Positions 1 to 64,000 of a DNA stretch of 64,000 bases are shown here, piece by piece (the first letter of the stretch is position 1; the number at the start of each line of letters is the position of its first letter). The stretch is from Natrinema sp. DC36 (GTDB lineage Archaea; Halobacteriota; Halobacteria; Halobacteriales; Natrialbaceae). The notes under the pieces are model-generated. The model was not told where the DNA came from and did no database searches. It was given only the letters and a program-made list of their open reading frames with translations. The position numbers and the translations under genes were made by a program. The DNA lies in NCBI RefSeq assembly GCF_020405225.1, contig NZ_CP084472.1:434001-498000 (forward strand), read 5' to 3'.

Positions 1-831
1 CGCGATGCTCCGCCGCCTCGCGGCGACGACGCTCCGCGGATAGTAGTAGTTCCGGCCGACCCAGACGGCACCGCCGGCGGCGAGCGAACAGCCCAGGGGA
101 ACGAGCAGCGCGGCGACGAGCAGCGGATTCGTCAGGAAGGCGTCCCGCGTCCGGCCGGAGAGTCCGAAAAGCGGCTCGAGAACGTCGAACCACGTGCCGG
201 TGACCGCCAGCACGACGAGCGCGGCGTTGGCGACGATTCCAGCGGCGATCGCGGCGATCACCGCCAATTTGACGCTATCGGTCAGATACGTATCGTAGGT
301 ATCCCGGACGCGGGCCTGCTTGAGCAGCCGCTGGAGACCGCGGTATCGCTCCGGTCGCGTCTTGAAAAACGTCCGAATACGCCCGTACGAATCCCTGAGT
401 TCGCGTTGCTCCGCCGCGCCGAGTTCCCGCTCCTCGGCGAGGGGCTGACTGAGCACCTCCTCGGGCTCCGGTTCAGCGTCGTCCAGTTCCGCTCGGCGTC
501 CGTCACCCGCCTCGTCGAACGAGTCGTTCGAATCCGACTCGAACGAGACCGTCGGCTCGTCGTCGAACGCGTCCTCGAGAACGGCCGCGGCCGTCTTCCG
601 ATCGAGGGACGGCTCGCGGAACGCGGCTTCGTCCGTATCGCGCTCGGGATCGTCATCGGGGCCGATATCGTCACCGACCGAGGCGGTGTCGACATCACCG
701 TCGGACCGATCGCGGTCGGCATCGCCGTTGGATTGATCGCGGTCGGCACCGCTTTCGGACCACCTGTGGTCCACATCGTCATCGGACCGCTCGCGTTCAT
801 CATCACTGCCGGACCGGTCGCGCTCGGTCAC
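1..831 (-). CDS. Type II secretion system F / TadC-like membrane protein (partial)
   Basis: Partial gene running off the left edge; the GTG start lies 4 bases after the stop of the TadA-like ATPase, so the two are co-transcribed. The visible 277 residues are a long acidic, low-complexity N-terminus (about 100 residues, with an imperfect repeat around DADRDRSDGDVD), then a basic amphipathic part (RTFFKTRPERYRGLQRLLKQ) and two hydrophobic segments around residues 190-215 and 235-260. In haloarchaeal pilus loci the gene directly after the TadA/PilB ATPase encodes the T2SF/TadC polytopic platform protein, and the layout here fits: cytoplasmic leader, then membrane segments. The assignment rests mainly on context and topology, because the conserved T2SF domain lies mostly outside the window. 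Role: inner-membrane platform on which the ATPase drives pilin polymerisation or secretion. Confidence 0.75.
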   Translation of the reverse strand, partial: MTERDRSGSDDERERSDDDVDHRWSESGADRDQSNGDADRDRSDGDVDTASVGDDIGPDDDPERDTDEAAFREPSLDRKTAAAVLEDAFDDEPTVSFESDSNDSFDEAGDGRRAELDDAEPEPEEVLSQPLAEERELGAAEQRELRDSYGRIRTFFKTRPERYRGLQRLLKQARVRDTYDTYLTDSVKLAVIAAIAAGIVANAALVVLAVTGTWFDVLEPLFGLSGRTRDAFLTNPLLVAALLVPLGCSLAAGGAVWVGRNYYYPRSVVAARRRSIA

Positions 832-834
832 GGT

Positions 835-2712
835 TCAGTCGTCGGCCTCCGTCATCGCGATCTCGTCGGGGTCGAGGTCGCCGGCGCGGACCTCCTCGAG
901 GATGTACTCCGGATCGCGGATGAACCCCTGGATAACCCGCGCGACGCTCTCGTAATCGGTTATTTCGGCCTCGAGGAGGTATCGCAGGACCGCTTCCCGT
1001 CGATCGAGTTCCCGCTCGATGTGCCCGGGCGTCCAGCCCCGTTCGTCGGCGATGGCGCCGAGGACCGTCGATCCCGAGGTCTGTTCGAACCGATCGGCGT
1101 GGGGATCGTACCGAAACACCTCGTGCGGGGCGATCTCGTCGGCGTCCCCGTCCGGATCGCCGTGGCTGAACTCCACGAGCCGTCGATTCCGCCGGACGCG
1201 CTTGCCGTTCTGGGTTGTCTGCTGCTGGATCGAGACGATATCGAGGTTGCCGATCATCTGCGTCGGGACGTTCAACGGCTCGTTCCGGAGTCGACTCAAC
1301 AGCCCGCGGACGGAGTCGGCGTGAAACGTCGTGTACGCCGTGTGGCCGGTGGCGATCGACTGGAAGAAGGTGAGTGCGACGTCGCTTTCGGTGCGGATCT
1401 CGCCGACGACGAGGTACTCCGGTCGCTGGCGCAGGGCGGCCTGCAGCAGGTCGAACATCCCGACGGAGCCGCGCCCGCCCGCGGTGACGCCGTCTCTGGT
1501 AACGCTCTGAATCCAGTTGTCGTGGGGGAGCGTGAGCTCCGGCGTGTCCTCGATGGAGACGACCTTGCTCTCGGGCGGGACGAACATCGAGACCGCGTTG
1601 AGGCTGGTCGTCTTCCCCGAGCCGGTGCCGCCCGCGAACATGAGCGAGGCGTTGTTCTCGACGGCCAGCCAGAGGTAGGCCATCTGCTCGAGCGAGAACG
1701 TCCCCCAGTTGACGAGGTCGACGGGCGTGAACGGTACCTCGGCGAACTTCCGGACGGTGAAGTTCGCGCCGCCGGTCGTCACCTCGCCGCCGAGGGTGAG
1801 CTGGACCCGCGAGCCGTCGGGTAAGGAGGCGTCGACCAGCGGGTCGGCGACCGAGAGATGTTTGCCGGCCCGCTGGGCGAGGCGCACGACGTAGGCGCTC
1901 AGCCGCTCGTCGCCGAACGCGAGGTTCGTCCGGAGGTCGCGGTAGCCGTGGTGGTAGACGAAGACGGGTTTGGCCGCGCCGTCACAGGAGATGTCCTCGA
2001 CGGCTCGATCGCGCATGATGGGATCGATCTTCCCGTAGTTCACGAAGTCCCGGCGGAGGTAGTAGAGGAGTTGCTGCAGGGAGCCGTCGCCGACGGTGGC
2101 GGCGTGTTCGCGCATGACTCTCGGCACTTCCTCGTCGAAGGCGGCCGCCCGATTTACCTCGCCGTCGAACTCCTTGTACATCAGGTCGCTCCGGAGCGAG
2201 CGGATCAGGTCCTCCCGGACGTACTCCTCGAACTCGTCGAGATCGGGTTCGACGACGTGATACCGATTGGTGTTGGTCGCGTCGTCGTACAGTACCGTCA
2301 CGTACGCGTACGGCCTGTTCACCCAGTAGCGCTCGACTTCCTCGTAGTCGTCGAGGTAAGTGAAATCGAAGAACTCCCCCTCGATGAACGCGTCGGACGG
2401 GCGACCGGGGAACGCCTCATCGGTGGCGTCGTCGAAGCGCTCGTCGAAAAACGCCGTCACGTCCGTGAGCACTGCGTCGATGACCTGCCGCTTCGACCGC
2501 GGGTCGGCGGGTGCGATAGCCGACGCCTGCTCAGTCTCTCCGTCGTCGCCCGCAGTCGTCTTGTCGTCCGCCGTCGTCCCGGTATCGGTCCGAGCGACGA
2601 CGGAGTCGACGTCGGTCTCCGTCTCGGACGCCGGGCCGACGTCGCTCGGGGGACTCGAGGGGAGCCGTCCCCGATTGTCGTCGCGTTCGTCCGACTGATT
2701 GCGGTCCGACAT
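835..2712 (-). CDS. Type II/IV secretion system ATPase, TadA/PilB-like
   Basis: A 625-residue secretion ATPase of the VirB11/TadA/GspE superfamily that powers assembly of type IV pilus-like structures. After a disordered acidic leader (about residues 1-70) comes an N-terminal domain and then the RecA-like core. Walker A is GGTGSGKTTS at about 361-370, followed by SIEDTPEL (Asp-box region), and VVGEIRTES is the Walker B/Glu region. The ATG at 2712 gives MSDRNQSDERDD; a GTG at 2745 would add 11 residues and is less likely. It is followed directly by the TadC-like platform gene. Pilins and prepilin peptidase are not in the visible window, so the substrate cannot be named. Confidence 0.9.
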   Translation of the reverse strand: MSDRNQSDERDDNRGRLPSSPPSDVGPASETETDVDSVVARTDTGTTADDKTTAGDDGETEQASAIAPADPRSKRQVIDAVLTDVTAFFDERFDDATDEAFPGRPSDAFIEGEFFDFTYLDDYEEVERYWVNRPYAYVTVLYDDATNTNRYHVVEPDLDEFEEYVREDLIRSLRSDLMYKEFDGEVNRAAAFDEEVPRVMREHAATVGDGSLQQLLYYLRRDFVNYGKIDPIMRDRAVEDISCDGAAKPVFVYHHGYRDLRTNLAFGDERLSAYVVRLAQRAGKHLSVADPLVDASLPDGSRVQLTLGGEVTTGGANFTVRKFAEVPFTPVDLVNWGTFSLEQMAYLWLAVENNASLMFAGGTGSGKTTSLNAVSMFVPPESKVVSIEDTPELTLPHDNWIQSVTRDGVTAGGRGSVGMFDLLQAALRQRPEYLVVGEIRTESDVALTFFQSIATGHTAYTTFHADSVRGLLSRLRNEPLNVPTQMIGNLDIVSIQQQTTQNGKRVRRNRRLVEFSHGDPDGDADEIAPHEVFRYDPHADRFEQTSGSTVLGAIADERGWTPGHIERELDRREAVLRYLLEAEITDYESVARVIQGFIRDPEYILEEVRAGDLDPDEIAMTEADD

Positions 2713-2794
2713 CGATCGATTGCGTCCCCCTTGTGAGCCGACCACCTAAACCGTACTGGCTTCTGAAAAGTCGGAACGCAGTGATAGACCGGGT

Positions 2795-3637
2795 TTACAG
2801 AATTTCGTCGAAGACGTTACGGACCGGTTCCGTATCCACGACCTCGTAGGGGACCCGAAGTGGAGAAATCGACACCCGTTCCTCGAGCAGGGCGTGACGA
2901 TCGGTGTCCTCGGCGTCGGGAATGTCCCGGTTCGCCATCTGCTGCCAGAGCCGGTTAGTCAACTGAAACGCGCCGTTTTCGAACGCGGCGTCCATCTCGT
3001 AGACTTCGGTCGGTCGGGTCAGTTCGAACCCGTTCGGCTCGCGATCCGGCCGGGGGACGTTGACGTTCAGGTAGTCGACGCGGTCGAACAGTCCGGTCCC
3101 GGCGGCACCGGCGACGAGATCGGCGGTGATCTCGCCCGCTCGCTCGAAATCCCCCGGCTCGAGGTCCCGATCGTAGCCGAGGGTGTCCATCGAGACGGCG
3201 ATCGACGGCGTCTCGAGAAACGCCGCTTCCATCGCGGCGCTGACCGTCCCCGATCGGGAGAAGACGTAGGCTCCGAGGTTCGCGCCCGAGTTACAGCCCG
3301 AGACGACGATGTCGGGTCGGGGCTCGAGGCCTTTCGTGCCGACGATGGCGCAGTCACAGGGGGTACCGTCGACGGCGTAGCCGAGTTCGTGTTCGGTGTG
3401 GGGGACCGGCGAGGTGAACGAGTCCGTCTCCAGATCCAGCGAAAAGTCGTCATCGTCGCGCGACGACCTCGTCCGGCCGTAGGAGAGCGATCGGCCGACA
3501 GCGCTCCGGTTTCGATCGGGCGCGATGACGGTGACCGTCCCGACCGCCGAGAGCGCGTCGTGCAGTGCCCGAATGCCGGGCGCGTCGATCCCGTCGTCGT
3601 TCGTCAGGAGGATGTGGGGGTCCGAGTCCAGTTCCAT
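2795..3637 (-). CDS. surE: 5'/3'-nucleotidase SurE
   Basis: A 280-residue SurE-family metal-dependent phosphatase that dephosphorylates nucleoside 5'- and 3'-monophosphates. The hallmark N-terminus ILLTNDDGIDAPGI supplies the Asp-Asp metal ligands, APDRNRSAVGRSLS follows, and SGCNSGANLG is the conserved SG-N-G-N-G metal/phosphate loop. The C-terminal part has the usual SurE beta-rich extension. The length is typical of archaeal SurE (about 250-280). It sits alone on the minus strand between the pilus ATPase and a zinc-ribbon membrane protein, with 82 bases to the former. No operon partner suggests a special role; housekeeping nucleotide or stress metabolism is likely. Confidence 0.93.
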   Translation of the reverse strand: MELDSDPHILLTNDDGIDAPGIRALHDALSAVGTVTVIAPDRNRSAVGRSLSYGRTRSSRDDDDFSLDLETDSFTSPVPHTEHELGYAVDGTPCDCAIVGTKGLEPRPDIVVSGCNSGANLGAYVFSRSGTVSAAMEAAFLETPSIAVSMDTLGYDRDLEPGDFERAGEITADLVAGAAGTGLFDRVDYLNVNVPRPDREPNGFELTRPTEVYEMDAAFENGAFQLTNRLWQQMANRDIPDAEDTDRHALLEERVSISPLRVPYEVVDTEPVRNVFDEIL

Positions 3638-3663
3638 TGCCTGTTCAGTCGATAGCGGGCGAG

Positions 3664-4116
3664 CTACGTATCAGTTCGGTTCCCCGACGACGAGCGACCG
3701 AACGTGGCCGCGAGTTTCGTTCCGCAGGACGGACAGTACCGCGACCCGTCGGCGGCGACTGCGTCGCATTCGGGGCAGACGACGCCCTCGTTCGGCTCGG
3801 CGACCGACTCGAAGTCCGCACCGCAGGACGGGCAGTAGTCCGCGGACGACGGCACGTCCGCACCGCAGGACGGACAATCGCCGCCGTCCTCCCAGAGGAC
3901 GCGACGCTGGGAGTTCGAGACGTAATTGTACGCGCCCCAGACGACGTTTCCCAGCCCCATCGAGAACCAGAACGTCAGGAGGGCGATCAGGACGTGTGAG
4001 ATCACCGAGCCGAACTCCCGGTCGACCAGCACGACACGATCGGGCGTTTCTTCCTCTATTTTCCATCCCTGCGCCACGAGGTCGTCGATTTCCCGCTGTA
4101 GGTGTTTGCTGCGCAC
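3664..4116 (-). CDS. Zinc-ribbon membrane protein
   Basis: A 150-residue protein not assigned to a named function. Residues 1-35 form a short alpha/beta segment (LQREIDDLVAQGWKIEEETP, of the kind seen in many haloarchaeal zinc-ribbon proteins), then one hydrophobic segment (VLIALLTFWFSMGLGNVVWGAY) and then three CxxC-type knuckles: CPSCGAD, CPSCGAD, and CPECDA with CPSCGTK. These pair into two double-zinc-ribbon domains. It is probably membrane-anchored with cytoplasmic zinc ribbons, which may mediate protein contacts. It overlaps nothing and is transcribed away from the divergent membrane-protein gene at 4213. Confidence 0.8.
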   Translation of the reverse strand: MRSKHLQREIDDLVAQGWKIEEETPDRVVLVDREFGSVISHVLIALLTFWFSMGLGNVVWGAYNYVSNSQRRVLWEDGGDCPSCGADVPSSADYCPSCGADFESVAEPNEGVVCPECDAVAADGSRYCPSCGTKLAATFGRSSSGNRTDT

Positions 4117-4212
4117 AGTTGTGGTAGGAGACGAGCGAGCAAAAGTCTGTCAGCAGGTCCCGGAACGGCGACGACACAGTACGTTCACATCACTGCAGTC
4201 CCTCTGGGGGCT

Positions 4213-4734
4213 ATGATCGGACTCAGTCACGCTTTCTTGACGGTCACGCTGATCGTACAGACAAATCCCGGCGTCGACATCGATATCGGCACGACGAACG
4301 GACTCCTCGGGGGCGCGATCACCGCGTTCCTGACCACGCTCGTCGTCGGCGCGATTCTGGTCGCCGTCGTCCCCGAGTACACGGAACGGATGATAGTGGA
4401 CGTGCTCGATGATCCAGTCGGGTCGTTCGCGTACGGAATCGTTTCACTGCTCGCACTCGCTCTCGTAATTCTCCTCCTGGTGATCACGATCGTCGGGATC
4501 CTGGTGGCGTTCCCACTCGGACTTCTCGCGTACCTCGTGTGGGCGATCGGCGCAGCGATCGCCTCCCTTGCAATCGCCGAACGACTGGTCGGCCGCGAGG
4601 ACGGCTGGCTGAAGCCGCTGGTGGTCGCTGCAGGAATCAACGGCATCCTCGCGGTGACCGGCGTCGGCGCGATTCTCTCGATCTGTATCGGTGCCGCCGG
4701 CTTCGGCGCGGTGCTCCGAGACTACTTCGCCTGA
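4213..4734 (+). CDS. Predicted polytopic membrane protein
   Basis: A 173-residue protein with no recognised function. It has four or five hydrophobic segments: a short N-terminal one (LSHAFLTVTLIVQ), ITAFLTTLVVGAILVAVV, a long pair around IVSLLALALVILLLVITIVGILVAFPLGLLAYLVWAIG, and a C-terminal Gly/Ala-rich one ending in GAVLRDYFA. The architecture resembles membrane proteins that often accompany bactofilin-like or polymer-forming proteins, but no such partner is nearby. The ATG at 4213 was chosen because upstream in-frame residues are hydrophilic and unlike a membrane protein leader. Confidence 0.7.
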   Translation: MIGLSHAFLTVTLIVQTNPGVDIDIGTTNGLLGGAITAFLTTLVVGAILVAVVPEYTERMIVDVLDDPVGSFAYGIVSLLALALVILLLVITIVGILVAFPLGLLAYLVWAIGAAIASLAIAERLVGREDGWLKPLVVAAGINGILAVTGVGAILSICIGAAGFGAVLRDYFA

Positions 4735-4766
4735 ACACCGGCCGCGGTTCACCACAAGCAACGTCG

Positions 4767-5063
4767 TCACCACGGCAGGTATCGCCGAAGGCGAGCCACC
4801 ATCGACGGTTCGTGGCGGACTCGCAACGTCGTTCCGTCGGCATCGAACACCGCTTCGTTCGCGGGGATCCGCTCTCCGTCCGGCAGGTGAAAGTACTGCT
4901 CGCCCGCCGGAACCGTCCCGCCGCTGCTCGCACCGAACAGCGACTTCGATCTCCCCGTCGGTTCGGACACTGGCTCGTTATACTCGATTTCGTACACTGT
5001 CTGCCCGTCTTCGGTTAGCGTTCGCCAGTCGACGATCTCGCGGTCCTCGTTCGTCCCGATCAT
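4767..5063 (-). CDS. Hypothetical protein (98 aa)
   Basis: A small soluble acidic protein, unrecognised. It starts MIGTNEDREIVDWRTLTEDG and alternates short beta-like stretches (VYEIEYNEPV, GEQYFHLPDGERIPANEAVF, GTTLRVRHEPS), suggesting a small all-beta or alpha/beta fold, and ends with a basic tail MVARLRRYLPW. No cysteines, signal or membrane segment. Acidic codon and residue usage matches its neighbours, which supports it being a real gene. It lies between the membrane protein at 4213 and truD. Confidence 0.6.
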   Translation of the reverse strand: MIGTNEDREIVDWRTLTEDGQTVYEIEYNEPVSEPTGRSKSLFGASSGGTVPAGEQYFHLPDGERIPANEAVFDADGTTLRVRHEPSMVARLRRYLPW

Positions 5064-5192
5064 GCTCGCGGACCCGATCGCTCCGACGTATAGTGAGTCG
5101 CGATGTCCATGTCGTCCGTTCGGTACTCGTGACAGCGACCTAAAAACTGCGGTGACCGTGACGGCTGGCCGACGCCGTCGAAAGTCCGACTC

Positions 5193-6629
5193 CTATCCGA
5201 GGTCGACCGGATCGACCTTCAGATACTCTCGGAGGACGACCGTCGCGTACGACCCCTTCGGCAGCGCGAACTCGAGCGCCAGCGGCTCGGTCTCGAGGCG
5301 GAGATCCGTTCGCAGGAGCATCGCGCGTCGGGTACCGGTCGAGTGAAACTCGCCGGGGAGATCGAAGTCAGCGGGCTCGAGGCCGAGGTCGTCGAGGACG
5401 GTGCGTTCGATTTTTCCCTGCTCGCCGTCGGCGAGTTCCGTCTCGGTGCCGACCAGCGGCGCGGTGACGAACGCACGACCGCGCTCACAGTGACGGGTCA
5501 CCGAGTCGACCCGGCGCTCGTCGACACGCTGGAGTCGGTCGGTGTCGGGAAGCTCGAGCCCGTCGGGTGCGTCGGTGTCCGAGAAACAGACCACGTCGCC
5601 CGCGACGGGACGGTCGAACGGCAGCCCGCGCTCGAGGCGCTCGCTCAGCATCAGATTGAACGCGTAGGACTGGGCCGCGTGGACGAACAGCCGCTGGAGG
5701 TTCGAGGGAACCCGCTCGAGGGCCTCCCGAAATTCCGCGGGGCCGGGCTCGCCGTCGTACTCGGCGAGCGCGTGGATCATCGATCGCTCGTAGCGAAGGC
5801 GGTTGGGTACCCGCTCGAGGGCTTCCTGCCAGTCTCTCGTCTCCTCTCGCGGGTCGCGCTGCTCCCCGCTCGAGGTATCCGAACTCCGTCGGAGTTCGCG
5901 ATCGACGAAGGTCCGGGCCTCCTGCGTCGACTCGGGTTCCGCGTCCGTCGGATTCCCCAGATAGGCCATCACCGCACCCTCCCAGTCGTCGCGAGCGATC
6001 GCGAGACCCACTTCGTGCGTGACCGGCCGACGGCTCCCGAAGCGCTGCTGGCCGAAGAAGTTGGGGACGCCGATCGAAACTGCGGCGTCGCCGTCCGAAT
6101 CGCCGTCCGACACGCCGCCACCGCCGTCCTCGAGCCCGCCGAATTCGCCCAACTCGTCGGTGATCGTCGCGGCGTTTTCGGGCCGCTCGGGATCGGTGAC
6201 CACGAGTTCGAACTCGTTGCCCGCGAGGTCGCCGAACTCGAGGTTCCGGCCGGCCCGCCCCAGAACCTCGATGTCGACCCCGTTGATCTCGGGCAGCTCC
6301 GCGGGGTCGGCCCCGTAGACCGAGAACAGCTGGGTCGTCACGGCGTACTTGTCCTTCGTACCGGCCCAGTTGACTCGCTCGCGAGAGACGCCCAGCGCGT
6401 CCGAGAGCCGCGAGGCGAAGTCGTTGGTGTCCCACCCCCGCAGCGTCGCCCGAAAGACGAGGTGCGGGTAGGCGTCAGTCGGCGCGTCGACGGGTTCGGT
6501 GTCGAAGCGCTCGAGTTCGCGCACCCGGAAATCGGCGTCGTCCTCGCGGAGGCGGCCGCCGACGCCGTCCGCGTCGCTGACGTAGTACTCCATACCGACG
6601 GCCTGCTCCGTGGGGTGGCCTGCGCGCAT
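5193..6629 (-). CDS. truD: tRNA pseudouridine(13) synthase TruD
   Basis: A 478-residue TruD-family enzyme that isomerises U13 (or U35 in some archaeal tRNAs) to pseudouridine. The catalytic loop is visible as [16 protein letters not shown], with the nucleophilic Asp in GTKDK, and [13 protein letters not shown] is the second TruD signature. An insertion of about 150 residues (the TRUD domain, roughly 190-340) splits the catalytic domain, as in all members. An extra acidic linker ([19 protein letters not shown]) is a haloarchaeal feature. The N-terminus [22 protein letters not shown] looks like the normal archaeal start, so the first Met was kept. Confidence 0.94.
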
Positions 6630-6683
6630 ACTGGTTGCCGTCGATTCGAGTGCCGCGCGTAAATCGGTTCGTTCTCGAGGCGC

Positions 6684-7457
6684 TCAGTCCGTCCGCGGAA
6701 TCGACCGCGCACCCAGCGCGAACGCGACGACGGCGAGCGCGACGAGAATCCCGAGGTTCGCGAGCGCGGGATCGACGCCGGCGACCGCGGGCGTCTCGGC
6801 ACCCGAATAGGTCGCGGCCCGCACCCCCCGCGCGAAGTAGGTCAGCGGCGAGAGGTTCACGAGCGGTTCGAACCAGCCGGGCAGTTGGGAAAGCGAGATG
6901 AAGGTCTCCGAGAGGAAGAGCAGCGGGAGCCCGATCGCGTTGCTCGCGGCGACCGCGCCGTCCTGCGAATCGGTGTAGCTACCGAGCATCGCGCCGACGC
7001 CACAGAAGCAGACGACGCCGACGAGGATGTAGGGCACCAGCAGCGGCGAGAACGCGATCTCCGCGCCGGTCAGCACGACTACCAGTCCGAGGATGAGCAG
7101 GCTCGCCAGCCCGATGATCGCAGCGTTGACGACGGTCTGAGCGAGCAACCACTCGCCTCGAGTCAGCGGCGTCGTCGCGAGCTTCTCGAAGCGACTCCCC
7201 TCGCGGTGGCGCGCGACCTCGCTGCCCATCCGCGACAGCGGCGTGAAGAGGACGACGACGGCGAGATAGCCGGGCACGTAGTAGGCCGCCGGTTCGGTGA
7301 ACAGGCCCTCGCCGGTCGGATCGGTGCGGATCAGCGCGCCGAAGATGACGATCAAGATCACCGGGAAGAAGAAGGTGAAGAAGACCGCCGTCCGCCGGCG
7401 GACGAACGACCGCCAGCCGGCGCTCGTCTCGGCTCGTACGCGGCCCGTCCGACTCAC
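6684..7457 (-). CDS. ABC-2 type transporter permease
   Basis: A 257-residue membrane protein with six hydrophobic segments in the ABC-2 pattern: VFFTFFFPVILIVIFGALI, VPGYLAVVVLFTPL, VNAAIIGLASLLILGLVVVL, LLVPYILVGVVCFCGVGAM, LPLLFLSETFIS and a last segment LGILVALAVVAFALGAR. ABC-2 permeases export drugs, polysaccharides or lipids, or make channels for antimicrobial resistance. Its start overlaps by 4 bases the stop of the ATPase gene, so it is translationally coupled and forms a one-permease, one-ATPase exporter. The substrate cannot be read from the sequence. Confidence 0.88.
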   Translation of the reverse strand: MSRTGRVRAETSAGWRSFVRRRTAVFFTFFFPVILIVIFGALIRTDPTGEGLFTEPAAYYVPGYLAVVVLFTPLSRMGSEVARHREGSRFEKLATTPLTRGEWLLAQTVVNAAIIGLASLLILGLVVVLTGAEIAFSPLLVPYILVGVVCFCGVGAMLGSYTDSQDGAVAASNAIGLPLLFLSETFISLSQLPGWFEPLVNLSPLTYFARGVRAATYSGAETPAVAGVDPALANLGILVALAVVAFALGARSIPRTD

Positions 7458-8461
7458 GCCGTCTCACCCGCCTGCGCGATATCAGACTCGTCGGAACCGC
7501 TCCGCCCGCTTCCCCCGTTCTCCACGCCCGCGAGCTGACCCGTTCGCTCCCGCTCGGTCGCGTCGGCCAGGGAGAGATAGACGTCCTCGAGGTCCGGTTC
7601 GGCCCACGAGAGTTCGGTGTACTCGATATCGTGGGCCTCGAGATAGTCGACGACGGTTTCGATCGCGGCGGGATCGATATCGCGGACGACGACTGTCCCG
7701 TCCGGGCTTCGGCCCCGGCCGCGCTCCGGGCGTTCGACCGGATACTCGAGGTCCGCGAAGGCGTCCGGATCGGCCGCCGTCTCGATCGTGAGCCGGCTCG
7801 AGCCGCCGTGTTCCCGGACGAGCGCTTCGGGGCTTCCCTGCGCAACCAGCGAGCCGTCGGCGAGCAGGCCGACGCGGTCGGCGAGCCGCTCGGCTTCGGC
7901 CATATCGTGCGTGGTCAGGACGACGGTTGTCCCGCCCGCGGCGAGGTCCTCGATCAGTCGCCAGACGGTGCGGCGGCCGGCGGGATCGATGCCCGTCGTC
8001 GGCTCGTCGAGGAAGAGCAGATCGGGGTCGTTGACCAGCGCGGAGCCGACGCAGACCCGGCGCTGCTGGCCGCCCGAGAGGTCCTCGTACCAGGTGTCGC
8101 CGGCGTCGACGAGGCCGACGTCCGCGAGGACATTGTTGGACTCCCGCGCGTCGTCGTAGAGCCCCGCATAGTATGCGAGCAGTTCCCTGGCGCTGAGCCT
8201 GCCCGGTGGCGAGAACTCCTGTGGGAGCACGCCGAGTCGGTCGCGGTCGACGGCCGACGGTGACTCCCCGAGGATTCGTGCGCTGCCGCCGTCGGGTTCG
8301 GTGGTCCCCGTCAGCGCGCGGACGAGCGTCGTCTTCCCGGCCCCGTTCGGGCCGATCAGCGCGAAGACCTCGCCGCTCTGGACGGAGAGCGACGCCCCCG
8401 AGAGGGCGGTCGTCTCGCCGTAGACCTTCTCGAGGTCCGTCGCTTCGACTACGGCTTCCAT
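7454..8461 (-). CDS. ABC transporter ATP-binding protein (ABC-2 exporter)
   Basis: A 335-residue ABC ATPase of the DrrA/CcmA/NatA type. Walker A is GPNGAGKTT, the signature is LSGGQQRR, Walker B is LLFLDEPTTG, and the H-loop is TTHD in VLTTHDMAEAERLADRVGL. The roughly 100-residue C-terminal extension with AIETVVDYLEAHDIEYTELSWAEPDLEDVYLSL is the usual DUF4162-like domain of this subfamily. It is the first gene of a two-gene operon, with the ABC-2 permease overlapping its stop. In the cytoplasm it energises export by the permease. Confidence 0.92.
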   Translation of the reverse strand: MEAVVEATDLEKVYGETTALSGASLSVQSGEVFALIGPNGAGKTTLVRALTGTTEPDGGSARILGESPSAVDRDRLGVLPQEFSPPGRLSARELLAYYAGLYDDARESNNVLADVGLVDAGDTWYEDLSGGQQRRVCVGSALVNDPDLLFLDEPTTGIDPAGRRTVWRLIEDLAAGGTTVVLTTHDMAEAERLADRVGLLADGSLVAQGSPEALVREHGGSSRLTIETAADPDAFADLEYPVERPERGRGRSPDGTVVVRDIDPAAIETVVDYLEAHDIEYTELSWAEPDLEDVYLSLADATERERTGQLAGVENGGSGRSGSDESDIAQAGETA

Positions 8462-8759
8462 ACCGACGGGTTCCCGCGCATCGCGGGTAAGGGGTTCGAT
8501 TCCGCCGGCCGGGCTCGCGGGTTATCGTACGTCCGTTCGCAATGGACGGTTCTCTCTCACAGCTTCACCGCCTACTCACGGCGCGATGCGCCGTTCGTGT
8601 TTCTCACTCACAACGTTCGCTCACGGCTCGCTTCGCTCACCGTTCGCATCCCCGCGGTTCTCGCTCACTACGTTCGCTCCGAACCGCGCTCGCTCCGAAC
8701 CGCGCTCTTGCCGTCGCAGGTACAACCGTTACCCGTCCGGTCGTGATACGAAATCGGGA
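8462..8759. repeat. Repeat-rich intergenic region before the LLM oxidoreductase
   Basis: A 298-base gap made largely of CGCTCAC/GTTCGCTC-type short repeats. The clearest unit is a perfect tandem duplication of CGCTCCGAACCGCGCT at 8675-8690 and 8691-8706; looser copies (ctcactcacaacgttcgctcac, cgcttcgctcaccgttcgc) lie at about 8603-8650. The stretch can be translated in frame with the downstream gene but the product is low-complexity and unlike any protein. Such CGCTCACTACGTTCGCTC-like sequence occurs commonly between haloarchaeal genes. Confidence 0.6.
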
Positions 8760-9716
8760 ATGACGAAACTCGGATACACCCTCTCGAGCGAGGAGTTCGG
8801 CCCGACGGAACTGGTCGACATTGCCCGCCGCGCCGAGGAAGCCGGCTTCGACTTCCTCTCGATTTCCGATCACTTTCATCCGTGGGTGTCGGCCCAGGGC
8901 GAATCACCGTTCGTCTGGTCGACGCTGGGTGGTATCGCGACCGCGACCGACGAGATCGAGGTCGGCGTCGGCGTCACCTGCCCGACGATCCGGATTCACC
9001 CGGTCAACGTCGCCCACGCCGTCGCCACCGCCGACGAGATGTTCGGCGACCGCTTTACCTTCGGCGTCGGAACCGGCGAGAACCTGAACGAACACGTGAC
9101 GGGCGAGCGCTGGCCCGAACACGACGTTCGCCTCGAAATGTTAGACGAGGCGATGGACGTCATGCGTTCGCTCTGGACCGGCGAGACGACGAGTCACCAC
9201 GGCGAGCACTACACGGTCGAGAACGCGCGGCTCTTCACCGTGCCGGACGAGCAGCCGACGACGATCGGGAGCGCGTTCGGCCCGCAGACGGCCGAGTGGG
9301 TCGCCGAGACCACCGACGGGCTCTGGTGTTCCGGCCCCAAATCGGAGCCGGTCGAGGCCTACGAGGACGCCGGCGGAGACGGGCCGAAGTACACCCAACT
9401 GCACGGCTGCTACGCCGATAGCGAAGAGGAAGCGATCGAGACGATCTACGAGCAGTGGCCCAACGGCTCGATTCCGGGCGAACTCGGGCAGGAGCTGCCG
9501 ACGCCGGTCCACTTCGAACAGGCCGCACAGATGGTCGAGAAAGAGGATATCGCCGAGGCCGGGACCACCACCGAACCCGACCCGCAGGCCCACATCGACA
9601 GCATCGAGCAGGCGATCGACGCGGGCTACGACCACGTCTACTTCCACCAGATCGGTGACGAACAGGAGAAGGCGCTCGAGTTCTACGAGGAGGAGGTACT
9701 GCCGTCGTTCCGCTGA
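8760..9716 (+). CDS. LLM-class (F420-type) flavin-dependent oxidoreductase
   Basis: A 318-residue TIM-barrel enzyme of the luciferase-like/F420-dependent family. Typical blocks are visible: MTKLGYTLSSEEFGPTELVDIARRAEEAGFDF, SISDHFHPW, VGVGVTCPTIRIHPVNVAHAVAT, FGVGTGENLNEHV, and PTTIGSAFGPQTAEWVAETTDGLW. The closest general type is the F420-dependent glucose-6-phosphate dehydrogenase-like group (TIGR03557 style), but the substrate is unknown. The ATG at 8760 is the family start; further upstream sequence is repeat-derived. Haloarchaea make F420, so F420H2 as cofactor is likely but inferred. Cytosolic. Confidence 0.87.
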   Translation: MTKLGYTLSSEEFGPTELVDIARRAEEAGFDFLSISDHFHPWVSAQGESPFVWSTLGGIATATDEIEVGVGVTCPTIRIHPVNVAHAVATADEMFGDRFTFGVGTGENLNEHVTGERWPEHDVRLEMLDEAMDVMRSLWTGETTSHHGEHYTVENARLFTVPDEQPTTIGSAFGPQTAEWVAETTDGLWCSGPKSEPVEAYEDAGGDGPKYTQLHGCYADSEEEAIETIYEQWPNGSIPGELGQELPTPVHFEQAAQMVEKEDIAEAGTTTEPDPQAHIDSIEQAIDAGYDHVYFHQIGDEQEKALEFYEEEVLPSFR

Positions 9717-9755
9717 GGGGACGGTGATCGAAGTGGCGCGCCGGTTCGGTGCTCG

Positions 9756-10880
9756 CTACGCGTCGGAGCGCGATTCGATCTCGATATCCGACTCGGACAC
9801 CGCCGTCACCTCGCCGGCGACGGACGCGTGCTGAGGGATACTGATCCCGTCGGAACTGGGGGTCGCGATCCGATCGCCGTGCTCGACGCGGTCGCCGACC
9901 GCGACGATCGGTTCGGCAGGTTCGACGACTTCCGGATTCGGGTTCGTCGCGAGCGGAATCCGGACGCGGTCCGGTTCGATCGTTGCAGTTGGTTCGGATT
10001 CCATCTCCCGGTCGCTCCACTCGTACTCCTCGAGCACGTCGATCCGCCCCCCGCCGAGCGTACTTTCCGCGACGGTCTCCGCGTCGAGCACGAGGAGGCA
10101 GTTCGTATGCTTGCGGACACCGTACTCGTCGGGTACTGAATCAATCGGAAAGCACCAGCCCGGCCCGCCGTCGGCGATCACTGCGTCTGCGGGGAGCGCG
10201 TCGGACGGACAGTCGGCCGCGCGCAGGAGCTCGCTCGCGGGCGTGCCGATCGGAACCTCGAGGAACCGGTCTCGCGGCACCTCGCCGCTGACGTGGACGT
10301 ACTTGTGGGTCACTGGCGCGCCCGCCGAGAGCGCGCGGGCGATGTCGTAAAGGGTCTCGGTGTTCTGGACGAGCCAGCCGTAATCGGTGGGGAGGTCGCT
10401 TCCGATGACCGTCCCGTCGACGGTTTTGAGGAGAACGCTCTCCATTCCGTACTGGTACTTGTTCTCCGTATACGCGAATACGACGCCCGACTCCGCGTCC
10501 CGATCGAGCGGCAGTTCGGCCGGCGGAATCACCGTCCCGTCGGTTTCGGCCTCGAGTTCCTGCATGTGTTCGTCGCGATCCTTCCACTTCGCGCTGACGA
10601 CGATCAGGTCGAACGCCCCCTCGATCAGCTCGTCGAACAGTGTGGCGAACGTCTCCGCGCGGGTCTTCCCGAGCCACTTGTCGATGGAGTAGTTCGGTTC
10701 GCTCTCTTGGTGGTTCATCAGGAGGGAATCGACCGCCTCGAGATCCGTCCACTTCGCGTAGGAGGGAAATCCGGCACCACCCGCGCCCGCGACGCCGGCC
10801 ACCCGGATCAGGTCGCTCGCCTGCGTTCGAACGTCCGGCCACTCCGCGGATCGGGTCGCCCGTAGGCGTGGAGTCGTCAT
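9756..10880 (-). CDS. RnfC/NuoF-like SLBB-domain protein without Fe-S motifs
   Basis: A 374-residue protein related to the 51-kDa subunit of complex I and RnfC/PduS. Near the N-terminus VAGVAGAGGAGFPSYAKW (about 27-43) is the Gly-rich flavin/NADH-binding motif, followed by NHQESEPNYSIDK (the RnfC-type N-x-E-x-EP block). HKYVHVSGEVPRDRFLEVPIGTPASELL is the SLBB-type domain. The last 80 residues (VAVGDRVEHGDRIATPSSDGISIPQHASVAGEVTAV) are lipoyl-like. The Cys-rich ferredoxin domains of RnfC are absent; only isolated Cys remain. Probably a cytosolic flavoprotein that moves electrons from NAD(P)H, partner unknown. The ATG at 10880 is chosen because upstream residues are not conserved-looking. Confidence 0.8.
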   Translation of the reverse strand: MTTPRLRATRSAEWPDVRTQASDLIRVAGVAGAGGAGFPSYAKWTDLEAVDSLLMNHQESEPNYSIDKWLGKTRAETFATLFDELIEGAFDLIVVSAKWKDRDEHMQELEAETDGTVIPPAELPLDRDAESGVVFAYTENKYQYGMESVLLKTVDGTVIGSDLPTDYGWLVQNTETLYDIARALSAGAPVTHKYVHVSGEVPRDRFLEVPIGTPASELLRAADCPSDALPADAVIADGGPGWCFPIDSVPDEYGVRKHTNCLLVLDAETVAESTLGGGRIDVLEEYEWSDREMESEPTATIEPDRVRIPLATNPNPEVVEPAEPIVAVGDRVEHGDRIATPSSDGISIPQHASVAGEVTAVSESDIEIESRSDA

Positions 10881-11036
10881 ACCGAGTGGATACTCGCCCG
10901 GCGCGATCGTCCGACTTGATCCGCAGATATGAGGGGTCTTTATAGGTCGCATCGTGCAGGCGTTCGATCCGCCTCCCAGCGGTCCGCCGAGACGGTAGCT
11001 TTGTAGGTGACAGTGGACGTACGTCAGGCCAGTGAA

Positions 11037-11699
11037 ATGCGCTATCTCGAGCTGAGCCTTCGGCGACCGCCGGCTGAACGGCATCCGATGCACCAGTTCG
11101 TCGTCGAACACGAGGCGTACACCGCGTCGAGATTGCTCTACGGAAACCGGTACGGTGACGAGCACGCGATGCTGTTCCACGTCGACGGTCCACGAGCACC
11201 CTACGAGCGCGCCCTCGAGGACGCGCCCTCGATACTCGAGTACGAACTCGCACCCTGTCGCGACGATTCCCTGTACCTGTACGTGCGGGAGACGCTGACG
11301 GGAGCCGATCGAACGTTCGCGGACGCGGTCGAACAGCCGGGACTGATCGTCGTCCCGCCGCTAGAGCACCGCGCCGACGGCACGATCCGGCTGACGGCGG
11401 TCGGCCCCAGCGAAGCGATCCAGACGGTGGTCGACGACGTGTCCGACGCGATGCACGTCGACGTCCTGTCGATCGGCGAGTACCGCGCCGGACGGATCGA
11501 CGCGCGGGCGGCCCTGACCCAGCGCCAGTTCGAGGCCGTCTCCGCGGCCGTCGACTGCGGCTACTACCGCGCGACGCGAGAGGCCTCGCTCGAGGATGTC
11601 GCCGATCGGCTGGACTGCTCGAGCGGGACGGCGGGGGAGTTGCTCCGGCGGGCCGAACGGACCGTCATGGAAGGGCTCGTCCGCGGTGGACCGTTCTGA
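11037..11699 (+). CDS. Bacterio-opsin activator-type HTH transcription regulator
   Basis: A 220-residue haloarchaeal regulator. The C-terminal HTH_10 domain is clear: LTQRQFEAVSAAVDCGYYRATREASLEDVADRLDCSSGTAGELLRRAERTVMEG. The N-terminal 150 residues form an alpha/beta ligand or partner domain like those of other Bat-family regulators. It is divergent from the RnfC-like gene (start 10880), so it may control that gene or itself. The ATG at 11037 (MRYLELSLRRPP) is favoured over an upstream GTG because it begins at the conserved beta strand. DNA-binding and cytosolic. Confidence 0.85.
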   Translation: MRYLELSLRRPPAERHPMHQFVVEHEAYTASRLLYGNRYGDEHAMLFHVDGPRAPYERALEDAPSILEYELAPCRDDSLYLYVRETLTGADRTFADAVEQPGLIVVPPLEHRADGTIRLTAVGPSEAIQTVVDDVSDAMHVDVLSIGEYRAGRIDARAALTQRQFEAVSAAVDCGYYRATREASLEDVADRLDCSSGTAGELLRRAERTVMEGLVRGGPF

Positions 11700-11799
11700 G
11701 GGTGCCGTTTCGTCGCGGAACCAGTGTCGAATCGGTGCGGAATCGGCGTGCGTGGCGATTGCTCCTGGGCAAGGCATACCCGATACTACCGCCATCGAT

Positions 11800-12018
11800 C
11801 ACGCGCGAACTATCGACGACTCGGTTCGACCGGACGCGACGTGTCGGCGGTCGGATTCGGCACCAGAAACATCGGCGGCAGTTGGGGTGGCGTCTCCGAC
11901 GAAACCGGCCGTGATGTCGTTCGCGCCACCCTCGAGTCGGAGATCGACTTCATCGACACGGCGGCCGTCGTCGACGACGGCCGCAGCGAGCGCGACGTCC
12001 TCGCCGCGCGTCCGACCG
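11800..12018 (+). pseudogene. Aldo/keto reductase N-terminal remnant
   Basis: Without a plausible start codon, the frame reads YRRLGSTGRDVSAVGFGT, then RNIGGSWGG, then DFIDTAAVVDDGRSERD, which matches the N-terminal third of haloarchaeal aldo/keto reductases (YR-LG-TG-VS-VGFGTW and DFIDTA-VYGDGRSE, holding the Asp of the catalytic tetrad region). It stops at about 12018, and the catalytic Tyr/Lys/His parts and the rest of the barrel are missing. An intact paralogue lies at 13962. Decay by internal deletion is the simplest reading. Confidence 0.75.
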
Positions 12019-12181
12019 CCGTGTGGAGTACGAGGCGCTGAAACGCGACCTGGCGACCGACCACGACGACCTCCTCGCTTACTCGATGGGGAAAACGGCG
12101 TTCGTCGAACGGCTCCTCGAGGTCGCCCGAACGGACGACGAGTTGGCCTTCGCGTTCGCGGTTCCGACACTCGAGTCGTAA
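12008..12181 (+). pseudogene. GrpB-family C-terminal remnant
   Basis: In the next reading frame, joined directly to the aldo/keto reductase remnant, the sequence reads RVEYEALKRDLATDHDDL, then LAYSMGKTAFVERLLEVA, to a TAA at 12179. The pattern EY-ALK-DLA....AY..GK..FV..L..A is the end of GrpB/UPF0157 (nucleotidyltransferase-like) proteins. Only about 55 residues remain, without the GrpB catalytic N-terminus. The fusion of two unrelated gene fragments indicates a deletion between two former neighbours. Confidence 0.6.
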
Positions 12182-12204
12182 CGGAGGGGGCAGACGCGCC
12201 GGGC

Positions 12205-13836
12205 TCAGCACGCGAGCGTGACGAACTGATTGATCGCCTCGTCGCTCCCCGCGACGATCAGCATGTCGTCCACGCTGACGACGAACTCCGGTCCGAGGTC
12301 GGTCAGCAGGTCTCCGTTCCGTTCGACCGCGACGACGGTACACCCCGTCCGCGCTCGTAGGTCCACGTCGCCGAGACTCCGGCCGACGATCCGCGGGGCA
12401 GTCGTTCGAACGAGTTCGAACTGAGTCTCCGGCGTGAGGATCTCTTCGTCCTCGATCAGGATGGAGGCGAGCATCCGGCCGGTCACCGTCGACAGCGACA
12501 GAACGTACTCGGCTCCCGCTCGGTAGAGCTTCGGAATGTTCTCGGTCTCGTTCGCACGTGCGATGATCTCGACGCCGGGAGCGACCTGTTTGAGGACCAG
12601 CGTCGCGTAGATCGTCGTCACATCGTCGTCGAGGGTGAGAATGATCGAACGGGAATCATCGACGGCTGCATCCTCGAGGACCGATTCGTCGGTGACGTCG
12701 CCGACGACGTCGACACCGGCCTCGTCTACGATATCGACGACGCATGTCGAGACGCCGCCGGATACCAGGGTCTCGACCGCGGTTCGTCCGACGACGCCGT
12801 AGCCGCCGACGACCACACGGTCCGGATTGTGCCGCAGCGACGACACGGTCTGCGATTTCAGCTCCGTGAGGTCGTCGCGGCGACCAGCGACGAGCAGGAT
12901 CGTATTGCCGTCGATCACGTTTTCGGGGCCGGGAACGGGGACGAACTCCCCGTTGAACCACGCGCCGATGACGGTGATCCCCATCCGGTCTCGGATGCCC
13001 GACTCCGGGATCGTCTGGCCGACGAGGTCGCTGTGCTCCTGGACGAGGAGTTCGGTCACTGCGAGCTCCTCGCTGAGCTCGATCGTGTCCCGAAGCTCCT
13101 CGGAGACCGTCGTCGTCGCCTTCGTCGCCAGGCTCTGTCCGAGCACCCGTCGCGGCCGGACGATTTCGTCGGCACCGGCGTAGCGGTGATAGCTCGCGAC
13201 GTCCTCGTCTTCGACCACGCTGACGATCCTGAGCTCGCTTGAAAGCTCTCGCGCCGTGAGGATCACCATCGCGTTCGTCTCGTCGTCGATGTCGGTAACG
13301 AGCGCGTGAGCGTCCGCGGCGTTCGCCGCCTGCAGCGTCTCCTCCTGATCGAGTTCGCCGTAGATGGCGTTGGTCCCCTCGCTGTTGAGCTCGACGACCA
13401 GCTCGGGGTCGTCGTCGATGAAGACGTAGGGGACGTTCGCCGCCTCGAGCTCTCCCGCGAGCACGTCCGAACGCGGCGTGTACGAGCAGATGACGATGTG
13501 GTCGGTGAGCTCGGTCGACTCCGGTGGCCGATCCTCGAGCGCCTGCTGGAACAGCGGGACGACGATTAGCGGTAGCGCGAGGAAGACGAGCAGGACGCCC
13601 GTGAGGTTCATGACGACCACAAACAGGTTCATCTGAGGACTCTGCCAGTCGCCCGCGTCACCGCCGAAACCGGCCGTCGTCAGCGTTTCGATGACGGTCT
13701 GGATCGCATCGGCGTACGTCCTCGTTTCACCCTCGAACGTGGCCATTCCCAGTTGGTAGAGCCACGCATAGACGAGGACGAGAACGAGAACGGCGACCAG
13801 CGAGAGAACGATTCGCCGCCACCAGTGGTTCATCAT
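12205..13836 (-). CDS. Potassium channel-like protein with two RCK (TrkA-N/TrkA-C) modules
   Basis: A 543-residue membrane protein. Residues 8-30 (VLSLVAVLVLVLVYAWLY) and about 75-100 (LFVVVMNLTGVLLVFLALPLIVVPLF) are membrane helices flanking a pore-loop with TLTTAGFGGD, comparable in place with the TVGYGD filter. Two cytoplasmic RCK units follow: HIVICSYTPRSDVLAGELEA plus a TrkA-C half, then RVVVGGYGVVGRTAVETL (GxGxxG nucleotide loop, GGYGVVG) plus a final TrkA-C half (APRIVGRSLGDVDLRARTGCTVVAVERNG). This matches haloarchaeal Kch/MthK-like channels gated by nucleotide or Ca. The first RCK lacks a perfect GxGxxG. The ATG at 13836 (MMNHWWRR) is chosen; a start 14 codons earlier is possible. 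Confidence 0.85.
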   Translation of the reverse strand: MMNHWWRRIVLSLVAVLVLVLVYAWLYQLGMATFEGETRTYADAIQTVIETLTTAGFGGDAGDWQSPQMNLFVVVMNLTGVLLVFLALPLIVVPLFQQALEDRPPESTELTDHIVICSYTPRSDVLAGELEAANVPYVFIDDDPELVVELNSEGTNAIYGELDQEETLQAANAADAHALVTDIDDETNAMVILTARELSSELRIVSVVEDEDVASYHRYAGADEIVRPRRVLGQSLATKATTTVSEELRDTIELSEELAVTELLVQEHSDLVGQTIPESGIRDRMGITVIGAWFNGEFVPVPGPENVIDGNTILLVAGRRDDLTELKSQTVSSLRHNPDRVVVGGYGVVGRTAVETLVSGGVSTCVVDIVDEAGVDVVGDVTDESVLEDAAVDDSRSIILTLDDDVTTIYATLVLKQVAPGVEIIARANETENIPKLYRAGAEYVLSLSTVTGRMLASILIEDEEILTPETQFELVRTTAPRIVGRSLGDVDLRARTGCTVVAVERNGDLLTDLGPEFVVSVDDMLIVAGSDEAINQFVTLAC

Positions 13837-13961
13837 TGGTACGTGACTATCGAGTGGTTTGTAGCTTCGGAAGTCCACCCCTCGTGCAGTGATGTGACGA
13901 CACCGACTGCCACCTCACCGCTTTCCAATCCGTTTTGTTCCTCGCTATTGAACCAGTAGCC

Positions 13962-14978
13962 ATGGAGTACACCACGCTCGGTGACACGGGCACGACAGTC
14001 TCGAGACTCTGCTTCGGCACCTGGCGCTTCGGAAAGGAGAGCGACGGCACCGTCGAAACCGACCGCGAGCAGGCCCGCGAACTGCTCGACACCGCCTGGG
14101 ATCGCGGCATCAACTTCATCGACACCGCGAACGTCTACGGCGATCCGAACGGCACCAGCGAGGAGTGGATCGGCGAGTGGCTCGAGGACCGCGATATCCA
14201 CCGCGAGGACGTCGTCATCGCCTCGAAGGTCTACTTTCCCTTCGACGGTCGCGGCGAGCCCGGTCCGAACGACTCCGGGCTGGGACGCAAGCACATCCGC
14301 GCACAGATCGAGGGCACCCTCGAGCGGCTGGGAACCGACTACCTCGATCTGTACTATATCCACCGCTGGGACGAGAACACGCCGATCCGGGAGACGATGC
14401 GGACGCTGACCGAACTCGTCCGCGAGGGGAAAGTCCACTATCTGGGAGCCTCGAGCATGGCCGCCTGGAAGCTCACCAAGGCGCTGTGGACCAGCGACGT
14501 CGAGGGCCTCGAGCGCTTCGACGTGACCCAGCCGATGTTCAACGCGGCCGACACCGACGACGTGACGGACTACCTCGAGGTCTGTGCGGATCAGGACATC
14601 GCCGTCTGTCCGTACTCGCCGCTCGCGGGTGGCTTCCTCACCGGAAAGTACGAGCGGGGCGAGGACGGCAGCGTGATCGCGCCCGACGGCTCCCGGGGCA
14701 CCCTCACGGACCTCTTCGAGGACCGTTATACCAGCGAGACCGCGTGGGAAGTGCTCGAGGCCGTCGAGTCCGTCGCCGAGCAGGTCGACGCCACGCCGGC
14801 GCAGGTCTCGCTGCGCTGGCTGATGGAACAGGATCGGTTCACCTGCGTGCCGATCGTCGGCGCGCGAACGCCCGACCAGCTCGAGGAGAACGTCGGCGCG
14901 GTCGAACTCGAGTTGAGCGACGAGCAGTTCGGACGGATCGACGACGCTCGCGGTGGGGACGGCGACGGCTATCGCTGA
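13962..14978 (+). CDS. Aldo/keto reductase
   Basis: A 338-residue NADPH-dependent oxidoreductase, (alpha/beta)8 barrel. N-terminal MEYTTLGDTGTTVSRLCFGTWRFG, then NFIDTANVYGDPNGTSEEWIGEWL (catalytic Asp and Tyr of the tetrad), VIASKVYFPF (Lys), LDLYYIHRWD (His in the YYIHR-D position), and the C-terminal CVPIVGARTPDQLEENVGA cofactor motif. Length is normal. It sits just downstream and divergent from the channel gene, and close to the decayed relative at 11800. Substrate unknown, cytosolic. Confidence 0.92.
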   Translation: MEYTTLGDTGTTVSRLCFGTWRFGKESDGTVETDREQARELLDTAWDRGINFIDTANVYGDPNGTSEEWIGEWLEDRDIHREDVVIASKVYFPFDGRGEPGPNDSGLGRKHIRAQIEGTLERLGTDYLDLYYIHRWDENTPIRETMRTLTELVREGKVHYLGASSMAAWKLTKALWTSDVEGLERFDVTQPMFNAADTDDVTDYLEVCADQDIAVCPYSPLAGGFLTGKYERGEDGSVIAPDGSRGTLTDLFEDRYTSETAWEVLEAVESVAEQVDATPAQVSLRWLMEQDRFTCVPIVGARTPDQLEENVGAVELELSDEQFGRIDDARGGDGDGYR

Positions 14979-15275
14979 GTTTCACAGTAATTGGTAGACG
15001 GATTCGTTCGTGTGAACGGAACAGTGCTTTCTGACGTGATCAGGGAACGAAGCGCCCTGCTATCGTGGTAACTAGGAGAGCCACACCCTCCCCAGCCGAT
15101 TCGCTCACTAGCGTTCGCCCATCCCTCGCGCAACATCGTCGACTGCCCTCGCTATTACTCGGGCAGCCGACAGCGCGCGCCACCGCGTCAGTTGACCGGT
15201 CCGAAGTGAACGTAGTAGCATTCTTTCCCCGATTTCCACGAGTGGCTGTGAAGAACGGAATCGTGCGTCTATCTA
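14979..15275. other. Intergenic stretch without a supported gene
   Basis: About 300 bases between the convergent aldo/keto reductase and M24 peptidase genes. It contains a somewhat AT-richer segment and scattered CGCTCACTAGCGTTCGC-like repeats, plus GGGCAGCCGACAG-type short motifs. The possible reading frames give basic Arg/Ser-rich proteins unlike the acidic neighbours, so no gene is called. Nothing else recognised. Confidence 0.5.
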
Positions 15276-16469
15276 CTATCGATCATCGGCCGTCGGTTCG
15301 AGCGCGATCCGATATTCGGTCAGGTTCTCGTAGCCGTTCTCGGTGACGGCGATCAGATCCTCGATACGGACGCCGCCGACCGCGGGATCGTAGATGCCGG
15401 GTTCGATCGAAATGACGTGGCCGGCCTCGAGCTCGCCGCCCGAGGGCGAGACGCTGGGCTCCTCGTGGATGTCGAGGCCGACGCCGTGACCGGTACTGTG
15501 GATGAATCCCGTCTCCGTGTTCGGATCGCTTCGCAGCGTTTCGTAGCCCGCGTCCTCGATCACGTCACAGGCCGCGGCGTGGACGGCGGCTCCCGTCACG
15601 CCGGCTTCGACGGTCTCGAGCGCGGCCTCGTAGGCCTCCCACGTGACCTCGTAGCGTCGCCGGGCCTCCTCGCCGGGATCGCCGCGGGCGAACGTCCGGG
15701 TCATGTCCGCGAAGTAGCCCGTCTCCTTGTCCCGCGGGAAGATATCGATCACGATCAGCTCGTCGGGCTCGAGCGGCCCGCTCCCGCGGTCGTGGGGGTC
15801 CGCACCGTCGGCTCCGCAGGCGACGATCGTCTCGTCGAGCGCACAGCCGTGGCGGAGCAGGGTGACCTCGATCTCTTCCGTGACGCGTTCGCTGGTGAGC
15901 ACGTCGCCGTCGCGAACGAGGACGCCGTCCTCGACGCCCGCGGTCGCGATCAGCTCCTCCGCTCTCGCCATCGCGGCCTCGTTCGCCCGCTGGCTCGCCC
16001 GGATCTGGTCGACCTCCCACTCGGTTTTCGTCGCGCGGATGTCCGTCACGATCCCCTCGCGTTCGACCGTCACCGCGAGACCGTGCTCGCGGAGCCCGTC
16101 CGCGGTTCCCGTCGGGAAGTTCTGGGGGACTGCAATCGAGTCGACGGCGTGGTCCTCGAGAAACGCCGCCAGCATGCGGATCTTCCCCTCGTACCGGCCG
16201 TACTCGGCGACGAATTGCTGGTACTCGTACGCTGCCCGACGAGTGACGGAGTCGGCGCTCGCCTCCGCGCTCGCGCGACCGTACTCGAGGCCGGAGACGA
16301 GCAGGTGGACCCCGTCGGCGGTCACGAGCGTCTGAAAGGGGTCCGGTGCCGTGAAGCCGGAGACGTACCGCTGGTCGGAATCCGAAGCGTCGTCATCGAT
16401 CAGATAGCCGTCCAGCTCGTTGGCCTCGAGAAATTCGCGAAGGGCAGAGAGATCGACGTCGAGGTTCAT
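15276..16469 (-). CDS. M24-family Xaa-Pro peptidase
   Basis: A 397-residue pita-bread metallopeptidase of the Xaa-Pro dipeptidase/aminopeptidase group. The N-terminal creatinase-like domain (LREFLEANELDGYLIDDDASDSDQRYVSGF) spans about 1-130. Metal ligands of the catalytic domain are visible in order: VIDIFPRDKETGYFADMTRTF (two Asp), HSTGHGVGLDIHEEP (His), SIEPGIYDP (Glu) and VRIEDLIAVTENGYENLT (Glu). It cleaves N-terminal residues next to proline in the cytosol. The ATG at 16469 (MNLDVDLSALREF) is preferred to an upstream in-frame Met. No operon. Confidence 0.9.
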   Translation of the reverse strand: MNLDVDLSALREFLEANELDGYLIDDDASDSDQRYVSGFTAPDPFQTLVTADGVHLLVSGLEYGRASAEASADSVTRRAAYEYQQFVAEYGRYEGKIRMLAAFLEDHAVDSIAVPQNFPTGTADGLREHGLAVTVEREGIVTDIRATKTEWEVDQIRASQRANEAAMARAEELIATAGVEDGVLVRDGDVLTSERVTEEIEVTLLRHGCALDETIVACGADGADPHDRGSGPLEPDELIVIDIFPRDKETGYFADMTRTFARGDPGEEARRRYEVTWEAYEAALETVEAGVTGAAVHAAACDVIEDAGYETLRSDPNTETGFIHSTGHGVGLDIHEEPSVSPSGGELEAGHVISIEPGIYDPAVGGVRIEDLIAVTENGYENLTEYRIALEPTADDR

Positions 16470-16563
16470 GGACGCACGTGTGACAGCGGCGTACATAATC
16501 CCGGGGTTCCCGGCCATCGGTTCATACCCACAAACTTATCACTAGCGATGGTAATTCCCGGAT

Positions 16564-17712
16564 ATGAACCGTCGTCGGCTCCTCGCAACGAGTGCCGCAG
16601 TCGCACTCGCCGGCTGTCTCAGCGATCCCGACGACGAGACGCCGACGGGCGCGGGTCTCGTTCGAGACGCGATCGAGACGCGCCGCCACATGCGCTCCCT
16701 CGAGGCCCGGCGAACCGTGTCGGCCGGCGCCTCGGACGAGACCGTCGAACGAGTCGAGCGCATCGCTCGACGGCCGCCGGCCAAACAGCGGATCGAAGTG
16801 CTCGAGTCGACCGATCCGGACGTCCCGGTCGGTTCGATCACCGTGACGAATCGGGCGACGACGTGGGAGTACAACCCGTCAACGGAGGTGGTGGACAAAC
16901 AGTATCATCCAAACAAGGTCGACACCGACCGAACGCGTCTCGTTCTCGAGAACCTCCTCGAGGAGTACCGCCTCGGCTACGAGGGAACCGAGACTGTCGA
17001 CGGCCGCACTGCACACGTCGTCGAGACGAAACCACAGGTCGACGACATCGGCCCGAAGGTCGAACTCGTCGTCGGAGACACGACGTACGTCATGCCGGTG
17101 AATATCATCCAAGATCTTGAGAAACTCGAGGTGGTCCGGACCGTGTGGATCGATGCCGAGTATCGGTATCCGATCAAGGAACGGAACACGATGCGTGAAG
17201 ACGGTGAGACGCGCCACGAACTGACCGTCACGTACGAGAACCTCTCGATCGACGAGGGGCTCGAACCGGGGACGTTCACGTACGAACCGCCGAACGGAGC
17301 GACCGTCGTTACCGACGGTCGCGAGCCCGAGGGCGTCTTCGAGAGTCGAGAGGCCGCCGAAGCGCACCTCCCGTACGGGCTTCCGGATCCGGACGTGCCG
17401 GACGCGTACGCGCTCGACCGGATCACCGTCATCGATCGAGAAGACGAGTACGGTGGAACCACCGCGATGCTGTGGTACAACGATCCGAACGTGATCGCAC
17501 GCGAACTCTACGTGGCCGTCCGAGAGTTCCAGCGGTTCAGCCCGACGTCGCCGGATGTCGAGGAGATCGAGGTCGACGGCACCACGGCCTACCGTCGCGA
17601 CGGGCGAATTCAAAGCATTTTCTGGACGTGCGACGACCTGAGCTACGAGGTCTCGAGCCTCACCGACGACACGCCGCTTCTCGAGATCGCGGCCTCGATC
17701 GGCTGTTCGTAA
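16564..17712 (+). CDS. LolA-like lipoprotein
   Basis: A 382-residue exported lipoprotein. The signal MNRRRLLATSAAVALAGC has a twin Arg-like start and a lipobox with Cys18 for lipid anchoring to the outer face of the membrane. The mature part has a LolA/LppX-like half-barrel (SLEARRTVSAGASDETVERVERIARRPPAKQRIE, AYEGTETVDGRTAHVVETKPQ, VVRTVWIDAEYRYPIKER) and a second domain with GLPDPDVPDAYALDRITVIDREDEYGGTTAMLWY of the DUF4367-like kind. It is a paralogue of the lipoprotein at 32802. Function unknown; binding of a hydrophobic ligand is possible for LolA folds. Confidence 0.8.
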   Translation: MNRRRLLATSAAVALAGCLSDPDDETPTGAGLVRDAIETRRHMRSLEARRTVSAGASDETVERVERIARRPPAKQRIEVLESTDPDVPVGSITVTNRATTWEYNPSTEVVDKQYHPNKVDTDRTRLVLENLLEEYRLGYEGTETVDGRTAHVVETKPQVDDIGPKVELVVGDTTYVMPVNIIQDLEKLEVVRTVWIDAEYRYPIKERNTMREDGETRHELTVTYENLSIDEGLEPGTFTYEPPNGATVVTDGREPEGVFESREAAEAHLPYGLPDPDVPDAYALDRITVIDREDEYGGTTAMLWYNDPNVIARELYVAVREFQRFSPTSPDVEEIEVDGTTAYRRDGRIQSIFWTCDDLSYEVSSLTDDTPLLEIAASIGCS

Positions 17713-17839
17713 TCCGTTCGTAGACGCCTCTTTTCGACTGTCATTCGGACAGGAACGCTCTGCTGATCGGTACAGGCCAAGCAGTTAACGGATGACAATT
17801 GGATCCTATTGGGTATGGCAGTAGAATAAGACGAGGTGT

Positions 17840-18022
17840 TCAGGTGGACACGAACTCGTAGGCGAGGGCCAGAACCAACATCAAGACAGCGGTTGCGGCG
17901 ACCGCTACAAGGGGACCCGCCTCGAGATAGTCTGAAGCAGTGACCCCGAGAACGACGGAAATGCTTCCCAACACCCACGCTACCCGTGACGGGAGACGCT
18001 TGCTTGATGCGCTACTGTCCAT
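17840..18022 (-). CDS. Small membrane protein (60 aa)
   Basis: A short protein starting MDSSASSKRLPSRVAWVLG. It has two hydrophobic helices, VAWVLGSISVVLGVTAS and LVAVAATAVLMLVLALAYEF, joined by DYLEAGP, and ends EFVST. No catalytic motif. Small two-helix proteins are common in haloarchaea and mostly uncharacterised. It lies in the gap between the LolA-like lipoprotein and aroA. Hydrophobic layout supports it being real; upstream in-frame Met at 18049 is less likely. The rest of the roughly 500-base gap shows nothing else. Confidence 0.55.
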   Translation of the reverse strand: MDSSASSKRLPSRVAWVLGSISVVLGVTASDYLEAGPLVAVAATAVLMLVLALAYEFVST

Positions 18023-18225
18023 ACTGATGGCAATCTTCCTCGCGTACAAGTAATTTCGGTGAAGGGATTTCTTGGCTACTTAGCACGGTGGTTGAAGAGT
18101 CGGTATGTTCGCACGTCTACTGATCGGTCCCACTATACTCACAACCGGACTGTCCGAATCGATCACCTCGAGACGGGACTAACGGGATCGGTATCGGTAA
18201 GGCGGGGCCACCCCACAGAGCGACC

Positions 18226-19524
18226 ATGAACGTCACTATCACGCCCTCGAGCGTCGGGGGGACGGCGCGGGCACCGCCCTCGAAGAGCTACACGCACCGG
18301 GCGATCCTCGCGGCGGGCTACGCCGACGAGGCGACCGTCCGCGACGCGCTCTGGAGCGCGGACACCAAGGCGACCGCCCGCGCGGTGGAACTCTTCGGCG
18401 GCGATGTCGACCGATGCGAGGACGAGACCCTCGAAATCGACGGCTTCGACGGACGACCCGACGTCCCGGCGGACGTCATCGATTGCGCGAACAGCGGGAC
18501 GACGATGCGTCTCGTCACCGCCGCGGCCGCACTGGCCGACGGCACCTCGGTGCTGACCGGCGACGAGTCCCTGCGCTCGCGTCCCCAGGGCCCGCTGCTC
18601 GAGGCGCTGACCGATCTCGGAGCCCAGGCCGACAGCACCCGCGGGAACGGGCAGGCCCCGCTGGTCGTCACCGGTCCGCTCGCTGGCGGCGAACTCTCGA
18701 TTCCGGGCGACGTCTCCTCGCAGTACATCACCGCCCTGCTGCTGGCCGGTGCGGTCACCGACGAGGGGATCGCGATCGACCTCGAGACCGAACTCAAGTC
18801 CGCGCCGTACGTCGACATCACGCTCGAGGTGCTCGACGACTTCGGCGTCGAGGCGCGGAAGACGGACGCCGGCTTCGCGGTCGACGGCGGGCAGTCCTAC
18901 CGCCCCGCGGGTGGCGACTACGCTGTGCCCGGCGACTTCTCGTCGATCTCGTATCCGCTGGCGGCGGGTGCGATCGCCGGCAACGAGGGCGTCCGCATCG
19001 AGGGCGCTCATCCGAGCGCGCAGGGCGATACCGCGATCGTCGACATCGTCGAGCGCATGGGTGCCGACGTCGACTGGGACCGCGACGCGGGAACGATCGA
19101 CGTTGCGAAGGCTCCGCTCTCCGGGATCGAGGTCGACGTCGAGGACACACCCGATCTGCTCCCGACGATCGCGACGCTGGGCGCGGTCGCAGAGGGCAAC
19201 ACGCACATCACGAACGCCGAGCACGTTCGGTACAAGGAGACCGACCGCGTGAGCGCGATGGCCGAAGAGCTGGGCAAGATGGGCGTCGAGACGACCGAGG
19301 AACGGGACTCGCTGATGATCCACGGCGGCGACTCGAGCCTCTCGGGGGCGACCGTCTCCGGACGCGACGACCACCGGATCATCATGGCGCTCGCGCTCGC
19401 GGGGCTAGTCGCCGACGGCGAGACCACCATCGAGGGGGCCGACCACGTCGACGTCTCGTTCCCGGGTTTCTTCGGGATGCTCGAGGAGTTAGGGGTCGGA
19501 CTCGAGCGCGACGGGCGGCAGTAG
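18226..19524 (+). CDS. aroA: 3-phosphoshikimate 1-carboxyvinyltransferase (EPSP synthase)
   Basis: A 432-residue EPSP synthase, step six of the shikimate pathway: shikimate-3-phosphate plus PEP to EPSP. Diagnostic blocks: [18 protein letters not shown] (PSKS-T-R), [18 protein letters not shown] (the NSGT-R motif), [12 protein letters not shown] (RPM/P-L loop), [16 protein letters not shown] (S-Q--T-LL), [15 protein letters not shown] and [15 protein letters not shown]. Six repeats of the inside-out alpha/beta barrel fit the length. It is read with no tight neighbour; aroC is 5 kb downstream in the same direction, and the intervening genes are unrelated. Confidence 0.96.
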
Positions 19525-19579
19525 CGACCGTCGTCCCGTCGATGACCCGTCGGACGGTCGCCGTGATCGGGGTGACGGC

Positions 19580-20590
19580 TCACTCGGGAATCTGGAATCG
19601 ATCGAGGACAATGGTGTGCTCCCGTTCCGGCCCTCGCCAGGTGACCGCGAGGTACTCGCTGAGGTCGGCGCTGGGAACCCCGACGGTGAGCGAGTCACCG
19701 GCGGTCACCTCGCCGGAGAACTGCACCTCGGTGAGGCCGCCCTCGAACCCGACCTGGACGTGATCGCCTCGGAACGCGGGACCGCCCTCGTGGACGATCG
19801 TCACCGTCTTCGCGTCGGGATCGTACTCGAACGAGAGGTCGACCATCGGGGCCGGGTCGCCCTCGTCTACCTCGTCGTAGTCCGGGTTCGTCGGCGGCGG
19901 GCCGACTCGAGTGACGGCAACGGCGGCACCGAGCATCGGTTCCGATCGTTCCGCAGTCCTGTCCACCGGCCAGTTCGTGAGCCACACCTGGCTCAACAGG
20001 TTGGGATCGGTGTCTTTTGGCGTCTCGTCGTACTCGACGGTCGCGCGGTAGACGCCGTCGTGGTGCTCGGTGAACGCTGCCTCGTAGCCGCGAACCGGGT
20101 CTTCGCGTAATTCCGCCAACGGACGTCCGATCCAGAACCGGTGGGTGTCCCTGGCCTCGTAGTATGCCTCGTCGACGTACGCGTGGACGTTCCAGTTCCC
20201 GGCGTCGGCGTCGTAGACCGGGGCCAGAAAGACGTGCTCCGCGTCGTCGGTCGTGTCGATGACCGGATCGACGGCAACCTCGGAGGATGAGGCGTCGGCC
20301 TCGAGACTGTCGTATCCCCAGACGATTTCGGGGTCGCCAGTGTAGGTTATCTCTCGGATGGGGTCGATCCACGACGGTCGATGACTGACCTCATCGATCG
20401 ACGCCGATCGGTCGCTACGGGCGGTTATGTCGACTCGATAGGCGCCGTCCCCCGTGGACTCCAGATCCGACGGGGTGTCCTCGTCGTTGTTGTCGGCGCG
20501 TTCGTCGGAGGGGGCGTCGCTCACGCAGCCCGCAATACCGGCCGCTCCGGTGGCGACTGTCGCGAGCAGAATCTGGCGGCGTCGAACCAT
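19580..20590 (-). CDS. Exported lipoprotein with pilin-like C-terminal domain
   Basis: A 336-residue lipoprotein starting MVRRRQILLATVATGAAGIAGC, a Tat-like signal with lipobox Cys. An acidic linker follows, then about 200 residues without recognised similarity (AYEAAFTEHHDGVYRATVEYDETPKD, AVTRVGPPP), and a last section DPAPMVDLSFEYDPDAKTVTIVHEGGPAFRGDHVQVGFEGG then VTAGDSLTVGVP, which resembles the beta domain of archaeal DUF1628/type IV pilin-like surface proteins. Function unknown; membrane-anchored on the cell surface. The first Met at 20599 is three codons earlier and less likely. Confidence 0.72.
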   Translation of the reverse strand: MVRRRQILLATVATGAAGIAGCVSDAPSDERADNNDEDTPSDLESTGDGAYRVDITARSDRSASIDEVSHRPSWIDPIREITYTGDPEIVWGYDSLEADASSSEVAVDPVIDTTDDAEHVFLAPVYDADAGNWNVHAYVDEAYYEARDTHRFWIGRPLAELREDPVRGYEAAFTEHHDGVYRATVEYDETPKDTDPNLLSQVWLTNWPVDRTAERSEPMLGAAVAVTRVGPPPTNPDYDEVDEGDPAPMVDLSFEYDPDAKTVTIVHEGGPAFRGDHVQVGFEGGLTEVQFSGEVTAGDSLTVGVPSADLSEYLAVTWRGPEREHTIVLDRFQIPE

Positions 20591-20814
20591 GTAGAACAAT
20601 TGTCAAGTAGTCTAATAAATTTTGTGCTATAGAACGCGATGAAACGATGGGAACACGGCGAAATTGACAGCGTTCTCCGTCTCGAGTGTCGTGGCGTTCG
20701 CGGATCTGGTCGGAGCTTCGAGCGTCACGACTCGGGTATCGTTCGTCCCGGCCGCTCGAGAGCGACGCCGACAGCTATTCCGTGAGTTCGCTCGTCGCCT
20801 TCCGACAAAGATAG

Positions 20815-20846
20815 CTTTTTATACCTCCGAAAAATGATGGTATACA
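20815..20846 (+). promoter_or_regulatory. Leaderless promoter of the thiolase gene with flanking inverted repeat
   Basis: A T-rich TATA-like element (cttttta tacc) at about 20815-20824 lies 25-30 bases before the ATG at 20847, which puts the start of transcription at or next to the start codon, as usual for haloarchaeal leaderless transcripts. TATACC at 20820-20825 and GGTATA at 20839-20844 form an inverted repeat that spans the promoter and could be an operator. Confidence 0.55.
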
Positions 20847-21989
20847 ATGGCAAGCAATACGCCGGTGCTCGTTAGCGCTGTTAGGACAGCACAGGGAAGA
20901 GAAGACGGTGCGCTCGCGGACATTCGAAGCGAAGATCTCTCGATTCCGCTGGTCAACGAGATGCTCGCCGAGACGGGTGTCGACGGCGAGGACGTCGACG
21001 ACCTGATGTGGGGCTGCGCCCAGCAGCGAGCGGAACAGCGAACGAACATCGCGCGACAGATCGCGCTCTTCTCGGAACTCGGCGAAGGGGTTCCGGCGAC
21101 GACCGTCGACCGGCAGTGTGCCTCCTCGGCGCAGGCGATCATCAGCGCGGCGGACTCGATCGCCGCGGGCCGCCACAGCGCCGTCGTCGCCGGCGGCGTC
21201 GAGAGCATGAGCCGCGTCAAGATGGGGGCCGCCGACAGCGGCGAGATGTATCCCGGACTCGAGGAGGAGTACGGCATGCGCAACCTCCAGATGGGGATAA
21301 CGGCCGAGAAGGTCGCCGAGCAACACGACATCTCCCGGGCGGAACAGGACGAGTACGGCGCACGGAGCCAGCAGCGCGCAGTCGAGGCCACCGAGGAAGG
21401 GAAGTTCGACGACGAGATCGTCCCCATCGAGACGGAAGACGGCGTCCACGACGAGGACGAGGGTCTGCGCCCCGGCACCACAGCCGAGAAACTCGCCGAA
21501 CTCCCCACCGTATTCAAGGAAGACGGTACGGTCACGCCAGGCAACGCCTCTCAGATCGCCGACGGCGCCGCCGGTGTTCTGCTGACCAGCCGGGACTTTG
21601 CCTCCCAGAACGACCTCGAGGTCCTCGCCGAGGTCGGGACCAGCTACGTCGCGGGCGTCGATCCGACCGTCATGGGCGTCGGTCCGGTCCCCGCCACCGA
21701 GGGCCTGCTCGAGCGAGCGGGCCGCGAAATCGACGACTACGGGCTCGTCGAGATCAACGAAGCGTTCGCCAGTCAGACGCTGTACTCCCAGCGCGAACTC
21801 GGGATTCCGGACGATCAGCTCAACGTCAACGGCGGTGCGATCGCGATCGGGCACCCGCTGGGGTGTTCCGGCGCGCGCCTGCCGGTGACGCTCGTCCACG
21901 AGATGAACCGCCGCGGAGTCGACCGCGGAATCGCGACCGAGTGCGTCGGATTCGGACAGGGAGCGGCGATCGAGTTCGAACTGCCCTGA
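20847..21989 (+). CDS. Acetyl-CoA C-acetyltransferase (thiolase)
   Basis: A 380-residue type II thiolase-like enzyme that joins or splits acyl-CoA and acetyl-CoA. The nucleophilic Cys is C91 in DRQCASSAQA, His336 lies in GGAIAIGHPLGCSGAR, and the C-terminal Cys366 lies in CVGFGQGAA. The usual CxGGGQG has become CVGFGQG, and the NxxCSSG site is DRQCASSAQ, so the oxyanion-hole region is slightly unusual but all three catalytic residues are present. EINEAFA is the NEAF motif. It might act in beta-oxidation or ketothiolase reactions; no neighbour genes (acyl-CoA dehydrogenase, HBD) help. No DUF35/OB partner is adjacent. Confidence 0.92.
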   Translation: MASNTPVLVSAVRTAQGREDGALADIRSEDLSIPLVNEMLAETGVDGEDVDDLMWGCAQQRAEQRTNIARQIALFSELGEGVPATTVDRQCASSAQAIISAADSIAAGRHSAVVAGGVESMSRVKMGAADSGEMYPGLEEEYGMRNLQMGITAEKVAEQHDISRAEQDEYGARSQQRAVEATEEGKFDDEIVPIETEDGVHDEDEGLRPGTTAEKLAELPTVFKEDGTVTPGNASQIADGAAGVLLTSRDFASQNDLEVLAEVGTSYVAGVDPTVMGVGPVPATEGLLERAGREIDDYGLVEINEAFASQTLYSQRELGIPDDQLNVNGGAIAIGHPLGCSGARLPVTLVHEMNRRGVDRGIATECVGFGQGAAIEFELP

Positions 21990-22004
21990 GACGCTCACCC
22001 TGAG

Positions 22005-22010
22005 TTTTTT
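22005..22010 (+). terminator. T6 run after the thiolase gene
   Basis: A run of six T residues 15 bases after the thiolase stop codon, in a GC-rich setting. Poly-T tracts end transcription in archaea, so this is a likely terminator. Confidence 0.45.
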
Positions 22011-22058
22011 GGTCGCTTCGCGAATAGTGCGGGACCTCTGGTTCCGTATACCGTGCGA

Positions 22059-22075
22059 ACGGCACTTCGTGCCGT
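22059..22075. other. Perfect hairpin ACGGCAC-TTC-GTGCCGT
   Basis: A 7-bp stem with a 3-base loop between the convergent thiolase and DICT-domain genes. It could act as bidirectional terminator. It is followed by a CAGACGAAGTGAGCGACGG-type sequence common in haloarchaeal intergenic DNA. Confidence 0.4.
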
Positions 22076-22107
22076 GAGCAGACGAAGTGAGCGACGGTCA
22101 GCGAGAG

Positions 22108-22839
22108 CTATGAGACGTCGTACGTCGTCTCGAGATACGTAACGAGCTCGTCGACCATCGACGGGTCGTACGTCCAGAAGCCGTAGAATGCACCGTCTCG
22201 GCGTTCCTCAGCGAGCAACGCGCAGGTTTCCATCTCGTTGTCACCGCCATCGAACGCCACGAACCAGTACTCGCCGAGTTCGCTGTCCGGTTCGGACACG
22301 ACCGTCACACCGTCGAGCGCCGCTCTGTCCCACGCGTCGTCGAGGAACACTGCCACCGCGAGCGAGCCGTGGCTCCCCAGCCGTTCGTAGACCGCGGTCT
22401 GTGCGGCGAGCGCCGCCGCTCGCTGGAACCCCGCGTACAGCCGGCCGGAACCGACGCGCCACGCCCGTTCTTCGATCTCGCGGGCCGTGGCCACCATCTG
22501 CCGGCGGTCGTAGGCGGTGAACAGCGTGTTCTCGAGGAAGTCGAACAGTTCCGATCGGTCGTGATCGGCGTCGGCAAGTTCCCAGGGTGGATGGATTTCC
22601 GGCGAGAGAACCGCGCGAAACTGGTCGATCCCCATCGCGCCGCGGAACTCGCCGTCGGCGCTCCGAACGATCACGAACCCCGAATCGTCGAGCGAGCCGA
22701 GCGATCGGTGGGTCACGTCGACGTTCCGCGTCTCGAACTGGCGTCCCAGTTCCGCACCGACCGCGTCGTCGTCCGTGTGGACCTCGAGCGTTTTTCGCCG
22801 TCGTTCGATCCGTTCGATGAGGGTTTCGAGCGAGTTCAT
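22108..22839 (-). CDS. DICT sensory domain protein
   Basis: A 243-residue protein with a DICT (diguanylate cyclase and two-component system) sensor domain. Typical parts are SLETLIERIERRRKTLEVHTDDDAVGAELGRQFETRNVDV, the FVIVRSADGEFRGAMGI strand region, and SLAVAVFLDDAWDRAALDGVTVVSEPDSELGEYWFVAFDGG. DICT domains are thought to sense light or other signals and are often linked to regulators. The start overlaps by 4 bases the stop of the HTH gene at 22836-23207, so the two are coupled; the DICT protein probably senses and the HTH protein binds DNA. Cytosolic, no membrane segment. Confidence 0.8.
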   Translation of the reverse strand: MNSLETLIERIERRRKTLEVHTDDDAVGAELGRQFETRNVDVTHRSLGSLDDSGFVIVRSADGEFRGAMGIDQFRAVLSPEIHPPWELADADHDRSELFDFLENTLFTAYDRRQMVATAREIEERAWRVGSGRLYAGFQRAAALAAQTAVYERLGSHGSLAVAVFLDDAWDRAALDGVTVVSEPDSELGEYWFVAFDGGDNEMETCALLAEERRDGAFYGFWTYDPSMVDELVTYLETTYDVS

Positions 22840-23207
22840 GGCGACGAGTCGGTCACTCCCATGGCGTCGATGACCGCGGTGGGAATGTCCGCGTCGGTGA
22901 CGGCGTTCGTTTCGGCGTCGAACGTGATGAACCCCAGCGCGTCGATCCGGGGGAGTATCGCATGATACAGCCGAATTCGGATCGGATTCCGGTCGGCCGG
23001 CCTCGCGATCGTTGCTTGGACGCTGGCATCCTTGGCCGCGAGGACGTCCGCGAGTTCTTCGATCGTCGGCGTCGGGTTGTCGTAAAGATAGAGAAGCGCG
23101 TAGCGGGCGTGACGATCCGCAAGCAGTTGGAATACGTCGTCGACCGGAAGCTCACCGGCCGCTGCGTCGAGGGCGAACGGATCAAGTTCGAACTCGTGGT
23201 CACCCAT
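22836..23207 (-). CDS. Winged-HTH regulator (DUF7344-like)
   Basis: A 123-residue protein. PVDDVFQLLADRHARYALLYLYDNPTPTIEELADVLAA is the haloarchaeal winged-helix start (D-VF-LL-D-RRR-vL-yL), and RIRLYHAILPRIDALGFITFDAETNAVTDAD is the wing and following strand. Small regulators of this kind are abundant in haloarchaea. First gene of a two-gene operon with the DICT protein. Target unknown, perhaps its own operon or the secreted protein gene 66 bases upstream in the same orientation. Confidence 0.8.
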   Translation of the reverse strand: MGDHEFELDPFALDAAAGELPVDDVFQLLADRHARYALLYLYDNPTPTIEELADVLAAKDASVQATIARPADRNPIRIRLYHAILPRIDALGFITFDAETNAVTDADIPTAVIDAMGVTDSSP

Positions 23208-23273
23208 TCAGTGATCGTACGCCGTCAGTACAGAAATAGCTGTACGATGATGAGGGCGCTCGAGCGCGTTCGA

Positions 23274-24410
23274 TTACGGCCAGTCGACCGTTTCGCTGGA
23301 GCCGGCGGTGAGAGAGACGGTGCCGCTGTCGACGGGGATACCGCTCTGATTGGAGACGGTGACGGTGACGTCGTACGTGTCTCCGTTGACACCCCCCTGT
23401 CGGTTGTTTGCCGACGGATAGATGACCGTCCCGGTCGGTGCCGAATCGTTCGTTTTCGTGGCATCCGACCAGTCGTGTTCGGTATTGTCGAAAACGACGG
23501 TGACCTCCCCGAAGTCCTCGCCCGGATCGACTTCGTAATCGACGGTGAACCGATTGTTCGTCCACTGCACGTCGTTCGTGACGGAGAATCCGACGAGCGT
23601 CGGATCGCCTTCGTCAGCCAAATCGTCGCCCGGCGGGTTCGAACCGTCGGCGGTCGTCGTGACCACCGTGGAGAGATCGGTGACCTCGCCCGAGCCGTCG
23701 TAAACGCAAAATCGGAACTCGTAGGTATTGCCGGCAGCACCGCCATCACTGCCCCCTCCCTGCGGGTACGAGAGGGTCTGCTCCGTGACTCCCTCGACGT
23801 ACGTCGTCGTGCCGATGTGACCGGCGTCGAGGTTCTCGACCTCGAGCTCCACCCGGTCGAAGTTCGGAAGCTGACTTACGCGGTAGGAGATCGTAAACGC
23901 GGCGTTGCTGTTCCGCGAATCGTCGCGAATTTGCTGTTTGAACGCCGGTCCAGAGGTGACCGTAACGCGGCGTTCCAGTGACACGCTCACCGTCTCGTTC
24001 GATGCGACGACGTCAAACCCCAGCGCGTCGCTCCCGGTCGGACTGTCGGCATCGACGGAGACGAGGACGGACCGAGTCGCCCCGCTCTCGATCGAGAGGG
24101 CGGACGGTGAGAGCGTCCCCTGATCGGGGTTCGAGAGCGAAAGCGAGACATCGATGGTGTCGCTCGCGTTATTCGTCAGGGCGACCAGATTCTGATCGGC
24201 CGTCCCAGCCCGCACTGACGAAGCGATGTCGAGTCCGAGCAACGCGTTGCCGTCCTCGGTCGCGTTCATCGAAACGGCCCGGCTCGCGCCGAGCTGTGAG
24301 AACGCCTCCGTCCCGCCGAAAAGCAAGACTCCCCCGCCAACGAGCGATGCTTTCGCGAGAAACCGGCGTCTCGTACTCCTCCCTCGAGATCGCCGACGGC
24401 GTCGTCCCAT
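23274..24410 (-). CDS. Tat-exported surface protein, unknown function
   Basis: A 378-residue secreted protein. The N-terminus is very basic (MGRRRRRSRGRSTRRRFLAK) with a twin-arginine motif RRRFLAK, then hydrophobic ASLVGGGVLLFGG. The mature protein is Ser/Thr/Asp-rich and nearly all-beta: an N-terminal Ig-like domain (residues about 55-150, LVALTNNASDTIDVSLSLSNPDQGTLSPSALSIESG) and two similar domains (SRNSNAAFTISYRVSQLPNFDRVELEVENLDAG, and SVTNDVQWTNNRFTVDYEVDPGEDFGEVTVVFDNTE), each ending in a TYDVTVTVSN or TYEFRFCVYD strand. It ends abruptly SETVDWP, with no C-terminal anchor. Probably released or bound to the S-layer. Confidence 0.75.
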   Translation of the reverse strand: MGRRRRRSRGRSTRRRFLAKASLVGGGVLLFGGTEAFSQLGASRAVSMNATEDGNALLGLDIASSVRAGTADQNLVALTNNASDTIDVSLSLSNPDQGTLSPSALSIESGATRSVLVSVDADSPTGSDALGFDVVASNETVSVSLERRVTVTSGPAFKQQIRDDSRNSNAAFTISYRVSQLPNFDRVELEVENLDAGHIGTTTYVEGVTEQTLSYPQGGGSDGGAAGNTYEFRFCVYDGSGEVTDLSTVVTTTADGSNPPGDDLADEGDPTLVGFSVTNDVQWTNNRFTVDYEVDPGEDFGEVTVVFDNTEHDWSDATKTNDSAPTGTVIYPSANNRQGGVNGDTYDVTVTVSNQSGIPVDSGTVSLTAGSSETVDWP

Positions 24411-24604
24411 TAAATACCAGTACGAATGTATGACTCTGATCGTGATGAGTGTATCGGTGTCACGAAACTGAAGCGACGCGGGAGAACGATCCGGTGTCGA
24501 CCAGGTTCGAGCGTTCGATAGTCACCGAGTTCGATAGTCATCCATCTCGGACGCCCTGCGTGAATCCTGCACCGCTAAGTGGCCCCGCCACCGAGGACGT
24601 GGTA

Positions 24605-25756
24605 ATGAACGGCAACCGCTTCGGTCGCCTCTTTCAGGTGACCACGTTCGGCGAGAGTCACGGAGAGGCGATGGGCTGTACGGTTTCGGGCTGTCCCGCC
24701 GGTCTCGAGCTTTCGGAGGAGGACATCCAGGCGGACCTCGACCGTCGAAAGCCGGGGCAGTCGATGATCACGACGAGTCGCGGCGAACCCGACGCGGTCT
24801 CGATCAAGTCCGGAGTTCAGGACGGCTACACGACCGGGACGCCGATCGGTATGGTCATCCAGAACAAGGACGCTCGCTCGGGCAAGTACGAACCGTTCAT
24901 CACCGCGCCCCGGCCGAGCCACGGCGACTTCACCTACTCGGCGAAGTTCGGAACGCGCAACTGGGGCGGCGGCGGCCGCTCCTCGGCCCGCGAGACGGTC
25001 AACTGGGTCGCGGCCGGCGCGATCGCGAAAAAATTGCTCGCTCAGGAGGGAATCGAACTCAAGGCCCACGTCAACCAGATCGGCGACATCGAGGCTCCCG
25101 AGGTGAGCTTCGAGGAGATCGTGGAGCACTCGGAGGAAAACGACGTTCGCTGTGCCCACCCGGAGACCGCCGAGCGGATGCAGGAGCTGATCGCGGAGTA
25201 CCAGGAGGAAGGCGACTCCATCGGCGGCAGCATCTACTTCGAAGCGCAGGGGGTTCCGGTCGGCCTCGGTGCACCCCGATTCGACTCGCTGTCGGCCCGG
25301 CTGGGACAGGCGATGATGGCCGTCCCCGCGACGACGGCGTTCGAGTTCGGTCTCGGCACCGACGCGGCCGAATGGACCGGCAAGGAACGGAATGACGACT
25401 GGGAGTTCGACGGTGAAGGGAACCCGACCCCCGTCGAGAACGATCACGGCGGGATTCAGGGCGGCATCTCGAGCGGCGAGCCGATCTACGGCGAGGTGAC
25501 GCTACACGCCCCGACCTCGATCCCGAAGTCCCAGCAGACCGCGGACTGGGAGACCGGCGAACTCAAAGAGGAGCAGGTCATCGGCCGCCACGACCCCGTC
25601 CTCCCGCCGCGCGGCGTACCCGTCGTCGAGGCGATGCTGGCGTTGACCCTGGTCGACTTCATGCTGCTATCGGGTCGGCTCAACCCCGACCGCGTCGACG
25701 ACCAGCCCGGAGAGTACGACACGGACTACCACCCGAGCAGTCCGCGCAACGAGTAG
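24605..25756 (+). CDS. aroC: Chorismate synthase
   Basis: A 383-residue enzyme catalysing the last shikimate step, EPSP to chorismate, with reduced FMN. Diagnostic motifs: MNGNRFGRLFQVTTFGESHGEAMGCTVSGCPAGL (first AroC signature), RRKPGQSMITTSRGEPD, APRPSHGDFTYSAKFGTRNWGGGGRSSARETVNWVAAGAIAK (second signature), NDHGGIQGGISSGEP, and GRHDPVLPPRGVPVVEAMLAL (third signature). The ATG at 24605 gives the universal start. aroA is about 5 kb upstream in the same direction. No pathway gene is adjacent. Confidence 0.96.
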   Translation: MNGNRFGRLFQVTTFGESHGEAMGCTVSGCPAGLELSEEDIQADLDRRKPGQSMITTSRGEPDAVSIKSGVQDGYTTGTPIGMVIQNKDARSGKYEPFITAPRPSHGDFTYSAKFGTRNWGGGGRSSARETVNWVAAGAIAKKLLAQEGIELKAHVNQIGDIEAPEVSFEEIVEHSEENDVRCAHPETAERMQELIAEYQEEGDSIGGSIYFEAQGVPVGLGAPRFDSLSARLGQAMMAVPATTAFEFGLGTDAAEWTGKERNDDWEFDGEGNPTPVENDHGGIQGGISSGEPIYGEVTLHAPTSIPKSQQTADWETGELKEEQVIGRHDPVLPPRGVPVVEAMLALTLVDFMLLSGRLNPDRVDDQPGEYDTDYHPSSPRNE

Positions 25757-26100
25757 CTCGCCGGTCCGGAAGCACGCACTCGATTCTGTTTCGCGGACGT
25801 AGACGGTATATTGAGTCGATAGCAGACAAGAGAGAACCAATCGCCGCTGTCTCCCTCCGATTCGTCAGACACCTATCGGAAGAAAAATACCTGATATGTA
25901 CGAACTGCACACCGAAAGTACTGGCAGACATTGGTCAGTATCATTGAGTTGTGCGAGATACGTAGCGCGAATGTCGCACGAGATTCGACTTAATTTACGA
26001 AGGTGGCGACCGCTCAGTACAGAGCAAGTAGTGTACGACCTTTTCAGTGAAATAGAAGATTCCGATACGTTGTTCAGTGATCTCGTCCGAATTCGTCCGA
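25757..26100. other. AT-rich intergenic stretch, no gene supported
   Basis: About 340 bases after aroC with lower GC than the surroundings. A 106-residue basic reading frame across it and beyond shows no domain and ends in Arg-rich sequence in another frame of a coding remnant, so it is not called. No repeat, hairpin or promoter stands out. Confidence 0.45.
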
Positions 26101-26112
26101 CTCGAGATCCCC

Positions 26113-26366
26113 TTACTCAGACGGTTCGTTCACGCTGGTCGATTCGTCGACGCCGGCTTTCCGGCGCAGCCACTCGAGGCCGAGCGCCCCGCCGAGAAGT
26201 CCGGTACCGGTCGTGAAGCCGGGTTCGTTGTCGGCCTCAGTGTCGCTCTCGGTGTCCGTCTTGTTTTCAGCGTTCGTCTCGTTTCCAGCGTCCCATCTCC
26301 GGCGGTTCCGTTCCCGCTATCGCCGTCATCGACGGACTCTCCGTCGTCGGCCGGATCGTCGTCCGG
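26113..26366 (-). pseudogene. Detached C-terminal anchor of the PQQ-repeat surface protein
   Basis: Right after the stop of the gene at 26367, the same frame continues as an acidic linker (PDDDPADDGESVDDGDSGNG, about 26 residues). The sequence then shifts by one base and reads an acidic stretch (NETNAENKTDTESDTEADNE) and a hydrophobic C-terminus PGFTTGTGLLGGALGL and EWLRRKAGVDE, ending at a TAA at 26113-26115. The end is nearly the same as that of the paralogue at 51490 (PGFSAGTTVAGGALAL and EWLRRRTGDDE). So a stop and a frameshift separate the body of the protein from its membrane anchor. Confidence 0.75.
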
Positions 26367-27659
26367 TCAGCACTCGTCTTCGTCGTCACTGTCGTCTTCT
26401 CCCGTGTCGCTGTCGTCCTCGCCGCCCTGCTGGTCCTCGTCTTGCTCGTCGGATTCGTCCTGCTCGTCGTCTCGAGGATCGCCATCCTCTGGATCGTCGG
26501 GCGCTTCGGTTTCGGACCGAAGCGCCAGCAGCTCGCCGTCACGGCTAACGTAGATCGCGTTCTCGTCGATCTCGACCCCCGTCGATGGGCCGTCACTAGC
26601 AGTCCATTCGCGCTCGTCGAAGACATAGCGCCACTGCTCCTCACCGGTCGCGAGGTCGTAAGCAACCACCCTATCTTCGTCTTCGCTCTCCTCGGGAGTG
26701 TGTTGGAGGGGACTCGGTCCATAGAGCGCGATGGCCGTGTTTCCGACGACCTGCGGGAGGCTTTGGGCGTATTCCATTTCCCACGCCAGTTCACCGCCGG
26801 CCGAGAGATCGTATGCCGAGACGACGCCGTAACGGTTGGCACCGAAGAAGCCGTCGCCACTGAACGTGTAGTCGCCTGACGGATACACACTACCGACGCG
26901 TTCCTTGGTCGATATGTTGTACAGATAGGTGTAATCAAGGTTGGATTGGATACCCATGTATCCGGATTCTGCGGCAAACCCAACGACTGACTCCATTCCA
27001 CCCATGGTCATTTCCAGCTTGCCGGTCATCGGATCGAGTCCGGCAACGGTAAGCGTCCATGGTTCGACGTTACCGGACACGTACACTAGGTTGTCGTCAG
27101 TGTCCCCCGCCTCCAGGCTATCTACGGTGAACTCTTCGGTTTCGCCGCTGGTCTCCCACTCGACCGTCAGCTCGTTGCGTTCCCACTCGATGGAGCCGTC
27201 CTTGGCGTCGAGAGCGTAGACTGTCCCGTCCTCGGAGGTGTAGACCATCCCGTGGCCGACCGCCATCTCGAAGCTCTCGAATTCGCTTTCCCAATTGACC
27301 TCCCCCGTCTCGGCGTCGAGCGCCTGGACCGGTTCGCCGGCGACGTAGACCATCCCCCCTTCGACCACGGGCGGCCCGTCGGCCCCAATGTCACCGGTCT
27401 CCCACACTAGCGAGCCGTCCGCCGTATCGATCGCGTACACGGTGCCGTCGTTCTCGGTGTAGAGCCGGTCGTCCTCGACGGTCGCCGAACGCATGTCGTG
27501 GGGACCGTCGTACCGCCAGGCGACCCCGTCTGGGCGCGTGAAGTCCGCGCCTCCATTCGGAAGTTCGTCGGTGTCAGCCTCGGCGCCTCCCACCGAAGTG
27601 AGTCCGGTCCCGATCGACAGCGCTGCCCCAGTCGCCAGCACGGATCGTCGTTTCCACAT
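26367..27659 (-). CDS. PQQ-like beta-propeller surface protein (C-terminally interrupted)
   Basis: A 430-residue exported protein. MWKRRSVLATGAALSIGTGL is a Tat-like signal. The body is a PQQ_2-type beta-propeller with repeated blades: DGTVYAIDTADGSLVWETGD, YVAGEPVQALDAETGEVNWESEF, TSEDGTVYALDAKDGSIEWE, DRVVAYDLATGEEQWRYVFD. There is no catalytic PQQ dehydrogenase signature (no vicinal Cys, no HDxWDYD), so it is a propeller of the BamB type, perhaps a binding or sensing protein. An acidic tail ends DDSDDEDEC at a premature TGA; the anchor is downstream in another frame. Paralogue of the gene at 51490. Confidence 0.82.
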   Translation of the reverse strand: MWKRRSVLATGAALSIGTGLTSVGGAEADTDELPNGGADFTRPDGVAWRYDGPHDMRSATVEDDRLYTENDGTVYAIDTADGSLVWETGDIGADGPPVVEGGMVYVAGEPVQALDAETGEVNWESEFESFEMAVGHGMVYTSEDGTVYALDAKDGSIEWERNELTVEWETSGETEEFTVDSLEAGDTDDNLVYVSGNVEPWTLTVAGLDPMTGKLEMTMGGMESVVGFAAESGYMGIQSNLDYTYLYNISTKERVGSVYPSGDYTFSGDGFFGANRYGVVSAYDLSAGGELAWEMEYAQSLPQVVGNTAIALYGPSPLQHTPEESEDEDRVVAYDLATGEEQWRYVFDEREWTASDGPSTGVEIDENAIYVSRDGELLALRSETEAPDDPEDGDPRDDEQDESDEQDEDQQGGEDDSDTGEDDSDDEDEC

Positions 27660-27972
27660 AACGACACGACGTACGAATACCGGTCATATTCCTATCCATC
27701 AATTAACAGTATTTCGTCGTATGCAATTGTTTCAAACTGTTCAGTATGCACGTGTAGTGAGCGGGTAGTTCACCGGTTTCGGCGTGAAACAAACGAAGTC
27801 GCCGTGCTGAACTTATCCTCTGTATGCAGCACGCTGTTTTTGGCAACTATCGGAGAAGTAAATAGCCGCTTCGGTAACGCCTTCGTCTGTACTGATTAGT
27901 GGAATTCAAGAGAGAATGCCGTATCAAGTGGCGTCTCTGCACTGCAGAGACCCTACCCGACGGACCAATTCG
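27660..27972. other. Intergenic stretch between surface protein and LUD gene
   Basis: About 310 AT-richer bases. It includes a TTAATTGATGG-like promoter element for the minus-strand propeller gene and a perfect CTCTGCA-C-TGCAGAG hairpin core (TCTCTGCACTGCAGAG region, about 27932-27948) that could terminate the LUD gene transcript. No protein gene is supported. Confidence 0.4.
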
Positions 27973-28629
27973 TTAGTAACCTAACTGATCGCGGATCAGG
28001 ACGACGGTCGTGCGACCCTCCTCGAGTTCCTGTCGGAAGATGAGTTCCTTGGCGATGGCCGAATCGACGCCGTAGGCCTCCTGTGCGCGTTCGTTTTCGA
28101 GGGGGTAGGCCACCGACTCGAGGCGGTCGAGCGCGTCGTCGAGCGTCGGCACGATCTTGTTCACGCCGCTGACGATCACGACGTTGCTCGCGGCGAAGGG
28201 ATAGGCGCCGATCCGACTGCCCGAGCGGTCGGCCGCGACGAGTTCACCGGTCTGGGAAATCGCGTTGATCCCGCCGAGGAAGTAGTCGGCGGTCTGTGAC
28301 TCGCGACGGGCGGTCTGACGCTTCGCGTCGTCGTCGATGCTCCAGATCTCGTCCGCCAGGCTCTCCCACTCGTGGTCGCCCTCGGAGAGGTAGTCGGCGA
28401 AGCCGATCTCCTCGAGCGTCGTGGAGTGACCGTTCATCACCGACGCGCCGGCGGGGATCTGCGACTGGATCGTTTCGAGGGCTTCCTCAGCCGAGTCGGC
28501 GACGACGACCTCGAAGCCGTTGGCCTCGAGGTTTTCCGCGGCCGTCTCGACGGCCTCCTCGGTCGGCAGTTCGTCGAGCGTCGCGTCGATCTCGGCGTCG
28601 TCTACGTAATCGGATTTCTGCTGTGACAT
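27973..28629 (-). CDS. LUD-domain (LutC-like) protein
   Basis: A 218-residue protein of the LUD family (LutB/LutC, L-lactate utilisation). Matching blocks: VETAAENLEANGFEVVVADSAEEALETIQSQIPAGASVMNGHSTTLEEIG, ADYFLGGINAISQTGELVAADRSGSRIGAYPFAASNVVIVSGVNKIVPTLDDALDRL. LutB-type Fe-S domains are absent, so it is the single-domain form. In LutABC this domain takes part in lactate oxidation, but no lutA or lutB is adjacent. The C-terminal RDQLGY is common in archaeal members. The ATG at 28629 is preferred over a TTG one codon earlier. Confidence 0.85.
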   Translation of the reverse strand: MSQQKSDYVDDAEIDATLDELPTEEAVETAAENLEANGFEVVVADSAEEALETIQSQIPAGASVMNGHSTTLEEIGFADYLSEGDHEWESLADEIWSIDDDAKRQTARRESQTADYFLGGINAISQTGELVAADRSGSRIGAYPFAASNVVIVSGVNKIVPTLDDALDRLESVAYPLENERAQEAYGVDSAIAKELIFRQELEEGRTTVVLIRDQLGY

Positions 28630-28843
28630 CAAATGGTTCCGTACGTTGGTCTGGGGCCGAGATCGACTTAAGCGCTCGCGGATACCGGTGTTAGCTGATT
28701 ACACCGGTGTTACTCCGCCCGCGTAGCGAACCGGTCACGCCGTCTGCTGCGAACGAGCGCCCCTCCACACCGCCGGCGGATCCCCGCTCCGAAACACGCT
28801 CCTCGAGCGTAACACCTAACCCGCAGTCCATGGTCGACGACGT

Positions 28844-29629
28844 ATGCGGGATTTTCACGTCCACTCGAACTACTCTGACGGCGACTTCCTCCGATCGATG
28901 GTTCGAGCGGCCGAATCGGCCGGCCTCGAGGGCGTCGGCTTCGCCGACCACTGTAACGTGGCCTCTCGGGAGCGCCACGCGTCGATGCGAAGCGTCTACG
29001 GGTTCAATCTCGACCTCACATACGAGCGCCGGCGACGGGGAATCGACCGCCTGCGTGAGGATTTCGACCTCGAGATCTACGACGCCGTCGAGATGGACTA
29101 CGATCCGCGCGACGAGGCGGCTATCGACGCGTTCCTCTCGGAGGCGGACTTCGACTACGCGATCGGGAGCGTCCACGACGTCGACGGGAACAACGTGCAG
29201 GTCGCGTCCAACTTCGCGGCGATGAGCGACGCCGAGCGCGACGCGGTCGTCGACGAGTACTTCGAGACCCTGATCGCGCTCGTCGAGTCGGAACTGTTCG
29301 ATATCGCGGCTCACGTGGATCTGCTCGAGCGGACGCCGCCGTTGCGGGGCCGGGCGACGACCGACCAGTATCGGCGGGCGGCACAGGCGCTCGCCGACTC
29401 GCGGACCGTCCCGGAGATCAACGCCGGGCGGGCGCTCACCGACGCCGAGATCGTCCACCCCGCCGAGCCGTTCTTGACGGTGCTTCGCGATCACGACGTG
29501 GCTGTCACACTCGGCACCGACTCACACCACCCGGCCGAAATACCCGAGCGCGCGGACTTCCTCGCCGAGTTCGTCGACGAGACCGGCCTCGAGCCGGTCG
29601 TCCCCGACGGGATCGCGTCGACATCGTAG
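28844..29629 (+). CDS. PHP-domain phosphoesterase
   Basis: A 261-residue metal-dependent hydrolase of the PHP superfamily (histidinol phosphatase-like). Metal ligands appear at the start in MRDFHVHSNYSDGD (HxHSxxSDG), FADHCNVASRE (ADH), in DAVEMDYDPRDE (E), in GSVHDVDG, and near the C-terminus in GTDSHHPAEIPE (TDSHxP). Length fits HisK-type histidinol phosphatases, but other phosphoesters are possible. The start ATG lies in ACGTATGCGGGATTTTC with no Shine-Dalgarno. No his genes are adjacent. Confidence 0.88.
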   Translation: MRDFHVHSNYSDGDFLRSMVRAAESAGLEGVGFADHCNVASRERHASMRSVYGFNLDLTYERRRRGIDRLREDFDLEIYDAVEMDYDPRDEAAIDAFLSEADFDYAIGSVHDVDGNNVQVASNFAAMSDAERDAVVDEYFETLIALVESELFDIAAHVDLLERTPPLRGRATTDQYRRAAQALADSRTVPEINAGRALTDAEIVHPAEPFLTVLRDHDVAVTLGTDSHHPAEIPERADFLAEFVDETGLEPVVPDGIASTS

Positions 29630-29751
29630 AAACGCTTAGAAACGTGTGGAGAATTCAATAGTGAGAAACGGGAGTCGTATTCAATGAACGAATGTGAACA
29701 ATCGTGGCCGGAATTCGCGACGAAAGTAATGGTCTTTCACACATATTCTTC

Positions 29752-29765
29752 AATGGATGTCCATT
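29752..29765. promoter_or_regulatory. Palindrome AATGGA-TG-TCCATT upstream of porAB
   Basis: A perfect 14-bp inverted repeat about 100 bases before the porA start, within an AT-rich upstream region (with two ATTCAAT repeats at about 29657 and 29680). A TATA-like CTTTAGG at about 29801 lies downstream. It may be an operator for the porAB operon; the regulator is unknown. Confidence 0.4.
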
Positions 29766-29859
29766 CTTCACGAAAGTTCCTTGGTAATCTATAGCAAAGT
29801 CTTTAGGTTCGGTAGTGCGAATTCCGAGTACGGTTGGCCCACAGGCCACTGATCCACAT

Positions 29860-31764
29860 ATGAGCAGCGACGAACTCATCTGGCGAATCGCGGGCGGTTC
29901 CGGCGACGGAATCGACTCGACGAGCCAGAACTTTGCCAAGGCGCTGATGCGCTCGGGGCTCGACGTATTCACACACCGCCACTATCCGTCGCGGATCCGC
30001 GGTGGCCACACGTACGTCGAAATTCGGGCCGCAGACCACGATGTACAGTCACGCGGCGACGGCTACAACTTCCTGCTCTCGTTGGGCGACTCGTTCGCCC
30101 GCAACCCGCAGGAAGAGGCCTACTACGGGAACGAGGAGATTAAACCCCTCTCGGAGAACCTCGACGAGCTCCGCGAGGGCGGGATCATCGTTTACGACGA
30201 GGGTCTCATCAGCGAAGAGGACGTCGAGGCGATCGATCTCGAGGCCCGCGCCGAGGAGAACGACTGGCACGTCTTCCCGATGGACCTCCGCGGACTTGCA
30301 CGGGAACACGGCCGCGAGGTCATGCGCAACACCGCCGGCGTCGGCGTGACGGCCGCGCTGCTCGACATGGACCTCGAGCACATCGAGGACCTAATGTCCG
30401 ACGCCATGGGTGGAGACGTTCTCGAGGCGAACCTCGAGATTCTTCACGAGGCCTACGACACGATCAATACGGAGTACGAATTCGAGCACGACCTTCGCGC
30501 ACCCGAGGGCTCTCACGAGACCGAGCAGGCGCTCCTGTCGGGCTCGAACGCGATCGCCTACGGCGCGATCGACGCCGGCTGTCGGTTCATCGCCGGCTAC
30601 CCGATGACGCCGTGGACGGACGTGTTCACCATCCTCGCCCAGAACTTCCCCGACATGGGCGGTGTCTCCGAGCAAGTCGAGGACGAGATCGCCGCCGCGG
30701 CGCTCGCACTCGGTGCGAGCCACGCGGGCGCGAAGGCCATGTCCGGCTCCTCCGGCGGTGGCTTCGCGCTCATGAGCGAACCACTCGGTCTGGCGGAGAT
30801 GACCGAGACGCCGCTCGTCCTCGTCGAGTCGATGCGAGCCGGCCCCTCGACCGGGATGCCGACGAAACCCGAGCAGGGCGACCTCGAGTTCGTCCTCTAC
30901 ACGAGCCAGGGCGACTCCTCGAGAGTCGTCTTCGCTCCCAGCAACATCGAAGAGGCCTACGAACAGACCAGGCTCGCCTTCGAGATCGCGTGGGACTACC
31001 AGCTTCCGGCGATCGTCATCTACGATCAGAAGCTCTCCGGCGAGAACAAGAACGTCGACGTCGAGTTCTTCGACCGCGAGCCCCAGCCGGATCTGGGATC
31101 GACCCTGACCGAAGACGAACTCGCCGAAGCCGCCCACGACGCCAGCGGCAAATTCAAGCGGTTCAACCACGAGGGCGCAGAGAACAACGTCGTCCCACGG
31201 TCGCTGCCGGGCCAGAAGGGCGGGCGATACCTCGCGACCGGCAACGAGCACTCGCCGGTGGGCCACATCAGCGAGGACCCCGACAACCGCGTCGCGCAGA
31301 TGACGCGGCGAATCGAGAAACTGGAGAACATCCGGGAGGAGCTCGACGAGGAACACGAGTCGAATCAGACCTACTACGGCGACGATACGGCCGAGTACGG
31401 CATCATCACGTGGGGCTCGTCCCACGGTGCCGTCAACGAGGCCGTCGAGCGGCTCAACGACGACGGGCACGCCGTCAAGGGAATCAGTGTCTCCGATATG
31501 ATGCCGTTCCCCGAGGCCGAAGTCACGGAGTTCCTCGAGAGCGTCGACGAGGCGATGGTCGTCGAGATGAACGCCACCGCGCAGTTCCGCGGCCTGATCC
31601 AGAAGGAACTGGGCCGCTTCGGCGAGAAGATGACCAGCCTGCTGAAGTACAACGGCAATCCCTTCGAGCCCGCCGAAGTCGTCGAGGGCTACGAAGTCAA
31701 CCTCGCCGACGAGGACCGCGAACCGACCGCACAGGTACGAATCGAACCGGCGGCAGGTGACTAA
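29860..31764 (+). CDS. porA: 2-oxoacid:ferredoxin oxidoreductase alpha subunit (pyruvate type)
   Basis: A 634-residue subunit. The gamma-like domain comes first (MSSDELIWRIAGGSGDGIDSTSQNFAKALMRSGLDVFTHRHYPSRIRGGHTYVEIR), then the pyrimidine-binding alpha domain (SGSNAIAYGAIDAGCRFIAGYPMTPWTDVF, EDEIAAAALALGASHAGAKAMSGSSGGGFALM), and domain II at the C-terminus (EYGIITWGSSHGAVNEAVERL). With the beta subunit it oxidises a 2-oxoacid to acyl-CoA, reducing ferredoxin. Haloarchaea have pyruvate and 2-oxoglutarate enzymes; length (634 versus about 590 for KorA) and the 311-aa partner favour PorA. Two bases separate the genes. Confidence 0.88.
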   Translation: MSSDELIWRIAGGSGDGIDSTSQNFAKALMRSGLDVFTHRHYPSRIRGGHTYVEIRAADHDVQSRGDGYNFLLSLGDSFARNPQEEAYYGNEEIKPLSENLDELREGGIIVYDEGLISEEDVEAIDLEARAEENDWHVFPMDLRGLAREHGREVMRNTAGVGVTAALLDMDLEHIEDLMSDAMGGDVLEANLEILHEAYDTINTEYEFEHDLRAPEGSHETEQALLSGSNAIAYGAIDAGCRFIAGYPMTPWTDVFTILAQNFPDMGGVSEQVEDEIAAAALALGASHAGAKAMSGSSGGGFALMSEPLGLAEMTETPLVLVESMRAGPSTGMPTKPEQGDLEFVLYTSQGDSSRVVFAPSNIEEAYEQTRLAFEIAWDYQLPAIVIYDQKLSGENKNVDVEFFDREPQPDLGSTLTEDELAEAAHDASGKFKRFNHEGAENNVVPRSLPGQKGGRYLATGNEHSPVGHISEDPDNRVAQMTRRIEKLENIREELDEEHESNQTYYGDDTAEYGIITWGSSHGAVNEAVERLNDDGHAVKGISVSDMMPFPEAEVTEFLESVDEAMVVEMNATAQFRGLIQKELGRFGEKMTSLLKYNGNPFEPAEVVEGYEVNLADEDREPTAQVRIEPAAGD

Positions 31765-31766
31765 CC

Positions 31767-32702
31767 ATGAGTGCATTCAACGCAATCGGAGAGGAGCGAG
31801 AGATCGACCGGGACGAGTTCACCCCCGGCGTCGAACCGCAGCCGACCTGGTGTCCGGGCTGTGGCGACTTCGGCGTCCTGAAATCGCTGAAACAGGCGCT
31901 GCCGGAAGTCGGCAAGACGCCCGAAGAGGTGCTGACGGTCACCGGAATCGGCTGTTCAGGCAAACTGAGCAGCTATCTCGACACCTACGGCTTCCACACG
32001 ATCCACGGCCGTTCGCTGCCCGTGGCCCGCGCCGCGAAGCTGGCGAACACCGACCTCGAGGTTATCGCCGCGGGCGGTGACGGCGACGGCTACGGCATCG
32101 GTGGGAACCACTTCATCCACACGGCTCGAGAGAACCACGACATGACCTACATCGTGTTCAACAACGAGATCTTCGGCCTGACGAAGGGCCAGACCTCGCC
32201 GACGAGCCCGAAGGGTCACAAATCCAAGACCCAGCCCTCGGGCAGCGCGAAGACGCCGCTCCGGCCGCTGTCACTGTCGCTGACCGCCGGTGCGAGCTAC
32301 GTTGCCCGCACCGCCGCGGTCAACCCGAATCAGGCCAAGGAGATCATCGCGGAGGCCATCGAACACGACGGCTTCGCCCACGTCGACTTCCTGACCCAGT
32401 GTCCGACCTGGAACAAGGACGCCCGCCAGTACGTCCCCTACATCGACATTCAGGAGTCCGAGGACTACGACCACGACATCACCGACCGGCGCGAGGCCGC
32501 CGAGATGATGCACGAGACCGAGGACGTCCTCAACGAGGGCACCGTCCTGACCGGTCGGTACTACGTCGACGAAGACCGGCCGTCCTACCAGGAAGAGAAG
32601 GCCGCTGTCGGCGAGCTCCCCGACCAGCCCCTCGCCGAGCGCTACTTCGACGAGGACGCCGAGTGGGAGCGCAGCTACGATCTGCTCGAGCGACACACCT
32701 GA
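31767..32702 (+). CDS. porB: 2-oxoacid:ferredoxin oxidoreductase beta subunit (pyruvate type)
   Basis: A 311-residue TPP-binding beta subunit. Four-iron cluster Cys are in PTWCPGCGDFGVL (CxxC) and VTGIGCSGKLSSYLDTYGFHTIHGRSLP, with QCPTWNKDARQY carrying a further Cys. The TPP motif is AGGDGDGYGIGGNHFIHTARENHDMTYIVFNNEIFGLTKGQ (GDGD to NN). It binds ferredoxin and TPP and forms the complex with porA. The length of about 311 matches haloarchaeal PorB better than KorB (about 287). Confidence 0.88.
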   Translation: MSAFNAIGEEREIDRDEFTPGVEPQPTWCPGCGDFGVLKSLKQALPEVGKTPEEVLTVTGIGCSGKLSSYLDTYGFHTIHGRSLPVARAAKLANTDLEVIAAGGDGDGYGIGGNHFIHTARENHDMTYIVFNNEIFGLTKGQTSPTSPKGHKSKTQPSGSAKTPLRPLSLSLTAGASYVARTAAVNPNQAKEIIAEAIEHDGFAHVDFLTQCPTWNKDARQYVPYIDIQESEDYDHDITDRREAAEMMHETEDVLNEGTVLTGRYYVDEDRPSYQEEKAAVGELPDQPLAERYFDEDAEWERSYDLLERHT

Positions 32703-32801
32703 GCGCACACCGAATTGCGGTCCGTTCCCATAGCCGACGGTCGGGGGCCGGCCCGGTACCGACTGTCGGTCGCAGCTCCGGTTTTCAGGATGTTCCGTCG
32801 G

Positions 32802-33971
32802 CTAACAGCCGGTTTCGAGCGACTCGCCGACCGCGATCGCCGTTTCTTCGTCGAACCCGCTCTCTGCGAACACCGAGTAGTAGCGGCCACCACACGGCCA
32901 CTGTAGTTCCGTCCCCTCGTCCGTTCCTGCGATCGTCCCCCTGGCGGTACCGACTGGGACCGCGTCGCCGCCGGTCGCAAACCGCCGCGGGCCGTCGCTC
33001 GTGGTGACCGATACCGTCTCGTCGTCCGGCGTCCGATACTGGAGCGACACCTGCGTCCGGTTCTCGTCGTGGAACTCGTAGGCGTCGATCGACTCGAGTT
33101 CGAGCCCGTCGGGCATCGCGTCCGCGGACGGCTCGACGACCTCGAACGGGACGGCGTCTTCGGCCGCGTCGACGGTCTCGTAGGAATTGATCGACGGAAA
33201 CGTGATCGTCTCGACGCTCGTCTCGTTCCCCGTCGACGACTGCGGATCGAACGCGAAGCGCTCGTCGTCGATCCCGCCGTCGATCTCGAGGTTCCGATAG
33301 GTTCGCTCCAGCGTCACGCCGTCGCCCTCGATCGCGTGTTTGACCGGGAACAGCGTCTCCCGGTCGTACCAGACCTCGACGCGATCAGCGCCGCGCTGAG
33401 CGGGTTCTCCCTCGCTGGTCGCCAGCGGCAGGACGTACTCGGTGTCCTCGATCAGGACGCTGATCGAGCGCTCGATCGTCTCGTTGGTCGGCGGATCGAA
33501 CGTGACGCGGTAGGTGTCCCGGCCGTCGACCGTCGCCTCCTCGACGCCCGTGATCTCGTAAGCCTCGAGGTACCGCTCTTGTTGTTCGTATATCCCCTGA
33601 AGGTACGACGTCGCGTTCGGGTCGGTCTCGAGGCGGGTCGCCCAGTCGGCGGCGGGGTCGTAGTGCCAGCGATCGTCGCCGTCGTCGACGACCACGGTCT
33701 CGGCACCGTTGGCGTTCGTTTCGACGCGGCTCCGACCGTCGGCGCGGAGCCAGATGTCCTCGGTGTAATGGGTCGTTTCGCCGTCGATCGTTCGGCGGAC
33801 ATCGACCGTCGCAGAGACCTCATCGGGCGGGTCAGCCGCGGCGATCTCTCGCTCGATGTCCTCCGGAGTCGGGCCGGAACTCGGAAGGGCGGCGCATCCA
33901 GCCATCAAGAGAATCAGTATCAGCGCCAGCACGGGGAGCGCGGATCGGTAGTCGCTATCGCCGACGGACAT
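32802..33971 (-). CDS. LolA-like lipoprotein (paralogue of the gene at 16564)
   Basis: A 389-residue lipoprotein. The signal SALPVLALILILLMAGC carries a lipobox Cys. The mature part repeats the two-domain plan of the other LolA-like lipoprotein: a LolA-like half-barrel (SATVDVRRTIDGETTHYTEDIWLRADGRSRVETN, AYEITGVEEATVDGRDTYRVTFDPP, VEVWYDRETLFPVKHAIEGDGVTLERTYRNLEIDGGIDDERFAFDP) and then a DUF4367-like domain (FEVVEPSADAMPDGLELESIDAYEFHDENRTQVSLQYRTPDDETVSV). Outer-face membrane anchor. Ligand unknown. Convergent with porAB; start at 33971 is one of two close Met codons. Confidence 0.78.
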   Translation of the reverse strand: MSVGDSDYRSALPVLALILILLMAGCAALPSSGPTPEDIEREIAAADPPDEVSATVDVRRTIDGETTHYTEDIWLRADGRSRVETNANGAETVVVDDGDDRWHYDPAADWATRLETDPNATSYLQGIYEQQERYLEAYEITGVEEATVDGRDTYRVTFDPPTNETIERSISVLIEDTEYVLPLATSEGEPAQRGADRVEVWYDRETLFPVKHAIEGDGVTLERTYRNLEIDGGIDDERFAFDPQSSTGNETSVETITFPSINSYETVDAAEDAVPFEVVEPSADAMPDGLELESIDAYEFHDENRTQVSLQYRTPDDETVSVTTSDGPRRFATGGDAVPVGTARGTIAGTDEGTELQWPCGGRYYSVFAESGFDEETAIAVGESLETGC

Positions 33972-34046
33972 ATTCACTACGTCACCTGTCGCGTCTCTTT
34001 AACGCATCGGTCCGGTCAACGGCAGGAGCGAGGTACCAGCAGTCGA

Positions 34047-34361
34047 CTACTCGCTGGCACCGAAGCCGCTGGCGAACAGCTTCGAGAGGTAGCTCAAAAC
34101 GAGCAGAGCGACGACCAGGCCGGCGAGCAGGCTAGGCTGGAATCCGTACCGCATCTCGCGAACGCCGTAGGCGACGACGAGGAGTCCCATGAGCAGCGCC
34201 GTCCCGCCAGCCCAGCGAGCGACGTGCGCAGGGTCGACCGACTCGTCGTAGTTCGCGTGTAGGTCCACTCGTCCACGAAACGCGATGAGCGAACCGAGAC
34301 CGAGAATCGCAAGCCCGCAGACGATCCAGACGGCACCGCTGACGAGATTCGGTTCGACCAT
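34047..34361 (-). CDS. Small three-helix membrane protein
   Basis: A 104-residue membrane protein, unrecognised. It starts MVEPNLVSGAVWIVCGLAILGLGSLIAFRGR, has a polar loop VDLHANYDESVDPAHVARW, then GGTALLMGLLVVAYGVRE and LLAGLVVALLVLSYLSKLF. Topology and length resemble DUF3784-type proteins. The ATG at 34361 fits because upstream in-frame residues are Arg-rich. It is read away from the divergent Lrp regulator. Confidence 0.65.
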   Translation of the reverse strand: MVEPNLVSGAVWIVCGLAILGLGSLIAFRGRVDLHANYDESVDPAHVARWAGGTALLMGLLVVAYGVREMRYGFQPSLLAGLVVALLVLSYLSKLFASGFGASE

Positions 34362-34479
34362 ATCGATAGCGAACCTGCGACCAGCGGGCGAATAAGTCCG
34401 GCGGTTACGTACCCGCGTAGATGACCGTCGGAACCGCCGTCGCATCGTCTTCCATTCGGATATCCGTCGTTTTCGTATA

Positions 34480-34511
34480 CAAAAGATATTTTTCCGCCGG
34501 AGCAAAAGATA
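34480..34511 (+). promoter_or_regulatory. Direct repeats CAAAAGATA in the lrp promoter
   Basis: CAAAAGATA occurs at 34480-34488 and 34503-34511, 23 bases apart (about two DNA turns), just before the Lrp start at 34517. The upstream copy runs into a T-rich tract that likely serves as TATA box, so the regulator could bind these and control its own gene. Confidence 0.5.
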
Positions 34512-34516
34512 CGGTC

Positions 34517-34945
34517 ATGAGTACTCAGGCGACGGAAGATCGTATTCTCGAGGTTCTCGAAGAGGACGCACAGGCGTCCTACGCCGAGATCGCCGACCGG
34601 GCGAACGTCTCGAAACCGACGGTGCGGAAGTATATCAACCAGCTCGAGGAGGACGGCGTCATCATCGGCTACTCGGCCGACATCGACCCGAAGAAACTCT
34701 CGAGCCAGACGATCGCCCTGGTCGGGCTCGACGTCGCGAGCGAACGCTACGTCGAGGCGACGCAGGCGATCAAGGACCTCGAGGAGGTCGAGGCGCTATA
34801 CAGCTCCAGCGGAGATCACATGCTGATGGCGGAAGTGCGCGCCGAGGACGGCGACTCGCTGGGCGAGATCATCTCGGAGGAACTGCTCGAAATCGACGGC
34901 GTCACCGCGGCGCATCCCTCGTTCCTGCAGGAGCGATTGAAGTAG
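34517..34945 (+). CDS. Lrp/AsnC-family transcription regulator
   Basis: A 142-residue regulator. The N-terminal HTH is TEDRILEVLEEDAQASYAEIADRANVSKPTVRKYINQLEEDGVIIGYSADIDPKKL, and the C-terminal RAM/ACT-like domain reads TIALVGLDVASERYVEATQAIKDLEEVEALYSSSGDHMLMAEVRAEDGDSLGEIISEELLEIDGVTAAHPSFLQERLK. Haloarchaeal LrpA1/Trh-type proteins regulate amino acid and central metabolism genes. The short length and start fit a leaderless transcript. It stands between divergent small membrane and SRPBCC genes. Confidence 0.9.
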   Translation: MSTQATEDRILEVLEEDAQASYAEIADRANVSKPTVRKYINQLEEDGVIIGYSADIDPKKLSSQTIALVGLDVASERYVEATQAIKDLEEVEALYSSSGDHMLMAEVRAEDGDSLGEIISEELLEIDGVTAAHPSFLQERLK

Positions 34946-35023
34946 GTCGCTCGACTCTCGTCTCCGCCGTCGCCGTTCGTGGGACGAACGTTTTCCCGCT
35001 GGCCGTCGTAGGACCCACGAGCG

Positions 35024-35503
35024 ATGCCGACGTACGAACGCGAAACGACTGTCAATTCACCGTTCGACGACGTCTGGGCGTTTCATTCACAGGTGTCCGG
35101 CCTCGAGGCGGTGACGCCGGACTGGTTGGATCTGCGCGTCGAGCGCGTGATCGGCCCCGACGGCGAGCCAGATCCGAACGTGCTCGAGCCCGGCTCGGAA
35201 GTCGCGCTTTCGATGCGCCCGTTCGGGGTGGGGCCGCGCCAGCACTGGACCTCGGTGATCACGGACCGCGAGCGCGACGAGGGAGCGGCGTACTTCCGCG
35301 ACGAGATGGTCCACGGCCCGTTCGATCGGTGGGTGCACACGCACAGCTTCTTCGCCGACGGGGATCGGACGGTCGTCCGGGATCGAGTCGAGTACGAGCT
35401 ACCGTTCGGCCGCCTCGGCGACGCGATTGAACCTGTCTCGAAACCGGGCTTTACGGCCATGTTTCGGGCCCGCCACCGGCTGGCGAAAGCGCGACTCGAG
35501 TGA
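35024..35503 (+). CDS. SRPBCC (START-like) family protein
   Basis: A 159-residue helix-grip fold protein: MPTYERETTVNSPFDDVWAFHSQVSGLEAVTPDW, then VALSMRPFGVGPRQHWTSVITDRE and RDEMVHGPFDRWVHTHSFFADGDRTVVRDRVEYELPFGRL. The ligand cavity of this fold carries hydrophobic molecules, and the SxxEVWxFxxD-like start is a polyketide-cyclase/SRPBCC signature. The function is unknown. Cytosolic; a second protein of this fold is at 60816. Confidence 0.78.
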   Translation: MPTYERETTVNSPFDDVWAFHSQVSGLEAVTPDWLDLRVERVIGPDGEPDPNVLEPGSEVALSMRPFGVGPRQHWTSVITDRERDEGAAYFRDEMVHGPFDRWVHTHSFFADGDRTVVRDRVEYELPFGRLGDAIEPVSKPGFTAMFRARHRLAKARLE

Positions 35504-35593
35504 GCGGCGCTCCCGGTGCCCTCGAGCGAGAGCGCGTTCGGATTCGACGCCCGAACCACGTCGGTTTTGACCGCTGGCTCCGTAGCGCGGCGT

Positions 35594-36190
35594 ATGAGTG
35601 AACGCGACGGGCTCGAGCGACGGCGGCTGCTGGGCGCGCTCGGGGTCGGCGCGGCCGGGGGAATTGCCGGTTGTCTCGACGGCGGGTCCGCGGACGACGG
35701 AGACGACGGTCCACCGCCACAGGTGTACGAGCCCTCGATCGAGGGCGTCGAGGAGGGACCGGTCGAGTTGACTGAGTCACAACGGTGTGATGTCTGCGGG
35801 ATGACGGTGACGGATTCCTTCGGCACGAGCCAGCTCGTTCACGAAAACGGGCTGGCAGCCGCCTTCGACTCGCCGGGCTGTCTGTTCGCGTACACGGTGT
35901 CGTCGACTCCCGACTCGCCGATCGCGGGTGCCTGGACGACCGATTACGAAACCGGGGATCTCATCGATGCGACCGCGGCGCATTTCGTCCTGATCACGGA
36001 CAAAGAGGCGGCCGACGACCCGATGGGGATCGATCCGCGCCCGTACGCCGAGCGCGAGGACGCCGTCGCCTTCCTCGAGGAGTGGGAGTCGGAGGACCTG
36101 ACGCCCGAGGAGGATATCATCGTCGGACTCGAGGATGTCGATATGGAAATCGCGGTGATCTACCGCGAGAGCCGGCTCCCCGACGAGTAA
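35594..36190 (+). CDS. NosL-like copper-binding lipoprotein
   Basis: A 198-residue lipoprotein starting MSERDGLERRRLLGALGVGAAGGIAGC, a Tat-like signal with a lipobox Cys. The mature part carries the NosL hallmark CDVCGMTVTD (CxxCGM) and SPGCLFAYT, with HENGLAAAFDSPGC in between. NosL delivers Cu(I) to nitrous oxide reductase NosZ. No nos, pcoA or cytochrome oxidase genes are in the window, so it may serve another copper enzyme; the blue copper protein 1.4 kb downstream (37585) is worth considering. Anchored outside the cell. Confidence 0.85.
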   Translation: MSERDGLERRRLLGALGVGAAGGIAGCLDGGSADDGDDGPPPQVYEPSIEGVEEGPVELTESQRCDVCGMTVTDSFGTSQLVHENGLAAAFDSPGCLFAYTVSSTPDSPIAGAWTTDYETGDLIDATAAHFVLITDKEAADDPMGIDPRPYAEREDAVAFLEEWESEDLTPEEDIIVGLEDVDMEIAVIYRESRLPDE

Positions 36191-36241
36191 CGGCTCGATC
36201 GTTCCGGTACTCGTTTGCGCCAGGAGGCGAGTGGACACGAC

Positions 36242-37144
36242 GTGAACGTCGATCTCGAGGTCACGCCGGCGCTCGCGGTCGCGTTCGCGGTCTTCGCGGC
36301 GAGCACCAGCGCGATCCTCGTACGCTGGAGCGCGGCGCCGAGTTCGGTGGCGGCCTTCTACCGCGTGCTCTTCACGACGGTGCTCGTCGCCCCCATCGCC
36401 CTGACCCGGCATCGCGCAGCCTTCGCGCGCTTATCGCGACGTGACCTCGCTGGCGCCACCGTCGCCGGCGTCGCGCTGGCGATCCACTTCGCCGCCTGGT
36501 TCGAGAGTCTTTCCCACACCAGCGTCGCAGCGAGCGTCACGATCGTTCAGGTTCAGCCGGTCTTCGTGGCTCTCGGCGCGGGGCTCTTCCTGGGTGAACG
36601 GATCAGCCGCGCAACGGTGGTCGGCATCGTCGTCGCGATCGCGGGGGCCGGCGCGATGTCGCTGGGCGGTGCGGGCCACGCGGCCCTCTCCGGCGCGACG
36701 GTGTACGGCAATTCGCTCGCGCTGCTGGGCGCGGTGACCGTCGCCTGCTACACGCTCGCCGGCCGCTCGATCCGCCAGCGCGTCCCGGTGTTTCCCTACG
36801 TGACCGTCGTCTACGGCGCTTGCGTGTTCACCCTGTTCCTCCTCGTGGGTGTGCAAGGTCACTCCTACGTCGGCTACCCCCCTCGAGAGTGGCTCCTCTT
36901 CCTCGGGCTGGCCGTCGGTCCGGGCGTCTTCGGTCACACGGTGAGCAACTGGGTTCTCGAGCACCTCGAGTCGGTCGTCGTCAGCGTCGCCTGGCTCGGC
37001 GAGCCGGTGGGCGCAACCCTGCTCGCGCTCGTCTTGCTCGCGGAGGTTCCCGACGCGATCACGGTCGCCGGCGGTCTCGTCGTGATCGCAGGGGTCGCCG
37101 TGACGACGCTCGAGCGTGAGCGTCGCGGCGAGGCGGTGGACTGA
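36242..37144 (+). CDS. EamA/DMT-family transporter
   Basis: A roughly 300-residue permease with two EamA repeats of five helices: LAVAFAVFAASTSAILVRWSAAPSSVAAFYRVLFTTVLVAPIAL, LAGATVAGVALAIHFAAWFESLSHTSVAASVTIVQVQPVFVALGAGLFLGERISRATVVGIVVAIAGAGAMSLG, then the second half up to SVVVSVAWLGEPVGATLLALVLLAEVPDAITVAGGLVVIAGVAVTTLE. Drug/metabolite exporters of this family move amino acids or metabolites. Here a GTG at 36242 (VNVDLEVTP) is chosen; a TTG at 36215 would add nine polar residues. Confidence 0.82.
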   Translation: MNVDLEVTPALAVAFAVFAASTSAILVRWSAAPSSVAAFYRVLFTTVLVAPIALTRHRAAFARLSRRDLAGATVAGVALAIHFAAWFESLSHTSVAASVTIVQVQPVFVALGAGLFLGERISRATVVGIVVAIAGAGAMSLGGAGHAALSGATVYGNSLALLGAVTVACYTLAGRSIRQRVPVFPYVTVVYGACVFTLFLLVGVQGHSYVGYPPREWLLFLGLAVGPGVFGHTVSNWVLEHLESVVVSVAWLGEPVGATLLALVLLAEVPDAITVAGGLVVIAGVAVTTLERERRGEAVD

Positions 37145-37242
37145 GGGGAGTGGTTCGAAGCCGACCGATCCGTTCGTGCCAGCGACGATGGCCGTCCGTG
37201 CCACTTTCATTACCGCGGGCGTGGTCCGTGCGACTGGTGGTC

Positions 37243-37545
37243 ATGATGTCCGAACAGGAGCTGGCCGAGTTCCTCATACTCCGATCGCTCGACGAACCGA
37301 TTACCGAGGACGAACTCGAGGCCGCGGGTGAACAGTCCGGACAGGCGCTAGAAGAGCTACGAGACGAGGGATTCGAGATCCGATGGGTCGAGTCCGAGGT
37401 GATGACGAACGAAGACGGGCACGTAACGGGGGCGTTCTGTCACTACGAGGGGGACGACGAGGAGACGATCCGCGAACACGCCGATCGAGCCGGCCTCCCC
37501 GCGACGCGAATCGATCGGCGAGGGGAGCCACTCGAGGGCGAGTAG
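37243..37545 (+). CDS. DUF4242-like (nickel-binding-like) protein
   Basis: A 100-residue protein. The first half is an HTH-like acidic helix-rich piece (MMSEQELAEFLILRSLDEPITEDELEAAGEQSGQALEELRDEGFE). The second half, IRWVESEVMTNEDGHVTGAFCHYEGDDEETIREHADRAGLPATRIDRRGEPL, matches the core of DUF4242 (ferredoxin-like, with Y/HE-D..I..HA..AG.P...I). The His/Cys residues in these families are thought to bind a metal. Function unknown. Confidence 0.65.
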   Translation: MMSEQELAEFLILRSLDEPITEDELEAAGEQSGQALEELRDEGFEIRWVESEVMTNEDGHVTGAFCHYEGDDEETIREHADRAGLPATRIDRRGEPLEGE

Positions 37546-37584
37546 CGACGTACGAAAAAGCGAACGGGCGGTGAGTCGACCGTC

Positions 37585-38892
37585 TCAGTTGCTCCCGGCC
37601 GTTTCGTTCTCGGCCGTCTCAACGGTCTCGTTACCGTCCACGTCAGTGGTCTCGTTACCATCCGCGTCAGTAGTCTCGTTGCCGCCCGTAGTAACCGTCA
37701 CGTTACCGTCCGTTTCGGTCGTCGCGTCCTCGGCGTCGGCCATCTCGTCACCCGCACCGGCGACCGAAACCTCGCCGATCGCGTCGAGTTGCGACTGGTC
37801 GAGGTAGACGGCCATCTCCTCTTTCGCGACGAATGTGACGGTCTGCGTCTCGCCCACCTCGTCGGTGAAGTCCGATCGGAGGTACGTGTTCCACTCGTTG
37901 GTGTCGCCGCCGCTGGCGATCACGAAGTTGTGTCCGGGGAGCGGTTCGTAGTGTCTGTTCTCTCCCTCCGGCTCGAGGCGACCGATCGTGTTCTCCCACT
38001 CGACGGCGTAGGTCTCTCCCGCCTCGAATTCGAGCGTCGGGTTCGTCTCGTCGGCGATCGCGTCGGGCTCCTGACCGACCCACTGGCCGTCCTCGAGGCG
38101 CATCGAGTAGGTCCCGCTCGGTTCACCGGGGTCAATGGGGGGTACCGTGACGGTAACTTCCTGATCGTCGCCGTCGATCGTTACCGTATCCGTAACCCGC
38201 TCGTGGCCGTACGTCCAGGCCTCGAGTTCGTACTCGCCGTTCTCGAGCATGTCGAAGCGGGCGACCGCCATCTCGTCTTCCGCCTGCTCCGTCGGATCCG
38301 GCCGACCGGCGATGTTCGAGAACGAGTGCATCCCGTCGAGATATACCTCCGCCCCGAGGGGTTCGCCCGCTTCGTTCTCGACGTGGACTACCAGTTCGTG
38401 GACGTCGCCGGGCTGAATCACCTCGATCGGACCGCGCATCTGGGCCGGATGGGGCATACAGAAGTACTCCTCCATCTCCTCGCTGGCCGTGAACTGCAGG
38501 GACGTCGTCGCTCCCTGTTCGGTCAGCGACTCGGTGGTCTCGAGTATCTCGGCGTCATCGTCCAGCGCGCTGCCCGCGGTGATGTTGAAGTTGTGCGTCG
38601 CGCCGTCGCCGTTCGTCCAGATGACCTCGTGTTGTTCGCCCTCGATCAGTCGCAGCGGCGGGTTGGACTTGGCATCGATCTCGTGGGGTGCGACGCCCAC
38701 CCAGCCGCCGACGATGCCGAGTATCTGGAACGTCCGCCCCTCGCCGTCGTTTTGCACCGCCGGAAGCAGGAAGTCGATCTCGTCCCGGTACGCGCTCGCG
38801 CTGCCGGCGGCGGCCGTTCCGGCGAGCGCCGCCGTCCCTTGCAACAGCCTGCGGCGCGAGACGTCGTCGCGTGAACGTTGTTCGTTCGTCAT
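37585..38892 (-). CDS. Tat-exported double-cupredoxin protein (blue copper)
   Basis: A 435-residue protein with the Tat signal SRRRLLQG at 12-19 followed by an Ala-rich stretch. Domain 1 (about 50-160) is a type-1 copper cupredoxin: His100 in GDGATHNFNI, then Cys145-x2-His148-x3-Met152 in YFCMPHPAQMRG, the classical ligand set. A beta-sandwich carboxypeptidase-regulatory-like domain follows (about 165-255, ELVVHVENEAGEPLGAEVYLDG). Domain 2 (about 260-370) copies domain 1 in plan (WVG, NP-L, GE---V-W, HNFVI) but has lost Cys/His/Met. The acidic tail repeats ETTDADGN, ETTDVDGN. Last gene of the PQQ operon, 30 bases after the dehydrogenase; likely its electron acceptor outside the membrane. Confidence 0.85.
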   Translation of the reverse strand: MTNEQRSRDDVSRRRLLQGTAALAGTAAAGSASAYRDEIDFLLPAVQNDGEGRTFQILGIVGGWVGVAPHEIDAKSNPPLRLIEGEQHEVIWTNGDGATHNFNITAGSALDDDAEILETTESLTEQGATTSLQFTASEEMEEYFCMPHPAQMRGPIEVIQPGDVHELVVHVENEAGEPLGAEVYLDGMHSFSNIAGRPDPTEQAEDEMAVARFDMLENGEYELEAWTYGHERVTDTVTIDGDDQEVTVTVPPIDPGEPSGTYSMRLEDGQWVGQEPDAIADETNPTLEFEAGETYAVEWENTIGRLEPEGENRHYEPLPGHNFVIASGGDTNEWNTYLRSDFTDEVGETQTVTFVAKEEMAVYLDQSQLDAIGEVSVAGAGDEMADAEDATTETDGNVTVTTGGNETTDADGNETTDVDGNETVETAENETAGSN

Positions 38893-38922
38893 GGTTGTAT
38901 CGTGTGATTGGTTGGTCGTCTC

Positions 38923-40632
38923 TCAGTTCCCCATCGAGAACACGGCGAGCGTGTCGCCGCGCGGTCCCTGGCGGAGCCAGCCGCTGCCGCCGACCTGGAC
39001 GGCGACGTACTGCTTTTCCGTCCCAGGGTCGTACCAGCTCATCGGCGAAGCGCTGATCGGCACGTCGAACTGGTGCTCCCAGAGGCGATCGCCGCTCTCG
39101 CCGTCGTAGGCGACGAGATTGCCGTTCTGCGTGCCGTTGAACACGATCCCCGTCGCGGTCGACATCGATCCGCCCCACATGTAGATTCGGTCCTCGCTCT
39201 CGATCCAGTCGCGCCAGACGCGCTCGCCCGTCGCCGGATCGACCGCCGCGAAGGCGGTGATCGCGCCGTTCCACTCGTCGGGGAACTCGCTGGCCGGGTC
39301 GTCCAGCCCGCCGCCCCAGTAGGGGTTGCCCTGATCGTACTCCTCGTAGCGCCAGTAGAGATCCTGCGGGAAGTTCTGGTGGACGACGTACACGTACCCC
39401 GTCGCCGGGTTGTACGACGGCGGCTGCCAGTCGTTGCCGCCCGGCGCGCCGGGAACGAACGGCGTCCGTTCGTCCTGGCTGATGTGAGGTATCATCTTCC
39501 ACATATTGATGTGTTGGCTGATCTCCTGACTGCGCTCGTGGAGTTTGCCGGACTCGGCGTCCAACATGTAGACCCACCCGGACTTGTCGGAGCTGACGAC
39601 CATGTCCATCGACTCGCCGTCGACTTCCACGCCGCGGACCAGCACCCGCGGCGCGGCCGCGTCGTAGTCCCAGACGTCGTGGGGACTGCTCTGGAATCCC
39701 CACTCCCTGCTGCCGTCCTCGAGGTTCAGCGTGAGCGTCCCACAGGTAGGGAAGTTCGGTCCCGGTCGGACGGTCCCGTCGAAGTCGGGGCCGGGATTCG
39801 CCACCGGCGAGTGAAGGACGCCGCGCTCCTCGTCGATCGTCGGCGTCATCCAGCTCGTCCCGCAGCCGTGGTCCCGGCTCGCACCGATCCACTCCTCTTC
39901 GGGGAGGGTCGTCGTCTGCCACCCTATCTCGCCGCTTTCGGCGTCAAGACTGGCGATGAATCCCTGAACGCCGTACTCGCCGCCGGCGCTCCCCGTGTAG
40001 ATCGTTCCATCCTGGATTACGGGGGCCCACGTCGCGGAGTAGCCCTCCGTGTGATCCGCCGTCTGCGTGTACCAGACCTCCTCGCCGGTGTAGCGATCCA
40101 GCGCGATGACGCCCGAGTCGAGCGTCGTCATGTACACCTTGTCGCCGAGGACGGCGGCCCCGCGATTGTTGTCGTCACAGCAGAGCTCGATCCCGATCGG
40201 CGGCGCGTAGGTGTAGCTCCAGAGGACCTCCCCCTCGCGGGGATCGATCGCCTTCATGTGGTTGGGCCCGTTCGTCTGGTACATGACCGGCGGGTCTCCC
40301 GGGACGACGATTGGCGTCCCCTCCATGCTCGAGCCGGTCCCGACCGGCAGCTCGTACTCGAGCTCGAGGTCACCGACGTTCTCGGGCGTGATGGTGTCGG
40401 CGGGTGTGGCCCGGTGCTGTTCGTAGTTCCCGCCGTACATGAGCCACGACTCGGGATCGTCCCCGGTGTTGCTCAGCATCTCCTGATCGACATCCACCTC
40501 GGGGATTCGGTCGGTGTCGTGCTGTTCGGTGACCGCCTCCTCGGGGCCTCCGACCAGGGTATAGCCGTCTTCGATTTCTCGCAGTTCGATATCGCGCGCG
40601 GCCTGAACGGCCCTGTCGTTGCGTAGTGCCAT
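38923..40632 (-). CDS. PQQ-dependent alcohol/methanol dehydrogenase-like quinoprotein
   Basis: A 569-residue eight-bladed beta-propeller of the quinoprotein alcohol dehydrogenase family. Family marks in order: vicinal Cys151-Cys152 in IELCCDDNNRG (the disulfide next to PQQ), Glu219 in SAGGEYGVQGF (metal ligand, as in GGEFG of MxaF), Asn279 in VANPGP (metal ligand), and His318-Asp319-x-Trp-Asp322-Tyr-Asp324 in SPHDVWDYDA. Asp322 is the catalytic base, and the extra Asp two residues later is the signature of lanthanide-dependent (XoxF/ExaF) enzymes. The end (MWGGSMSTATGIVFNG, QYVAVQVGGSGW) also matches. It oxidises alcohols using PQQ. No signal peptide is visible, unlike bacterial homologues. 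No cytochrome domain. Middle gene of a three-gene operon. Confidence 0.88.
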   Translation of the reverse strand: MALRNDRAVQAARDIELREIEDGYTLVGGPEEAVTEQHDTDRIPEVDVDQEMLSNTGDDPESWLMYGGNYEQHRATPADTITPENVGDLELEYELPVGTGSSMEGTPIVVPGDPPVMYQTNGPNHMKAIDPREGEVLWSYTYAPPIGIELCCDDNNRGAAVLGDKVYMTTLDSGVIALDRYTGEEVWYTQTADHTEGYSATWAPVIQDGTIYTGSAGGEYGVQGFIASLDAESGEIGWQTTTLPEEEWIGASRDHGCGTSWMTPTIDEERGVLHSPVANPGPDFDGTVRPGPNFPTCGTLTLNLEDGSREWGFQSSPHDVWDYDAAAPRVLVRGVEVDGESMDMVVSSDKSGWVYMLDAESGKLHERSQEISQHINMWKMIPHISQDERTPFVPGAPGGNDWQPPSYNPATGYVYVVHQNFPQDLYWRYEEYDQGNPYWGGGLDDPASEFPDEWNGAITAFAAVDPATGERVWRDWIESEDRIYMWGGSMSTATGIVFNGTQNGNLVAYDGESGDRLWEHQFDVPISASPMSWYDPGTEKQYVAVQVGGSGWLRQGPRGDTLAVFSMGN

Positions 40633-40638
40633 ACGGAA

Positions 40639-41541
40639 TCACCTCAGTTTGCTCGGAGCGCGCACGTCGTCTCTGATGTAGAAGACGGTGTGCAGCAACT
40701 CCTCCTGGCTGACGATCTGGACGGCCGAGCCCGCGGTGAGCGCGGCGGTCAGCTGTTCGTCCGTGAACTTCCCGTCCCCGGCGAGGTCGCACGCAGCGGT
40801 CGCCGTCACGAACAGCCCGCCCAGCATCGCCTTGACGTACCTGACCGCGTCGTCGAGGATTTCATCGGTGATCATTACCTCGTTCTGCCAGAGGTGTCTG
40901 TCGAGCCCGCGGATCCACAGCAGCGCCCCGCCCATCGCGCGCTGGTGGAGCGGCGGGACGGTCTCCGTCTCGAACTCGACGCCGTCCGGAATCTGGTTCG
41001 ACGGGACCCAGCGGGCGAGCCGCTCGTCGTTATTCGCCACGTCGAGCAACAGTGCCGTCTTCTCCGACTCGTCGAACCCGACGTCGTCGAGCGACGACGA
41101 CAGGGGGTCCGCGAGGAGGAGTTCGCGCGCCGTGGTCTCGATGTGGTCCGCCGTGAACCGCGGCAGGTTCTCGTCGAGACTCTCGAAGAAGCCCACCTCG
41201 AGCAGGTGGTCGTACAGTCGCCAGCCGGGCGCTGCGACGTCGGTATACAGTCCGCTCGGTTCGTCCGGGACGCCGACATCGCGAACGGCCGGTAACTCGC
41301 TGATTTCGTCCGCGATGGTCTCGCGTTCTCGCTCGAGCAACTCGCGATCGAGTCGCCCGGCGAGGTCGGCCCGGATCGTCTCGCCTCGAGAGGCGAACGC
41401 CGAGTCGGACCGCGGTTCGATCTGTCCGGCGAGTAGCTCCCACGTTACCGCCCCGTCCCCTGGGGTGTCGACGCCGAGAGCCGTCGCCAGATCGCGTTGT
41501 TCCGCGACCGTCATATCTGACGCAGTGGATATTTGTGTCAT
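40639..41541 (-). CDS. Unrecognised 300-aa protein, first gene of the PQQ dehydrogenase operon
   Basis: A 300-residue soluble protein with no family I can name. It is largely alpha-helical: a Leu/Glu-rich region 55-85 (IRADLAGRLDRELLERERETIADEIS), another helical part 130-180 (FTADHIETTARELLLADPL, SEKTALLLDVANNDERLARWVPSNQ), then PPLHQRAMGGALLWIRGLDRHLWQNEVMITDEILDDAVRYVKAMLGGLF. Near the end CDLAGDGKFTDEQL (251-264) looks like an EF-hand-type loop, though imperfect. No signal or membrane segment. Its stop is six bases before the PQQ dehydrogenase, so it is co-translated with it; possibly an accessory, metal- or PQQ-handling partner. The ATG at 41541 is used; one at 41514 is an alternative. 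Confidence 0.75.
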   Translation of the reverse strand: MTQISTASDMTVAEQRDLATALGVDTPGDGAVTWELLAGQIEPRSDSAFASRGETIRADLAGRLDRELLERERETIADEISELPAVRDVGVPDEPSGLYTDVAAPGWRLYDHLLEVGFFESLDENLPRFTADHIETTARELLLADPLSSSLDDVGFDESEKTALLLDVANNDERLARWVPSNQIPDGVEFETETVPPLHQRAMGGALLWIRGLDRHLWQNEVMITDEILDDAVRYVKAMLGGLFVTATAACDLAGDGKFTDEQLTAALTAGSAVQIVSQEELLHTVFYIRDDVRAPSKLR

Positions 41542-41724
41542 GATACCACGCCACAAAGAACTCCATTACGTGTTTTGATAATGCTTACCAATGAATTCCG
41601 GATTGCTACGGACTGTCTAAATGAAAGTGAGACTGCGATAGATAAAGTTGCGGACAGAGTCGGTTTCGTTCGTTCGATCCTCGTCGCACGCGGCGACCAG
41701 CCCCCAGAGCGGACGGGATCCGAT

Positions 41725-42753
41725 ATGGAGTCAGTTACCGACTGTAGTGGTCGCCTTCCCGAAACGAGCACCGTGTCTTGCCACACCCGATCGGAACAGC
41801 GGATCGTCACCGCCGCTGCCGAACGTAACTTCCACGGCGCGATTACGGCAGCAGTTTTTCACCGTTCGGCGCGTACCGATCGACAGTGGTGGCCGGTGAT
41901 CGATCTTCCCGACGTCCTCGCGCGACTCGAGCAGCCCGCGTACACCGGTGAAAACCGGTGTCTCCCGTGTACGGCGGTCAACGTCGTCATCGCGATTACG
42001 CTCGCGGTCGGGCTCGGCGTCGCGACCACCGCACCCGTCGGCGCACTCGCGCTCACCGTTTTTCTGGGACTCATCGGCCTCCGCGGTTACCTCGTTCCGG
42101 GGACCCCGACGATCACTCGACGGTATTTTCCGGATCGCCTTCTCACCGTGTTCGGCAAATCTCCGCCGGACGTCCCGACAGTCGAGACGGTCTCACCCGA
42201 CGCCCTCGAGACCGTTCTAACCGCCACCAGCGTCGCAACTGAGCGAGGGGGCGAGATCGAACTGACGCCGTCCTTTCGGCAGCAGTGGAACGAGCGACTA
42301 CCGCGCGACGGCGCTCTCGAACCGTGTTCGGACGACGTGCGGTCGATGCTCGGCGCGGACGAAATCAGGCGACTCGGCGACGCGTCGTACGTTCTCGACG
42401 GGCGAAAGCAGATCCGATGGGAGTCGATCGCCGCGCTCGCGGCGGACGCGGCCGCGGCGACCGAACTCCGAACGCGGCTCGAGGGATGGGAAACACTCGA
42501 GGTCGACGAGCGTCGCGACCTCCTGACGGGACTGCGACTGCTCCGGGACCGCTGTCCGGCCTGCGACGGCGGGGTGACGACGACGGCCGAGCGACTCGAG
42601 CACTGCTGTCGGAAGCCTCGCGTGGGGATTCGATCCGTCTGCGAGGAGTGTGATCGACCGGTGGTCGAGGTCGTTGGTACCGAATCGAGCGCCGATCCGT
42701 GGCTCGAGTTGGCCGGGGTGACGGTCGCGGACGACTCGACATCGAAACCGTAA
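41725..42753 (+). CDS. Membrane protein with C-terminal zinc ribbon
   Basis: A 342-residue protein if started at 41725 (MESVTDCSGRLP); an earlier Met at 41581 is possible but the AT-rich region looks non-coding. Two hydrophobic segments (AVNVVIAITLAVGLGVATTAPVGALAL, VFLGLIGLRGYLV) sit near residue 85-130 just after a CLPCTAVN knuckle (GENRCLPCTAV). A soluble helical region follows (SMLGADEIRRLGDASYVLDGRKQIRWESIAAL), then Zn-binding Cys pairs CPACDGG, HCC, and CEECD. Seen in haloarchaea as a conserved family of unknown role. The metal ribbons may contact nucleic acid or protein. Confidence 0.7.
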   Translation: MESVTDCSGRLPETSTVSCHTRSEQRIVTAAAERNFHGAITAAVFHRSARTDRQWWPVIDLPDVLARLEQPAYTGENRCLPCTAVNVVIAITLAVGLGVATTAPVGALALTVFLGLIGLRGYLVPGTPTITRRYFPDRLLTVFGKSPPDVPTVETVSPDALETVLTATSVATERGGEIELTPSFRQQWNERLPRDGALEPCSDDVRSMLGADEIRRLGDASYVLDGRKQIRWESIAALAADAAAATELRTRLEGWETLEVDERRDLLTGLRLLRDRCPACDGGVTTTAERLEHCCRKPRVGIRSVCEECDRPVVEVVGTESSADPWLELAGVTVADDSTSKP

Positions 42754-42765
42754 CGGACGGCCGTC

Positions 42766-44916
42766 TCAGTCGTCGTCGGCCGCCGGATCCGCGGTCTCGC
42801 CGAGGGGTTCGATGTCAACGTCGATCTCGGCGGCGGCGGCCTTGTACTCGGGAATCTTCGAGCGCTCGTCGAGCACGTGGTTCGTGAGTTTGTTCGCCGA
42901 AGCGGCCGCGAAGTGCGGCGTCGTCCAGACGACCCCCTCCTTGGTGTCCTCGGTGACCTGCGCCTCGAGCGTGATCTCGCCCCGTCTCGAGCGCAGGCGG
43001 ACGTACTCGCCGTCCTCGATGCCGTAGCGCTCGGCGTCGGCCGGATGCACGTCGACGAAGTTCTCCGGCGTCTGCTTGTTGAGCGTCGGCGATCGCGTGC
43101 TCATCGTCCCGGTGTTGTAGTGTTCCTCGAGGCGCGCGGTCGTGAGGATCAGCGGGTACTCGTCGTCGGGCGTCTCGGCCGGCGGCTGGTGGGCGACGCC
43201 CTCGATCCGGCCGAGGCCGCTCTCGGTGTCGAACTCGTGTTCGTAGAGGAACGGGTCGCCCTCGTCGCCGGGTTCGTAGCAGGGCCAATGGAGCCCCTCC
43301 TCGCCCAGCAGGTCGTAGGTCATCCCGTGGTAGCTCGGGCAGACCTGCCGGAGTTCCTCGAAGATTTCTTCGGGGTCCGCGAAGCCGAACTGCTCGTCGC
43401 CGTCATCGAACAGCCGCGTCCCGATCTCACTCAGGATCTCGCGGTCGTGCTTCGTGTTCTCGTGGACTTTCCCGACGCCGCGCATCCGCTGGACGCGCCG
43501 GTCGGTGTTGGTGACGGTGCCGCCGCGTTCGGCCCAGGTCGTCGCCGGGAGGATCACGTCGGCGTACTCCGCGGTTTCGGTCGGGAAGATGTCCTGGACG
43601 ACGGTGAACTCGAGGTCCGCGAGCCGTTCGGCGACGGCGTTGGCGTCGGGTTCGCTCATCACGGGGTTCTCGCCCATGACGTAGAGGCCCTTGATCGAGT
43701 CGCCGGCCTCGTAGGAGATCTCGACGTTCGTGAGGCCGGGCTCGTCCGGAATCTCGAAGCCCCAGACCTCCTCGACGGACTCGCGGGCCTCGTCGTCGTC
43801 GACCAGCTGGTAGCCCGGCAGCACGTTCGGCATCGCGCCGACGTCGCAGGTCCCCTGGACGTTGTTCTGCCCGCGCAGCGGGTTGACGCCCGTGCCGGGT
43901 CGCCCGAGGTTACCCGTGATCAGCGCCAGGTTGATCTCGTTTTGCACGTTGTCGACGCCGCAGGCGTGCTGGCTCATCCCCATCCCGGTGAAGATGGCCG
44001 CGTTGTCGGCCGTCGCGTACTTTTCGGCGGCCAGTTCGATCGCTTCCAGCGGCACGCCACACTCCTCGGCGGCCGCTTCTTTATCGAAATCCTCGAGGGT
44101 CTCTTTCAGGTGGTCGAACCCTTCCGTACGCTCTGCGATGAATTCCTCGTCGATCCAGCCGTCGTCGGGGTTCGCTTCGTGGTGCTCGAGGATCGTCTTG
44201 AGGACGATATTGAGAAGCGGGATGTCCGTCCCCGGATTCAGCTGCAGATGCTGGTGACGGTCGGTGTCGTCGATCTTGAACGACCGCGTCGTCTTGTTCG
44301 CGTGGGGGTCGATCTGAATGACGGTCGCCCCCTCGAGGACGGCCTGCCGGAAGTACTGGCTGTTCGCGATCGGGTGCTGCTCGCCCGGATTCGCTCCCTG
44401 AATCCAGAACACGTCTGCCTCCTCGCGGAGGTCCTGCATACTGTTCGTCATCGCTCCCGCGCCCAGACTCGTCCGGAGCGCCCAGACCGTCGAGGCGTGG
44501 CACATCCGCGTGCAGTTGTCGACGTTATTGGTGCCGTAGCGCCGAGCCAACTTCTGGAGGAGGTAGTTCTCCTCGTTCATCACCTTCGAGGACCCGAAAA
44601 AGCCCATCGCGTCCGGGCCGTACTCCTCGCGAATCCGCTCGAGTTCGCTTACGATGTACTCGTAGGCCTCGTCCCAGGAGGCCTCGCGGAACTCCCCCTC
44701 TTCTTTGATCAGCGGGTCGGTGAGCCGGTCCTCGTGGTCGACGACCTCAGTCGCCGCGCCGCCTTTGATGCAGATGCGCCCCTCGTTGACCGGGGCGTCA
44801 CCCCACGGCATGAACTGCACGTCGCCGGGCTCCTCGCCCGGCTGTACCTTGATTCCACACCCGACGCCACAGTACGGACAGATCGTTTTGATTGGTTCCT
44901 GTTGATCACTGGACAT
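42766..44916 (-). CDS. Formate dehydrogenase-like molybdopterin oxidoreductase, catalytic subunit
   Basis: A 716-residue member of the DMSO reductase superfamily. The N-terminal [4Fe-4S] site is CPYCGVGC (C13, C16, C20) plus C49 in GRICIKGG. C139-H140 in CTRMCHAS sits where FdhF has Sec140-His141, so this is a Cys-type formate dehydrogenase-like enzyme. MPT-binding parts (QGANPGEQHPIANSQYFRQAVLEGA, NPLRGQNNVQGTCDVG, ARLEEHYNTGTMSTRSPTLN) are all present. It would oxidise formate to CO2 in the cytosol. The usual beta (Fe-S) subunit is not adjacent; neighbours are mobA and yqeC, making a molybdenum group. The ATG at 44916 is used; an earlier one at 44940 is possible. Confidence 0.9.
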   Translation of the reverse strand: MSSDQQEPIKTICPYCGVGCGIKVQPGEEPGDVQFMPWGDAPVNEGRICIKGGAATEVVDHEDRLTDPLIKEEGEFREASWDEAYEYIVSELERIREEYGPDAMGFFGSSKVMNEENYLLQKLARRYGTNNVDNCTRMCHASTVWALRTSLGAGAMTNSMQDLREEADVFWIQGANPGEQHPIANSQYFRQAVLEGATVIQIDPHANKTTRSFKIDDTDRHQHLQLNPGTDIPLLNIVLKTILEHHEANPDDGWIDEEFIAERTEGFDHLKETLEDFDKEAAAEECGVPLEAIELAAEKYATADNAAIFTGMGMSQHACGVDNVQNEINLALITGNLGRPGTGVNPLRGQNNVQGTCDVGAMPNVLPGYQLVDDDEARESVEEVWGFEIPDEPGLTNVEISYEAGDSIKGLYVMGENPVMSEPDANAVAERLADLEFTVVQDIFPTETAEYADVILPATTWAERGGTVTNTDRRVQRMRGVGKVHENTKHDREILSEIGTRLFDDGDEQFGFADPEEIFEELRQVCPSYHGMTYDLLGEEGLHWPCYEPGDEGDPFLYEHEFDTESGLGRIEGVAHQPPAETPDDEYPLILTTARLEEHYNTGTMSTRSPTLNKQTPENFVDVHPADAERYGIEDGEYVRLRSRRGEITLEAQVTEDTKEGVVWTTPHFAAASANKLTNHVLDERSKIPEYKAAAAEIDVDIEPLGETADPAADDD

Positions 44917-45191
44917 CTGTAGTGCCTCCAGGTGTCGCACCCGTTAGACACAATCCACTATCCGAGCGTGCATGAGGTTTTCTGCCATAGATGTAGTACG
45001 TCGTACCGAGCGACTGCTCGGACAGCGCGGAGTGTCGTCCGGATCGAACGAACCGGACGAAGGAAGTACGCCTTCTCGTCACCAGTATGAGCCGAACGCT
45101 GATCGTCAGTATCACCGGTTGCAAATCCGATGGCCTGGCGTCCTCACCGACAGGGAAACGCTAACGGTCGTGCATGCGAAACGGTAGCACG

Positions 45192-45746
45192 ATGGAGCTC
45201 ACGCGGTCGCTCGTGGAATCCCGGGCGCGCGAGTATCGGGAGCGAGAGCCCCTGTACGCCGTCGAGGAAGAGAACCTCGAGACGCTCCCGGCGGCGTTCG
45301 AGTCGGGCGAGTACGGCCGGCGGGACGCGGCCTGGGTCGTCAGATGGTACTACCGGCGATTTCTCGGCGACTACCCCGACGACGAGCGACGGGACGCGGA
45401 AGAGCGATTCTGGACCAACGACTTCGAGGCCGTCAGAGACGCCATTTCAGACGCCGTGAACGCGAACGACGCCGCTGCGGGAATCGACTCGCTGACCGAA
45501 CTCGAGGCGGTCGACGTCCCCGTCGCCTCGGCGTTTTGCATGTTCATCGACCCAGAGAAGTACGTCGTCGTCGGCCCCCGCGAGTGGTCGACGCTCCGGG
45601 ATGCGGACGAACTCTCTCACTCGTACCCGGATTCGCCGTCGGTTTCGCAGTACGAATCATACCTCGAGCGCTGCCGATCGCTCGCCGACCGCTTCGATTG
45701 CGATCTGTGGACGCTGTATCGGGCGCTCTGGCGGCTCTCGGACTGA
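45192..45746 (+). CDS. Hypothetical acidic helical protein (184 aa)
   Basis: A 184-residue protein not recognised. It is rich in helices with conserved-looking Trp and Tyr: AAWVVRWYYRRFLGDYPDDERRDAEERFWTNDF, EYESYLERCRSLADRFDCDLWTLYRALWRLSD. A central beta part PVASAFCMFIDPEKYVVVGPREWSTL is present. It seems typical of haloarchaeal conserved proteins of unknown function. It is between fdh and mobA in the same direction as mobA, 69 bases before it, so they may share a transcript. Confidence 0.65.
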   Translation: MELTRSLVESRAREYREREPLYAVEEENLETLPAAFESGEYGRRDAAWVVRWYYRRFLGDYPDDERRDAEERFWTNDFEAVRDAISDAVNANDAAAGIDSLTELEAVDVPVASAFCMFIDPEKYVVVGPREWSTLRDADELSHSYPDSPSVSQYESYLERCRSLADRFDCDLWTLYRALWRLSD

Positions 45747-45815
45747 GCGGCGTCGTTCGATTGCGACCCGGACTGCGCCCGGACCCTTTTGCCACCGCTG
45801 GACGAACGGTCGACT

Positions 45816-46454
45816 ATGCCCCTCGAGAATGGGCGAGACGAGCGCACGGCTATCATCCTCGCGGGCGGCCACTCGACCCGCTTCGGCGAGGCGGACAAGG
45901 CCGTCGCCGACCTCGCCGGGACGCCGATGATCCGCTGCGTCGTCGATCGTCTCGACTCCGCCGTCGACGAAATCGTCGTCAACTGCCGGGACGAGCAGGT
46001 GCCGTCGATCCGCTCGGCGCTCGAGGGCGGTCCGGACGCCTCGTTTGCCGTCGATCGGATCCCCGACCGCGGCCCGATGGCGGGGATCAGGACCGGACTC
46101 GGCGAGGCGACGGCGGCGTACGCCGTCGTCGTCGCCTGCGACATGCCCTTCGTCGATCCCGCTCTCGTCGACCACCTTTTCGACCGGGTGGCCGGCCACG
46201 AGGCCGCGGTGCCGCGGCTCGAGGACCAGTGGTTTCAGACGACGCAGGCAGTCTATCGGACCACGGCGATGATCAACGCCTGCGAGCGCGCCCTCGAGCG
46301 CGACGAGCGCAGAGTCGTCGAGCCCCTGCTGGCCCTCGACTACGTCGTCGTCGACGAGGACGAGGTTCGGGAGTACGCGCCGCTCGAGACGTTCGAGAAC
46401 GTCAACACCCGCGAGGAGTTCGAGGCGGCGCTCGAGCGCCTTGAGGGGAACTGA
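45816..46454 (+). CDS. mobA: Molybdenum cofactor guanylyltransferase MobA
   Basis: A 212-residue nucleotidyltransferase that joins GMP to molybdopterin to give the guanine dinucleotide cofactor used by formate dehydrogenases. AIILAGGHSTRFGEADKAVADLAGTPMI is the GlmU/MobA signature (LAGG-SxRFG-DKA), VACDMPFVDPALVDHLF carries the Asp-rich metal site, and RVVEPLLALDYVVVDE with FENVNTREEFEAAL (NVNT end) is typical. The start was set at 45816, where the ATG precedes the signature. It fits with the adjacent formate dehydrogenase that needs this cofactor. Confidence 0.92.
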   Translation: MPLENGRDERTAIILAGGHSTRFGEADKAVADLAGTPMIRCVVDRLDSAVDEIVVNCRDEQVPSIRSALEGGPDASFAVDRIPDRGPMAGIRTGLGEATAAYAVVVACDMPFVDPALVDHLFDRVAGHEAAVPRLEDQWFQTTQAVYRTTAMINACERALERDERRVVEPLLALDYVVVDEDEVREYAPLETFENVNTREEFEAALERLEGN

Positions 46455-46465
46455 CGGGACCGCAG

Positions 46466-47215
46466 CTACGACTCGAGGATATCGACCACCGGGTCGTCGG
46501 CGACCATCCGCGCGAGCACCACCCGGGAGACGGCCGGCGCTCGCTCGAGCAACTCCCATCCGATTTCCTCGGCAGTGTCACGCAGCTCGGGGTCATCGAC
46601 CTTGTTGAGCAGCGGGACGACCGTCGCCCCGTCCGGGACTCCCTTGCGCCCGCCGCGATCGCTCGCGAGCACTCGAGCGACGTCTTCGGGCCCGATCGCG
46701 TCGCCGCGATCGAGCCCGGTGATCGCCGCCACTCGCTCCGGCCGGTGGACGTGGTCGGCCGAGAGCGGCTTTCCGACCGCCTGCACGCTCGCGATCGGAA
46801 CGACGGTATCGACGTGTCGGGGAAGCTGCGGTTCGCGGTCGTTCGGCGCCTTGAACTCCCGCGTCCGCGCACCGTCGGCCTTGACGAGAACGAGATCGGC
46901 GACGCCGGCCGCCGCGATGTCGTCCACGACTTCGGGATCGTACCCCCCGTACCGATCTTCGCCCTTCTGTTCGGGGACGACGCCGACGGGCCACGCGTCC
47001 GCTCGCTCGAGGGCCGTAACCGGATCGTCGGTCACGGCGACTGCCTCGACGCGTCGATCGAAAATCGGGATCCGAACCGTCGCCGTCACGACCGCTCGCA
47101 GGGACCGCTCGCGGGCGGCGCGTTCGGCAAGCGTATAGAGCGTCGTCTTCTTGCCTCCCGCACCGACGACGGCGACGGCGCCGGACTCAGCTCGGAGCGC
47201 CTCGAGAACGTCCAT
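46466..47215 (-). CDS. yqeC: YqeC-family protein
   Basis: A 249-residue protein with a P-loop-like GAVAVVGAGGKKTTLYTLAERAA at the start, VVTATVRIPIF, and LVKADGARTREFKAPNDREPQLPRHVDTVVPI and SVQAVGKPLSADHVHRPERVAAITGL. This matches the YqeC family, found in bacteria next to selenium-dependent molybdenum hydroxylases and linked to maturation of their cofactor. No such hydroxylase is in the window. Its convergent placement with mobA supports a role in the molybdenum group. Cytosolic. Confidence 0.88.
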   Translation of the reverse strand: MDVLEALRAESGAVAVVGAGGKKTTLYTLAERAARERSLRAVVTATVRIPIFDRRVEAVAVTDDPVTALERADAWPVGVVPEQKGEDRYGGYDPEVVDDIAAAGVADLVLVKADGARTREFKAPNDREPQLPRHVDTVVPIASVQAVGKPLSADHVHRPERVAAITGLDRGDAIGPEDVARVLASDRGGRKGVPDGATVVPLLNKVDDPELRDTAEEIGWELLERAPAVSRVVLARMVADDPVVDILES

Positions 47216-47359
47216 ACCGGTACTAGTACCGGAGGCGGCTAATCGGTTTGGTGGTGGTAGAACGACTGCCGGGCCACTCGTTTCTCCGGGGATCGGAATT
47301 TACCGTGAACGAATCGATATCGGACTCCCGTGGCTGCACGCCGTCCAAGCTCGGGTGAC

Positions 47360-47692
47360 TCACGAGGGATCCGAAACGACCCGCTCGATTATCTCCGCTT
47401 CGGCGGCCTGCGTCTTCATCGCGTCCCAGTTCTCGAACGCCGTCGCGTCCGCGACGTAGGCATCGAGCTGCTGTCTGTCCACGTGTTGGATATCCCGCGA
47501 CTCCTCGAGCGACCACGGACTCGCCTCGCAAAACGCAGCGAACGAGTCGAACTGCGTGTGATCGCGCATGAACGCGTCCGAAAAGAACTCACTGAAACTC
47601 ACGTGCGTTCCGGCCCGAAACTCTCCGATTCGGTCGGCGGCGGTCTCCAGCCGATCCTCGAGGTCCGCCAGTCCGCGTATTCGAAGATCCAT
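47360..47692 (-). CDS. Small conserved-looking hypothetical protein (110 aa)
   Basis: A 110-residue soluble protein starting MDLRIRGLADLEDRLETAADRIGEF. The body reads VSFSEFFSDAFMRDHTQFDSFAAFCEASPWSLEE, then WDAMKTQAAEAEIIERVV. Such MDLRIRGL-start proteins are met in haloarchaeal genomes and mobile DNA, with unknown role. No domain recognised, one Cys only. Acidic composition supports a real gene. Confidence 0.6.
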   Translation of the reverse strand: MDLRIRGLADLEDRLETAADRIGEFRAGTHVSFSEFFSDAFMRDHTQFDSFAAFCEASPWSLEESRDIQHVDRQQLDAYVADATAFENWDAMKTQAAEAEIIERVVSDPS

Positions 47693-47767
47693 GCTAGCAT
47701 TCCGCGGTTGTGACGTTGTAAGGGCTGGGTCGGCTTCTGCGAGCCGATCCGCTCGCGATAGTCCCCG

Positions 47768-48610
47768 TCAAAGTCCCAGAATCTCCCGCGCTTGCGCTGG
47801 CGTCGCGACCTCGCGACCCAGTTCCGCCGCGACGCGGACGACGCGTTCGACCAGTTGCGCGTTGCTCTCGGCGAGTTCCCCCCGTCGGTAGTAGACGTTG
47901 TCCTCGAGCCCCACGCGAACGTGTCCGCCGAACAGGAGCCCCATCGTCGCGAACGGCAACTGATGGCGGCCGAAACCGAGCGTGTTGAACAGCGCCCCGT
48001 CGGGGAGGTTGTCGATCGCGTTCAGGAAGTTTCGCGGCCGCGGCGGAGTCAGCGTTCCGGGGCCGAAGATCAGCGTCGCGTACACCGGCTCGGCGAGGTC
48101 GCGGCGCTCGAGCAGACCGTGAACCTCGTTCAGATGGCCGTCGTTGAACACCTCGAGTTCGGGTTTGATGCCGCGGTCGACCATCTCCTCGTGGAGCGAG
48201 TTGACGAGCCCGCGGGTGTTCTCGCTGGTGAGGTGGTCGTAGCGGTTCAGCGGGCCCATGTCGAGCGAGGCCATCTCCGGGGCGGGATCGGTTCGCAGGG
48301 GGAGGTGGCGGTCCGCATCGGGCGCGCCCGTGCCGCCGGTGGAGTGCTGGATGATCACGTCGTCCGCGTATTCGCGGATCGCGTCGTCGATTTCCTGAAA
48401 CCGCTCGGTGGCGAAGCTCCGCTCGCCGTTCGGTCGGCGCGCGTGGACGTGGACGACGGATGCGCCGGCGGCCTCCGCCTCGGCTGCTGCCTTCCCGATC
48501 TCCGCTGGCGTCTCCGGGATGTGGGGCGACGTTTCCTTGCCTTGCACGCCGCCGGTCAGCGCCGCCGTGATGATCGCCGGTTCGCCGGCGAGAAAATCCT
48601 GATAGGTCAC
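47768..48610 (-). CDS. BKACE-family beta-keto acid cleavage enzyme
   Basis: A 280-residue TIM-barrel enzyme of the BKACE family (former DUF849, type enzyme 3-keto-5-aminohexanoate cleavage). Markers: AIITAALTGGVQGKETSPHIPETPAEIGKAAAEAEAAGASVVHVHAR (with HVHAR metal site), IIQHSTGGTGA, EMASLDMGPLN, KPELEVFNDGHL (E..D), NFLNAIDNLPDGALFNTLGFGRHQLPF, GGHVRVGLEDNVYYRRGELAESNAQLVE (H-R-GLEDN). These enzymes use Zn to split beta-keto acids with acetyl-CoA. Substrate unknown. The gene overlaps by 4 bases the stop of the Cys-rich small protein at 48861. Confidence 0.88.
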   Translation of the reverse strand: MTYQDFLAGEPAIITAALTGGVQGKETSPHIPETPAEIGKAAAEAEAAGASVVHVHARRPNGERSFATERFQEIDDAIREYADDVIIQHSTGGTGAPDADRHLPLRTDPAPEMASLDMGPLNRYDHLTSENTRGLVNSLHEEMVDRGIKPELEVFNDGHLNEVHGLLERRDLAEPVYATLIFGPGTLTPPRPRNFLNAIDNLPDGALFNTLGFGRHQLPFATMGLLFGGHVRVGLEDNVYYRRGELAESNAQLVERVVRVAAELGREVATPAQAREILGL

Positions 48611-48861
48611 GCGTCCTCACCCCCCGTTTCGTCCGCGCCGGGAGCCTCGCCGCCGTCGGCCGCGGGGTCGGCGTCGTCGGCGTGCTCGCGATAGATTTCG
48701 CAGTCGCGTTCGTGGACGAGATCGTAGCGGTCGGTACAGATATCGGCTCGCATCGGCTGGACGAACCGGTCGGCCGCCGTGCAGTACGCCCGCTCTTCGT
48801 CGAACGGCTCCCGACCGGGGTCGTCCGACCCGTCACGATACTCGAGATATGGACAGCTCAT
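48607..48861 (-). CDS. Small Cys-rich protein upstream of the BKACE gene
   Basis: An 84-residue soluble protein. Cysteines are C3 (MSCPYLEYR), C27 (ERAYCTAADRFVQPM), C42 (RADICTDRYDL) and C54 (ERDCEIY), with His50: a four-Cys arrangement suited to zinc or an Fe-S cluster. A low-complexity acidic tail (EHADDADPAADGGEAPGADETGGEDA) follows. It overlaps the BKACE gene by 4 bases in a translationally coupled pair, so it may be a partner of the enzyme. The ATG at 48861 is used. Role unknown. Confidence 0.68.
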   Translation of the reverse strand: MSCPYLEYRDGSDDPGREPFDEERAYCTAADRFVQPMRADICTDRYDLVHERDCEIYREHADDADPAADGGEAPGADETGGEDA

Positions 48862-49056
48862 ACGTACCATTGCGTCCGCTAGGTGTTAACAGTCGTTGTT
48901 ATTTCCGTCGCCCGCCTCGAGGGACGGTCCCGAACCGTCGTCTCGAGTCACGAGTGAGTCGGTTTTGAGCGAGTCGGAATCGAGCGGTAACCCGTGCGTC
49001 CCCCGGTAACGCGAACGCGAGCAAACGATTCAAGCGATTGGTCCCTAAGAGCGGCA

Positions 49057-50016
49057 ATGTCACCGAACACATCCGGACTCCACCACGTCACGGCGATCGC
49101 CGGCGATCCGCAGGCGAACGCCGACTTCTACGTCGGGACGCTCGGCCTGCGATTCGTGAAGAAGACCGTCAACCACGACGATACGGGCACCTACCACTTC
49201 TACTTCGGCGACGGCAAAGGTTCTCCCGGCACGAATATCACCTTCTTCCCGTGGACCGATCGGGGACGCGAGGGTCGGTTCGGCGCTGGACAGCCACGGA
49301 CGACTGCCTACGGAATCGCTTCGGATTCGGTCGACTACTGGCGCGACCGCCTCGAGTCCCGGGGCGTCGAGTTCGAAGAAAAAGAACGGTTCGGCGAGAC
49401 CGTGCTCCGGTTTTCGGATCCGGACGGAATCGAACTCGAACTCGTCGCGAGCGACGGTGAATTCGACGCGACGCCGTGGGAGGACGGTCCGGTTCCGACC
49501 GAGCACCAGCTACGAGGCTTCGACGACGTGACGCTCGCCGTCGACGACCACGGCCCGACTGAATCGATTCTGACCGACGTGCTCGGCTACGAACTCGAGG
49601 CCGAAGCGGACGGCCGTCGGCGCTACCGAAGCGCGACGGGCGGGCCGGGCTCGTTGGTCGACCTCGTCGAGACCGACGCCGGCCGCGGGCAGATGGGCGT
49701 CGGAACCGTTCACCACGTCGCGTTCGTGGCGGAAAGCGTCGAGGAACAGGCGGAGTGGCGCGAGGCCTTCGCCGCGGCGGGGCTGTCGCCCTCCGAGGTT
49801 ATCGACCGGAAGTACTTCCAGTCGGTCTACACGCGCGAGCCCGGTGGCGTCCTCTTCGAGATGGCGACGACCGGGCCCGGATTCACGGAAGACGAGGCCC
49901 TCGAGGAGCTGGGCGAACGGCTGGCGCTCCCGGAGTGGCTCGAGGACGAACGCGAGGAGATCGAGGCCCAGCTGCCGGCGTTCGACGGGCCGAACACGGG
50001 CTCGAGCGGGGATTGA
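49057..50016 (+). CDS. VOC-family ring-cleaving dioxygenase
   Basis: A 319-residue protein with two tandem vicinal-oxygen-chelate modules. Module 1: SGLHHVTAIAGDPQANADFYVGTLGLRFVKKTVNHDDTGTYHFYFGDGKGSPGTNITFFPW, with the His in LHHVT. Module 2: FDDVTLAVDDHGPTESILTDVLGYELEAEADGRRRY to TVHHVAFVAESVEEQAEWREAF (His) and GGVLFEMATTGPGFT (Glu). Ligands His-His-Glu fit a ferrous centre. Related to PcpA/hydroquinone dioxygenases and to YkcA-like proteins; ring substrate unknown. Cytosolic. It is followed by an iron-dependent alcohol dehydrogenase, a combination seen in aromatic degradation. Confidence 0.85.
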   Translation: MSPNTSGLHHVTAIAGDPQANADFYVGTLGLRFVKKTVNHDDTGTYHFYFGDGKGSPGTNITFFPWTDRGREGRFGAGQPRTTAYGIASDSVDYWRDRLESRGVEFEEKERFGETVLRFSDPDGIELELVASDGEFDATPWEDGPVPTEHQLRGFDDVTLAVDDHGPTESILTDVLGYELEAEADGRRRYRSATGGPGSLVDLVETDAGRGQMGVGTVHHVAFVAESVEEQAEWREAFAAAGLSPSEVIDRKYFQSVYTREPGGVLFEMATTGPGFTEDEALEELGERLALPEWLEDEREEIEAQLPAFDGPNTGSSGD

Positions 50017-50121
50017 TCAGAAGGGGCGTTCGACTACCGCGGTCGAGGGACGGTTCGCACGACTGGCGAGTGGATCGCCGCTGCTCGCGCTTTTAACACT
50101 GCCCGGCCCGTACGAGCGCGC

Positions 50122-51348
50122 ATGACCGCATCCGACTCGAGCGACCGCGATCCGGCCTTCCGATTCGAGTACGAACCCGCCACCGTCAGGTTCGGCGCCG
50201 GCTGCGTCGACGACCTCGAGGGCGAACTCGAGGCGCAGGGTCTCGAGCGGGCGCTGGTCGTCTGCGGCTCGACCGTCGGAAGCACGCCCGACGTGATCGA
50301 CCCGGTCAGGACGGGGCTGGGCGATCGGCTGGCCGGCGTCTTCGACGAGACGACGCCGGCAAAACGGCTCGCGACGGCGATCGACGGCCGCGAGCGGCTG
50401 CGGATGGACGACGCCGACGTGCTCGTCAGCCTCGGCGGCGGCAGCAGCCTCGACGTCGCGAAAGTCGTCAGCATCCTCGCAGCGAGCGACCGCACGGCTC
50501 GGGAGGTAGCCACCGAGTTCGCCGAGACCGGGACGATCACGGTCCCCGACGAGGGGCTGGTTCCGATCGTCGCGATTCCGACGACGCTCGCCGGGGCCGA
50601 TCTCTCGATGGTCGCCGGCGTCACCGCGTCCCCCGAGTCGGGGCTGGTCGACGAGGAGATCGGCGGCGGCATCTCCGATCCGGAACTGATGCCCGCGGCG
50701 GCGGTATACGATCCGGAACTCGTCGGGACCACGCCCGACTCGATCCTCGCGGGCTCGGCCATGAACGGCTTCGACAAGGGAATCGAGACGCTCTACGCGC
50801 GCAACGCGACGCCGGTCACCGACGCGACCGCCCGCCGCGGCCTCGAGAAACTCCAGGACGGACTGCGAGCGTTCGGCGACGGCGAGCGGGATGTCGGGAC
50901 GTTCGAGACGCTCCTCGAGGGAGTCGTCCTCGTCCAGTACGGCATCTCGAGACCCGGAGAGACGACGGCGTCGATCGTCCACGCCTTCGGCCACGGCCTC
51001 ACGCGGACGGACGACGTTCAGCAGGGGGCGGCCCACGGCATCGTCGTCCCCCACGTCCTCGAGTATCTCTTCGAGAGCGACGGCGTGGACGCTCGTGCGG
51101 GGATACTCGCGGACGCGCTCGGGGTCGGGGACGCCGCGGATCACGAGGCCGCGGTCGTCGAGGCGGTCACCCAAGTTCGGGACGGACTCGGCCTTCCCTC
51201 GCGGCTGCGGGACGTCGACGGCCCCGACCCCGAGTCGTTCACCGCGGTGGCGGAGGCGATTCTGAACGACGCGTTCATGGCGAACGCGCCGCCGGGACTG
51301 GAGCCGACCGTCGACGAAATCGAGGGCGTGCTCGAGCGGGCGTGGTGA
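50122..51348 (+). CDS. Iron-containing alcohol dehydrogenase (maleylacetate reductase-like)
   Basis: A 408-residue group III alcohol dehydrogenase. Nucleotide site VLVSLGGGSSLDVAKVVSIL (GGGS-D-AK), VPIVAIPTTLAGADLSMVAGVT, metal ligands in AMNGFDKGIETLYARNATP (Asp), SIVHAFGHGLTRT (His, HAFGH) and QGAAHGIVVPHVLEYLF (His). All key residues are there. The closest types are maleylacetate reductases or general Fe-ADHs. Being just downstream of a ring-cleaving dioxygenase, a role in aromatic or chlorophenol breakdown is possible but inferred. Its ATG is 105 bases after the dioxygenase stop. Confidence 0.88.
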   Translation: MTASDSSDRDPAFRFEYEPATVRFGAGCVDDLEGELEAQGLERALVVCGSTVGSTPDVIDPVRTGLGDRLAGVFDETTPAKRLATAIDGRERLRMDDADVLVSLGGGSSLDVAKVVSILAASDRTAREVATEFAETGTITVPDEGLVPIVAIPTTLAGADLSMVAGVTASPESGLVDEEIGGGISDPELMPAAAVYDPELVGTTPDSILAGSAMNGFDKGIETLYARNATPVTDATARRGLEKLQDGLRAFGDGERDVGTFETLLEGVVLVQYGISRPGETTASIVHAFGHGLTRTDDVQQGAAHGIVVPHVLEYLFESDGVDARAGILADALGVGDAADHEAAVVEAVTQVRDGLGLPSRLRDVDGPDPESFTAVAEAILNDAFMANAPPGLEPTVDEIEGVLERAW

Positions 51349-51440
51349 GTCCCGAAAAACCGGCCAGCACTTCGTCTCACTGACGAGTATTTTCGCTGTT
51401 ACAACCGTTTGAACTCCCGCGTTTCCGGGGTGGAACGGTG

Positions 51441-51455
51441 TTATCGAACCGATAA
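51441..51455. promoter_or_regulatory. Palindrome TTATCG-AAC-CGATAA before a surface-protein gene
   Basis: A perfect 6-bp inverted repeat with a 3-base spacer, 35 bases before the ATG at 51490, where an archaeal operator or upstream activator would sit. The binding protein is not known. Confidence 0.4.
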
Positions 51456-51489
51456 GTAACAGTGCTCGATACCGCCGTTCGGCTAGATC

Positions 51490-52986
51490 ATGAGCGAGCA
51501 CGAAAGACGGACCGTTCTCCGGTACGCCGGGCTCACGATTGCCGCCGGAATGGGGGCGGCGACGGGGACGGTAGCGGCCCAGGAAACCGACGCCGACGGA
51601 TCCGTGGACGACGAAACCGCGGACGGGGAATCGACGACCGACGAATCGGTGACTACGGCCGGCTCGAGCGGCTGGTCGTCGATCCGCGGCGATGCGGGAA
51701 ACACGGGTTTCGTTCCGGGTTCGACCGGACCGAAACCGCCGGTCGGCGTCGCCTGGGAGGACGAGCACGGCGGAACGTTCGCCGTCGTCGACGGGACGGT
51801 CTATCTCGTCGCCGACGACGGGCGGGTGCGCGCGATCGATGCGATGGACGGCTCGCTCGAGTGGGAGACCGATATTACGGCGGCGAGTCGAGCGGAGCCG
51901 GTGCACGCCATGGGGCCACCGGCGGTGGCACACGAGACGGTGTACGTTACCAGCAAAGGGGACGAGCCGAACCTGACCGCGCTCGATGTCGCAACCGGAG
52001 AGTCCCGCTGGCAGAAGAGCGGCCTCGGGTCCGAGACGAATCTGTCACCCACCGTCGCGAACGAACTGGTGTTCCTCGCCGCCGACAAGGTCCTGTATGC
52101 GCTCGACGCCCACAGCGGCGAGCGGCAGTGGCAGTTCAAACCGGGCACGGTGACGACTGACGACGGACGAGAACGAGGCGATTTCCTTCGGCGCGACTCC
52201 GTCGCCGTCGCCGGCGGAACGGTGTTCGCCCTCAGCAACAAGCGGCTGTTCGCCCTGGATGCCGAAACGGGGGACGAACGGTGGACGGACGGCGTCGACG
52301 ACTGGGCCTCGAGCACGTTCTCCGGTCGTCCGATCGCCGCCGACGGTGTCGCTGCCGCCGTCAAAGCCGATATCATAACGATATACGACGCCGAAACCGG
52401 TGCGGAGCGATCGACGGTTCCCGCCCACTCGCTGGACGTCCTCACCGACGGTCGCGTGTACGCCGTGACCGACGCCGAAGACGGCGACCGGAAGACCGTC
52501 ACCGGCTACGATTCGGAGACGGGAGATCGCGTCTGGCGACCGTCGGACGGCGACGGATCGTTCGCGTCGGCGGTCGTCGATGACGACTCCGTCTACGTGG
52601 GGCTCGAGGAATCCGGCGTGGCCGCGTTCGACCGAACGAACGGAAGCGGCGACTGGCGCGTCGATACCGGGACGGAGCCGCGACAGGTGGCGGTCGTCGG
52701 CGACACCGTCTACGTCAGCGGAGATGCCCTGTTCGCGATCCGGACCGACGGCGAAGACGAGACCGCCTCCGACGGCGGAAACGAATCTGCTGGTGCCAAC
52801 AACGAATCGACCGACGACACCGGAACCGAATCGATCGGTGGCTCCGAGAACGGAGCGGCCGACGACGCCGATACCGAATCGTCCGACGATGCCGACGAAA
52901 CTCCCGGGTTCTCCGCCGGGACGACCGTCGCCGGCGGAGCGCTCGCCCTCGAGTGGCTGCGCCGACGGACCGGCGACGACGAGTGA
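51490..52986 (+). CDS. PQQ-like beta-propeller surface protein with C-terminal membrane anchor
   Basis: A 498-residue protein. The leader MSEHERRTVLRYAGLTIAAGMGAATGTVAAQ is a Tat-like signal (RRTVLRY). A Thr/Asp-rich linker is followed by a propeller with blades such as DGTVYLVADDGRVRAIDAMDGSLEWETD, LTALDVATGESRWQKSG, LYALDAHSGERQWQFKPG and TGYDSETGDRVWRPSD. An acidic linker (NESTDDTGTESIGGSENGAADDADTESSDDADE) leads to a C-terminal PGFSAGTTVAGGALALEWL helix with a short RRRTGDDE tail. No dehydrogenase signature. Intact paralogue of the gene at 26367, whose anchor is cut off. Confidence 0.83.
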   Translation: MSEHERRTVLRYAGLTIAAGMGAATGTVAAQETDADGSVDDETADGESTTDESVTTAGSSGWSSIRGDAGNTGFVPGSTGPKPPVGVAWEDEHGGTFAVVDGTVYLVADDGRVRAIDAMDGSLEWETDITAASRAEPVHAMGPPAVAHETVYVTSKGDEPNLTALDVATGESRWQKSGLGSETNLSPTVANELVFLAADKVLYALDAHSGERQWQFKPGTVTTDDGRERGDFLRRDSVAVAGGTVFALSNKRLFALDAETGDERWTDGVDDWASSTFSGRPIAADGVAAAVKADIITIYDAETGAERSTVPAHSLDVLTDGRVYAVTDAEDGDRKTVTGYDSETGDRVWRPSDGDGSFASAVVDDDSVYVGLEESGVAAFDRTNGSGDWRVDTGTEPRQVAVVGDTVYVSGDALFAIRTDGEDETASDGGNESAGANNESTDDTGTESIGGSENGAADDADTESSDDADETPGFSAGTTVAGGALALEWLRRRTGDDE

Positions 52987-53026
52987 AACGCGGACCCGAG
53001 GGGGGGCGCGATAGCGACGGTCGGGG

Positions 53027-53524
53027 TCAGCGGTCACGGGTCGCGGTTGTCTCCGTTCTAATCTTCGACCTCGATTCGACCGCCGGTGGCGGTTCGACCC
53101 CGCGTCGCGGCGGCTCGAGGCCGGGGTGGAACGGTGAGCACAACCTGACGCCGTAGACCAGCGCGATCGTTCCGCCGGCGGCGAGGATGAACAGGACCGT
53201 GGGATCGGCAACGTGAATGAGCCGGAGGAGCGTGAGGCCGAACCCGCCGACCAGGAGGGAGAACACCTGCCCGACGGAGACCCAATCGGGAACGCGCTCG
53301 ATGATCAGTTCTCGATAGGACGTTACGGACAGGAAGCCGGAACAAACGCCGAGGATCACGACCGGCCAGTACTCGAGCGGCCGGGGAAGGCCCGCATCGA
53401 TGTGAACGAACGCGGCCAAAGCCGGCAGGGAGATTGCAAGCGTCACGAACTCGCCGCGACGCCCCTCGGGGAACTGCCAGCTCCCGTCGTCGTCTCGGAA
53501 CCATCGAAACACGGGGTGCGTCAC
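53027..53524 (-). CDS. Membrane protein, unknown function (165 aa)
   Basis: A 165-residue protein with four hydrophobic segments: VTLAISLPALAAFVHID, YWPVVILGVCSGFLSVTSY, GQVFSLLVGGFGLTLLRLI and TVLFILAAGGTIALVYGVRL. The N-terminus MTHPVFRWFRDDDGSWQFPEG is polar and cytoplasmic, and the C-terminal tail is basic/Pro-rich. No motif points to function. The stop lies 40 bases after that of the convergent propeller gene. Confidence 0.65.
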   Translation of the reverse strand: MTHPVFRWFRDDDGSWQFPEGRRGEFVTLAISLPALAAFVHIDAGLPRPLEYWPVVILGVCSGFLSVTSYRELIIERVPDWVSVGQVFSLLVGGFGLTLLRLIHVADPTVLFILAAGGTIALVYGVRLCSPFHPGLEPPRRGVEPPPAVESRSKIRTETTATRDR

Positions 53525-53653
53525 GAGCGGCCGGTTCGACGTGTCGGCTGTTGAAGGTTTTCATCGCGTGCCGGAACCCGAACGGTTTCTGACAGCTTCT
53601 GATAAACTCTGTCGAATTCCGGCAGATCTCGGCTAATTTTCACGGTTTCCGAC

Positions 53654-53669
53654 GGATCCCAGGGGATCC
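53654..53669. terminator. Perfect palindrome GGATCCC-AG-GGGATCC after queC
   Basis: A 16-bp perfect inverted repeat 19 bases beyond the queC stop codon. It could act as transcription end or RNA-processing hairpin for queDEC. No T run follows on the minus strand, so the terminator reading is weak. Confidence 0.35.
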
Positions 53670-53687
53670 TGACGGATCGCGAGCGGG

Positions 53688-54431
53688 CTACTGACCGCCG
53701 GTTTCGTCCGCGTACGACGGTCGCTCGGCGTACTCGATCGGGTCGCGAACGCCGATGGTCTGGAACGCCTGCAGCCGGAACGCACACGAATCGCAGGTGC
53801 CACAGGCGGGTTCGTTCTCGCGGTAGCAACTCCAGGTGTGCTCGTAGGGGACCTCGAGTTCGACGCCGCGCTCGGCGATGTCGGTCTTCGAGTCGTCGAC
53901 GAAGGGGGCTTCGATCGAAATTTCGGTCTCGGGTTTCGTCCCGACGTCGACGACCGTCTCGAAGGCCTCGAAGAACTCGGGGCGGCAGTCGGGATACCCC
54001 GAGAAGTCCTCGCTGTGGGCACCGATGAAGACGGCCTCGCAATCGTTCGCTTCGGCGTAGGAAACGGCCATCGAGAGCAAGTTCGCGTTCCGGAAGGGGA
54101 CGTACGACGAGGGGATCTCGTCGCTCTCGAGGTCGGCGTCGTCGACCGCCATTTCGTCGTCGGTGAGACTCGAGGCCCCGATCGCCGACAGGTGGTCGGT
54201 CTCGAGTCGCAGAAAGTCTGCCGCGTCGAACTCGTCGGCGAGCCGGCGCGCGCACTCGAGTTCGCGATCCTCCGTTCGCTGGCCGTAGGAGGTGTGCAGC
54301 GCGTAGATCTCGTAGCCCCGTTCGCGGGCCTCGGCGGCGGCGGTGGCGCTGTCCATGCCGCCCGAGAGAAGGACGACGGCTCGTTTGGCGGTCGATTCGT
54401 CGGTCGCGGAGTCGATGATCGTCTCGGTCAT
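53688..54431 (-). CDS. queC: 7-cyano-7-deazaguanine synthase QueC
   Basis: A 247-residue enzyme that turns 7-carboxy-7-deazaguanine (CDG) into preQ0 with ATP and ammonia. The PP-loop RAVVLLSGGMDSATAAAEA is clear, YGQRTEDREL follows, SYVPFRNANLLSMAVSYAE and FIGAHSEDFSGYPDCRPEFFEAF are typical, and the Zn site is WSCYRENEPACGTCDSCAFR with four Cys. PreQ0 feeds archaeosine in tRNA of archaea. Last gene of queD-queE-queC. Start at 54431 (MTETIID). Confidence 0.95.
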   Translation of the reverse strand: MTETIIDSATDESTAKRAVVLLSGGMDSATAAAEARERGYEIYALHTSYGQRTEDRELECARRLADEFDAADFLRLETDHLSAIGASSLTDDEMAVDDADLESDEIPSSYVPFRNANLLSMAVSYAEANDCEAVFIGAHSEDFSGYPDCRPEFFEAFETVVDVGTKPETEISIEAPFVDDSKTDIAERGVELEVPYEHTWSCYRENEPACGTCDSCAFRLQAFQTIGVRDPIEYAERPSYADETGGQ

Positions 54432-54451
54432 AGTGATCTCGAAAACCGTGA

Positions 54452-55288
54452 TTACGTCTCGGGGGCGTCGTTCCAGAGGTCGACGTGCAGTCGCGGCGTG
54501 TACCGAAAGCCGTACTCCATCGCGAGGTCGGCGACCCGGTTGCGGGTCTCTGCGAGGCGCTCCCGAGTCGCCCCTTCGGGCATCAAGAGCACGTCGTCGT
54601 CGCTGATCGGAGCCTCGGCAACGGTGCGGAGCTCCGCGAGCAGGTCGAGGATCTCCGACATGTCCTCGGCGTCGGTCACGACGAACTTCAGTTGAACGTC
54701 GTAGTCCTCGACCAGTCGAGCGAGCGCATCCATATCGATTCGGTCGCTCTCGTGGCGTGCTTCCCACTCGCCCTCCCCTTTGGGATCGCGCTCCGCCGTC
54801 GGCGTGCTGCTCTCGAGTTTCGGGCTCACGGAGGCGAGGTCGATCGGCGCGTCCCGGTAGATCGTCCCGTTGGTCTCGACGGTGGTGTGATAGCCGCGCT
54901 CGTCGAGCGCCTCGAGCAGGGCGACGCTCTCCTCGTGAATCAGCGGTTCGCCGCCGGTGAGGACGACGTGATCGGCGTCGTGGGACTCGATTTCCGCCAT
55001 AATTTCCTCGAGCCCCAGCCACGCGTGGGTCGGCTCCCACGAGGTGTGATAGGAGTCGCAGAACCAACACCGGAGGTTACAGCCGCTCGTCCGGACGAAC
55101 ACCGAGGGGACGCCGGCGAGCGTTCCCTCCCCCTGCAACGAGTAGAACAGTTCGTTGATCGGAAGTCCCTCGGTAGAACCACCGTCCCCGGCGTCGGCTT
55201 CGGTTGCGTTCTCGGCCGCAGTATCGGCCGCAGTATCGGCAGCAGCATCGGCCGCGTTCTCGAGATCGACCGAATCGGAAACCGGCAT
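54452..55288 (-). CDS. queE: 7-carboxy-7-deazaguanine synthase QueE
   Basis: A 278-residue radical SAM enzyme that turns 6-carboxytetrahydropterin into CDG. The CxxxCxxC cluster is C70-x3-C74-x2-C77 in TSGCNLRCWFCDSY; NELFYSLQGEGTLAGVPSVFVR is the family start, and HVVLTGGEPLIHEE the SAM-binding GGEP. An unusual N-terminal leader of about 40 Ala/Asp/Glu residues (ADAAADTAADTAAENATEAD) is encoded by imperfect DNA repeats; it looks disordered. Middle gene of the operon; its stop is 20 bases before queC. Confidence 0.94.
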   Translation of the reverse strand: MPVSDSVDLENAADAAADTAADTAAENATEADAGDGGSTEGLPINELFYSLQGEGTLAGVPSVFVRTSGCNLRCWFCDSYHTSWEPTHAWLGLEEIMAEIESHDADHVVLTGGEPLIHEESVALLEALDERGYHTTVETNGTIYRDAPIDLASVSPKLESSTPTAERDPKGEGEWEARHESDRIDMDALARLVEDYDVQLKFVVTDAEDMSEILDLLAELRTVAEAPISDDDVLLMPEGATRERLAETRNRVADLAMEYGFRYTPRLHVDLWNDAPET

Positions 55289-55289
55289 C

Positions 55290-55769
55290 TCAGAACTCGC
55301 TTCCTCCGCAGAGTTCGTGCGTCTCGCTGACCTGCACGGAAACGTCGGTGACCGTCTCGGGCAGGGCCGCCTCGAGTTTCCGCTCCATGATCACGCTCAT
55401 CACCTCGGCCGTCGGCGGGTGCTCGAGGACGACGACGGCATCGTCGTCGCCGGCAGTCTCGAAGGCCTCGACGAGGGGGTCGCCGGCCTCGAGCAGGAAC
55501 ACGTGGTCCCACTCGGATATTACGTCAGTAATATCTCCCTTGTCGGCGATCCATCCCTCCTCGGTCAGGCGGCCCGCGACGGTGACGGCGACCTCGTAGT
55601 TGTGTCCGTGGGGTCGCGAACACTTGCCGTCGTGATGTCTGATCCGGTGACCGGCGCTGATTCTGATCGGTCGGTCGCGGCCGACGTGGAGGACGCGGCG
55701 GCTCCCGACGACACCATCGTCCGCCGTGGCGGCCGATCCGGATTCGCGGCTTTCGACTGGTTTGGTCAT
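55290..55769 (-). CDS. queD: 6-carboxytetrahydropterin synthase QueD
   Basis: A 159-residue QueD/PTPS-family enzyme that makes 6-carboxytetrahydropterin from 7,8-dihydroneopterin triphosphate. Ligands: His41 (SAGHRI), Cys50 (GKCSRPHGHNY), His54 and His56 (RPHGHNYEV), as in QueD. DKGDITDVISEWDHVFLLEAG and HPPTAEVMSVIMERKL are the expected strands and helices. First gene of queDEC; its stop is one base before queE. An 18-bp palindrome sits just upstream of its start. Confidence 0.94.
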   Translation of the reverse strand: MTKPVESRESGSAATADDGVVGSRRVLHVGRDRPIRISAGHRIRHHDGKCSRPHGHNYEVAVTVAGRLTEEGWIADKGDITDVISEWDHVFLLEAGDPLVEAFETAGDDDAVVVLEHPPTAEVMSVIMERKLEAALPETVTDVSVQVSETHELCGGSEF

Positions 55770-55775
55770 ATTCAG

Positions 55776-55793
55776 GTATTCTCAAGAGAATAC
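55776..55793 (-). promoter_or_regulatory. Perfect palindrome GTATTCTCAAGAGAATAC at the queDEC promoter
   Basis: An 18-bp inverted repeat (8-bp arms, AA centre) lies six bases before the queD ATG (55769), overlapping the expected leaderless start. On the minus strand a TATA-like TTTAAGTA ends right at it. Position and symmetry fit an operator for a repressor of queDEC. The regulator could be the HTH protein encoded 220 bases upstream. Confidence 0.6.
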
Positions 55794-55992
55794 TTAAAGA
55801 TGGCCGATCACGGACGGCCAATAGGATCAGCGTCGACGAAGGGGCGGTTCCCGGCAACGAGGGACGGCGTCAATCGGTGACAAAGCAGCGAGGACCCGGT
55901 ATCGAAGCCGTCGTCGTACGGTCTGCTGTACCGGTGCACTGGAGCAATCGTAGAACGGTTCGCAGTTGCTCCGGAACTGATAACAGTCCGTA

Positions 55993-56349
55993 TCAGTCCT
56001 GGAGTTGATCCTGGAGCCGGTTTTTCGCCTCGGTGCGACGCTTGCGCGAAAACTCGGGCACGTCGTCCGAGAAGTCGATCTCGATCTCGTCGAGCGTGCG
56101 TCGGTAGATGTTCGTTCGTCGTCCTTCATCGGAGAGCTGTCGGCCCTCGCAGGTCAACAGCCCGGCGTCCACGAGCTCTTCGATTCGACGATAGCAGGTC
56201 GCGATCGGAATCTCGATCGCTTCGCTCAGTGATTGGGCTGATTTCGGCGTTCCCGCTGCACAGAGTATTTCTGCACTGTATTTGTTGCCTAGCGCGGAGA
56301 GCACCGAGGTCGAATCCGCGTCCGTTCGTTCCGTCCGACTGCGAGACAT
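55993..56349 (-). CDS. Winged-HTH transcription regulator
   Basis: A 118-residue regulator with a winged helix: SVLSALGNKYSAEILCAAGTPKSAQSLSEAIEIPIATCYRRIEELVDAGLLTCEGRQLSDEGRRTNIYRRTLDEIEIDFS, like ArsR/HTH_20-type haloarchaeal proteins. IATCYRRIEEL is the recognition helix. It is upstream of queD on the same strand with about 220 bases between, and a stem ACTGATA/TATCAGT (55976-55997) spans its stop codon. It may regulate itself or queDEC. The first Met at 56373 is possible; the one at 56349 begins MSRSRTERTD. Confidence 0.83.
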   Translation of the reverse strand: MSRSRTERTDADSTSVLSALGNKYSAEILCAAGTPKSAQSLSEAIEIPIATCYRRIEELVDAGLLTCEGRQLSDEGRRTNIYRRTLDEIEIDFSDDVPEFSRKRRTEAKNRLQDQLQD

Positions 56350-56584
56350 ACTCCGCTCGTTATCAATTACCATAATTGAATCTTATGGTTGTTGCGAGTT
56401 ACACGTTATACTGAATTATTCGCTCAATTACCAATCCTCTTCGTAGAGTGTTATTACGGCTACAACTACTGCGATATCAACCGATAGCGTAGACGACCGA
56501 GGCGGCGGTCCCGCTCGAAGCGTGGTGTATCCGTGCGTCGGCGAGGGCGAGACGCATTTGAGGTCCCGGCTCGAACGAGCCGGT

Positions 56585-57268
56585 ATGAAGGTCGCGGTCG
56601 TGACGATCGGAGACGAACTGCTCGCCGGACGAACGGCGGACACGAACGCAACATGGCTCTGCGAGCAGCTCGACGATCGCGGCGTCGACGTCGAGCGCGT
56701 GACGACGCTCCCCGACCGGGTCGGCGACATCGCCCGCGTCGTCAACGAGTACCGCGCCGAGTACGACGCCGTGATCGTCACCGGCGGGCTCGGCCCGACT
56801 CACGACGACCTCACGATGGAGGGCGTTGCGGCCGCGCTCGGGCGCTCGCTCGAGGAACACGACGACGCCCTCGCCTGGCTCGAGACGGACGGCTACACCC
56901 GCGACGACCTCGCGGCGGGGACGGCCGACCTGCCGGCGGGTGCGCGGGCGCTGCACAACGAAACTGGTGTCGCTCCGGGCGCAGTCCTCGAGGACGTGTA
57001 CGTGCTTCCCGGCGTCCCCTCGGAGATGAAAGCGATGTTCGAGACGATCGCCGACGAGTTCACGGGGACGCCGACCTACCGGAAGACGGTCGTCGCCGAC
57101 GAACCCGAAAGCGCGCTCCTCGATCGGATCGCCGCCCTCCGCGAGCGCTACGACGTCTCCGTCGGGAGCTATCCTGGCGAGTCGGTCCGGATCGAACTCA
57201 AAGGGACCGACGAAGCGACCGTCGCGGAAGCGGCGGCGTGGCTCCGCGAGCGGGTCGAATCGTCGTAA
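56585..57268 (+). CDS. MoaB/CinA N-terminal-like protein
   Basis: A 227-residue protein of the molybdopterin-binding-like/CinA N-terminal fold: MKVAVVTIGDELLAGRTADTNATWLCEQLDDRGVDVERVTTLPDRVGDIARVVNEYRAEYDAVIVTGGLGPTHDDLT (TGGLGPTHDD is the family signature), then NETGVAPGAVLEDVYVLPGVPSEMKAMFETI. In bacteria CinA is a nicotinamide mononucleotide deamidase or ADP-ribose pyrophosphatase partner; here the C-terminal CinA domain is missing, as usual in archaea. The function remains unsure, possibly ADP-ribose pyrophosphatase. The ATG at 56585 is chosen as the conserved start. Confidence 0.87.
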   Translation: MKVAVVTIGDELLAGRTADTNATWLCEQLDDRGVDVERVTTLPDRVGDIARVVNEYRAEYDAVIVTGGLGPTHDDLTMEGVAAALGRSLEEHDDALAWLETDGYTRDDLAAGTADLPAGARALHNETGVAPGAVLEDVYVLPGVPSEMKAMFETIADEFTGTPTYRKTVVADEPESALLDRIAALRERYDVSVGSYPGESVRIELKGTDEATVAEAAAWLRERVESS

Positions 57269-57283
57269 TGACAAGTTCGAACG

Positions 57284-57412
57284 TTAGCGGTAGAAGTAAG
57301 CCATCCAAGCGACCGTTACGAGCAGGCCCAAGGCGAGCGCGCCCCAGCCGACGATATCCATTGGCAGCTGTGTGTCCGTCGCGAGAACGGCGGCGTCGAT
57401 CAGTGCAGGCAT
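57284..57412 (-). CDS. 42-aa single-helix membrane protein
   Basis: A short frame encoding MPALIDAAVLATDTQLPM, then DIVGWGALALGLLVTVAWMAYFYR and a stop. It is a polar leader followed by one hydrophobic helix with a positive end. It starts with ATG at 57412, opposite the convergent CinA-like gene, and has clean codon usage. Function unknown; such tiny haloarchaeal membrane proteins are often missed. The rest of the gap between 57413 and 57606 shows nothing clear. Confidence 0.65.
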   Translation of the reverse strand: MPALIDAAVLATDTQLPMDIVGWGALALGLLVTVAWMAYFYR

Positions 57413-57606
57413 GGTCGGCGATCCGTCCCCGTCCCTCTTAATTGTTCAGAAACCGAGCGGATAGCTCGTCGCTCGCCGGACTCGAGTCGGAGGTGAGTTG
57501 GGGGTGAGTGACGGCTGTGTCGTGGGTGAGTTGCGGTACCGTACGCGGCGCGAGACCGACGGACGGCTGCGATACCGCTTTCCCACTGGCGTTCGGATAG
57601 CCAGCC

Positions 57607-58791
57607 ATGGAGTCAATCGGCGTCGTCGTCAACCCGATCGCGGGGATGGGCGGTCGGGTCGGATTGAAGGGGACCGACGGAAACGTCGAGGAGGCGCGCC
57701 GGCGCGGTGCCGAACCGCGAGCGCCGGACCGGGCGCGCGAGGCGTTGCAATCGCTCCACCGACGTGCACCGGATCTCACCGTCTACACCGCCGCCGGCGT
57801 GCTGGGCGAGCAGGCGTCCCGGGACGCGGGCTTCGAGCCCACGGTCGTCTACGAGCCGGGGGCGGCCGGCGACGACGGCTCGAGCGATCCGGCGAGACCC
57901 GGCGATCCCGGAGCCGCCGAGACGACGGCGGACGATACCCGCGCTGCCGTCCGCGCGCTGCTCGAGCGGGGGGTCGAACTACTTCTGTTCGTCGGCGGCG
58001 ACGGCACCGCGGTCGACGTCGCCGCGGTGCTCGAGGAGGCGGGGGGAGAGACGCCGATGCTCGGCGTGCCGGCCGGAGTCAAGATTTACTCGTCGGTCTT
58101 CGGCGTCACCCCGACCGACGCCGGCCGGATCGCCGCCGAGTTCGACCGCGTCGAGTCCCGCGAGGTCAACGACATTGACGAGGCCGCTTACCGCGAAGGG
58201 GAGGTCCGGTCGGAACTGCGGGCGATCGTTCAGGTCCCCGTTGCACCGGAGTTGCAGTCGGGCAAGCAGGTCTCGAGCGGCAGCGTCGACTCGCTGGCCG
58301 CGGGATTCGCTCGCGAAGTCGAACCGGGGCGGACCTACGTCTTCGGTCCCGGCAGCACCGTCGGGGCCATCGAGCGGGAACTGGGAATCGACCCCTCGCC
58401 GCTGGGCGTCGATATCTGGCGCGCTGGGATCGAAACGGACGGGACGGATGGGACGGAGGGCGACGACGCGGAGTCTGCCGGCCAGCGCGGTGAGATTCTC
58501 GCTCGCGACGCCGCGGAGTCGGACATCCTCGCGGTGCTCGCGGATCCGGTCACCATCGTCGTCTCGCCGATCGGGGGACAAGGGTTCATCTTCGGTCGGG
58601 GGAACCACCAGATCTCGCCGGCAGTGATCCGCCGCGCCGACGATATCGAGGTCGTCGCAGCCGACGAGAAATTGGACGGAATCGATACGTTGCACGTCGA
58701 TACCGACGACGCGGAGATCAACGAACAACTCGAGGGGTGGCTGCAGGTTCGGACGGGGCGGTTTACCACGCGGATGGTCCCCGTCGCCTGA
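57607..58791 (+). CDS. ATP-NAD kinase-family protein
   Basis: A 394-residue protein with an NAD kinase-like fold. IGVVVNPIAGMGGRVGLKGTDGNVEEARRRGAEP is the conserved start of the AcoX/ATP-NAD kinase-like branch, VELLLFVGGDGTAVDVAAVLEEAGGETPMLGVPAGVKIYSSVFGVTP holds the GGDGT motif, and PGRTYVFGPGSTVGAIERELGIDPSPLGVDIWRAG, VVSPIGGQGFIFGRGNHQISPAVIRRAD are typical. AcoX is linked to acetoin catabolism; the archaeal branch has no known substrate. Cytosolic. It is separated from neighbours by ordinary gaps. Confidence 0.83.
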   Translation: MESIGVVVNPIAGMGGRVGLKGTDGNVEEARRRGAEPRAPDRAREALQSLHRRAPDLTVYTAAGVLGEQASRDAGFEPTVVYEPGAAGDDGSSDPARPGDPGAAETTADDTRAAVRALLERGVELLLFVGGDGTAVDVAAVLEEAGGETPMLGVPAGVKIYSSVFGVTPTDAGRIAAEFDRVESREVNDIDEAAYREGEVRSELRAIVQVPVAPELQSGKQVSSGSVDSLAAGFAREVEPGRTYVFGPGSTVGAIERELGIDPSPLGVDIWRAGIETDGTDGTEGDDAESAGQRGEILARDAAESDILAVLADPVTIVVSPIGGQGFIFGRGNHQISPAVIRRADDIEVVAADEKLDGIDTLHVDTDDAEINEQLEGWLQVRTGRFTTRMVPVA

Positions 58792-58940
58792 CCCCTCGGG
58801 TCCGCCCGAGTATCGCCGTCTCAGTTAGCGTCTCGTCGGTCACAGGTCGTACCCCGCCGTCTGCACCCCCGGAAAACCGCTCAACGGACGGCCACGAAAC
58901 AAATTATATAAGGATGATGTCGAAACGGCTGCTGACTACA

Positions 58941-58977
58941 ACCATATAACGATTGGACTCACGATAATGACCATATA
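58941..58977 (+). promoter_or_regulatory. Direct repeats ACCATATA upstream of the PhoU-like gene
   Basis: ACCATATA occurs at 58941-58948 and 58970-58977, 29 bases apart, within an AT-rich stretch in an otherwise GC-rich region. The second copy lies in GACCATATAGTC, a near-palindrome about 37 bases before the ATG at 59014. AAATTATATAAGG at 58901 is a TATA-like box further up. The repeats look like phosphate-regulator sites. Confidence 0.5.
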
Positions 58978-59013
58978 GTCAAGATTAAGGTCAAGTCGGT
59001 ACTATGGTGTCAC

Positions 59014-60045
59014 ATGGAAACGCGGAAAGTGCAACGACTCGGTCCGTCGACCCTCGCCATGACGCTCCCGGCGGAGTGGGCGTCCGAACACGCCGTCGAA
59101 AAGGGCGACGAAGTATCGCTGCGGACCAGCGGCAAGGGTACACTGACCGTGATGCCCGAGTCCGCCAACACGGAGGAGACCGAAGCGATCATCCACACCG
59201 ACGAACTCGACGCCGACGCCGTCGAGCGCGCGATCGTCGCCCAGTACGTCCTCGGGCGGCGCATCATCCGCATCGAGCGCGAGGACGGCGCCCTCGAGTC
59301 CGATCACATCAACGCCGTCTACCAGGCCGAGACCCAGCTGATGGGACTCGGCGTCATCGAGGAGACCCCCGAGAGCATCTCGATCCGCTGCTCGGTCGAT
59401 CCCGAGGACTTCACGCTCGACAACCTGCTCGAGCGCCTCGAGCGGACCGGCCAGACGATGCGCGGCGAGGGGATCAAGGCGCTGGCCCACGGCAACCCCG
59501 ATCTCGCCCAGCGCGCCCTGAACCGGGAGCGACAGGCGAACAAGATCTTCGTCCTCCTGCTTCGCCTGATCTTTACGGCCTACCAGAACCCGAACCTCGC
59601 GCGAGCGGTCGGTCTCAACACGGGCTTCCCGCTGATCGGCTACCGCTCGATCGCGAAGAACCTCGAGCTAACCGCCGACAACGGCGAGGACATCGCCGAG
59701 ATCGTCATCGAGACCGAAGGGCACTCGCTCAACGTCGACAGCTCCGTGATGCGCGACATTCGGGAGCTAAACGAACTGGTCGACGACATCACGTCCAGAG
59801 CCGTCGAAGCGGCCGTCGAACGCGATTACAACAAGTCCAACGAGGTCCGCGCGCTGTTCCACGAGATCTCCGACCTCGAGCAGGAAATCCTCGCGGAGTT
59901 ACCGGAGATGGATAACGAAGATCTGCTACGGGTCCGCGAGGTGCTCGTCAGCCTGCAACAGACCGCCCAGTACGCGATGCGAAACGCCGAAATCGCGGCG
60001 AACCTTGCGCTCAATGAGGAGTCCGAGCACACCACGATCAAGTGA
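59014..60045 (+). CDS. PhoU-domain regulator with N-terminal AbrB/SpoVT-like domain
   Basis: A 343-residue archaeal phosphate-uptake regulator. The first 45 residues (ETRKVQRLGPSTLAMTLPAEWASEHAVEKGDEVSLRTSGKGTLTVMP) form an AbrB-type swapped-hairpin DNA-binding domain. Two PhoU units follow: EETPESISIRCSVDPEDFTLDNLLERLERTGQTMRGEGIKAL and SSVMRDIRELNELVDDITSRAVEAAVERDYNKSNEVRALFHEISDLEQEIL, with a long central helical bundle. In the cytosol it should sense phosphate state and control pst genes. No pstSCAB is in the window. Duplicated promoter elements precede it, as would suit autoregulation. Confidence 0.9.
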   Translation: METRKVQRLGPSTLAMTLPAEWASEHAVEKGDEVSLRTSGKGTLTVMPESANTEETEAIIHTDELDADAVERAIVAQYVLGRRIIRIEREDGALESDHINAVYQAETQLMGLGVIEETPESISIRCSVDPEDFTLDNLLERLERTGQTMRGEGIKALAHGNPDLAQRALNRERQANKIFVLLLRLIFTAYQNPNLARAVGLNTGFPLIGYRSIAKNLELTADNGEDIAEIVIETEGHSLNVDSSVMRDIRELNELVDDITSRAVEAAVERDYNKSNEVRALFHEISDLEQEILAELPEMDNEDLLRVREVLVSLQQTAQYAMRNAEIAANLALNEESEHTTIK

Positions 60046-60131
60046 CTGCGCCGCCGGGTTGACCGGCGTCGTCGGCTGTCATTCGGTCACGAAAGAGAGA
60101 AGTTAAGAGACCCCACACACAACGCCCGAGC

Positions 60132-60314
60132 ATGGCTACGGAAACCGAGACGACGGACAAGGGCGTCGGACTGGCGCTCGCACTGGGCGCACTCGCGGTG
60201 ATCGGCGCACTCGTCATGCTCGTCGGTGCACCTGACGTGACGGCGGCGTGGGGCTTCGCTGGGGCCGTTCTCTTTAGCTCACTCGCGGTCGTCGGCATCC
60301 ACCTCTTCGACTGA
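60132..60314 (+). CDS. Small two-helix membrane protein (60 aa)
   Basis: A 60-residue protein, MATETETTDKGVGLALALG onward, with helix 1 LALALGALAVIGALVMLVGA and helix 2 AAWGFAGAVLFSSLAVVGIHLF, separated by PDVTAAWG. It fits small DUF7525-like haloarchaeal proteins. It follows phoU closely (86 bases) and may ride on its transcript. Function unknown. Confidence 0.72.
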   Translation: MATETETTDKGVGLALALGALAVIGALVMLVGAPDVTAAWGFAGAVLFSSLAVVGIHLFD

Positions 60315-60462
60315 CGAGGCGCAGCGACAGGAGAATCGACTCGACGGATCGAACCGAATCGGTGGCTCGAGACGGCTGATCGAACGGCGCTCGGTACCGA
60401 ACCCGGCACGTTCCAGCCGTTAAAAGTTAAGACCGACGGCCACCTAGAGTGGCGTACGGACG

Positions 60463-60687
60463 ATGACCGACTACTCCGACGAAGAGCGGCGAATTGTCTC
60501 GTACCTCCGCGAGAGCGCTGCCCGCGGCGAGCAGTACTTCCGGGCGAAGAACATCGCGGACGCGATCGGACTCTCGTCGAAACAGGTCGGCGCTCGACTG
60601 CCACACCTCGCGGAGAAAACGGACGACGTCGACATCGAGAAATGGGGCCGCGCCCGGTCGACGACCTGGCGAGTCACGATCAGTTGA
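60463..60687 (+). CDS. DUF7123-like small protein (74 aa)
   Basis: A 74-residue acidic protein with an HTH-like shape: MTDYSDEERRIVSYLRESAARGEQYFRAKNIADAIGLSSKQVGARLPHLAEKTDDVDIEKWGRARSTTWRVTIS. IADAIGLSSKQVGARLPHL is a helix-turn-helix-like stretch (recognition helix KQVGARLPHL). It is widespread in haloarchaea, probably DNA-binding. TAAAAGTTAAG at about 60421 likely holds its promoter. Confidence 0.78.
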   Translation: MTDYSDEERRIVSYLRESAARGEQYFRAKNIADAIGLSSKQVGARLPHLAEKTDDVDIEKWGRARSTTWRVTIS

Positions 60688-60815
60688 TCGGCGTCAACGC
60701 GCGTCACTCGACTCTCCCACTCCTGCCCGGATTCGCTGGAGATTACTGCAATCGCAACGAGGACCGGCCCCGCCGGTCCACGGTCTTTTTATCCGACAAT
60801 CGCACAGGTACGGGC

Positions 60816-61250
60816 ATGACTGTACGGATCGACCGATCATTTGAGGTGGATGCGTCGCCGGAACGAGTCTGGGAGTTTATCGTCGATCCGGCGAACCGGG
60901 CCCAGGCGATCAGCGTCGTCGAATCCTACTCGATCGACGATCCGGCTGGTCGGCGCGCGACCTGGCAGGTTTCGCTCCCGATCCCGCTCGTTCGGAAAAC
61001 GATCGCCGTCGACACCGAAGACGTCACGCGACGACCGCCGGAGTACGTCAAGTTCGTCGGCAAATCGAAAGTGATGGACGTCACCGGCGAACACGAGATC
61101 GTCGAGACCGACGACGGTGCTCGCCTCCAGAACAGCTTCGTCGTCGACGGCAAGCTCCCGGGAGTCGAGCGATTCTTCAAGCGAAACCTCGATTCGGAAC
61201 TCGAGAACCTCCAGCGCGCGCTCGAGCGGGACCTGCAAACGACTCAGTAA
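60816..61250 (+). CDS. SRPBCC (START-like) family protein
   Basis: A 144-residue helix-grip protein: MTVRIDRSFEVDASPERVWEFIVDPANRAQAISVVESYSID, then WQVSLPIPLVRKTIAVDTEDVTRRPPEYVKFVGKSKVMDVTGEHEIVETDDGARLQNSFVVDGKLPGVERFFKRNLDSELENLQRALE. It resembles lipid-binding/START-type SRPBCC proteins. The ATG at 60816 comes after a T-rich CTTTTTATCC box at about 60783-60793, compatible with a leaderless transcript. Function unknown, cytosolic. Confidence 0.78.
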   Translation: MTVRIDRSFEVDASPERVWEFIVDPANRAQAISVVESYSIDDPAGRRATWQVSLPIPLVRKTIAVDTEDVTRRPPEYVKFVGKSKVMDVTGEHEIVETDDGARLQNSFVVDGKLPGVERFFKRNLDSELENLQRALERDLQTTQ

Positions 61251-61328
61251 CGCAGCTATCACGGTGATGCGGTCGACACGGTACCGCAGCCGACACAGTA
61301 ACGGTGGTGGGGCGGCCACAGGTGAACG

Positions 61329-62183
61329 ATGACTGTCGACGCGAACGCCGCCGCTGCGGACGCCGAGACTGGCGACTCGCTCAGGCTCGCACTCGCACAG
61401 ATCCACGTCGAGGCCGGTGAGATCGACGCGAACGTCGACCGGGCGCTCGAGGCAGTGTCGCGGGCCGCCGATCGCGGTGCGGACGTGGTCGCCCTGCCGG
61501 AACTGTTCACCGTGGGCTACTTCGCGTTCGACCTCTACGCGCGCACCGCCGAACCGTTCGGCGGCGAGACGTTCACCCGGCTTCGGGAGGCGGCCGCCAA
61601 CCACGGCATCGCCGTCCTCGCGGGCAGCATCGTCGAGGATCTATCGGCGACCGACAGCGTCGACACGCCGGCCGACGAGGGACTGGCGAACACCGCCGCG
61701 CTGTTCGACGCCGACGGCGACCTGCAACTCGTCTACCGAAAGCACCACCTCTTCGGCTACGAATCCGCAGAGTCAGAACTGCTCGTCCCCGGCGACCGCC
61801 TCGAGACGGCGACGATCGGCGACTTCACCGTCGGCGTGACGACCTGCTACGATCTTCGGTTTCCGGAACTCTATCGGCGACTGGTCGACGACGGCGTCGA
61901 ACTGGTGCTCGTCCCGAGCGCGTGGCCCTACCCGCGCATCGAACACTGGGAAACCCTCTCGCGGGCCCGCGCGATCGAGAACCAGGCCTACGTCGCGACG
62001 ATCAACGGCGCCGGCGAGTTCGACGACGCCACGCTGCTCGGCCGCTCGAGCGTCTACGATCCCTGGGGCGTCTCGCTGGCCTCGAGCGGCGACGAGCCGG
62101 CGCTGGTCACGACGGATATCGACCCCGGAACGGTCGGGAGGGTCCGAGCGGAGTTCCCGGCGCTGCGGGATCGGCGGCTGTGA
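61329..62183 (+). CDS. Carbon-nitrogen hydrolase (nitrilase family)
   Basis: A 284-residue hydrolase of the nitrilase superfamily with the catalytic Glu-Lys-Cys triad: E58 in VALPELFTVGYF, K138 in YRKHHLF, C173 in VTTCYDLRFPELYRRL. A short acidic leader precedes SLRLALAQIHVEAGEIDANVD. The group includes omega-amidases and N-carbamoyl-D-amino-acid/beta-ureidopropionase enzymes; which of these cannot be told. Cytosolic. Its final codons overlap the first unit of a 24-bp tandem repeat. Confidence 0.88.
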   Translation: MTVDANAAAADAETGDSLRLALAQIHVEAGEIDANVDRALEAVSRAADRGADVVALPELFTVGYFAFDLYARTAEPFGGETFTRLREAAANHGIAVLAGSIVEDLSATDSVDTPADEGLANTAALFDADGDLQLVYRKHHLFGYESAESELLVPGDRLETATIGDFTVGVTTCYDLRFPELYRRLVDDGVELVLVPSAWPYPRIEHWETLSRARAIENQAYVATINGAGEFDDATLLGRSSVYDPWGVSLASSGDEPALVTTDIDPGTVGRVRAEFPALRDRRL

Positions 62184-62240
62184 CTGCTGTGTGATCGGTA
62201 GCTGTAACTGTTCCGTGATCAGCGGCTGTGAGCGCTGGAG
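62169..62240. repeat. Three 24-bp tandem repeats
   Basis: Units start at 62169, 62193 and 62217, each beginning GATC and containing GCTGT-A/G-ACTG (for example GATCGGCGGCTGTGACTG and GATCGGTAGCTGTAACTG). They overlap the nitrilase stop codon (62181-62183) and run into the intergenic region. They are degenerate (roughly 70 percent identical). Confidence 0.6.
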
Positions 62241-62299
62241 GACTCCCACCCGTGACCGCTTTGACAGCACGGACACCACGGGCACCGACCGCTGACTTT

Positions 62300-62593
62300 T
62301 TATTTCATCAGGTCATTCGTTTGGATGCCGGTACAGGCGCTTTTCACGTCTACCCGGCATAGCGCGTCGCTCCGGCCCGTCGCACGCTCGGTTTCCCGCG
62401 GGAACCGAGCGACCACGTCCGCACCCGCCTCGTCCCACCTTTCGCCTCCCACCTTCCATCTCAGTTTCGTGCCCGTTCGCTCGAGGGAGAGTCAGTTCGA
62501 CCGACGTGAGCCCTTTCGCAGAACCTGAATACAGCGCACAGTTTACGGAAAATCAGGGGGAAAGCCCGCCCTGTAGGGCGGGGAGGATGTCAA
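62300..62593 (+). mobile_element. Non-autonomous IS200/IS605-type element (MITE-like)
   Basis: Two end hairpins without a transposase between them. The left one, ATGCCGGTA to TACCCGGCAT at 62325-62360, is a 9-bp stem with one bulged C and a loop of about 17 bases. The right one at 62563-62582 is GCCCGCCC-TGTA-GGGCGGG, followed by GAGGATGTCAA; this CCCGCCCTGTAGGGCGGGG plus GGATGTCAA end is the kind found at the right ends of haloarchaeal IS1341/TnpB elements (TCAA is the IS608-type cleavage site). The exact left end is not fixed. The right end coincides with the stop codon of the glmU-like gene. Confidence 0.7.
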
Positions 62594-63777
62594 CGGTCTC
62601 GCTCGATGGTTTCGCCGGACCTCGTGGTCGCTCCGGTCTCGAGTTTCAGTCCGGGTGTGAGACTCGTGTTGATCCCGGTTTTGACCTCGTCGCCGGCGAC
62701 GACGCCGAACTTCCGTCGGTTCGTCGAGACGCGATCGCCTTTGACCGTAAACCGAATGTCTGCGTCGTCGTGGCGGAGGTTCGCCACGTTCGTCCCCGCT
62801 CCGAAATTGACGTCGCGGCCGAGGACGCTGTCGCCGACGTAAGAGAGGTGACTGACTGACGTTCCGCGGGAAACGACGCTGTTTTTGATCTCGACCGAAT
62901 GGCCAATTTCGGCGTCCGGGCCGACTAAGGTCGCGCCGCGGACGTATGCGTTTGGTCCGATCTCAGCGCCCTCGCGGATCAGTGCCGGCCCCTCGATCAC
63001 GACGCCGGGTTCGATCGTCGCGCCGTCTTCGACGACGACCGCTCCCTCGAGCCGTGCATCCTCGCTCACATCGCCGTCGATCCGGCGCTCCATCTCCGCG
63101 AGTTTCCACTCGTTGGCCTCGAGCAGCTCCCAGGGTCGGCCGACGTCGAGCCACCGCTCGAGGGTGATCGGCGTTACGTCGTACTCGTCGATCACCCGCG
63201 CGACGACGTCGGTGATCTCGTGTTCGCCGCGCTCGCTCGCGGGGACCTCGAGCCACTCACGGGCTTCGGCGGGGAAGGCGTAGGCCCCGGCGTTGGCGAG
63301 GTTCGTCGGCGGATCGGCGGGCTTTTCGACGATCTCCGTTATCAGGCCGTCCTCGCCGTCGGTACTGAGGACGCCGTAATTGCTCGGTTCGTCGACCTCG
63401 ATCGCGCACACGGCCGGGCAGGCGTCGAACAACCGGTCGATCGCGGCCTGATCGTAGAGATTGTCGCCGTTGAGCACGGCGAAGGGACCCTCGATATGGT
63501 CTCGAGCGGCGTTGACCGCGTCGGCGGTCCCCGCCTGTTCTTCCTGAACGGCGTAGGAAACGGGGACGCCGCGGTACTCGGTACCGAAGTGAGTCCGAAC
63601 CGTTTCGGCTTCGTAGCCGATTACGAGGACGATTTCGTCGGCTCCGGCGTCGACTGCCGCGTCGACGGTGTGGGCCGCGAGCGGTCGATCGGCGACCGGT
63701 AGCATGGGTTTCGGAACCGATTCTGACAACGGTCGCATCCGCGTCCCTTGACCCGCCGCGAGAACGACTGCCTTCAT
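62590..63777 (-). CDS. glmU: Bifunctional sugar-1-phosphate nucleotidylyltransferase/acetyltransferase (GlmU-like)
   Basis: A 395-residue enzyme. The N-terminal nucleotidyltransferase has MKAVVLAAGQGTRMRPLSESVPKPMLPVADRPLAAH (GxGTRM-P-T/S-PKPM-P), and FAVLNGDNLYDQAAIDRLF carries the Asp. The C-terminal left-handed beta helix shows hexapeptide repeats (ARLEGAVVVEDGATIEPGVVIEGPALIREGAEIGPNAYVRGATLVG), then SHLSYVGDSVLGRDVNFGAGTNVANLRHDD and KTGINTSLTPGLKLETGA, as in archaeal GlmU. It should make UDP-GlcNAc or another NDP-sugar for glycoproteins. Its stop TGA (62590-62592) falls in the TCAA of the inserted element, so the insertion may have reset the last codons. Confidence 0.85.
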   Translation of the reverse strand: MKAVVLAAGQGTRMRPLSESVPKPMLPVADRPLAAHTVDAAVDAGADEIVLVIGYEAETVRTHFGTEYRGVPVSYAVQEEQAGTADAVNAARDHIEGPFAVLNGDNLYDQAAIDRLFDACPAVCAIEVDEPSNYGVLSTDGEDGLITEIVEKPADPPTNLANAGAYAFPAEAREWLEVPASERGEHEITDVVARVIDEYDVTPITLERWLDVGRPWELLEANEWKLAEMERRIDGDVSEDARLEGAVVVEDGATIEPGVVIEGPALIREGAEIGPNAYVRGATLVGPDAEIGHSVEIKNSVVSRGTSVSHLSYVGDSVLGRDVNFGAGTNVANLRHDDADIRFTVKGDRVSTNRRKFGVVAGDEVKTGINTSLTPGLKLETGATTRSGETIERDR

Positions 63778-63910
63778 GTACTCCTCCCTTCCACGAATCC
63801 CCGGATAAGCGATTCGTTCGGAGGTAGAAAATGAAAGTGGAGTGGTTCGTTGCTACTGGTGGGGAAGCGAGCGACGTATCGGTGCGGCGCTGACAGTTCG
63901 CCGACTGTTA

Positions 63911-64000
63911 TCAGTCCTCAGTCGTCTTGATATCGGCCGACAACCCCTGTGCCATCTCGATCTCTCTGGAGTTGTTCATCGTCCACGCCGTCCGCTCGGT
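63911..64000 (-). CDS. C-terminal end of a gene entering from the right edge
   Basis: Partial frame with 29 residues to a TGA at 63911-63913, ending in TMNNSREIEMAQGLSADIKTTED. The composition is that of a normal haloarchaeal protein end. Too little remains to name a family. It is on the same strand and upstream of the glmU-like gene, with 133 bases between. Confidence 0.5.
   Translation of the reverse strand, partial: TERTAWTMNNSREIEMAQGLSADIKTTED

Follow-up and report, generated by a model that had tools for sequence, protein, structure and literature searches.

What controls the synthesis of preQ0, the precursor of archaeosine, in haloarchaea? The question is raised by the queDEC operon of Natrinema sp. 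DC36, whose products make preQ0 and whose first gene is preceded by an inverted repeat. We found no report of archaeal control of archaeosine-precursor genes in the literature searched. The operon lies in the 64-kb window (the whole stretch of 64,000 nucleotides analysed here) in the order queD-queE-queC, its genes being separated by 1 and 20 bases (Table 1). A sequence-only reading of the window had described the repeat as a perfect 18-bp palindrome; on re-reading the sequence its letters and position are correct, but the central AA is unpaired, so that it is an interrupted palindrome of the form 8-2-8, with 16 of 18 positions paired in two perfect 8-bp arms around a 2-bp spacer. Our analysis indicates that this palindrome is a conserved promoter element and most likely the operator of queDEC, and that the neighbouring winged-helix (HTH) protein of the CsmR family is likely its regulator and the leading candidate for that role.

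Table 1. Features of the queDEC locus (positions are those of the window)
Feature	Coordinates	Strand	Remarks
Promoter dyad GTATTCTC-AA-GAGAATAC	55776..55793	.	putative queDEC operator
TATA-like element TTTAAGTA	55791..55798	-	overlaps outer arm of promoter dyad; conserved in 67 unique Natrialbaceae promoters
queD	55290..55769	-	PTPS-family 6-carboxytetrahydropterin synthase; transcript predicted to begin at the ATG or beside it
queE	54452..55288	-	radical SAM, 7-carboxy-7-deazaguanine synthase
queC	53688..54431	-	7-cyano-7-deazaguanine synthase; TIGR00364 above cut-off
Intragenic dyad GATATTAC-GTCA-GTAATATC	55516..55535	.	queD codons 79-85; rare codons conserved across haloarchaea
Winged-helix (HTH) gene	55993..56349	-	queDEC-linked CsmR subfamily; candidate regulator
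Conserved element CCATAAGATTCAATTATGGTAAT	56366..56388	-	just upstream of the HTH gene

Most haloarchaeal transcripts start at the start codon, and their promoters carry TTWT TATA boxes and a WW -10 element (PMC4983044). In the queD sense the promoter reads CTTTAAGTATTCTCTTGAGAATACCTGAATATG, in which the TATA-like element, already noticed in the sequence-only reading, continues into the outer arm of the dyad. The dyad follows the TATA box immediately, at -24 to -7 from the start codon, and six bases separate its inner arm from the ATG (55769), as had been claimed. The spacing between the TATA box and the ATG fits a leaderless transcript, which we predict to start at or next to the ATG, and the dyad would then sit between the TATA box and the transcription start. 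Like archaeal repressor operators, it is a conserved dyad that overlaps or follows the TATA box at a fixed distance from the start, and in a leaderless promoter a dyad at this place is best read as a repressor operator. Control by a preQ1 riboswitch, as in bacterial queuosine genes, would act on the same biosynthetic pathway, but such riboswitches are RNA elements of a leader, and no leader is expected at queD. An Rfam search for a riboswitch at queD gave no match at E values up to 1, as the leaderless layout would lead one to expect, and we rejected this candidate.

Taken alone, the dyad hardly exceeds chance expectation: 7 perfect 8-2-8 inverted repeats, mostly GC-rich, occur in the window against 0-3 in shuffled copies, and the queD dyad is one of only two AT-rich inverted repeats in it (spacings 0-4). 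It rises above chance because it is conserved at a fixed spacing and is nearly unique in the genome. All of the 30 nearest queD loci have a promoter of this kind at the same spacing, most of them with the dyad, and among 80 named genomes almost every Natrialbaceae locus has a queD promoter of this kind with that spacing. Within this family the palindrome is present upstream of orthologous queD genes, 6 bp before the start and overlapping the TATA box; outside it the full form is generally absent. In an alignment of 67 distinct Natrialbaceae queD promoters, conservation is strong over most of columns -28 to -19 and -12 to -7, and a T at -1 is invariant (67/67); sequence above -41 is near random, and the rest of the intergenic DNA diverges. 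The pattern TTAAGTATTC-N6-GAATA, with up to two mismatches, matches queD in 10/10 Natrinema-type genomes and otherwise gives a few scattered weak matches, so in these ten genomes it is essentially unique to queD. The upstream regions of tgtA and arcS in eight genomes contain no similar dyad, and co-regulation of these two genes was rejected. In other haloarchaeal families the full dyad is mostly gone, but its ATG-proximal half is kept at an unchanged distance, as GATAATCT or something close to it; GATAATCYNNGRRTATG falls on queD in most genomes where it is present.

Additional copies of pathway genes were seen in some genomes. Genome G003 has a second queDEC cluster (L070, G003:C1:3857498-3857911) whose promoter contains the dyad-like GTATTACCCGAGTAATC. 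Genome G165 has TGT-like genes beside a second queD (G165:C1:1120490-1124826), possibly a DNA 7-deazaguanine modification cluster, and genome G058 (L080 2770-3928) has, away from its queDEC operon, a second queC that adjoins the HTH gene and a gene for a CheW-like protein.

The sequence-only reading had named the winged-HTH gene just upstream of queDEC, on the same strand, as a possible regulator. Its coordinates hold, and the start at 56349 is preferred over the longer ORF start at 56373 since relatives have in-frame stops in that stretch. The product of about 118 aa carries an HTH_20 domain, and its structural model (pLDDT 80) combines a winged helix with additional strands and a C-terminal helix. 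The best solved match of the model is Phr (2P4W), the ArsR-like heat-shock repressor of Pyrococcus furiosus, although Phr is longer, is only 16% identical and has other targets. Four Haloferax genomes each contain a single strong homologue, 57% identical over 103 aa and directly upstream of two archaellin genes; csmR is likewise found beside archaellins in Haloferax (PMC13286277). CsmR (HVO_1209 of Haloferax volcanii) has a winged-helix and beta-sheet fold with Phr 2P4W as its nearest solved structure, and it binds semi-palindromic sites beside TATA boxes, with the motif TATCA(N4)TGATA (PMC13286277). Judged by homology to the Haloferax gene upstream of arlA1/arlA2, through which the two proteins were compared, and by a modelled fold to which Phr 2P4W is again nearest, the protein of the window is a member of the CsmR family. 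Its neighbourhood with queDEC is constant while the other flank varies, being occupied by cinA at 54 loci and by che genes at 13. Against a role in queDEC control, orthologues occur in 5/6 Natrialbaceae that lack queD.

Within Natrialbaceae the HTH gene is conserved beside the palindrome, and neither outcome named in the sequence-only reading as refuting its idea, absence of the palindrome at orthologous queD genes or of the HTH gene nearby, was observed there. Outside this family the gene usually lies elsewhere. Among 159 distinct haloarchaeal queD promoters, strong dyads (at least 7/8 pairs) were found in 42/72 with an adjacent HTH gene versus 3/87 without, and the scores of the latter group are close to those of shuffles (about 2%). 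In Natrialbaceae alone, outer arms with at least 5/6 pairs occur in 61/69 promoters with the gene versus 8/20 without (Fisher p about 3e-5, ancestry ignored), and the association between linkage and dyad is confounded by shared ancestry. Halostagnicola has cleanly lost the HTH gene from between cinA and queD, and its dyad is broken (2-3/6 outer pairs). Four genomes of a Natronococcus subclade also have no HTH orthologue at all, and these keep the outer arms GTATTC..GAATAY (5-6/6 pairs) with only 0-1/3 inner pairs; two HTH-positive Natronococcus have 3/3 inner pairs, and their dyad, GTATTCGCCGGCGAATAC, is fully symmetric with a changed centre. Our reading that the loss in Natronococcus excluded the HTH protein as regulator was revised after the 159-promoter survey. 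Halorubellus-type loci and some Halostella have the gene adjacent and a poor dyad, which counts against the HTH protein as binder. Overall, the picture fits binding by the HTH protein and would also accommodate a second factor or a core-promoter constraint.

The element directly upstream of the HTH gene is probably the gene's own control site. CCAYAAGATTCAATTYTGATAAT gives one match per genome, at the HTH gene, in 9/11 genomes searched. It is strongly conserved and was also seen in families with the HTH gene beside che genes. Both this element (AAGATTCAANNNTGATAAT) and the published CsmR motif (PMC13286277) match the queD dyad poorly, the motif being TATCA-N4-TGATA and the dyad TATTC-N6-GAATA. 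The TCA(N4)TGATA part of CCAYAAGATTCAATTYTGATAAT is closer to the CsmR motif than the queD dyad is, and this is a point against identical recognition. The idea that the upstream gene encodes the regulator is strengthened by its co-occurrence with the dyad and weakened by the HTH-less Natronococcus and by the differing element in front of the gene.

Two other accounts of the dyad have to be weighed. It could be a constrained core promoter (TATA box, -10 region and start) with no dedicated regulator, its symmetry being a by-product of two AT-rich elements. The arms do share bases with both the TATA box and the -10 region, the ATG-proximal half is conserved in families without the dyad, and paired positions in the promoter alignment covary no more than column conservation predicts. 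Since covariation did not exceed expectation, we do not put it forward as proof of symmetry, and the single compensated cases at L065 and L264 serve as illustration only. We nevertheless consider this account improbable, given that the G/C positions within the arms are conserved, that the pattern is all but confined to queD in the ten genomes, and that sliding the right arm by one position or more lowers the mean number of pairs from 6.1/8 to at most 3.2. The dyad could instead serve another haloarchaeal regulator encoded elsewhere, with the HTH neighbour simply inherited with the locus. That the outer arms persist in Natronococcus without the gene agrees with this, as does the finding that most haloarchaeal families with no linked HTH gene carry a GATAAT-type half-site at this same position relative to the ATG. 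Yet strong dyads track HTH linkage and are gone in Halostagnicola, where the gene was lost, and no other recurrent regulator gene was found near queDEC, which leaves an unlinked regulator rather unlikely.

A further account concerns the protein rather than the site: it may be the family's CsmR itself, a regulator of motility and cell shape, with queDEC as one member of its regulon. The identity to the Haloferax gene upstream of tandem archaellins and the che genes adjoining the HTH gene in several genera speak for it. However, a tree of 93 family members separates the queDEC-linked genes from the archaellin-linked ones (support of the queDEC-linked group 0.64, modest), and genome G156 has both kinds. 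The archaellin neighbourhood and co-occurrence typical of CsmR are not found for the queDEC-linked gene, which is present in 8 archaellin-less genomes and absent from 6 with archaellins. Since it persists without archaellins, it is not simply a motility gene. Archaellin promoters, in a crude scan, also lack such a dyad, and we regard identity with CsmR as highly improbable.

To return to the operator reading, we give about even chances to the full proposal that the dyad is the queDEC operator, that it works in repression by occlusion, and that the CsmR-family neighbour is its likeliest binder. A protein dimer bound at the dyad would block TBP/TFB or RNA polymerase and so repress the operon; the position of the site suggests repression rather than activation. 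The dimer would most likely be formed by the winged-helix protein encoded just upstream, and preQ0 or another pathway signal would be a speculative guess for any ligand.

A second dyad, a perfect 8-4-8 repeat, lies inside queD, 259 bp downstream of the promoter dyad. Its rare codons (GAT ATT AC. ... GTA ATA TC) are conserved across haloarchaeal families. Of the sequences with Ile at position 80, 106/112 use ATT (background 13%), and GAT encodes Asp 79 in 108/131 (background 17%); GTA or ATA is frequent at positions 83 and 84, against a background of about 3%. This six-codon stretch is more constrained than any other in queD, with the strongest synonymous constraint of the gene, and lies well above everything in queE and queC. 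Intragenic dyads with at least 7 pairs occur in 30/155 sequences, while none of 300 synonymous simulations gave more than 10. They are more frequent where the HTH gene is linked (21/70). Because the sequences are related, these counts exaggerate the number of independent events. In a genome-wide search of ten genomes, the best match to this dyad is the queD site itself in most of them. The two dyads show uneven helical phasing, but it is clumped by ancestry and was not used as evidence. An auxiliary operator is a natural guess for this element, though a speculative one. The more elaborate proposal that a dedicated CsmR paralogue controls preQ0 synthesis through both the promoter dyad and the intragenic one, which the choice of rare codons would conceal in queD, perhaps by looping or cooperative binding, seems to us unlikely.

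The queD dyad and its HTH neighbour provide a concrete putative operator and a concrete candidate regulator, a relative of which was characterised recently. The genera that lost the HTH gene are natural experiments for the proposal. The intragenic element points to a DNA-level constraint within an enzyme gene across haloarchaea. The findings also suggest that a family of motility regulators has a metabolic branch.
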